DNA of 29,162 nucleotides from a virus, in IMG/VR virus record IMGVR_UViG_3300000929_000461, positions 1 through 29,162 of that record. One strand, 5' to 3'. Below, in pieces: positions 1 to 29,162 of this stretch. Both the position numbers and the translations under genes were made by a program. Each line of letters starts with the position of its first letter. Position 1 is the first letter of the stretch. The notes beneath the pieces were generated by a model. That model was not told the DNA's origin and did not search any database. It was given only the letters and a program-made list of their open reading frames with translations.

Positions 1-2
1 CG

Positions 3-413
3 TTTGTAACCACTATTGTTGATGCGCCTTACGTCCAATCGAAACAAACTCCCCAAGACTTCGCGTACTCTTCTCTGACCGGTGCACCAACATCACTCAG
101 TTCATTTACGAACGATCCTAACTTTATTGCCGCTACAGATATTCCGACGACTGTCGACTCTGATTATGTCCAGTCTCGCGTTACTTTAGATGGTGCTGGA
201 TTAGACTCTTCTGATGTAACGAGCATTATTAACGCGACATTCGAATCCCCAATAACGCTGACAGACTTAGAAACGACCCAGACTGTTATATTTAATAATC
301 TTCCGAATACAGACCCTCTCAATGCAGGGCAATTGTGGAGAGATTCATCTATGGGTAGTGTGTTGCGCGTTTCTACTGGTATTGTAATTAACATCGATGT
401 CCTGACACTTTAA
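3..413 (+). CDS. C-terminal part of a tail-fibre-like protein (5' end outside window)
   Basis: The reading frame is open from the window edge to TAA at 411-413, giving about 136 residues with no start, so the gene is cut by the window. The product is low in cysteine and rich in Thr, Ser, Asp and Asn, as fibre proteins are. Its last 45 residues contain the block FNNLPNTDPLNAGQLWRD. The next gene ends with the closely similar FNNLPSSDPANAGQLWND, so the two proteins share a C-terminal cap. I remember this cap from fibre and structural proteins of marine T4-like phages, where it closes otherwise unrelated proteins. A late promoter follows 13 bases after the stop. The role as a virion or fibre component is inferred from the cap and the neighbours; no enzymatic motif is visible. 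Confidence 0.72.
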   Translation, partial: FVTTIVDAPYVQSKQTPQDFAYSSLTGAPTSLSSFTNDPNFIAATDIPTTVDSDYVQSRVTLDGAGLDSSDVTSIINATFESPITLTDLETTQTVIFNNLPNTDPLNAGQLWRDSSMGSVLRVSTGIVINIDVLTL

Positions 414-425
414 CAATAAGAATCC

Positions 426-433
426 TATAAATA
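426..433 (+). promoter_or_regulatory. T4-type late promoter (TATAAATA)
   Basis: Exact match to the T4 late promoter octamer, in the short gap between the partial fibre gene and the gene starting at 489, about 55 bases before that ATG. T4 late promoters need only this -10-like element, read by gp55/gp33-modified host RNA polymerase. It probably drives the 489-6091 run. Confidence 0.7.
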
Positions 434-488
434 GCAATAAATTATTATGGTAATTATCTTGAAGGAATAATCACTTTAGGAGAATAAA

Positions 489-1148
489 ATGTCAGATGTT
501 AAAATCACGGACTTGCCAGCAGCAAGTTCTGCAAGTAACGACGATGTCCTCATCTTGGTTGATGTTGATGCTGATGTTACTAAGAAAATTTCAAAACAAA
601 ATTTACTTGCCGGTCTATCCGGTGGAAGTAGCAGTATAGACTCTGCTACAGTCTTGAGCATTGTTACTGCCGCCGATTTAGATATGTCCGGTAACAAAGT
701 TCTTTTCGGAAACGTATACCCGACACTGGGCGACTTACCGAACGCATCATCTTATCACGGAATGTTCGCACACGTACATGCTACTGGTGGAGCATATTTC
801 GCCCACGCTGGTAACTGGGTTCAACTCACATCCCTTCAAAATATCGCAGATTCGGCAGACGGCGTTGTTGTTTCAGGCGCGCTAAAGATCGGGGATATGG
901 TTATCTCTTCGGATGGTGATACTGAAGGAAATACTGTGTTGCGTGCAGATAGTGCGGGCAATGTTGGTATCGCTGTTCCAGATGCTTCTGCGATTGCTTC
1001 TCAACTTGAGGTAAGGGGAACGGGTATCACAGCAACTCACCTAGAAGCAACTCAATCTGTAGTCTTCAATAATCTACCGTCTTCTGATCCGGCGAATGCT
1101 GGTCAGTTATGGAATGACGCTGGCACTCTAAAGATTTCGGCAGGTTAA
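489..1148 (+). CDS. Short fibre/structural protein with conserved N-terminal and C-terminal modules
   Basis: 219 residues. The ATG is preceded by a strong AGGAGA ribosome site. Three modules are visible. Residues ~4-42 read KITDLPAASS...DDVLILVD, followed by TKKISKQNLLAGL, and match the N-terminus of the protein starting at 6587, so this is probably a shared attachment module. Residues ~75-115 contain HGMFAHVHATGGAYFAHAGNW, a short block I remember from cyanophage structural proteins. The last ~35 residues are the FNNLP...DP.NAGQLW.D cap also found at the end of the preceding gene. No signal peptide, membrane segment or catalytic motif is visible. It lies 24 bases before the next gene, in one transcription unit. 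The specific virion location is not determinable. Confidence 0.8.
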   Translation: MSDVKITDLPAASSASNDDVLILVDVDADVTKKISKQNLLAGLSGGSSSIDSATVLSIVTAADLDMSGNKVLFGNVYPTLGDLPNASSYHGMFAHVHATGGAYFAHAGNWVQLTSLQNIADSADGVVVSGALKIGDMVISSDGDTEGNTVLRADSAGNVGIAVPDASAIASQLEVRGTGITATHLEATQSVVFNNLPSSDPANAGQLWNDAGTLKISAG

Positions 1149-1172
1149 TCCACTCTAATAGGAGATTAAAAA

Positions 1173-2255
1173 ATGTCTACGATATTTTTAAAACTTAGAG
1201 GGCAGAGTGGGTTCGAACTTTCTTCGGACCAAGGCATACAGGTTAATTACACTAAAGACTTTGCACTTCCTACATTCTCAGGCATTCTATATGCTGGAGA
1301 TGATAAACAGTTCGTCGGTGGGTTCGATAGTGTAACGATTAACCTTGCTGCTGTATTCGCCGACTATTCTGTGAAAACAGACACAATTCAATGGTCTCAG
1401 GTTTCAGGTGAATCTGGATCATTCAGTTCGCCGAACAAACTTGAAACTTTATTTTCGACGGCAGCATCTAATGTTAGTGCTGTTTCTTTAAGAGTAACGA
1501 TTACAAGAACGACAGTGGGAGGATCAATTCAGGTATTCGACGAGTTGGCGCTTTCTGATCAACCGTTCGATGCAACTTCTAGTAAAACTATTTTTCAGAC
1601 ATTTAAGATTGACCAATCCGGTTCTTTCTTCAATCCAAGTTGGGTTGGGTCTAACGATCAATCTTCTGATAGATTCGTGGATATTATTTACTGGAGAACA
1701 CCTGAGAAGAATGGTGGGTTTGCGCAACACGGAACCTATAATTATCTAGGTTATAGAATTCAAAAATTCAACAAAACTTTTTCGATTTGGTATGATGTAG
1801 AGTCGGGAGACAATACGGCAAACTCATATACAGTTACAGATTTCTCTACCATTTATCGATACTTGCCTATCTGGGGCGACGAAAATGGAAGAAAGGTTAC
1901 TGGCACCAGTGTCAAGTTTCTCAAACCTTCTGATTTAGGAAATCAAAATGCATTTGGGATTTATGAACTTTCTAACCCAAAAGTATCACCTATTAATTAT
2001 TTCATAAACAATATTTCGACACAGAAATTTACTGTTTCGATTCAGAACATAAACGAATTAGAATTTATTGACCCCGATGCGATTACGCAAAATTTTATAA
2101 CATCTGATCAGACTGCTAATAGATATTCGAATACCCTTACTGGCAATAGTTTTTTAGATGCCGATAAGATGGAACCGATGAAGCAATCGTTCGATTTATA
2201 TTCTCTCAATGTTACCAGAACTCTTGGTACAGACATCATCGATATTGGAAACTAA
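1173..2255 (+). CDS. Tail-associated protein with an Ig/PKD-like segment, otherwise unrecognised
   Basis: 360 residues; the ATG follows AGGAGA at good spacing. Residues ~40-115 resemble a PKD/Ig-type beta-sandwich: a Trp-containing stretch (WSQVSG near residue 74), then F-SP and T-F, then a V-L-V-I alternating strand pattern. The rest is rich in aromatics, Asn and Ser, with several Ile/Val-Asp strands, and has no motif I can name. It sits between two fibre-like genes, 24 bases after one and 14 before the next, so it is probably co-expressed as a fibre, adaptor or chaperone component. Arginine is almost always AGA, unlike the capsid gene. The assignment as a virion protein is inferred from context only. 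Confidence 0.7.
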   Translation: MSTIFLKLRGQSGFELSSDQGIQVNYTKDFALPTFSGILYAGDDKQFVGGFDSVTINLAAVFADYSVKTDTIQWSQVSGESGSFSSPNKLETLFSTAASNVSAVSLRVTITRTTVGGSIQVFDELALSDQPFDATSSKTIFQTFKIDQSGSFFNPSWVGSNDQSSDRFVDIIYWRTPEKNGGFAQHGTYNYLGYRIQKFNKTFSIWYDVESGDNTANSYTVTDFSTIYRYLPIWGDENGRKVTGTSVKFLKPSDLGNQNAFGIYELSNPKVSPINYFINNISTQKFTVSIQNINELEFIDPDAITQNFITSDQTANRYSNTLTGNSFLDADKMEPMKQSFDLYSLNVTRTLGTDIIDIGN

Positions 2256-2269
2256 AGGAAATTAAAGAT

Positions 2270-5200
2270 ATGAAAAATATAAACAAAGGTTTCGTAAAAG
2301 CGGATAAATACGAAGCAATTCAAGACGAAACCGGAAACTGGGTTCCAGTCGGGGAAGTCGTTGAAACGGTGGAAAAGCAGAACGCGCTGACATATTCGAT
2401 TTTGCAAAGAATTAATGCACAAAATCAGCACAGATCAGGATTTTTTCTAGGGAAAGCAAATACCGCAAGCAGTAGTGCCGTTGGCGGAGATTTAACAGCT
2501 CCAGGTGATTATGGTTTGATGATCTTTCTTTGCGAATTCCCAGTGTCAACTCCTGGAGGATTTCCAGGATCGAAGACATCAGATACATTTACAAACAATG
2601 TATATGGACCAAGACAAGATGGTGGCGGTTTATATAAAGGTTCATTTAGATCTTTAGATTATGATGATAGAGATTCAGATGAAAGTAAAACAGTTCTTGT
2701 CTTTAAGCATAGATTCGACCCAGACGTGTCCCGAACGAGAACAATTAGGTCTATTGGTATTGCTCACGTTACCTCTCTTTCGTTAGGCGCGCCGTTCACG
2801 CAATCGCCTACACAGATTGTTGACGTGACATACACGATTGAAATCGATTTGTCTGATCTCAAAGAACCGATTTTCACCAGATCAGAAAAGGAAGTTCGAA
2901 AGCATTTGTCCTTTCCGATTACGAATACCTACTCTGGTTTTGTTCCGGAAAGAACTGTACTGTTGCCTCAATCTAAATTGATTAAAGGCGTATTGATAGG
3001 TATACCAGAAGACATGATGGGTGAACAAACCTATTATCCACTTGGTTCAGCGAGGTTGCCAGAACACAGGCAGCAGACTGTAACCACCACCGATGCATAT
3101 AAAGATCCAGAAAGATATTTAAATAATTTTGTTAATCTCATCGATGGTGTATACGATCTTCAACTTCCGACTATCGCATATAACGTTCCGACCGAGAATG
3201 CCGGCATGCTCATCGGTACAGCGGTTGCAGGGAGCATCAGTAATAGAAGAAAAAATATCCACGATTGGCATAGTTCTAAGGGATCAATTTCTAGGGTTAA
3301 CAACTCTCCTGGCATATTCGCGTTTCAAAGACAAGAATCTGTTAACGACTCCGCGACAGGTTCTGCAGTTCAAAATGTCTTTCCAAGAACCTCTGCAAAT
3401 ACACTACCATATCAAGATGTAGATGCTCTTGCTACCGGAACAGGAACTTTTAGAATTTCAGACTCGGACGCTGTTGGATCAAGTTGGACTGCTAACGAAG
3501 ACGGTTTGGCGAAGAAATATCGTATCAACATCACCACCGGTGGTGCCACTGGCGTTTCCGAATATAACATCGAGAGAAGAAATTGGGGCGGTACAGCAGG
3601 TAATCTTCATTACCCTAGAGTTATTCCTATGCTGTATGCAAACTTCCAAACTAAGGATGCCTCTGACTCGGATGGATTCGGTTCCACTATTATACCATTC
3701 GCCGGAGACGAAAAATATAATTATCATGGACAAAATCCTGCGCGGTGCGCCACCCCACTGAGCGGGTCATTAAATGATAACATTGTTACCGGATCGGTAA
3801 TGTATAAGTATCCAGAATTTATTACTTACGATAAAACTGGGTTTACGGTAATGCACATGAACCAATCTGGCCAAAACTTTGATGCGAACTTCTCTCAAAT
3901 TTGTCAGTTGGTTGTAAAACAGAATACTGCTAAAGATATATATGTCGCCGACATTTCTTCTGGTCTTTGGAAAGTTACAAGGACGCTCGGTCAGAGCGAA
4001 AGCGAAGCGACTGTGACTCGATTAACTGCCTCTAATGCAGCGGATGATACCGTATGCCGTGGTGTTCAGATTAAAAACGATGGAACGATTTGGGCGATTT
4101 TCGGAGAAGAAATGTGTTCTTCTGCGGACGATGGATCATCTTGGACTGTATACAATGCAAGTTCTGCAACTCAGTTTAAACTTGATACTGTAGTCGATAC
4201 GACCAATCCCGCGTCAGCGCCAGAAAGAATTGCTGGTTTCACTATGGATAGATACAACACAGAAGACCGCTTCGCCATTCCGGTACGCAATGCCACTAAG
4301 TTAGGACACGAAGACACCGACAACACGTTTTATTGGTGGTCGCGCGCCGGTTCTGCTGGCGGAACATCAGACGCAGCATCCTCAACAGCTGGCTCGGCAT
4401 ATCCTAATTACAACCTTCGAGCAGGAAATGATGCCATATGGTGTTCTAAAGGCGGTTTATTCTACTTTTCTGGGTATACCGCTTCAACCTCATTGAAGTG
4501 CGCTGTTTTCGGGCAGACTCTGCATAATCAAGGGTACGCTTGGAGCAGCACCGGCAAAACACCTCAATATGGAGCTAAAAGTCATTGGTGGCAAGATGCT
4601 GATGGCGAAGAATATGTATTAGGTTCGACCAATAGTGATCCCGAAGGCGTTCGTTTTTGTGCTGTAAAATCTGATCGGTTTGGTCCTGCTGATTGTACCA
4701 GTAGCTACTCTTTCTTTGATGGTACCATCAGTACCCCATCAGATCAGCGTCATGTTCATAAGTATATGAATGACGGTCTTAATACTCACGTTAGCGCTTT
4801 AAGCGGCAACACCCAACAAAACGTATTCAATATACAAGGGTTAGTTGATCCTGGAACTGCTTTATTTACTAGCGGAACCAATTACTCAAGTCAATATGTC
4901 GCATACAGTTTAACTGGTTCGTCTAGTGATAGTGCAGGTTCCCCTAATATCGGCGATTGGACTCAATACGGTTGGGATGGTTCTTCTTGGGTAGAAGGTT
5001 CTACTGCTTCGAAGGCAACTCATACATCACGGGATTCTATTATCGATGGTCTTAGCGTAAAATTTGATGGCGGTGATGCAGCGAGTTTTGTTGATACAGA
5101 ATTTTATGATGCTTATTTGTTTAATGGAGTATTAAAGGACGATGCGAGTACATTCAGCACTAATTTAAAACAATCGTACTTGGATGTTGATACTACAACA

Positions 5201-6091
5201 GATTTTGAGACTGCAGTTCCCTCGTTTGTATCTGGCGTTGTCACAGAACCTGTATACCTCAGCACGATTCAGTCACAGTATCCGCAACCACACTCGAAGA
5301 CGATTTGGGCGGAGCAAGGAAGATGGGCGTTGACTAATATCAATAACAGTTCTTATCCATTGAACCTTCGTTCCGAGCAAGCGATGCAAGGAGATTTCTC
5401 AATTGTATTTAAACTCAGTGAGATCAACATGTATGCCAGTGGCAACAGCGGCGTTAAGATTGGTCTAACTCAAGTGCATCCTGATATTGAGAATACATAT
5501 AACTTGACTCCTCACGCGGATTGGATGTTTTTAGGGTATGGTGGTCGACCAAACGCGACTGATAGCGCAGGAAATCTTGCGTTTGATTTCAAGAGCGGAA
5601 CGTCGACTTTTGAAAGATCGGTCGCGCTAACCGATTACGATCCAAGTGACGAATTTAAAATCGAAAGATCGAATGGTAATGTAGAGTGGTTTAGAAATAA
5701 TGTTTCTATCCATACCTCCGCTTTGCTGGGTGATAACACAAAGGTTAATTTCTGGGTGCAGACTGACCAAAGTGGTATGGGCACAGTGATTCTAGATGAC
5801 CTAACAGCAACATACATCGATTCAGATGGTCCTCGTGTTACTGTTGGTAACGGTACTTCTACCGGTGCGTCAAGCGTAGACTTTAGAAAGGTTGTCGAGA
5901 ATTCGACATTCAGCGATGATTATAATGAGATCTTTATCGACGGTGTTCCTGCCACGATTAATTATAATCCGCTTAGTCTTCCTGCTGCCGGTGAGTGCAC
6001 ATTACTCGCTCACTCCGGAAGACTGAAGTTCGACGCTTCTGATGCTGGTGCGACAATTACAGGTAAGGTTGGGTATCTTAAGAAGTTCTAA
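2270..6091 (+). CDS. Large putative tail-fibre/receptor-binding protein with Asp-box and lectin-like C-terminal segment
   Basis: 1273 residues; AAGGAAAT upstream supports the ATG. Residues ~1-300 look like an attachment region with no motif I recognise. Residues 618-625 read SADDGSSW, an exact S-x-D-x-G-x-x-W Asp-box, preceded by strand-like repeats (DIYVADISSGLWKV, GTIWAIFGEEM). This is the turn signature of sialidase-type and other beta-propellers. Residues ~1040-1183 (GDFSIVFKLSE to ILDDLTATYI) look like a SPRY or concanavalin-type jelly roll: an opening strand pair, a G-x-x-x-I-G-L strand, and a final paired strand. The last ~90 residues are a small Gly/Asp-rich tip. A receptor-binding or glycan-binding fibre is inferred from size, position and these folds. 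Only one Asp-box is clear, so a full propeller or glycosidase activity is not established. Confidence 0.8.
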   Translation: MKNINKGFVKADKYEAIQDETGNWVPVGEVVETVEKQNALTYSILQRINAQNQHRSGFFLGKANTASSSAVGGDLTAPGDYGLMIFLCEFPVSTPGGFPGSKTSDTFTNNVYGPRQDGGGLYKGSFRSLDYDDRDSDESKTVLVFKHRFDPDVSRTRTIRSIGIAHVTSLSLGAPFTQSPTQIVDVTYTIEIDLSDLKEPIFTRSEKEVRKHLSFPITNTYSGFVPERTVLLPQSKLIKGVLIGIPEDMMGEQTYYPLGSARLPEHRQQTVTTTDAYKDPERYLNNFVNLIDGVYDLQLPTIAYNVPTENAGMLIGTAVAGSISNRRKNIHDWHSSKGSISRVNNSPGIFAFQRQESVNDSATGSAVQNVFPRTSANTLPYQDVDALATGTGTFRISDSDAVGSSWTANEDGLAKKYRINITTGGATGVSEYNIERRNWGGTAGNLHYPRVIPMLYANFQTKDASDSDGFGSTIIPFAGDEKYNYHGQNPARCATPLSGSLNDNIVTGSVMYKYPEFITYDKTGFTVMHMNQSGQNFDANFSQICQLVVKQNTAKDIYVADISSGLWKVTRTLGQSESEATVTRLTASNAADDTVCRGVQIKNDGTIWAIFGEEMCSSADDGSSWTVYNASSATQFKLDTVVDTTNPASAPERIAGFTMDRYNTEDRFAIPVRNATKLGHEDTDNTFYWWSRAGSAGGTSDAASSTAGSAYPNYNLRAGNDAIWCSKGGLFYFSGYTASTSLKCAVFGQTLHNQGYAWSSTGKTPQYGAKSHWWQDADGEEYVLGSTNSDPEGVRFCAVKSDRFGPADCTSSYSFFDGTISTPSDQRHVHKYMNDGLNTHVSALSGNTQQNVFNIQGLVDPGTALFTSGTNYSSQYVAYSLTGSSSDSAGSPNIGDWTQYGWDGSSWVEGSTASKATHTSRDSIIDGLSVKFDGGDAASFVDTEFYDAYLFNGVLKDDASTFSTNLKQSYLDVDTTTDFETAVPSFVSGVVTEPVYLSTIQSQYPQPHSKTIWAEQGRWALTNINNSSYPLNLRSEQAMQGDFSIVFKLSEINMYASGNSGVKIGLTQVHPDIENTYNLTPHADWMFLGYGGRPNATDSAGNLAFDFKSGTSTFERSVALTDYDPSDEFKIERSNGNVEWFRNNVSIHTSALLGDNTKVNFWVQTDQSGMGTVILDDLTATYIDSDGPRVTVGNGTSTGASSVDFRKVVENSTFSDDYNEIFIDGVPATINYNPLSLPAAGECTLLAHSGRLKFDASDAGATITGKVGYLKKF

Positions 6092-6112
6092 TAAGAACTG
6101 TGTTAAAAATAA

Positions 6113-6137
6113 GGGGGACATTGCGTCCCCCTTTTTT
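6113..6137. terminator. Bidirectional rho-independent terminator between convergent genes
   Basis: Stem GGGGGAC (6113-6119) pairs perfectly with GTCCCCC (6125-6131) around a 5-base loop, followed by six T on the + strand. On the other strand the stem is followed by TTATTTTT, so it can also end the minus-strand gene whose stop codon is at 6140. It is the boundary of two convergent transcription units. Confidence 0.9.
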
Positions 6138-6139
6138 AA

Positions 6140-6466
6140 TTATCCACCGAAAGTAAAGTCTCCGTCATAAACTTCTTCTTCTTCTTCCGGTTCATCGAAA
6201 CATGCTCCACCGAACGTCAATTGGTCAGTACATGGTACTGGAGCAACTGGTTCAGGTTGAACATAATCTCTTTCTTGGTTAGGTTCCATACGAATGATTC
6301 GTAACCAAGTTTTCAATCCACCTCTTGCACTATAAACACCTTTATCTGAAACATAAATTTCTTCAGTTGGTTCTAGGGTGTAGGTTGAACCGTCTCCATA
6401 AAGGATGACCGTTTGACCAAATGCAATGCTAGATATCAGCAACAACGATAGTAATGTGTACTTCAT
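6140..6466 (-). CDS. Small secreted (signal-peptide) protein of unknown function, only minus-strand gene
   Basis: 108 residues, read right to left, with AAGGAGA upstream of the ATG at 6466. Residues 1-17 form a classical Sec signal peptide: MKY, the core LLSLLLISSIAF, then a G-Q junction suitable for signal peptidase I. No lipobox is visible. The predicted mature protein is ~91 residues. Its start (VILYGDGSTYTL) is strand-like, its middle contains an Arg/Trp patch (LKTWLRIIR), and its tail is Pro- and Glu-rich. Two cysteines bracket TDQLTFGGA, and the FTFGG motif recurs at the C-terminus. It is transcribed against every other gene here and converges on a shared terminator with the fibre gene. 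Export to the periplasm or cell surface is a firm inference; the role (envelope modification, superinfection exclusion or lysis helper) is open. I do not recognise a characterised family. Confidence 0.75.
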   Translation of the reverse strand: MKYTLLSLLLISSIAFGQTVILYGDGSTYTLEPTEEIYVSDKGVYSARGGLKTWLRIIRMEPNQERDYVQPEPVAPVPCTDQLTFGGACFDEPEEEEEVYDGDFTFGG

Positions 6467-6544
6467 TGGACTTCTCCTTTTAATTAAATTAATCGGGGGT
6501 CGTGCACTAGTATGTATAAAAATTTAAATTGCAATTTTACCGCG

Positions 6545-6552
6545 TATAAATA
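6545..6552 (+). promoter_or_regulatory. T4-type late promoter (TATAAATA)
   Basis: Exact late-promoter octamer in the divergent gap 6467-6586, about 35 bases upstream of the ATG at 6587. It should drive the translationally linked genes 6587-13943. No matching octamer in the opposite orientation is present for the minus-strand gene. Confidence 0.75.
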
Positions 6553-6586
6553 ACTGCATATAATTTATTTTTTCGGGATTCTAGAA

Positions 6587-9061
6587 ATGTCAAATAAGAA
6601 AATCTCTCAATTACCATCTACTTCCTCAGTAACAGACAGCGATGTCTTAATCATTAATGATAATGGTATAACTAAAACCGCGACGCGTGAGGCGTTACTT
6701 GACGGTATTACGCGCAATGTTACAGACGGTGCTGGAAATGATGCTTCTGTTGCCGGCGATTTAAATGTCGCGAATGAGATAGTCGCTGGGGGCGATATTC
6801 AAACGACTGGTGATGTTTCTTTCGGAACATTAACGGATCACCTCACCGGTGTCTCGATTACAACTATTGTTGATTCTTCGGGTGGTATTGAAACATTCGA
6901 CAACTCTTTGGCGACTTCAGGGGCGATCAAAGAGTATCTGGCGGCAGACAGTTCGTCTGGTTCTTTAGACTCAGAACAAATTATATCCATCATTGAGAGA
7001 GGAGTTAGAGATGTATCTCCTTTACTTGATTCTTCTTATGACCTCGGATCCCCAACAAAGAAATGGAGAGACCTCTATTTAAGCGGTTCGACTATTCATC
7101 TGGGTGGTGCTACTATTAGCAAAGACGGCAGTAATGTTGTCATTGCGAATGCTGCGGCAGTTGAGGCAACTGCCTTTATTGGTGACGGTTCTCAACTTAC
7201 TGGTGTCTCAGGGACAGGCGGCGGAGGATTAGACTCCAACCAAGTTTTACAAATTGTCGAAGGAGAAGGTGGAAACGGCACCGGCGCACGTGCCGTTAAA
7301 GTCCTACCACTCAACGGTCAGGTTATTCGTTACGACAGCGATGGTCAGGAATCTGATACTCTGACTTTCCGAGCAGTTCCCGAGAATGCTCTAGGTAGTG
7401 TTCAATACAAATGGTCTGTAAAGGGTTCTTCGCAACCAGATTCTTCATATGTGGTGAAACAAACGAGTGCTTCTACAGACTTCGTATTGCCGGATACCGA
7501 TGAACCTGGAGCAGAAGGTGTGAAGGTCGTCAAGTGCGAGATGTTAGAGGACGGGGTCGACAGAGCACAAGACATTGTTTCTGTATACGGATTGGTCAAT
7601 GGATTTTCTATCACTGGTTTCTTAACTAACGAATCACACGTCGAACCAGCAGATGAAAACGGAGCACTAACAACATCACTCAATGATGCTGGCGGGATAT
7701 TCAAAGTATTCTTGGGAACAACAGAAATCACAAATGATCCTGCAGTCACATACTCAATAGTCTCTAATACCAATATAAATGTTGGGATCCAGAACAACGG
7801 GAGTTACACATTAAACTCTTTCGCGAGCAACGGGACTTTGCTTGGTACGGCAATATTTCAAGTGGAAGTTGCATCATCATTAATTCCTTCGGGTCAGGCA
7901 AACTATCCGATACAACGACAATATTCGGTTGCGAAATCAGTTAAAGGAAATCCTGGGACAAACGGAACAGGTGCTGGTTCTGCCGGCGAAGATGCCAGAG
8001 CAGTAAAACTTATTCCAAATAATGGACAAGTTATACGATATTCTGAAGACGGGTCGACAGAATCTGATACACTGACATTTTCCGCAGATCCGAATGCGGC
8101 ATTCACAGGAACCAAAGAATACCAATTCTTTGTCAAAGTTCCAGGTGGTTCGTTCGTATCGAAACGCTCCAAGAGCACTAGTCCAAACTACACCCTTGCA
8201 GATGCCGATGAACCTGCTGTTAGTCAGTCCTTTGTTGTTAAGGTTACTGCCTATGAGAACAACGTTGAGATGGCCACCGACTTTGTGACGATTTTCGGCA
8301 TAGCAAACGGCACAGCAGTAACTGGGTTCTTGACTAACGAATCCCATGTAGAAGGATATGATTCGGATGGAAATCTTGTAGATAATCTAAACGATGCTGG
8401 TGGTACATTTAAAGTATTTCGTGGAACCACCGACATAACGACTGCATGTACATTTAGAGTACAATCCGACACTGGTTGTAATCTTTCGATAAACAGCAGC
8501 GGTGTGTATCAAGTTATCAATTTCTCTGCTGCAAAGGGTGTTGCCACTCTGGAAGCAACTGTTCCCGCTAATCTTGTTGCCAATTCCTCATCAAACATGC
8601 TTATCGATAAGGTTTACTCAATCGCAAGATCTCAAGATGGCGCTTCAGCTGTTGGTGGTGGCGCGGGGTCAAGGGGTCCAGGAAGATGGTATATCGGTAT
8701 CGGTGGTAATGCATTACCAGCATCGACCGCAACAGCGCAAGCGCGCTGGAATGATGGCACATATGCTGCAGGTTCTAAACCTACTGGACCGGTTGATGGC
8801 GATCAAGCGATCTTCTGTAAACCGAATTTCACCGCGCCTGATTCGCAAAATGCTTGGATATATAACGGCAGTTCTTGGGTGCAGCAAACAGAATTTATTG
8901 ACGGCAACCTTTTAGTTGCCGGTACAGTAACAGCAGATGATATCGCTGTTGGTACAACCTCCGGAGTCGGCAGGACTACAATTACGAGTGAAGGCGTCAC
9001 GGTAGAATCTTGGAATGGTAGTGCATTTGTCACTAGAATCAAACTAGGTAATCTTTCATAA
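6587..9061 (+). CDS. Modular tail-fibre protein with a tandem duplicated ~235-residue unit
   Basis: 824 residues. The N-terminus (KKISQLPSTSSVTDSDVLII, then TKTATREALLDGI) is a paralogue of the N-terminus of the 489-1148 protein, so probably a shared attachment module. Around residue 152 is LGSPTKKWRDLYLSGSTI, a strand motif I know from phage fibre shafts. Two copies of a long unit follow, beginning at residues 234 and 470. Each opens ARAVK(V/L)...NGQVIRY, passes through ESDTLTF and ends in GFLTNESHVE followed by LNDAGG(I/T)FKVF. The C-terminal ~130 residues contain IDGNLLVAGTVTADDI, a motif of tail-tip and host-specificity proteins. The ribosome site is weak (CGGGA, rather far). The stop overlaps the next ATG by one base (TAATG). 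A virion fibre or baseplate-associated role is inferred. Confidence 0.82.
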   Translation: MSNKKISQLPSTSSVTDSDVLIINDNGITKTATREALLDGITRNVTDGAGNDASVAGDLNVANEIVAGGDIQTTGDVSFGTLTDHLTGVSITTIVDSSGGIETFDNSLATSGAIKEYLAADSSSGSLDSEQIISIIERGVRDVSPLLDSSYDLGSPTKKWRDLYLSGSTIHLGGATISKDGSNVVIANAAAVEATAFIGDGSQLTGVSGTGGGGLDSNQVLQIVEGEGGNGTGARAVKVLPLNGQVIRYDSDGQESDTLTFRAVPENALGSVQYKWSVKGSSQPDSSYVVKQTSASTDFVLPDTDEPGAEGVKVVKCEMLEDGVDRAQDIVSVYGLVNGFSITGFLTNESHVEPADENGALTTSLNDAGGIFKVFLGTTEITNDPAVTYSIVSNTNINVGIQNNGSYTLNSFASNGTLLGTAIFQVEVASSLIPSGQANYPIQRQYSVAKSVKGNPGTNGTGAGSAGEDARAVKLIPNNGQVIRYSEDGSTESDTLTFSADPNAAFTGTKEYQFFVKVPGGSFVSKRSKSTSPNYTLADADEPAVSQSFVVKVTAYENNVEMATDFVTIFGIANGTAVTGFLTNESHVEGYDSDGNLVDNLNDAGGTFKVFRGTTDITTACTFRVQSDTGCNLSINSSGVYQVINFSAAKGVATLEATVPANLVANSSSNMLIDKVYSIARSQDGASAVGGGAGSRGPGRWYIGIGGNALPASTATAQARWNDGTYAAGSKPTGPVDGDQAIFCKPNFTAPDSQNAWIYNGSSWVQQTEFIDGNLLVAGTVTADDIAVGTTSGVGRTTITSEGVTVESWNGSAFVTRIKLGNLS
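7286..8641 (+). repeat. Tandem duplication of a fibre module (two units)
   Basis: Unit 1 starts at 7286 and unit 2 at 7994, about 708 bases apart. At protein level both contain NGQVIRY, ESDTLTF, DEP, GFLTNESHVE and NDAGG-FKVF in the same order. They are joined by a Gly/Asn-rich linker (GTNGTGAGSAG), and a similar Gly-rich stretch follows unit 2. At DNA level the copies have diverged, so the duplication is not recent. Confidence 0.85.
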
Positions 9062-10392
9062 TGACATACGGTCTAGCAATATACGATGATAATGGTGATC
9101 TAGTAACTGAGTTTGCCGGTGGCGAAACTGTTTTAAGAAAGGTTTACACCACTACAACTTCCACAAATTCTTCAGGCAGTGCTAAAACTATTTCTACTGG
9201 GTTGACAGATTTAAACTCGAGTAATAGTTTGGTTGTCTGTCAAGGAACAACCACCTCGACAGAAGGTGGAGGAAATACCGCGAATATTCCAGTAAGAATG
9301 AACAGTAACGGTGTTATTCAAATTGCAAATACGAACGCACAGCGTGGCGGTCCAATAAGTGTTAGATTAACTGTGTTACAGTATGCTGATAAAACAGCAG
9401 GTACTTCGAGCAATTATGGTTTGTCGTTAGAAAATGGCGATGGCGATGTTGTTATCGACGAAAACTCTTTGGTCTTAAATGTTCAAGAGACGCACGATGT
9501 GAACGCCAACTTGTCTAATGTAACCAAGTATACCTTTGCTGGAAACGCTATGTCATACTTCAAAGTAGACCTAAGCGGAACATATCCTATCAGCGCAGGG
9601 ACTCCGGTAGCAGGTCTTAAAGGTGGCGGTGCCATATTCCCGCCATACTTTTACGGAACAGACGGTGTTAATTACACCTCGGTAATGTGCGTCATACCGA
9701 CATCTGAAGTAACATCAAATAACTCGGGTTACAATTTGGCGATTATGGTTGACGCTGATCAACTTGGGTCTCAGACACCAACCTTTTATGGGGGCAATGA
9801 AAGCGGGTATGGTATGGAAATCTATAATTCCAGCGGAGACCGAATATGGAGTTCTCAATACAAGCAAGCAATCATTACAAATATCGTCAGCATCGATGGT
9901 AAATTTACTACCGGTGTTGGTGGAAACGGAACCAACGATTATAGAATAAACTATGATGGTGTTTCCCCGCCGAGTTACTTGGGTGTTGATGAATATTCTA
10001 GAACTAGAAGTCCTTTGAGTAATTATCTCTGTTCTTCACAAACCGTTCCAATCTCCGGTCTTAACTCTTATGTCCCGAACGAGACATATGTTCTTAGTTT
10101 TGGCGTTGCTGGAGAAGTGGTGTATAAGAAAGCGAACCGAACATCACCGGACTTTCCGCAAACCAGTTGGTTAATTAATGCTGCAAGCACCGGCGGAAGA
10201 TTTCGTCCTGCGATCACTATAAGTAGTAGTGGAAGTGCTTCGACTAGTTGTAGCATCACTATGTTAAGAGAAAAGGATGGTCCTGCAAACAATACACCAA
10301 ACGGGCAGTATTTTGCGACAGATGACATGCAAAGAGATAGTTTGAAAAGTTGGCACCCCACTGGTAAGTTTGTATTGGCGAAAATAAAATAA
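9061..10392 (+). CDS. Tail-fibre-associated protein with three YGL-type motifs
   Basis: 443 residues, starting at the TAATG overlap with the preceding stop. This suggests coupled translation, since no separate strong ribosome site is needed. Three copies of a strand-turn motif are visible: YGLAIYDDNGDLV at residue 3, YGLSLENGDGDVV at 119 and YGMEIYNSSGDRI at 250. Each is followed by a hydrophobic strand (TVLRKVYT, LVLNVQET, AIITNIVS). I know the pattern Y-G-L-x-(I/V)-x-x-x-x-G-D from short phage tail proteins of unknown function; here it is tandemly built into one chain. The remainder is Ser/Gly/Thr-rich beta structure. The gene overlaps the next one by one base in the same way. Role as a fibre or tail-tip component is inferred. 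Confidence 0.78.
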   Translation: MTYGLAIYDDNGDLVTEFAGGETVLRKVYTTTTSTNSSGSAKTISTGLTDLNSSNSLVVCQGTTTSTEGGGNTANIPVRMNSNGVIQIANTNAQRGGPISVRLTVLQYADKTAGTSSNYGLSLENGDGDVVIDENSLVLNVQETHDVNANLSNVTKYTFAGNAMSYFKVDLSGTYPISAGTPVAGLKGGGAIFPPYFYGTDGVNYTSVMCVIPTSEVTSNNSGYNLAIMVDADQLGSQTPTFYGGNESGYGMEIYNSSGDRIWSSQYKQAIITNIVSIDGKFTTGVGGNGTNDYRINYDGVSPPSYLGVDEYSRTRSPLSNYLCSSQTVPISGLNSYVPNETYVLSFGVAGEVVYKKANRTSPDFPQTSWLINAASTGGRFRPAITISSSGSASTSCSITMLREKDGPANNTPNGQYFATDDMQRDSLKSWHPTGKFVLAKIK

Positions 10393-13300
10393 TGCATAAT
10401 CATTTCTTAGATAAAAAACGAAGACACATAAATCTTCGCGATGCAAAAGTGGAGAGTGTTCTACCGGAACACTTCTCTGACTCGTATCCAAAATTTATTT
10501 CTCTGCTTGAGAAGTATTATGATTTTATGGATTCGGATCATTCTACTGAATTGCTTTCGCACCTATTTGCTGCACGGGATGTTAACGAAACAGACATTAC
10601 TTTGCTTTCTTATATCGAAGATGAATTACTTCTGGGTGAAGCATACTTCGAAGGGTTTGGTGAAACTGAATCACAGAAAAGAGCAGCAGCAAACTTCTCA
10701 AATATTCTATTTCGATCGAAGGGCACTAAATTTGCGATCGAATGGTTCTTCCGATCTTTCTATGGTCTAGATTCGGAAGTAACATATACAAAAGAAAATA
10801 TATTTAATATTGGCGAAACCAGTTCTAGGATTGGACCAGAATCTCTTAGATATATCACCGACGATAAACTCTATCAAACATTCGCATTATTAGTTCGTGC
10901 CGGAATTCCTATTTCGAAGTGGCGTGAAACATTTAAACTGTTTGCTCATCCTGCGGGAATGTATCTCGGTGCAGAAGTATTGATTGACGACGATGTTGTT
11001 CTTGGTGTGAATACATTAATGGATGCACTTGCAGTTCAGCAGTATCCAACACCAGAATATTCAATAACAGTATTTCCGGCGACGACGGCAGATGAAGGGA
11101 CAGAATTTACGTTCAATGTTTCGGGCACAGGTATCCAGAACAACGGTACAAGTGCATTATACTATTATATTGAACACATGTCAACCAATGATTCAGATTT
11201 CGTCACCCCACCTCCACAGTTTTCGACAGCAGCATATCTTCCGGTAAATAGTTCAACTGCTTCATTTGCGATACCGACTAGGTTGGATACAGACGAAACA
11301 GAAACACAAGAATCGTTTATGGTGAAACTCAAAGATGATGAGGACAGAGAGGTTGCTTCGACGATTGTAAGGTTGAATAACGTTACCTCATCATATACAA
11401 TGTCACCATCAAATCCTTCTGTGGATGAAGGACAACCACTAACAATATCTGTCTCAGGAACCGACGTCCCGAACGGCGGTGAAACAACACTTTTCTATTA
11501 CGTCGAGCATATAACAACAGTAGACGATGATTTCGTAACGCCACCACCCTCGATTACAAACGCACAACCTTTCGATATCTCAAGTTCTACTGGACAATTT
11601 GAGATATTAACAAAGGTTGATAATGCTGAGAGTGACGAGCAGTTTAGAGTTCATATTAAAACTGAACCAACGGGCGGTATAATAAAGGACACGATAACAG
11701 TTACATTGAGAGATGTCGCACCATCATTCACAGTTACTGCTGATGATGTTACTGAGGGCAGTGATGTATCGATAACCTTGCTTGCCGACGCTTCGACTAT
11801 CGGAGAAACGGTCAACTGGGTTATAAGTGGACCAGTCGCATCAGATCCTAGGGTTGCATCTACTTCTGGTTCGTTTGTAGTCGCATCGGTAAACCAAACA
11901 TATACGCTGACAACAACAACATCTAACGCACCCTATGACGGTGCTGTCAACGGAACTGTAACGCTTACATCGAGTCCATCTGGATTTACTTCTAACGATT
12001 CGTTCGACTTGGTAGACCAACCTGCATCTTACACGATAACTCCAACACCTACAGTTGGATCCAGAGGCGGCACAACCACCTTCGAAATCGGTGGCACGAG
12101 CATTCCGGATGGTACAGTAGATTTTTATATCGAACACGGGACGACTAACAATGCTGACTTTGTGGGCGGCAATCCACCATTAGTCGGAACTCCAATATCA
12201 GTCAACATCGTAGGCGGTGTCAGTTCTTCTTCTCCATCGCTTTCGTTTGTGGCGGACAGCGATCTTACCGAAGAAGAATTTACAGTGTTTGTTAAGCAGG
12301 GCAGTACTGTTCTAACCAGCATAGAATACTCGGTGCTCGGAAGTCTAACATATGCGATCACTCCCTCTACAAATTCCGTCGACGAATCAACTTCATTTCC
12401 GAGTTACTTTGTTACAACGGACAATGATGGAACATACTATTATTATGTGCAGGGGACTAATATAACTGCAGATGATTTTTCAGCAGGATATGGTTCTATA
12501 TCTTCCCGCCAATCCTTTAATGTCTTTTCGGGATCGGGAACAGTTAGTCTTACATTGAGTGAAGATAAGAATCGGGAAGGAAACGAAACATTTAAAATAT
12601 TTATTTCAAAAACTTCTACTGGTGCGGTTGTGGCGGAATCTTCAACAATTACAATCAGCGACACCTCAATACCCACATATACAATAGCGTCCGGTAATTC
12701 AACTGAAGGCGAAGTCCATACAGTTATCATAACACCAGATGCTACTTCCACCGAAAACATTCACTTAGAGATTACAGGTGATGGTGTTATTGGACGTTTC
12801 CCTATAACAGAAAAGACGGTATCGGTAGATCATAATGCCGCGTTCACTCCTGTGTATTTTTCGACAACAGATTCTCCACTTTATGAGGGGTTTCAAGCAG
12901 GAATAGTCACTGCAAGGTTTGATAGTGCAGGAGGTGCCGTTGTAGGATCTGACAGTTTCCTTTTATTCGACAACGTGCCGTCTTACTCTTTGGTAACAGA
13001 TCTCCCTAATGACTCAGCAAGTGAAGGCGATACGATTAACTTCACCTTCTCAGGAACAGGAATCGCTGACAGCGACTATTTCTACCGCCCTTTGAGTATG
13101 AAACCTGCTATTGTCGATCAAGTCGTGGCGCAAGGGACTTCCTTCATATACCTAGAAGATACCAGCAACTTGTCAGTCGGTATGGAAACTAATATCTCAG
13201 ATATTCGCGGAGTAATTACTTCCGTGGTTTCTAGTGGCGTGCAAATGAATCTTTCGACATTGTCGACAATTCCTGTAGGAACCCGATTCCACTTCTCGGA

Positions 13301-13943
13301 TGTTGGAAACTTTGATGATTTTACTATAGGTAATCCCGCGACCGGTACAGTAACCACTTCTGCAAACTCAGGAACATTCCGAATAGATGTCGCCGAAGAT
13401 TCTGACTTTACCAACGAAACATACTCAATTCGAGTCTACGAGAAATTCGGAGATAATGCTCACCTAGCATCTAGATCGTTCACTATCGAAGACACAACCT
13501 CTGGTGCGCAGGCAGAGTTTTCGAACAAACCACTCTCTATCAGAACGACAACTGACGACATAAGTGTTACTGTATCGTTGAGGTTCCAGACAGATGGTGT
13601 AATTAAGTCTTCTGCCCTGACTACCCAGAATATCCAGAGAACAATCGGAACTTGGTTAAACCCGACTACGAACCTCCCCGCTAATGCCGGAAATTATAGG
13701 GTTCGAGCAGCACTCTCAAATTGGAATGGATCAACTGCTCCTGCGGGGAGTTTCGGATCATGGTTGACTCTCAGCACTGATAGGCAATGGTCGATCACTG
13801 TTTATTATCCTGATTTTGACGCGGATATGGATGTGACCTTTGAGGTACAAGAAATTGGAAATGCTTCTAATTCAGACACTTGGTCTGTCAATCTCAGAGC
13901 AATCGAAGAATATCAACCCGACGATGGTACTTTTGAACCCTAA
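10392..13943 (+). CDS. Large adhesin-like structural protein: conserved head domain plus seven Ig/Calx-beta-like domains
   Basis: 1183 residues, starting at a TAATG overlap. Residues ~1-205 are mixed alpha/beta and unlike the rest (LPEHFSDSYPKFISLLEKYY, RSKGTKFAIEWFFRSFYG). I remember similar N-terminal domains at the start of large virion proteins of marine T4-like phages, where they probably join the protein to the baseplate. Seven beta-sandwich domains of ~100-110 residues follow, the last enlarged to ~174, beginning at residues 223, 335, 446, 547, 654, 763 and 865. They typically open Y-(S/T)-I-T/S and contain an early (D)EG motif, as Calx-beta domains do. The C-terminal ~145 residues are distinct and may be the binding tip. 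There is no signal peptide, so it is a virion rather than a secreted adhesin. Host attachment is inferred. Confidence 0.82.
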   Translation: MHNHFLDKKRRHINLRDAKVESVLPEHFSDSYPKFISLLEKYYDFMDSDHSTELLSHLFAARDVNETDITLLSYIEDELLLGEAYFEGFGETESQKRAAANFSNILFRSKGTKFAIEWFFRSFYGLDSEVTYTKENIFNIGETSSRIGPESLRYITDDKLYQTFALLVRAGIPISKWRETFKLFAHPAGMYLGAEVLIDDDVVLGVNTLMDALAVQQYPTPEYSITVFPATTADEGTEFTFNVSGTGIQNNGTSALYYYIEHMSTNDSDFVTPPPQFSTAAYLPVNSSTASFAIPTRLDTDETETQESFMVKLKDDEDREVASTIVRLNNVTSSYTMSPSNPSVDEGQPLTISVSGTDVPNGGETTLFYYVEHITTVDDDFVTPPPSITNAQPFDISSSTGQFEILTKVDNAESDEQFRVHIKTEPTGGIIKDTITVTLRDVAPSFTVTADDVTEGSDVSITLLADASTIGETVNWVISGPVASDPRVASTSGSFVVASVNQTYTLTTTTSNAPYDGAVNGTVTLTSSPSGFTSNDSFDLVDQPASYTITPTPTVGSRGGTTTFEIGGTSIPDGTVDFYIEHGTTNNADFVGGNPPLVGTPISVNIVGGVSSSSPSLSFVADSDLTEEEFTVFVKQGSTVLTSIEYSVLGSLTYAITPSTNSVDESTSFPSYFVTTDNDGTYYYYVQGTNITADDFSAGYGSISSRQSFNVFSGSGTVSLTLSEDKNREGNETFKIFISKTSTGAVVAESSTITISDTSIPTYTIASGNSTEGEVHTVIITPDATSTENIHLEITGDGVIGRFPITEKTVSVDHNAAFTPVYFSTTDSPLYEGFQAGIVTARFDSAGGAVVGSDSFLLFDNVPSYSLVTDLPNDSASEGDTINFTFSGTGIADSDYFYRPLSMKPAIVDQVVAQGTSFIYLEDTSNLSVGMETNISDIRGVITSVVSSGVQMNLSTLSTIPVGTRFHFSDVGNFDDFTIGNPATGTVTTSANSGTFRIDVAEDSDFTNETYSIRVYEKFGDNAHLASRSFTIEDTTSGAQAEFSNKPLSIRTTTDDISVTVSLRFQTDGVIKSSALTTQNIQRTIGTWLNPTTNLPANAGNYRVRAALSNWNGSTAPAGSFGSWLTLSTDRQWSITVYYPDFDADMDVTFEVQEIGNASNSDTWSVNLRAIEEYQPDDGTFEP
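11058..13505 (+). repeat. Array of seven Ig/Calx-beta-like domain repeats arranged (A-A-B)(A-A-B)-A
   Basis: Domain starts are at 11058, 11394, 11727, 12030, 12351, 12678 and 12984. Type A domains (1, 2, 4, 5, 7) carry an aromatic strand such as YYIEH, FYYVEH, FYIEH or YYYVQG, mostly followed by DDF or ADF. Type B domains (3 and 6) lack it. They open with TEG and run through a T-DSPLYEG or TSNAPYDG stretch to SFLLFDN or SFDLVDQ. Domain 7 carries a ~70-residue insertion. Repeats are conserved at protein level and diverged at DNA level. Confidence 0.78.
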
Positions 13944-13949
13944 TAAATA
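13942..13949 (+). promoter_or_regulatory. Possible variant late promoter (AATAAATA)
   Basis: Seven of eight bases match TATAAATA. It overlaps the stop codon of the adhesin gene and lies 25 bases before the cupin ATG. It is plausible because the cupin, gp16 and gp17 have no other late promoter nearby, but the match is imperfect. Confidence 0.35.
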
Positions 13950-13973
13950 GAATATATCTAAGGGAGTTATATC

Positions 13974-14339
13974 ATGAAGGCAGGAAAGGTTTGGGGAACA
14001 ACCCAACTTATAGAAAACAACAGTTCACTCGAGTTTCATCGGATCGAGTTTAAATCGAATCATTGTTGTTCCGAGCACTATCATAAAACAAAGTGGAACG
14101 GATTCTTCGTAGAGTCGGGCGTATTGCTAGTTAAGACATGGCAAGATGAACCAGAAGATTCACGAAAGAATATGACATGCGATCAAACTGTACTTCGCGC
14201 CGGAGACTATTATAAAGTCGAACCCCTAAAATGGCATCAGTTCATTGGTGTTGAGGACGGCGTTGCATTCGAACTTTACTGGTCTGAATTTGACGGTGAG
14301 GATATCGTCAGAAGGACTACGGGGCAGAAACTTGACTGA
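13974..14339 (+). CDS. Small single-domain cupin protein
   Basis: 121 residues; GGGAG lies just upstream of the ATG. The cupin signature is clear. Motif 1 is H35-Y-H37 with E47 (HYHKTKWNGFFVESG), and motif 2 is G77-D-Y-Y-K with P84 and H88 (AGDYYKVEPLKWHQF). Together these give the three His and one Glu that bind a metal ion in functional cupins. Size and pattern resemble the cupin part of mannose-6-phosphate isomerase-type proteins. I remember near-identical architecture (GKVWGTT...FHRIE...GFFVESG) in cyanophages. It overlaps the terminase small subunit gene by eight bases and is co-transcribed with packaging genes. Substrate and role are unknown; a sugar-related or regulatory role is only a guess. 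Confidence 0.85.
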   Translation: MKAGKVWGTTQLIENNSSLEFHRIEFKSNHCCSEHYHKTKWNGFFVESGVLLVKTWQDEPEDSRKNMTCDQTVLRAGDYYKVEPLKWHQFIGVEDGVAFELYWSEFDGEDIVRRTTGQKLD

Positions 14340-14691
14340 TCAAGATAAGAAAAATATCAAAGATGATTACGAAACATCTCGCGATACATACCTCGAATTA
14401 ATAGAAAGCGGAAAGCGTGGACTTGACTTAATGGTAGAAGTGGCGCGAGAGTCAGAGCATCCACGCGCATTCGAAGTCTTATCAGGTATGATTAAAAACG
14501 TCGCTGATGTGACCGATAAATTAATGGATCTAAATAAGAAACATAAAGAAATACAGAATGATCCTAAACGAGATGATGAGGCGAAAGCGATTACCAATAA
14601 TAATGTTTTTATTGGCAGCACGACCGACCTACAGCGATTGCTTCATCAAACAGATGAGAAGGTGATCGAAGTTGATTCTCAGGACGAATGA
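14332..14691 (+). CDS. 16: Terminase small subunit, gp16-like
   Basis: 119 residues from a TTG at 14332 that overlaps the cupin stop (TTGACTGA). The frame stays open upstream to an ATG at 14245, but those residues come from cupin codons read out of frame and look non-protein-like, so I prefer the TTG. The body is mostly helical: KDDYETSRDTYLELIESGK, then VARESEHPRAFEVLSGMIK, then VTDKLMDLNKKHKEI. SEHPRA(F/Y)EV is the block I recognise from T4-type gp16. gp16 forms a ring that recognises DNA and regulates the packaging ATPase. It is somewhat shorter than T4 gp16 (164 residues). It lies directly before and overlaps gp17, the canonical T4 order. The ribosome site for the TTG is weak (GGGGCAG), consistent with coupling to cupin translation. 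Confidence 0.85.
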   Translation: MTDQDKKNIKDDYETSRDTYLELIESGKRGLDLMVEVARESEHPRAFEVLSGMIKNVADVTDKLMDLNKKHKEIQNDPKRDDEAKAITNNNVFIGSTTDLQRLLHQTDEKVIEVDSQDE

Positions 14692-16282
14692 TAGTTATCT
14701 CGGAAATCCTAATGTAAAGAAAGACGGGGTCCAGCAAAACTGGAGCAAGCACGAGGTTAAAGAATATGCCAAGTGCCTTAGCGATCCCGCATACTTTGCT
14801 CGAACTTATGTTAAGATTATATCGCTTGATAAGGGTCTGGTCAATTTCGACTTGTATCCTTATCAGGAGAAGATGTTCGAGCACTTTAACGACAATAGAT
14901 TTAATATCGTATTAGCGTGCCGGCAGAGCGGTAAGAGTATCTCATCGGTTGTATACCTCCTGTGGTATGCTATATTCAATCCTGAGAAGACTATTGCCGT
15001 ACTAGCGAACAAGGGTGCTACCGCAAGAGAGATGCTTGCAAGGGTTACTCTCGCGCTTGAGAACCTTCCTTTCTTCTTACAGCCAGGGTGCCGTGCGCTC
15101 AACAAAGGTTCGATTGAGTTTTCAAATAACTCTCGGATTATTGCCGCTGCAACTTCTGGTTCTTCGATTCGTGGTATGTCGGTCAACCTTCTTTTTCTAG
15201 ACGAGTTTGCGTTCGTTGAAAGAGCGGCAGAGTTCTACACGTCAACTTATCCTGTTGTATCGTCTGGTAAAGATACGAAGGTTATCATCACTTCTACTGC
15301 AAATGGCATCGGCAACACATACCATAAGATATGGGAAGGTGCTGTGCAGAAGATAAATGAATATAAAGCATTCACTGTAAATTGGTGGGATGTTCCAGGA
15401 AGAGACGAGAAGTGGAAAGATCAAACGATCTCTAATACTTCTCAGTTACAATTCGATCAGGAATTTGGTAATACATTCTTCGGAACGGGCGACACCTTGA
15501 TTGGTGCCGCCACACTCCTCGACTTTAGAGCGAATCCGCCCAGATCCATTCTGGAAAACGGATGCCTCTCCATTTTTGAAGAAACAAAAACAGATCACGA
15601 ATATATCATGACTGTCGATGTAGCAAAAGGAAGAGGTCAGGACTATTCGACTTTTATTATAATCGACATTACTGCACGCCCGTTCCGTCAGGTCGCCGTG
15701 TATCGGAATAACACTATTTCTCCAATACTCTTCCCTGACATTATCTATAAGATTGCGAAAGCCTACAACAACGCATACGTCGTAATCGAGTCGAACGATC
15801 AGGGCGCGGTCGTATGTAATGGTCTGTACTATGATCTAGAGTACGAAAATGTCCACGTAGAGTCTGCGATTAAAGCGAATGCCATCGGTATTGAGATGAC
15901 CCGAAAGGTCAAGCGAATGGGTTGCTCTAGTATCAAAGATTTACTTGAAGAAAAGAAGTTGGATATTATTGACGAAAATACAATCATGGAAATATCGACC
16001 TTTGTATCAAAGGGAGTATCCTATGAGGCGAGCGACGGCAACCACGATGATCTAATGATGAACCTCGTGATGTTTGGTTACTTTGTATCTTCTCAGATGT
16101 TTGCTGATATGACCGACATTAACTTGAAACAATTAATGTTTGAGCAACAGATGCTGCAGATAGAAAATGATATGGTTCCGTTTGGTTTTATTGACGATGG
16201 TTCTGAAGCGATTAGTCAATATGAAGATCGAGAATCTAATAAGTTTAATGAGTGGCAGGTCTGGAGAGACGACGCATATTGA
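14672..16282 (+). CDS. 17: Terminase large subunit, gp17-like packaging ATPase/nuclease
   Basis: 536 residues from a TTG at 14672, 20 bases inside gp16, with AGAAGG about ten bases upstream. The resulting N-terminus (RTNDSYLGNPNVKK) looks like family members, which supports this start. The ATPase domain has Walker A ACRQSGKS (82-89), Walker B LLFLDEFA (173-180, D177-E178) and coupling motif TST (207-209). The nuclease domain has the three acidic residues of the RNase H-type fold: D316 (TVDVAKGRGQDYS), E373 (VIESNDQG) and D459/D460 (GNHDDLMMN). These correspond to T4 gp17 D401, E458 and D542. It cuts concatemeric DNA and pumps it through the gp20 portal. It is shorter than T4 gp17 (610 residues), as I expect of marine relatives. 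All key residues are present. Confidence 0.96.
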   Translation: MILRTNDSYLGNPNVKKDGVQQNWSKHEVKEYAKCLSDPAYFARTYVKIISLDKGLVNFDLYPYQEKMFEHFNDNRFNIVLACRQSGKSISSVVYLLWYAIFNPEKTIAVLANKGATAREMLARVTLALENLPFFLQPGCRALNKGSIEFSNNSRIIAAATSGSSIRGMSVNLLFLDEFAFVERAAEFYTSTYPVVSSGKDTKVIITSTANGIGNTYHKIWEGAVQKINEYKAFTVNWWDVPGRDEKWKDQTISNTSQLQFDQEFGNTFFGTGDTLIGAATLLDFRANPPRSILENGCLSIFEETKTDHEYIMTVDVAKGRGQDYSTFIIIDITARPFRQVAVYRNNTISPILFPDIIYKIAKAYNNAYVVIESNDQGAVVCNGLYYDLEYENVHVESAIKANAIGIEMTRKVKRMGCSSIKDLLEEKKLDIIDENTIMEISTFVSKGVSYEASDGNHDDLMMNLVMFGYFVSSQMFADMTDINLKQLMFEQQMLQIENDMVPFGFIDDGSEAISQYEDRESNKFNEWQVWRDDAY

Positions 16283-16307
16283 TCATATTTCTTTAGTTTT
16301 CGGTAAG

Positions 16308-16315
16308 TATAAATA
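16308..16315 (+). promoter_or_regulatory. T4-type late promoter (TATAAATA) for gp18
   Basis: Exact octamer in the 103-base gap between gp17 and gp18, about 70 bases upstream of the gp18 ATG. A strong separate promoter suits the very high copy number of sheath and tube proteins. Confidence 0.8.
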
Positions 16316-16385
16316 ATCATAAGTTGATGAAAAACAAACCGTATTATGAATTCTTATCATAACTTAACGAAAAAAGGACACGATT

Positions 16386-17996
16386 ATGGCTCTTAAATTG
16401 TCTGAATCCCCGTCTGTCGCCATTAAAGAAATAGATTTGTCGGGTGTTGTTCCTGCAGTCACTTCTACTACTGGTGCATTGGTCGGTGATTTTAACTGGG
16501 GTCCAGCAGGTCTTGCAGTTCGAATCGGAAACGAAGCAGAACTCGCGAGCAGATTTGGTTCCCCTTCTCTAGAAGGTGGTGCGCCAGCAACTGATTTTCT
16601 TTCAGCGGCATACTTCCTTAAATACTCTTCAAACGCATATGTCTCTCGCACTGTAAACGATAGTGATGTAAACGCAGTCGCAGCATCTACTGCAACACAA
16701 GTCAAGAACTTAGACCATTGGAACTCTGTTTCTTCAGGTCTCGCGGCGCAGAAAATTGTTGCGAAATATCCTGGATCTGTCGGTAATTCTCTTTCGGTAG
16801 AGATTTGTCCTACAGCAGCATTCTCTGGATGGGATTATGAAACTGACTTCGATACAGCACCGGCGGCAGGTGAAGTTCACATTGCAGTCGTTGATTCCGA
16901 CGGTGTTATAAGTGGCACGGCAGGTTCTCTTCTTGAGACATTCGCTTTCGCTTCAACAACCGTGGGCGCAAAAACTCTAGACGGTACAGCAAACCATGTT
17001 ACTGATGTTCTGAACAATCAGTCGCAGTGGGTATGGGCATCAGCGATCGATTCTGTAGGATCGTCAGTTTTGTCTTATCCATTATCATTGGGTGCGCGTT
17101 CTTCTTCTAGAGTCGTCGGCGATTATGTTACTGCCTTCGACGTGTACGAAGATGTCGATACGATTCAAGTTGATTTCTTGATCGCGCCTTCACGCGGTTC
17201 GCTGTCGGACGCGACCACCATCACTAATGCTCTTGTTGCAACAGCAGTACAGAGACAAGATTGTGTTGTTGTTGCTTCGCCGGATCGTACTGCAGTTTTT
17301 GCTTCTGATCCAACGGCACAGATTGTCGCGACAGCAAATACATTCACTTCTTCATCTTATTTGGTTGCAGACAATAACTTTGTTAAAGTCTATAATAAAT
17401 ACGAAGATAAGTATGAGTTTATTGCAGCAGCATCTTCAACAGCAGGTGTAATGGCGGCAACTGATGATGTATCAGCGCCATGGTTCTCACCAGCAGGTGC
17501 GAGACGTGGTCAATATCTCGGTGTGACTTCATTGGCATTTAGTCCAACTAAGTCTCAGCGTGATGCGCTTTACAGAGCAGCAGTCAACCCAATCGTAAAT
17601 CTTCCAGGACAAGGTATTATCCTGTTCGGTGATAAGACTAAGTTGGGTCGCCCGTCAGCATTCGATCGAATTAATGTTCGTCGTTTGTTCCTAATTATGG
17701 AGCGTGCTATTAAAGCGGCAGGTGAGAATGTAATGTTTGAGTTTAACGACGAGTTTACACGTGCAGAGTTTGTCAACATCGTTGAACCATTCTTGCGTGA
17801 AGTTAAGGGTCGTCGTGGTATCAGTGATTTCCGTGTAGTTTGTGACGAAACAAACAACACTGCTGATGTCATTGACAATAACTCTTTCGTTGCTTCTATC
17901 TTCGTCAAACCTGCTCGCTCGATTAACTATGTAACGTTGAACTTTGTTGCGACAAGGACTGGCGTAGACTTCGAAGAAGTCGTCGGAATTGTATAA
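16386..17996 (+). CDS. 18: Contractile tail sheath protein, gp18-like
   Basis: 536 residues; AAAGGA precedes the ATG. The N-terminus (ESPSVAIKEIDLSGVVPAV, then GALVGDFNWGPAG) and the C-terminus (RSINYVTLNFVATRTGVDF, ending EEVVGIV) are the conserved ends of T4-type sheath proteins, which interlock neighbouring subunits during contraction. The C-terminal third (GRPSAFDRINVRRLFLIMER to FDVNIVEPF-like LREVKGRRGI) is the conserved sheath core. T4 gp18 has 659 residues; the missing ~120 probably correspond to the variable, surface-exposed central domains. It is followed after 12 bases by the tube gene and shares its terminator. Assignment rests on both ends, gene order and the dedicated promoter. 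Confidence 0.94.
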   Translation: MALKLSESPSVAIKEIDLSGVVPAVTSTTGALVGDFNWGPAGLAVRIGNEAELASRFGSPSLEGGAPATDFLSAAYFLKYSSNAYVSRTVNDSDVNAVAASTATQVKNLDHWNSVSSGLAAQKIVAKYPGSVGNSLSVEICPTAAFSGWDYETDFDTAPAAGEVHIAVVDSDGVISGTAGSLLETFAFASTTVGAKTLDGTANHVTDVLNNQSQWVWASAIDSVGSSVLSYPLSLGARSSSRVVGDYVTAFDVYEDVDTIQVDFLIAPSRGSLSDATTITNALVATAVQRQDCVVVASPDRTAVFASDPTAQIVATANTFTSSSYLVADNNFVKVYNKYEDKYEFIAAASSTAGVMAATDDVSAPWFSPAGARRGQYLGVTSLAFSPTKSQRDALYRAAVNPIVNLPGQGIILFGDKTKLGRPSAFDRINVRRLFLIMERAIKAAGENVMFEFNDEFTRAEFVNIVEPFLREVKGRRGISDFRVVCDETNNTADVIDNNSFVASIFVKPARSINYVTLNFVATRTGVDFEEVVGIV

Positions 17997-18008
17997 GGAG
18001 ATTAAGAA

Positions 18009-18536
18009 ATGGCAATTTTAGGAGTAGATGACTTTAAGTCAAAACTGCGTGGCGGTGGTGCTCGTGCCAATCTATTTAAGGTTACTTTGAACTATCCTGC
18101 ATATGCAGGTGGTGATGTTGAACTCACTTCATTCATGTGTAAGGCAGCACAGTTGCCTCAGTCGACAGTGGGTTCATTCCCTGTCAACTTCCGTGGTCGT
18201 GAGTTGAAGGTCGCAGCAGAAAGAACCTTTGAAGATTGGACAATCACTATTATCAATGATACTGATTTCGGTGTTCGCGATCCTATGGAGCGTTGGATGA
18301 ACGGAATCAATGGTCATGCAGCAAACACAGGTCTAGTTAATCCAGTGGATTATCAATCAGACCTTATTGTAGAGCAATTGGATCGCGACGAGTCTGTTAT
18401 CAAGCGTGTTAACATTCGCGGAGCATTCCCGATAGTTGTGAGTCCTATCCAGTTAAGTTATGATACTCGTGGTGAGATTGAACAGTTTGATGTTACATTC
18501 TCATACCAGTATTGGGAAAGCAATACAACAAGTTAA
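18009..18536 (+). CDS. 19: Tail tube protein, gp19-like
   Basis: 175 residues (T4 gp19 has 163); AAGGAG precedes the ATG. It shows the family pattern: GVDDFKSKL near the N-terminus, an RANLFKVTLNYP strand, LTSFMCKAAQLPQST, FRGRELKVAAERTFEDWTI, and an ERWMNGIN helix. It ends in FDVTFSYQYWE. Tube hexamers stack into the inner tube through which DNA passes. It lies 12 bases after gp18 and is closed by a strong hairpin terminator, so sheath and tube form a two-gene unit. Confidence 0.95.
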   Translation: MAILGVDDFKSKLRGGGARANLFKVTLNYPAYAGGDVELTSFMCKAAQLPQSTVGSFPVNFRGRELKVAAERTFEDWTITIINDTDFGVRDPMERWMNGINGHAANTGLVNPVDYQSDLIVEQLDRDESVIKRVNIRGAFPIVVSPIQLSYDTRGEIEQFDVTFSYQYWESNTTS

Positions 18537-18548
18537 AACTATTTTGAT

Positions 18549-18575
18549 GTGGGGGCGAAATCCCCCACTTTTTTT
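18549..18575 (+). terminator. Rho-independent terminator after gp19
   Basis: Perfect stem GTGGGGG (18549-18555) with CCCCCAC (18562-18568), loop CGAAAT, followed by seven T. It lies 13 bases after the gp19 stop. Confidence 0.92.
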
Positions 18576-18649
18576 ATTTACACTGAATATATTTTATGGG
18601 AACCTGAGCGGTGTTGTGGTTAGTGAGAAAAATCTTTGTTTAGAACACT

Positions 18650-18657
18650 TATAAATT
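18650..18657 (+). promoter_or_regulatory. Probable variant late promoter (TATAAATT) for gp20
   Basis: Seven of eight bases match the late octamer. It lies between the gp19 terminator and gp20, where a new promoter is needed. It leaves a ~65-75 base leader containing a nested hairpin (ACGC 18666-18669 with GCGT 18696-18699, enclosing CAAAG 18679-18683 with CTTTG 18690-18694). Confidence 0.5.
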
Positions 18658-18730
18658 ATAGTAGGACGCTCAGTTTTTCAAAGAGAAATCTTTGGGCGTT
18701 TACGTTTAGGGACAATCTTTGGATAATAAC

Positions 18731-20446
18731 ATGGCAGAAGAAAGCAACAATTCATTCAACATTTTTGGATTTGAAGTAAAAAGAGCAAATAAATCCAAGA
18801 ATACAGGAAAGCAAGAACTCCCCTCTCCAGTCGCCCCGACCGATCCTGATGGATCCGGTTATATATCGAGCGGTGCTGGATATTACGGACAGTATGTAAA
18901 CCAAGAAGGCGAGCAAGCAAAAGACAATCAACAATTGATCATGCGTTACCGTGGTGTTTCAATGCACCCCGAAGTCGACATGGCAATTGACGAAATCGTC
19001 AACGAAGCAATCTCAGCATCAGAATTGTCATCATCTGTTGAACTATCGACCGATGATATTGAAGCACCTGATAAGATTAAAGATCAGATTCGTGAAGAGT
19101 TTTCGAATATCGTTAACATGTTAAGTTTCAACGAGATTGGACATGACATGTTTCGTGGTTGGTATGTAGACGGAAGAGTCGTTCACCATCTACTCGTTAA
19201 TGAATCTAATTTAAAATCAGGTATTCAAGAAATTCGTCATGTTGACGCAGCAAGAATTCGAAAGGTCAAAGAAGTCAAACATAGGAAAGACCCAAAGACT
19301 GGGGTCAAGGTTGTCGATTCTGTCGAGGAATATTATGTTTATGAAGAAAAACCTGGAGCAGCAAGTAACGCCATTCGAATATCAACAGACGCAATCAGTT
19401 ACGTTACCTCTGGTGTATTAGACGAATCTAAGAAAAAGATTCTCTCACACCTTCATAAAGCATTAAAACCAATTAACCAATTGCGCATGATGGAAGATTC
19501 ACTGGTAATCTACCGTCTTGCTCGAGCACCAGAACGTCGTATCTTCTATATTGATGTCGGTAACTTGCCGCGTGGCAAGGCAGACCAGTACATGAAAGAT
19601 ATTATGTCAAAGTACCGTAACAAATTGGTCTACGATGCCAACACAGGTCAGATCAAAGACGACCGCAAGCATATGTCAATGCTTGAAGATTTCTGGTTGC
19701 CGCGTCGTGAGAACGGTCGTGGTACTGAAATCACCACACTTCCTGGAGGTGAGAACCTTGGGCAGATCGACGACATCATTTATTTCCAGAAGAGATTATA
19801 TCGTTCGTTGAATGTACCGGTCAACCGTTTAGAGCAGGAATCACAATTCTCCCTAGGAAGAGCGACAGAAATATCTCGCGACGAAGTTAAGTTTCAAAAG
19901 TTTATTGATAGACTTCGTCGTCGTTTCTCATGGATGTTCCTAGGCATTCTCCGCAAACAACTATTGCTCAAGCAGATCATCACAGAGCAAGATTGGGAGC
20001 AATGGAAAGGGGACATTTATGTTGACTTTGTTCGCGATAACTATTTTTCAGAGTTAAAGGAAGCAGAGATTCTTAGAGAGCGACTTGGACTGATGAACGA
20101 GATTACTCAGTTTACAGGCGAATATTTCTCTAAAGAATGGGTACAACGTAATGTACTGCGATTATCAGATGATGATATCGAAGATATGGAAAAAGAAATT
20201 AAAGGGGAAATTGAATCTGGAGAGACCGACGATCCAGAAGAAGAACCCGATGAAGCACCAGACACTAAAGCAGAACCACAACAGCAGGAAGAGCATTTTT
20301 ATATAAAAGATGGGAATTCGGATAACGCTCTTGATTATATTTACGAAGAAATAGATTCGGAACCGGAGCGTTACATACCAACTCAAGAAGATGAACTTAT
20401 CGAGACTATGACTCGATATATGAATAAATTGGTAGACGAAGAGTGA
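18731..20446 (+). CDS. 20: Portal vertex protein, gp20-like
   Basis: 571 residues from ATG 18731. A TTG twelve bases upstream (18719) has a better-spaced AGGGA, so the start could be there (575 residues). Family blocks in order: the N-terminal GYISSGAGYYGQY; MHPEVDMAIDEIVNEAI; GRVVHHLLVN; VDAARIRKVKEV; RLARAPERRIFYIDVGNLP with KADQYMKDIM; DDRKHMSMLEDFWLPRRE; TTLPGGENLGQIDDI; and LGRATEISRDEVKFQKFIDRL. The portal is a dodecamer at one vertex that nucleates prohead assembly and docks the terminase. The C-terminal ~75 residues are an acidic extension (EEEPDEAP...) making it longer than T4 gp20 (524). The last gene base is four bases before the collagen-like gene. Confidence 0.96.
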   Translation: MAEESNNSFNIFGFEVKRANKSKNTGKQELPSPVAPTDPDGSGYISSGAGYYGQYVNQEGEQAKDNQQLIMRYRGVSMHPEVDMAIDEIVNEAISASELSSSVELSTDDIEAPDKIKDQIREEFSNIVNMLSFNEIGHDMFRGWYVDGRVVHHLLVNESNLKSGIQEIRHVDAARIRKVKEVKHRKDPKTGVKVVDSVEEYYVYEEKPGAASNAIRISTDAISYVTSGVLDESKKKILSHLHKALKPINQLRMMEDSLVIYRLARAPERRIFYIDVGNLPRGKADQYMKDIMSKYRNKLVYDANTGQIKDDRKHMSMLEDFWLPRRENGRGTEITTLPGGENLGQIDDIIYFQKRLYRSLNVPVNRLEQESQFSLGRATEISRDEVKFQKFIDRLRRRFSWMFLGILRKQLLLKQIITEQDWEQWKGDIYVDFVRDNYFSELKEAEILRERLGLMNEITQFTGEYFSKEWVQRNVLRLSDDDIEDMEKEIKGEIESGETDDPEEEPDEAPDTKAEPQQQEEHFYIKDGNSDNALDYIYEEIDSEPERYIPTQEDELIETMTRYMNKLVDEE

Positions 20447-20450
20447 TTAA

Positions 20451-22508
20451 ATGCCAAAAATCGACCCAGCGGTCATTCATGCCTTTAGCATTGCTTATAC
20501 AAACGAGCAACTAAAAAAGCAGGAAAACCGTCTCAAAGAAGAAATAGAAACTAGACTTAAAGAAAGAGTTTCTGATTTCGTCACTGATGATATTCGCGGA
20601 GCACGTGGTCCACAGGGAGCACGCGGTGAAACGGGTGCACGTGGTTATCAGGGCATCAAGGGCGATCGCGGAATCAAAGGTGAGAAGGGCGATCGTGGCG
20701 AGCGAGGCATTAAAGGGGATAAAGGAATCAAGGGTGATCTTGGTTCTATTGGTCCCCAAGGTATTGCTGGTCCTCAAGGTATTCAAGGTCTACAAGGTGA
20801 GATTGGTCCTCAAGGTATTGCTGGTCCTCAAGGTGATAAAGGCGAAAGAGGATTTCCAGGACTACAGGGCACGACTGGAGAGAAAGGGGAAACTGGTCCG
20901 GCAGGTATACAAGGCGCTCAGGGTGTTAAAGGAGAGCGCGGAGAACTCGGTCCAGAAGGTCCAGAGGGACGTCAAGGCACGAAGGGTGACGACGGTGCCC
21001 CTGCTCCAGATTACGAACCAAAGTTCCAAGAACTCGTTGGGCAGTTTAACAAGAAGATCTCAGAAGTCGAGAAAGTTGCCAATCAACGGATTCAGCAAAA
21101 ACTAACCACTCTCGGAAACGGTGTCGTCGCTTCTACTTCTGGTGGTGGTTCGTACCAGTTACTTGACAACCGCGATGTAGAATACAAATCTATTAAGAAG
21201 AACGAATTAGACAGCGACTCTATTCTAATCTTCAATCGTGCTGAGAAAAAGTTTAAAGTTGAATCCCTGACTGATGCATTAGAAAGACTTGGTGTTGGGA
21301 CTGGAACCGGTGGCGGCACAGAGCATCCTTACTTCGGTTGGTTGACAAGTGGTGCTACTGATCAATTTAGAACGACTTCTTCTTTCTTCGAAGACTCTAG
21401 CGAATATGCAATCAGAAGTGTTAGTTTTGTTGACAACCAACTTCAAGTCGAACTGGCGAACTTCTCTCCTATCGTTGCTGCGACGGGTCAAAGTCTTTCT
21501 TGGGATGAACCTGCTTCTCAATTCTCAGTTACTGTCGATAACCCAGAAGACTTCACCGACAGATATATCGCTGCTGTTTCTTTGATCGATAATGCTTCTG
21601 GTGTTCATGATTCGGTTTCTGCATATACCACCACAGGCGCGTCTGAGACCCCTGCAGGCGGTGTTGACTGGTCGCAAACCTTTACGGTAAATGACTCCGC
21701 CGAAATCTATTCGAGCGGGAGTGGTCTTACAGGCGGTTCAGCGTCCGCACGAATTTCGTTTGAAGAAGACGACGGCACTACTTGGGAAGATAATAGACCA
21801 ACAATAAATTACAACTGGCAAAATGCTAACGGGTCGATAAACTTCTCTAACCTTTCGGGTAAGAATTTCCTTGAAAGTTACACGACTGTCAACTATAATG
21901 TTTCTATAACAGGAATGAGTAACCTTTCAAATGCTGCCGTGACGGTTACACCAATCGGCGGATCTTTGTCCAATACTTCCGGAAGCGGAACGATGACGTT
22001 GGCGACTCCACTTCACAAAGAAAATAACAGTGGCAGAGAAGTCGGTCTAGAAGTAATTTTCTCTCGTCCCGAAGGTGTGACGGGAACAGCATACACAGCA
22101 ATTGATAGTGATAATGATAATACAATCTCGGCATCGTTCTCATATCCTTCGTTTTATATCTTTACCGTTGACAATGCAACACCACCTTTACGTTCCGATA
22201 TCGTTTCCGGAAACGACTTCAGTTCATCAGTCACTGAACTTGGTAATCAATCGAAAAATCTTTCGACCGTGATCACAAACGGTACGGTTGACCCGAGGTG
22301 TTTCTGGTTTGCGATTAGGAGTAGTGCTTCACAACCGACTGTATTGCAGACTGGACCATCCGAAGCATTATTGAGTGATGTTAATTACACCACGGGATAT
22401 ACAGCAGATCTAGAACCAGACAGCGCGGCAGTTGATTACACTTCTGAAGAATATACTTTATATGGCATCACCTTACAGCCAGGTGATACTTACGTGAGGA
22501 TTCAGTAA
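20451..22508 (+). CDS. Collagen-like fibre protein with globular C-terminal region
   Basis: 685 residues, starting four bases after the gp20 stop, with only a weak GAAGAG upstream, so translation is probably coupled. Residues ~18-45 form a charged helix (LKKQENRLKEEIETRLKERV), a likely trimerising coiled coil. Residues 50-182 are an uninterrupted Gly-X-Y stretch with 45 consecutive triplet glycines, predicted to form a collagen-type triple helix. Residues ~188-235 look like a second helix. Beta-rich modules follow, ending in a ~120-residue terminal domain (CFWFAIRSSASQP, then LYGITLQPGDTYV). A trimeric fibre is a firm inference; whether it sits on head, neck or tail is unknown. Location between portal and prohead genes suggests head or neck. 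Arginine codons change from mostly CGN in the collagen half to mostly AGA/AGG in the C-terminal half. Confidence 0.85.
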   Translation: MPKIDPAVIHAFSIAYTNEQLKKQENRLKEEIETRLKERVSDFVTDDIRGARGPQGARGETGARGYQGIKGDRGIKGEKGDRGERGIKGDKGIKGDLGSIGPQGIAGPQGIQGLQGEIGPQGIAGPQGDKGERGFPGLQGTTGEKGETGPAGIQGAQGVKGERGELGPEGPEGRQGTKGDDGAPAPDYEPKFQELVGQFNKKISEVEKVANQRIQQKLTTLGNGVVASTSGGGSYQLLDNRDVEYKSIKKNELDSDSILIFNRAEKKFKVESLTDALERLGVGTGTGGGTEHPYFGWLTSGATDQFRTTSSFFEDSSEYAIRSVSFVDNQLQVELANFSPIVAATGQSLSWDEPASQFSVTVDNPEDFTDRYIAAVSLIDNASGVHDSVSAYTTTGASETPAGGVDWSQTFTVNDSAEIYSSGSGLTGGSASARISFEEDDGTTWEDNRPTINYNWQNANGSINFSNLSGKNFLESYTTVNYNVSITGMSNLSNAAVTVTPIGGSLSNTSGSGTMTLATPLHKENNSGREVGLEVIFSRPEGVTGTAYTAIDSDNDNTISASFSYPSFYIFTVDNATPPLRSDIVSGNDFSSSVTELGNQSKNLSTVITNGTVDPRCFWFAIRSSASQPTVLQTGPSEALLSDVNYTTGYTADLEPDSAAVDYTSEEYTLYGITLQPGDTYVRIQ
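20598..20996 (+). repeat. Collagen-like Gly-X-Y repeat tract (45 uninterrupted triplets)
   Basis: Every third codon from residue 50 to 182 encodes Gly. Typical triplets are GPQ, GIK, GDR, GEK and GIA, with many Lys/Asp/Glu pairs that stabilise bacterial-type collagen helices lacking hydroxyproline. Within it, 20748-20780 and 20802-20834 are a 33-base direct repeat differing at one base by eye, 54 bases apart, which could permit length change by recombination. Confidence 0.95.
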
Positions 22509-23032
22509 TGTCAAATTACGACGGTCTCACTAGAAACTCATGGACAGGGACGTGGTCCCCTTCTGCAGAACATCCTATTGTTCTGGATACAGAAATCCGT
22601 GGTGGATTAAGGTTTGTTTCTGGTGATTCGGATGATCGTCTCGAAGATATTACCGGTCAAAGACTTCAAGAAGGAATGCTTGCATACCTAAAAACTGGGT
22701 ATGATAGTTTCTCAAGTGACACTTATTATAAATATTCATTGCTCAGTGGCGAAAGTAGAGATACATCTACAGGTGACATGCCGAATGCTGCTGGGAACTG
22801 GTCTCCTGTTTCCTTTGGAGGCGGCGGTCAGACCACAACATCTTATAAATACGACCTGAGTGGAACTTCTTATACTGTTTCACACAACGGCAAGAATACC
22901 ATTTCCAATTTTTATGTGCTGGATCCCACGGGAAATGAGGTAGGTGTTCTTACCAACTTGACGAATACTCAATTGACGGTCGAATCTCTTATCGATCTGA
23001 CTGGTCATGAACTTTATGTTGTTATATTATAA
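22508..23032 (+). CDS. Small fibre-associated virion protein, unrecognised
   Basis: 174 residues. Its ATG overlaps the previous stop by one base (TAATG), with GAGGA upstream. The N-terminal half contains GGLRFVSG, then LEDITGQRLQEGMLAYLKT and a later AAGNWSPVSFGGGG, similar in layout to the HGMFAHVHATG...AGNW block of the 489-1148 protein. The C-terminal ~45 residues (TNTQLTVESLIDLTGHELYVVIL-type ending) match the end of the next protein (ANNLTLTSLVGLTGVKVTV), so the two share a terminal beta-module. It is co-transcribed with the collagen-like gene and may form its tip or an adaptor. Function is inferred from architecture only. Confidence 0.75.
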   Translation: MSNYDGLTRNSWTGTWSPSAEHPIVLDTEIRGGLRFVSGDSDDRLEDITGQRLQEGMLAYLKTGYDSFSSDTYYKYSLLSGESRDTSTGDMPNAAGNWSPVSFGGGGQTTTSYKYDLSGTSYTVSHNGKNTISNFYVLDPTGNEVGVLTNLTNTQLTVESLIDLTGHELYVVIL

Positions 23033-23083
23033 AAATAAGAAAGTAGTTTTTTATTCGAATAGAAAATAAGGGAGAAAACTCCA

Positions 23084-24670
23084 ATGGCAACAAAGCAATT
23101 TTACCACAATATTGACCTCGTAAAAGTAGGTCAGTTACTCGACGCACGAATCAAGAACGTCACCTCTGCCGAGAAATCAACTCTTGCTGCACAACTCGGT
23201 AGCGGAAACAAAGGTTTAGTCATTTATGACACAGACCTTTCGGAAATGGCGATCTGGGATGGCGTAACATTCCGTCAGGTATCTTCTGATATCACTGGCG
23301 ACGTTATCTTCCGTGGCGTTATTAATCCAACCAACGCAGATACTGGTTCTGTTGAAGCAGTAAATGGTAACCAGTACGTTGCTGATACAGCAGGTACGTT
23401 GGCGAAGACTGGCGTAACTTTCTCACCTTCTGCGGAAGTAGAAGTTGGCGATATCGTACTCTTCACAGGTACAACAACTGCTACAATCCTGCAGCGCAAC
23501 GTTGACTACGCAACTGCAACTGTTGCTGGTATCGTTGAACTCGCTACACAAGCAGAAGTTGATGCCGGTACTGATGTTGATCGCGTAATCACGCCAGCAA
23601 CATTGGCAGGTTCGCAACTCGCTTCTGACGTCGCAACCAATGCTACTGACATCGCTGCTGCTGAAGCAAAGATTGGTCAGGACTCTCCAAATGGTTCTTA
23701 CCTCACACTAGACACTACATCACAGACTGTTATCGCGGCAATTAACGAAGTAAATGCTGCACAATTAGCAGATTCTGACAGAGTAGCAGGTAACGACTCT
23801 GACATCGCTGCACTTCAAGGACGCGCTACTGTAATCGAAAGTCGTTTAGACGGTCACGATTCAGATATCTCTGATCTTGTAGCAGTCGATACAGCACAAA
23901 CTTCACGTCTCGACTCAGCGGACACCCGTTTTGTTGCAGTAGAAGGTCGTGTAACACAGAACGAAGCAGACATTGCTGCGCTTCAAGGTGCTGACTCAGA
24001 CCTCGACGCACGTTTGGATGTTGCAGAAGCACGTCTTGACTCAGCGGACACGCGTTTCGTATCTCTAGAAGGTCGCGTATCTACTACTGAATCTCGTCTT
24101 GATTCAGCAGACACGCGTTTCGTCGCTGCAGAAACCCGTATCACCCAGAACGAATCAGACATTGCTGCTCTTCAGGGCGCTGATTCAGACTTCGGTGATC
24201 GTTTAGATTCAGCAGATACACGTATGGTGGCAATCGAGACTCGTCTCACTGGTCACGATACTGATATCTCTGCTCTGCAAGGTGTCGATTCAGATATTAA
24301 AGCATTCGTTGGTTTCGGCGAAACTCTTGATACATCTGCTTCAACTCTTGTTTCTGCAATCAACGAACTCCACGGTGAGATTAATGACAATGATTCGGAC
24401 ATCGCTTCACTACAAGGTCGTGTAGGTGATCTTGAAGCACGCGATAATGTCAAGGTCCACACTGATCAAAGTGTTTCGATTCTTGCTAACACTCCAAAGA
24501 CTGTTAACCACGCACTGGCACTTGCTAACGCGACTGGTTTCGTCATTAACGTGATGGATTCAGACGGTTCACAGATCTCTGTAGACGTTGACGCAGTAGA
24601 TGCGAACAACCTTACTTTGACTTCACTGGTCGGTTTGACTGGCGTTAAAGTTACAGTAATGGGTGTATAA
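23084..24670 (+). CDS. Coiled-coil repeat fibre protein
   Basis: 528 residues; GGGAGA precedes the ATG. Residues ~1-140 are a head domain (LLDARIKNVTSAEKSTLAAQ, GLVIYDTD). Residues ~145-180 carry VAGIVELATQAEVDAGTD and ITPATLA, a known phage fibre motif. Residues ~240-404 are a long repeat of LDSADTRFVA.E.R.(T/S) and IAALQGADSD units, with hydrophobic residues every three to four positions, as in trimeric coiled coils such as T4 fibritin. The C-terminal ~40 residues match the end of the preceding protein. By my reading 21 or more of 23 arginine codons are CGN, like the capsid gene and unlike the fibre genes, suggesting high expression. It ends at a strong terminator. A head or neck fibre or decoration is plausible; not proven. 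Confidence 0.82.
   Translation: MATKQFYHNIDLVKVGQLLDARIKNVTSAEKSTLAAQLGSGNKGLVIYDTDLSEMAIWDGVTFRQVSSDITGDVIFRGVINPTNADTGSVEAVNGNQYVADTAGTLAKTGVTFSPSAEVEVGDIVLFTGTTTATILQRNVDYATATVAGIVELATQAEVDAGTDVDRVITPATLAGSQLASDVATNATDIAAAEAKIGQDSPNGSYLTLDTTSQTVIAAINEVNAAQLADSDRVAGNDSDIAALQGRATVIESRLDGHDSDISDLVAVDTAQTSRLDSADTRFVAVEGRVTQNEADIAALQGADSDLDARLDVAEARLDSADTRFVSLEGRVSTTESRLDSADTRFVAAETRITQNESDIAALQGADSDFGDRLDSADTRMVAIETRLTGHDTDISALQGVDSDIKAFVGFGETLDTSASTLVSAINELHGEINDNDSDIASLQGRVGDLEARDNVKVHTDQSVSILANTPKTVNHALALANATGFVINVMDSDGSQISVDVDAVDANNLTLTSLVGLTGVKVTVMGV
23801..24297 (+). repeat. Coiled-coil-encoding sequence repeats
   Basis: The unit (C/T)GACTCAGCGGACACxCG or close variants recurs at about 23909, 24034, 24098 and 24204, encoding LDSADTR each time. 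The alternating unit GACATyGCTGCxCTTCA (DIAALQG) recurs at about 23801, 23968 and 24157. Copies are partly identical in DNA, so the array could expand or contract. Confidence 0.82.
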
Positions 24671-24704
24671 TATAGATTAATTTCTATACTATATAATGTA
24701 AGAG

Positions 24705-24732
24705 GGGAGGACTTCGGTCCTCCCTTTTTTTT
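24705..24732 (+). terminator. Rho-independent terminator with UUCG tetraloop
   Basis: Perfect 8-bp stem GGGAGGAC (24705-24712) with GTCCTCCC (24717-24724) around a TTCG loop, followed by eight T. A C(UUCG)G loop is exceptionally stable. It ends the gp20-to-coiled-coil transcription unit. Confidence 0.95.
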
Positions 24733-24759
24733 GTTTACTAAAAACTGAGGGTAATGAAA

Positions 24760-25173
24760 ATGAGTTTTGATTGGAATAAACCAACTTCTCAAATGCTGGG
24801 AAGATGGCAACCATGGCACGATGGACACTCCGCACTCTTTAAGCGGTCGTTTGCTGAAACTGGGCAAGTCGTAATTATGATTCGTGACGTTGGTGGAATA
24901 GTCGGCAGTGACGCTAGTGGCGGTCGAACCGAAGCGCAGGATGACAATCCATTCGACTTCGAAGTTGTAAAACAAAACATTGTTGATGGTCTTTCGAAAG
25001 AAGGGTTTCAAAACGAAAGGGACTATATTATTATGCTCGTCCCAAATATCGTTGATATTAGTTATGGTCGGGGCGTCGGATACACCTTTACAGAGCACGA
25101 TCTCGGAAAAGAAATTCATGATATCAGCGCAACAAAAATTAGAGCGAAATTAAGAGAAGAAGGCAAACTTTAA
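24760..25173 (+). CDS. Nucleotidyltransferase-like protein (HxGH superfamily)
   Basis: 137 residues from ATG 24760, chosen because TGAGGG lies eight bases upstream; an ATG two codons earlier (24754) is too close to it. Residues 14-23 read GRWQPWHDGH, the GRFQPxHxGH nucleotide-binding motif. Residues 122-128 read ISATKIR, the matching ISxTxIR motif near the C-terminus. Together they place it in the cytidylyltransferase/NMN-adenylyltransferase-type superfamily, whose members join a nucleotide to a small phosphorylated substrate and release pyrophosphate. The middle contains IMIRDVGG and IIMLVPNIVDI, Rossmann-like strands. The substrate (NMN, phosphopantetheine, sugar or polyol phosphate) cannot be told from sequence. 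It is a soluble enzyme set among head genes, directly after a terminator, so its transcription probably depends on read-through or an unseen promoter. Confidence 0.85.
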   Translation: MSFDWNKPTSQMLGRWQPWHDGHSALFKRSFAETGQVVIMIRDVGGIVGSDASGGRTEAQDDNPFDFEVVKQNIVDGLSKEGFQNERDYIIMLVPNIVDISYGRGVGYTFTEHDLGKEIHDISATKIRAKLREEGKL

Positions 25174-25184
25174 AGGATTATATT

Positions 25185-25391
25185 ATGGCGGATAAAGTTT
25201 TTGCGGGATTACAACTTCCCAATTTAGACGGCGCAGTTGCTAGGGAAGCAGATGCTGGATTTGTTAGAATTTTCTTCTATGACGGCAAATTATATTGTCG
25301 CGACGATCAAGGGGAAATCTTCGAACTAGCGAAGGGCAAGAAAAAGAAAATAGAAGATTTAGTCGACGATGATGACGACGGAGGTGATTAA
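25185..25391 (+). CDS. Small acidic-tailed protein of unknown function
   Basis: 68 residues; AAAGGA precedes the ATG by 8 bases, 11 bases after the enzyme gene. Residues ~1-45 look like a small beta-domain (VFAGLQLPNL, then VRIFFYDGKLYC). A basic patch GKKKKIEDL follows, and the chain ends in a run of Asp (VDDDDDGGD). Cyanophage-like short proteins next to gp67 have this general form, but I cannot name a family. The opposing basic and acidic ends and the position next to the prohead core genes suggest an internal head or core-associated protein; this is inference. Confidence 0.7.
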   Translation: MADKVFAGLQLPNLDGAVAREADAGFVRIFFYDGKLYCRDDQGEIFELAKGKKKKIEDLVDDDDDGGD

Positions 25392-25446
25392 TAACGCACC
25401 TATATAGAACTGTGGTATTTTTATTATTTTCATTTTGGAGATTATT

Positions 25447-25749
25447 ATGGAAAATCAAGAAGTAGAAACTGTTGTTGCGGAAGTAGAAGCAGCACCAATC
25501 GAAAACAACAATCCTATTGCGGATCTTTTAAAGTCAATCGAAGGCGAAGATTTCAATACGGCAGAAACTCAATTCAACGACCTAATCGGCGACCGACTTC
25601 AAGACACCTTGGATCAAGCAAAGGTTCGTATTGCCAGTTCCATCTATAACGGCGAAGAACCAGAGCAAGAAGAAAGCGAAGAAGATCTTGATATCGACGC
25701 TGAATTAGAAGTTGAAATTGAAGACGAAGACTTGGAAAACGCGGAATAA
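25447..25749 (+). CDS. 67: Prohead core protein, gp67-like
   Basis: 100 residues from ATG 25447. GGAG sits six bases upstream and decides this start over an in-frame TTG at 25435. The layout fits T4 gp67: a short amphipathic N-terminal half (NPIADLLKSIEGEDF, then FNDLIGDRLQDTLDQAK), the phrase YNGEEPEQEE aligning with T4 IEGEEPEDED, and a strongly acidic C-terminus (EVEIEDEDLENAE). gp67 is an internal prohead core component needed for correct head shape and is cleaved by gp21 in T4. Gene order (before gp21) agrees. Confidence 0.8.
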   Translation: MENQEVETVVAEVEAAPIENNNPIADLLKSIEGEDFNTAETQFNDLIGDRLQDTLDQAKVRIASSIYNGEEPEQEESEEDLDIDAELEVEIEDEDLENAE

Positions 25750-25778
25750 TAGTATCAGATTCTTAAAATATTTTTTCG

Positions 25779-25786
25779 TATAAATA
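25779..25786 (+). promoter_or_regulatory. T4-type late promoter (TATAAATA) before gp68-like/gp21
   Basis: Exact octamer in the 67-base gap after gp67, about 30 bases before the ATG at 25817. It would drive the gp68-like, gp21, gp22 and gp23 cassette. Confidence 0.75.
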
Positions 25787-25816
25787 ATTCCATATATCTG
25801 TAAAGCGGTTGTTTTA

Positions 25817-26032
25817 ATGATTAATTTTAAATCTCTTAGAGAAAAAAAGATGAAGGGAATGCCTCCTGGAGAACATGTGTTCGACAAGAAAGTTGGCGGC
25901 GTTTCAGTTATGATTCACAAAGAGAAGAATCAGTTTGTTGTCTATATCGACAACGAAAAACTCGATTCATTTAAAACAAAATCTGCCGCTCAGAAATTCG
26001 GAATTGAATTTGCAAAAGAGTATAAGAAATGA
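25817..26032 (+). CDS. Small prohead core protein at the gp68 position
   Basis: 71 residues. The N-terminus is basic (MINFKSLREKKMKGMPPGE), then VFDKKVGGVSVMIHKEKNQ, VVYIDNEKLDSFK and a C-terminal helix (AAQKFGIEFAKEY), a compact alpha/beta fold. Its stop overlaps the gp21 ATG (ATGA), indicating coupled translation with the protease. In T4 this slot is held by gp68 (141 residues), a minor core protein; this one is half the length and I see no clear alignment, so the equivalence rests on position and on memory of short gp68-labelled proteins in marine relatives. The ribosome site is weak (AAGCGG). An alternative ATG at 25850 is possible. Confidence 0.72.
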   Translation: MINFKSLREKKMKGMPPGEHVFDKKVGGVSVMIHKEKNQFVVYIDNEKLDSFKTKSAAQKFGIEFAKEYKK

Positions 26033-26694
26033 AACTAATCGCAGAATATCAAGAAAACGATCTTCAATGCATCGTTGAGAAGAAAGAGAACGGCGAGAAG
26101 TCTTTCGTAATCGAAGGCATTTTCGCTCAAGCAGATCAAAAGAATAGAAATGGTCGCATTTATCCTAAAGCAATTATGGAAAGTGCGGTCAACAAATACG
26201 TCGAGGATCAAGTCAGTAAGAAGCGTGCGGTCGGTGAGTTAAATCACCCTGAAGGACCAACCGTGAACCTCGACAAAGTTTCTCATCTCATCACTGACCT
26301 TAAATTTGAAGGCAATGATGTGATAGGAAAGGCACAAATATTGGATACGCCGATGGGTCAAATTGTGAAAGGTCTCTTGGAAGGTGGTGTTCAACTAGGA
26401 GTGTCAACTCGTGGTATGGGTAGTCTTGAGCAGAGGAATGGCACAATGTATGTAAAGGATGATTTCATCCTGAATACTGTAGACATTGTCCAAGATCCAT
26501 CAGCACCGGCAGCTTTCGTAAACGGAATCATGGAAGGTGTTGAGTGGGTATGGAACAATGGTGTTATTCAACCTCAAGTAATTGAACAAATGGAGACAGA
26601 AATTAAAACCGCTCCGAAAAAGCATCTCTATGAGACGTCGATTCGCGAGTACAAGAATTTCCTCTCGTTGCTCAAATCTAATTTTAAGGAGTAA
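26029..26694 (+). CDS. 21: Prohead core serine protease, gp21-like
   Basis: 221 residues, starting in an ATGA overlap with the previous stop. Family signatures: FAQADQKNRNGRIYP near residue 32, then catalytic His73 in GELNHPEG, catalytic Ser126 in LGVSTRGMG, and the acidic region VDIVQDPSAP (D152/D156) expected to complete the active site. This is the herpesvirus assemblin-like fold of T4 gp21 (212 residues). It is activated inside the prohead, cleaves core proteins and the gp23 N-terminus after L/I-x-E, and then destroys itself. All key residues are present. It is followed after five bases by gp22. Confidence 0.95.
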   Translation: MKLIAEYQENDLQCIVEKKENGEKSFVIEGIFAQADQKNRNGRIYPKAIMESAVNKYVEDQVSKKRAVGELNHPEGPTVNLDKVSHLITDLKFEGNDVIGKAQILDTPMGQIVKGLLEGGVQLGVSTRGMGSLEQRNGTMYVKDDFILNTVDIVQDPSAPAAFVNGIMEGVEWVWNNGVIQPQVIEQMETEIKTAPKKHLYETSIREYKNFLSLLKSNFKE

Positions 26695-26699
26695 AACAT

Positions 26700-27749
26700 A
26701 TGTCCGAAATGCACACAAATGTTGAGCTTCCTGTCGAGGAGAACAATCAAATCGAGGAAGCAAGTGCTCAGAAAATGCCAGTAGGTACTGAGGCAGATTC
26801 TATCGCGTCTGTAGATAAAACTGACGATTCTGTGAAGAAAGCGCCTTCACGTAAAGGTGAAAATTCTAAACAGGATCCGATGCCGAAAACAAAAGCAGGA
26901 ATGATCAACGCAATGTACGCCAAACTTTCTGGTATGAAAAAAGACCAGTTATCTGCGGCATACGCTAAAATGTCTGAAGAACTCGATCTAGAAGAAATGG
27001 ATACTGAGGTAGTTGAACTGCCTGAGACATCATATGACTTCTCTGATGATTTGGAAGCACTCGTTGAGTCTGAAGCAACTTTGTCTGATGAATTTAAAGC
27101 GAAAACTGCTGTTATTTTCGAAACCGCTATTCGTTCCAAAATCTCTGAGCAAGTAGAGCGTTTGGAAGATGAATATCAATCACGCCTAGAAGAAGAACTC
27201 GAAACATCGCGTTCCGATCTAGTCGAAAAGGTTGATTCTTACCTAAACTATGTTGTTGAAAACTGGATGACTGAGAACCAACTCGCTGTAGAGAATGGTC
27301 TTCGTACAGAAATCGCAGAAAACTTTATGGATAATCTGCGCGGTCTGTTCGTCGAATCTTACATCGAAGTTCCAGAATCTAAAGTAAACCTAGTTGATGA
27401 ACTGGCAGAGCAAGTTGAAGATCTCGAAGAGAAACTCAACGAGCGTACTGCTGAAGTTCTAGAAGTTAATGAATCACTTGAAATGTTCCAGCGTCAAGAA
27501 ATTATCCGTGAAGCATCACGCGATCTCGCTGAAACACAAGTAGAAAAACTCGCTTCTTTGGTAGAGGGACTCGACTTTGAAGACGGTGAATCTTTCGCGA
27601 CTAAAGTTCGCACTGTGAAAGAATCATACTTCAAGAAAGAAGTCGCGCAAACTGAAGAAATCCAAGAAGATTGGGATGCCGAGCAAACTGAAGAAACAAA
27701 CTCAGTAATGTCTCAGTACCTGACAGCAATCAAGAAAACATCCAAGTAA
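26700..27749 (+). CDS. 22: Prohead scaffold protein, gp22-like
   Basis: 349 residues; AAGGAG precedes the ATG. It is highly charged and almost wholly helical. Residues ~45-100 form a basic, Lys-rich region (KAPSRKGENSK, KTKAGMINAMYAKLSGMKK). A long coiled-coil-like body follows: LSDEFKAKTAVIFETAI, YVVENWMTENQLAVENGL, and VDELAEQVEDLEEKLNERT. It matches the T4 gp22 pattern but is longer (T4 gp22 has 269 residues), mostly through the N-terminal extension. It forms the internal scaffold on which gp23 assembles and is then degraded by gp21; many L-x-E/I-x-E sites are visible. It lies 15 bases before gp23. Confidence 0.92.
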   Translation: MSEMHTNVELPVEENNQIEEASAQKMPVGTEADSIASVDKTDDSVKKAPSRKGENSKQDPMPKTKAGMINAMYAKLSGMKKDQLSAAYAKMSEELDLEEMDTEVVELPETSYDFSDDLEALVESEATLSDEFKAKTAVIFETAIRSKISEQVERLEDEYQSRLEEELETSRSDLVEKVDSYLNYVVENWMTENQLAVENGLRTEIAENFMDNLRGLFVESYIEVPESKVNLVDELAEQVEDLEEKLNERTAEVLEVNESLEMFQRQEIIREASRDLAETQVEKLASLVEGLDFEDGESFATKVRTVKESYFKKEVAQTEEIQEDWDAEQTEETNSVMSQYLTAIKKTSK

Positions 27750-27764
27750 TTAGGAGTATCTAAA

Positions 27765-29099
27765 ATGACAGTATCTTACGATAAGTTGGTTGAGAAGTGG
27801 GAACCAGTTCTTAACGAAAATAGCGCTGGCGAGATCAAAGATTCTCACCGTCGTGCGGTAACAGCAGCAATTCTTGAGAACCAAGAAATTGCATTCCGCG
27901 AAGAAGCGCAACTCAACGAAGTAGCATCAAACTCAAACGCATCTGTAACAGGTGGTCCAGGTGGAGCAAACTGGAATCCAGTATTGATCGCACTTGTACG
28001 TCGTGCAATGCCAAACCTTATGGCATACGATCTGTGTGGCGTTCAACCAATGACTGGTCCAACTGGTCTTATCTTTGCAATGAAGTCAAAGTACAAGACT
28101 ACACGCGCTGGCGCTACTGCTGGTGACGAAGCATTGTTCAACGAAGCAGTAACTGGTTTCTCTGGTGATTCATCTGCAACTCAAGGCGCTGGTACATCCG
28201 GTCTTGAAGGTGTAACTGACGCGACTCCAGATTCATCAATCGCTGACGAAGCAAACACTTCAGCATTCGGTGGCGCTATGCCAACTGCTGACGCTGAAGC
28301 ACTCGGTTCAACCGGTTCTGCTTTCGCAGAGATGGGTTTCTCAATCGAGAAAGCAACAGTAACTGCTAAGTCACGTGCGTTGAAAGCAGAGTACACTCTT
28401 GAACTCGCTCAAGACCTCAAAGCAATCCACGGTCTGGACGCTGAGACTGAGTTGGCAAACATCTTGTCAACTGAGATCCTCGCGGAAATCAACCGTGAAG
28501 TCGTTCGTACAATCAACTCTCAGGCGATTGTCGGCGCACTTCAAGACGGTATCCAAACTAAGGGTATCTTCGATCTTTCAACTGATGCCGACGGTCGTTG
28601 GTCAGTAGAAAAGTTCAAGGGTCTGGTTGTACAGTTGGAGCGTGAAGCAAACGTAATCGCGAAGCAAACACGTCGCGGTAAGGGTAACTTCATGGTATGT
28701 TCATCTGACGTCGCTACAGCACTGGTTGCTGCTGGCATGTTGGACTACACTCCATCACTCTCAACTACTCTAGCAGTAGACGATACAGGCAGCACTTTCG
28801 CTGGTGTATTGAATGGTCGTATGCGCGTATACATCGATCCATACGCAACTGGCGATTACGTCACAGTCGGATACAAGGGTACTAACCCATATGACGCAGG
28901 TATCTTCTACTGCCCATACGTCCCACTGCAGATGGTCCGCGCTGTCGGCGAGAACGATTTCCAACCACGTATCGGGTTCAAGACTCGTTATGGTATGGTA
29001 TCTAACCCGTTCGTTGGGTCAACGCCTGCTGACGGTCTTGCTGCTGCACGTACTAACCAGTACTACCGCATCTTCCGCGTCGACAATATCCTCGCGTAA
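27765..29099 (+). CDS. 23: Major capsid protein, gp23-like
   Basis: 444 residues; AGGAG precedes the ATG. Residues 1-52 form the pro-segment, and QLNE|VASN (after Glu52) is the best candidate gp21 cleavage site. The mature start leads to the conserved blocks WNPVLIALVRRAMPNLMAYD (residues ~66-85), CGVQPMTGPTGLIFAM, KSRALKAEYTLELAQDLKA, ETELANILSTEILAEINREV and, near the end, GFKTRYGMVSNPF. The fold is HK97-type. Mature hexamers form the head shell. T4 gp23 has 521 residues; the shorter length suggests a smaller insertion domain. Arginine is encoded only by CGT/CGC by my reading, typical of a very highly expressed gene. The gene ends at two hairpin terminators. Confidence 0.97.
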   Translation: MTVSYDKLVEKWEPVLNENSAGEIKDSHRRAVTAAILENQEIAFREEAQLNEVASNSNASVTGGPGGANWNPVLIALVRRAMPNLMAYDLCGVQPMTGPTGLIFAMKSKYKTTRAGATAGDEALFNEAVTGFSGDSSATQGAGTSGLEGVTDATPDSSIADEANTSAFGGAMPTADAEALGSTGSAFAEMGFSIEKATVTAKSRALKAEYTLELAQDLKAIHGLDAETELANILSTEILAEINREVVRTINSQAIVGALQDGIQTKGIFDLSTDADGRWSVEKFKGLVVQLEREANVIAKQTRRGKGNFMVCSSDVATALVAAGMLDYTPSLSTTLAVDDTGSTFAGVLNGRMRVYIDPYATGDYVTVGYKGTNPYDAGIFYCPYVPLQMVRAVGENDFQPRIGFKTRYGMVSNPFVGSTPADGLAAARTNQYYRIFRVDNILA

Positions 29100-29116
29100 T
29101 CGGTATAAAAATAAGA

Positions 29117-29139
29117 ATCCCCACAAGGGATCGTTTTTT
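29117..29139 (+). terminator. Weak first terminator hairpin after gp23
   Basis: A 5-bp stem ATCCC (29117-29121) with GGGAT (29127-29131), loop CACAA, followed by CG and six T. It is weaker than the next hairpin and precedes it directly, giving a tandem arrangement. Confidence 0.5.
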
Positions 29140-29162
29140 GGGAGACTTCGGTCTCCCTTTTT
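29140..29162 (+). terminator. Strong UUCG-loop terminator after gp23
   Basis: Perfect stem GGGAGAC (29140-29146) with GTCTCCC (29151-29157) around TTCG, followed by T up to the window end. It has the same GACTTCGGTC core as the terminator at 24705-24732. Confidence 0.93.

What the first reader, a model, noticed from the sequence alone, without database searches (positions are those of the whole stretch)
20451..25391. About 5 kb accessory block between portal and prohead core genes
In T4 gp20 is followed directly by gp67. Here five extra genes intervene: collagen-like fibre, two fibre-type proteins sharing a C-terminal module, a nucleotidyltransferase and an acidic-tailed protein. The position in the head cassette and tight coupling to gp20 suggest a head- or neck-borne appendage system distinct from the tail fibres at the left end.
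Basis: partly seen in the sequence, partly recalled or inferred. Interest (0 to 1): 0.65.

Follow-up and report, generated by a model that had tools for sequence, protein, structure and literature searches.

The report
Phage fibre cassette beside portal gene
In a group of uncultured marine T4-like viruses, a swappable set of genes for host-grasping fibres sits inside the normally fixed head-building gene cluster and is inherited together with an extra tail on the portal protein, so it may be a second host-recognition device, although its place on the virus particle is not known.

Summary
They are not one unit.

(1) gp20, the collagen-like protein, p174 and p528 form one operon between predicted terminators at 18549 and 24700. 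The collagen protein's last 389 residues (A) and p174's first 105 (B) are a joint-like pair: 57 of 60 A genes from diverse viruses are followed directly by a B gene. So this looks like a two-part fibre (collagen-shafted A, distal B) plus a coiled-coil fibre, p528, which has a T4 tail-fibre motif.

(2) The nucleotidyltransferase and p68 lie beyond the terminator. The enzyme's close relatives mostly sit outside the head cluster, beside a P-loop kinase. p68 matches the start of a 920-residue protein, so it is probably a truncated fibre.

(3) The cassette is inherited with a C-terminal extension of gp20: of 123 gp20s, 40 have both, 83 neither, none one alone. This arose in two distant lineages, but there are only 4-5 independent changes.

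The head/neck claim is not shown. The portal link favours it; the tail-fibre motif, and the known position of the T4 gp20 crown inside the capsid, argue against it. Most likely it is a mobile host-recognition fibre cassette in a new place.

The parts
18549..18568 (+). predicted intrinsic terminator after gp19; left edge of the gp20-fibre transcription unit
   Evidence: an equivalent hairpin before gp20 in L091 and L116
18719..20446 (+). gp20 portal protein, 575 aa; residues from about 505 on are a clade-specific acidic linker plus the conserved C-terminal peptide YIPTQEDELIETMTRYMNKLVDEE
   Evidence: Pfam E 1e-168; tail comparison
20451..22508 (+). collagen-like fibre protein (A), 685 aa: helical N-terminal anchor (1-48), about 45 Gly-X-Y triplets (about 50-186), post-collagen neck module (187-290), C-terminal Ig-like array = A domain (297-685)
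22508..23032 (+). p174 (B): N-terminal B domain (1-105), which follows the A domain in nearly all viruses sampled; C-terminal tip module (112-174)
23084..24670 (+). p528: coiled-coil fibre; N-terminal beta region, gp34/gp12-like tail-fibre motif (106-217), helix 212-396, C-terminal module related to that of p174
24700..24729 (+). strong predicted intrinsic terminator (13 pairs, T-rich tail) that ends the gp20-fibre unit
   Evidence: equivalents after the first fibre genes in L091 (16136) and L116 (14627)
24754..25173 (+). nucleotidyltransferase (GRWQPWHxGH and ISATKIR motifs), 139 aa; recent insertion, not part of the fibre cassette
25185..25391 (+). 68-aa ORF: N-terminal module of a larger fibre protein with an acidic tail; probably a truncated fibre
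25435..25749 (+). gp67 prohead core protein (right-hand neighbour)
   Evidence: phrog_1064 E 2e-6; synteny
25779..25786 (+). exact T4-type late promoter box TATAAATA before gp68; present just upstream of gp68 in relatives

Best explanation
The block is a mobile host-recognition (receptor-binding) fibre cassette in the gp20-gp67 gap, co-transcribed with the portal gene and exchanged together with the last part of gp20. SHOWN by sequence: the collagen protein has a conserved N-terminal anchor, a collagen shaft and a C-terminal A domain (predicted Ig-like array). The next gene nearly always begins with the B domain. p528 is a separate coiled-coil fibre with a tail-fibre motif. INFERRED: the collagen protein is a trimeric proximal fibre segment. 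Its A domain is the joint on which the N-terminal B domain of p174 docks. The variable C-termini of p174 and p528 are exposed tips that bind the host surface. The gp20 tail is kept because it helps mount or assemble these fibres. The mounting site is not determined; I put baseplate/tail at about 0.5, portal vertex/neck/head at about 0.35, and elsewhere or internal at about 0.15. The nucleotidyltransferase is an unrelated cargo gene.
For: The collagen gene follows gp20 directly in about 45 related contigs, with very different downstream fibre genes. A-B adjacency is 57 of 60. The A model is a tandem Ig-like array (AlphaFold pLDDT 83; best structural neighbours adhesins, Z up to 6.5). p528 matches the T-even long tail fibre proximal subunit (E 4e-8) and gp12 (E 1.5e-3). 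Terminators bound gp20 plus fibres in three genomes. Of 123 gp20s, 40 have collagen and tail, 83 neither, 0 discordant; 5 changes of each on the tree, all in step, 4 of them on starred branches. A distant T4-like virus (gp20 47% identical) has the same order gp20-A-B-p528-p68-like, whereas 50 of its closer kin have no collagen gene after gp20 and no such tail.
Against: No proteomic or imaging data; receptor binding is inferred from architecture only. The gp20 tail/collagen association rests on 4-5 independent events (sign test p 0.125) and could be simple physical linkage at a recombination border. The tail of the distant lineage resembles the others only weakly. All fold matches of the A domain are of middling score. 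The p528 model is low in confidence and gave no significant fold match.
Confidence: 0.7

Rival explanations
1. Portal-vertex or neck appendage: the conserved gp20 C-terminal peptide on its flexible acidic linker is a docking or assembly site for the helical N-terminal anchor of the collagen fibre, so the fibres are mounted at the portal vertex during head assembly.
For: 40/83/0 co-occurrence in step on the tree. The tail peptide is far more conserved (62% mean identity) than the 40 residues before it (about 16%, ungapped). Shared transcription unit. Tail extension and collagen gene acquired together in a distant lineage.
Against: In T4 the crown of gp20 is inside the capsid and only the clip is outside (PMC9958956), so the tail should face the prohead core. 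p528 has tail-fibre motifs. No direct interaction evidence.
Confidence: 0.3
2. Ordinary baseplate/tail fibres that merely happen to be encoded here; the gp20 tail is carried along because the recombination border of the cassette lies inside the 3' end of gp20.
For: p528 resembles gp34/gp12. The A-B pair lies at other positions in other phages, e.g. after gp23 or next to gp13/gp14-like genes. Collagen-repeat receptor-binding proteins are known in the usual tail-fibre island of marine T4-likes (PMC7029224). gp20s without the cassette end within or after a similar linker.
Against: A merely linked, non-functional gp20 tail should drift, yet the peptide is conserved next to a variable linker. The tail was never found without the cassette.
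Confidence: 0.45
3. Prohead-core or internal role: the gp20 tail and the collagen protein act inside the prohead. The tail has an invariant L-x-E, like the conserved L/I-x-E in the gp23 propeptide, suggesting cleavage by gp21.
For: L and E invariant in 41 of 41 tails; conserved L/I-x-E near residue 52 of gp23; neighbours gp67-gp68-gp21-gp22 are core genes.
Against: L-x-E is lost in the distant lineage L252. Collagen, Ig-like arrays and tail-fibre motifs are hallmarks of external adhesins. The gp20 tail is not a copy of the gp22 C-terminus.
Confidence: 0.07

Closest known systems
Host recognition cluster (HRC) of pelagi- and cyanomyophages (PMC7029224)
   Same: Variable island of fibre and receptor-binding genes, some with collagen repeats, in the structural region of marine T4-like phages.
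   Different: The HRC lies between VrlC and gp14; this block lies between gp20 and gp67, shares a transcription unit with gp20 and comes with a gp20 tail.
T4 tail fibres (gp34 proximal long tail fibre, gp12 short tail fibre)
   Same: p528 residues 106-217 match gp34 (E 4e-8) and residues 139-182 match gp12 (E 1.5e-3); an A-B proximal/distal arrangement would work like the joints between T4 long-tail-fibre parts.
   Different: Only a short motif is shared; the genes are not in the tail-fibre cluster; the A and B domains have no detectable isolate relative.
T4 fibritin (wac, neck whiskers)
   Same: p528 is a long coiled-coil protein and hits wac in tblastn through the coiled coil.
   Different: No fibritin Pfam hit, no foldon-like sequence, different gene position.
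NMN adenylyltransferase / NadM-NadR-type nucleotidyltransferases
   Same: GRWQPWHxGH and ISATKIR motifs in the 139-aa ORF; weak NMNAT-model hits.
   Different: Far below curated cut-offs (24 bits against 127); relatives pair with a P-loop kinase; substrate unknown.

Membership tests
T4-type tail fibre protein (for p528) | sequence similarity to a T4 tail-fibre chain | tested here: met
   gp34 chains 9x3r E 4e-8 and 9f4a E 5e-7; gp12 chain 9f4b E 1.5e-3; partial, one motif region only
T4-type tail fibre protein (for p528) | gene lies in the tail-fibre/baseplate cluster | tested here: not met
   lies between gp20 and gp67
T4-type tail fibre protein (for p528) | attached to the baseplate in the virion | not testable with these tools
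   needs cryo-EM or proteomics
T4 fibritin / neck whisker (wac) | fibritin family profile or foldon at the C-terminus | tested here: not met
   no fibritin hit in Pfam or PHROGs; no foldon-like motif
T4 fibritin / neck whisker (wac) | long central coiled coil | tested here: met
   helix 212-396 in the model; tblastn hits to wac, which any coiled coil may give
T4 fibritin / neck whisker (wac) | gene next to gp13/gp14 | tested here: not met
   gp13-gp14-gp15 lie after gp23 in this record
Marine T4-like host recognition cluster | island of fibre/receptor-binding genes | tested here: met
Marine T4-like host recognition cluster | position between VrlC and gp14 | tested here: not met
   position gp20-gp67; definition from PMC7029224
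Head-borne fibre or decoration protein | bound to capsid or portal vertex | not testable with these tools
   only indirect genetic linkage to gp20
NMN adenylyltransferase (ORF 24754-25173) | H-x-G-H and ISxTxxR nucleotidyltransferase motifs | tested here: met
   GRWQPWHxGH in 80 of 80 relatives, an IS(A/G)T(K/E)(I/V)R motif in 65 of 80
NMN adenylyltransferase (ORF 24754-25173) | passes a curated NMNAT profile cut-off | tested here: not met
   24 bits against 127 (NCBIfam NF002243), 17 against 181 (TIGR01527)

The most novel reading that the evidence does not exclude
The C-terminal peptide of the portal protein is a dedicated docking or assembly handle for collagen-like receptor-binding fibres, so these viruses carry a portal-vertex (neck/head) adhesion organelle whose fibres and portal tail are swapped together as one cassette. 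The A-B pair would be a general, previously undescribed joint for building two-part phage fibres.
Probability: 0.22. Interest if true: 0.8.

Novelty: new variant of a known kind. Interest (0 to 1): 0.55.

Why it matters
The gp20-gp67-gp21-gp23 cluster is a standard, fixed part of T4-like genomes, and g20 is widely used as a marker gene for marine viruses. A large clade that keeps host-recognition fibres there, tied to a portal extension, gives a second place to look for host-range genes in uncultured viruses. It also makes a testable claim that portal and fibres co-evolve. The A-B pair is a sequence handle for finding two-part fibres in viral contigs: 57 of 60 A genes sampled here have B next, and neither domain gave a match among 50,697 deposited phage records at the thresholds used.

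Tried and rejected
1) That all five genes form one system: rejected for the nucleotidyltransferase (relatives 70-80% identical lie outside the head cluster, 59 of 80 within 400 bp of a P-loop kinase; the kin L091/L092 lack it). 2) p528 as a fibritin: the wac hits cover only the coiled coil, no foldon. 3) The gp20 tail as a copy of the scaffold gp22 C-terminal motif: suggested by eye and by a weak profile match, rejected by shuffle tests (P 0.08 to 0.69). 4) The gp20 tail as a conserved gp21 cleavage site: L-x-E invariant in 41 tails but lost in L252; left open. 5) The 1183-aa protein 10392-13943 as a fused neck protein gp13-14-15: profile comparisons negative, it is baseplate-wedge-like with Ig-type repeats, and gp13-15 were found after gp23. 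6) A fold search with the p528 model gave nothing significant. 7) The A domain has no PDB sequence relative; structural neighbours are Ig-like adhesins with Z at most 6.5, which may only be a common arrangement. 8) L252's tail as clear homology: shuffle P 0.0035, but 5 of 92 non-collagen C-termini score as high. 9) The antisense ORF 24466-25119 was not pursued. 10) Searches for papers on this gap or on the kinase-nucleotidyltransferase pair found none that describe them (open-access library only).
Full report
SETTING. The window is positions 1-29162 of a 32,901-base IMG/VR virus record from an uncultured T4-like virus. Its late genes run gp16 (within 14245-14691), gp17, gp18, gp19, gp20, then the block, then gp67, gp68, gp21, gp22, gp23. 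The closest annotated genome is phage C48C1 (gp20 67% identical). There gp20 is followed 12 nt later by the gp67 homologue, and gp20-gp21 is 0.64 kb. The cyanophages and the pelagiphage Mosig that I inspected also have only small genes in this gap. In the window the gp20-gp21 gap is 5.6 kb.

ANATOMY. The collagen gene starts 4 nt after gp20; p174 overlaps the collagen stop; p528 follows 51 nt later. A strong predicted terminator (13-pair stem, T run) lies at 24700-24729 just after p528, and another lies between gp19 and gp20 at 18549. The same bracketing (hairpin before gp20, hairpin after the first fibre genes) is found in the relatives L091 and L116. A T4-type late promoter box lies just upstream of gp68 in the window and in the relatives examined. 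So gp20 plus the fibre genes look like one transcription unit, separate from the core/capsid unit. The nucleotidyltransferase and the 68-aa ORF lie between the two.

THE FIBRE PROTEINS. The collagen protein has a helical N-terminal anchor that is conserved across the clade (AF[T/S/N][I/V/L][A/V][Y/H]T...K.E), about 45 Gly-X-Y triplets, a conserved post-collagen module (GGGSYxxxDNxDVxxxx...ILIF/Y), and then C-terminal domains that differ between sub-clades. In the window the C-terminal domain is a 389-residue region, here called A, predicted as a tandem Ig-like beta array (pLDDT 83). Its best structural neighbours are bacterial adhesins and Ig-superfamily ectodomains at Z 5-6.5, which may be only a common arrangement. 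p174 starts with a 105-residue domain, B. Independent scans showed that A and B travel together. In the scan with B, A preceded it in all 18 contigs outside the window's own group (L161-L178). In the unbiased scan with A, 57 of 60 distinct genes with readable downstream DNA had B in the next gene at -3 to +13 nt. A is always at the extreme C-terminus of its protein (336-2484 aa), B always at the N-terminus of its protein (153-1749 aa); everything else varies. These viruses include T4-like viruses with the pair after gp23 or beside gp13/gp14-like genes, and others that I could not classify. The simplest reading, an inference, is a physical joint: A is the distal end of a proximal fibre segment and B the base of the distal segment. 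Neither domain gave a match among 50,697 deposited phage records at the thresholds used. One A gene was found in a Gammaproteobacteria MAG contig.

p528 has a conserved N-terminal region, a motif (106-217) that matches the T-even long-tail-fibre proximal subunit (E 4e-8) and gp12 (E 1.5e-3), a long helix (212-396), and a C-terminal module related to that of p174 (E 4.5e-5). The p174-type tip module is also found fused directly to a collagen protein in L105 and L107, which supports exchange of tips between fibres. The 68-aa ORF matches the first 44-58 residues of 171- and 920-aa fibre-like proteins in L105 and L252, so it is most likely a truncated fibre.

THE NUCLEOTIDYLTRANSFERASE. More than 590 viral contigs encode a relative; the 80 fetched are 70-100% identical. 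Apart from the window's group (L002, L003) and L079, where the T4 genes run on the other strand, they are not near T4 head genes; 59 of 80 have a small P-loop kinase within 400 bp upstream, and many lie near sugar-nucleotide or DNA-replication genes. In some siphophages kinase and transferase are one ORF. It is a cargo gene, not part of the appendage. The closest named family is NMN adenylyltransferase, but curated cut-offs are missed by far.

LINK TO THE PORTAL. gp20s followed by the collagen gene have an extra C-terminal region: a variable acidic linker and then a conserved peptide, YIPxxxDELxExxTRYMxKL. Pairwise identity of the 23-residue peptide averages 62% among divergent members, against about 16% ungapped for the 40 residues before it. 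In 123 gp20 sequences the collagen gene and the tail are both present in 40, both absent in 83, discordant in none. On the gp20-core tree each trait changes five times, always together, four times on well-supported branches. The sign test on four pairs is only p 0.125. The distant virus L252 (gp20 47% identical) has the same order gp20-A-B-p528-p68-like and an extended gp20, whereas 50 of its closer kin have neither collagen gene nor tail. Its tail resembles the others only weakly. Two readings remain: the tail is functionally needed for the fibres, or the border of an exchanged DNA segment lies inside gp20. Conservation of the peptide next to a drifting linker favours function. T4 topology (crown inside the capsid, PMC9958956) argues against simple external docking.

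VERDICT. Best explanation: a mobile two-part-fibre host-recognition cassette, co-transcribed with the portal, in a position not reported in the papers found (0.7). The mounting site is open: tail/baseplate about 0.5, portal vertex/neck/head about 0.35, other 0.15. It works like known tail-fibre islands (HRC, PMC7029224) but is not at their place, and p528 is not a fibritin by the tests made. Novelty: new variant of a known kind. The portal-docking reading and the A-B joint are the novel parts that the evidence does not exclude.

Noticed in passing
L083:9270-11653 (record positions 29270-31653, just beyond the window): Neck genes gp13, gp14 and gp15 lie after gp23 in this record, whereas in C48C1 they lie before gp16; other members of the clade also lack them before gp16.
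   Followed up: partly
24754-25173 and loci L004-L081: A P-loop-kinase plus nucleotidyltransferase gene pair, 70-80% identical for the transferase, is widespread in marine viral contigs (more than 590 relatives), yet only 6 deposited phages have a distant (28-36%) relative, some of them with kinase and transferase in one ORF. Function unknown.
   Followed up: partly
10392-13943: 1183-aa protein with a baseplate-wedge-like N-terminus (PF23786 E 7e-11) followed by Ig/Calx-beta-type repeats; it takes the place before gp16 that gp13-15 hold in C48C1.
   Followed up: partly
13974-14339: Small cupin gene (Cupin_2, cysteine-dioxygenase-like PHROG hit E 2e-13) just before gp16.
   Followed up: no
L116:16923-19007: In a sister lineage the gp20-gp67 block holds a relative of phrog_1645, a virion structural protein that cyanophages keep between gp16 and gp17.
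   Followed up: partly
18719-20446 (last 20 codons) and gp23 N-terminus (27765 on): Invariant L-x-E in 41 of 41 gp20 tails and conserved L/I-x-E near residue 52 of gp23: possible sites of the gp21 prohead protease.
   Followed up: partly
L083:11873-12901: After gp15 an open ORF with repeats of the type MFxxCxxFNxxIxxWDVSxV (BspA-like by eye), a likely surface protein.
   Followed up: no
L319 (NZZP01000034.1): A contig binned into a Gammaproteobacteria MAG encodes an A domain (43% identical); possibly a viral contig or prophage in the bin.
   Followed up: no
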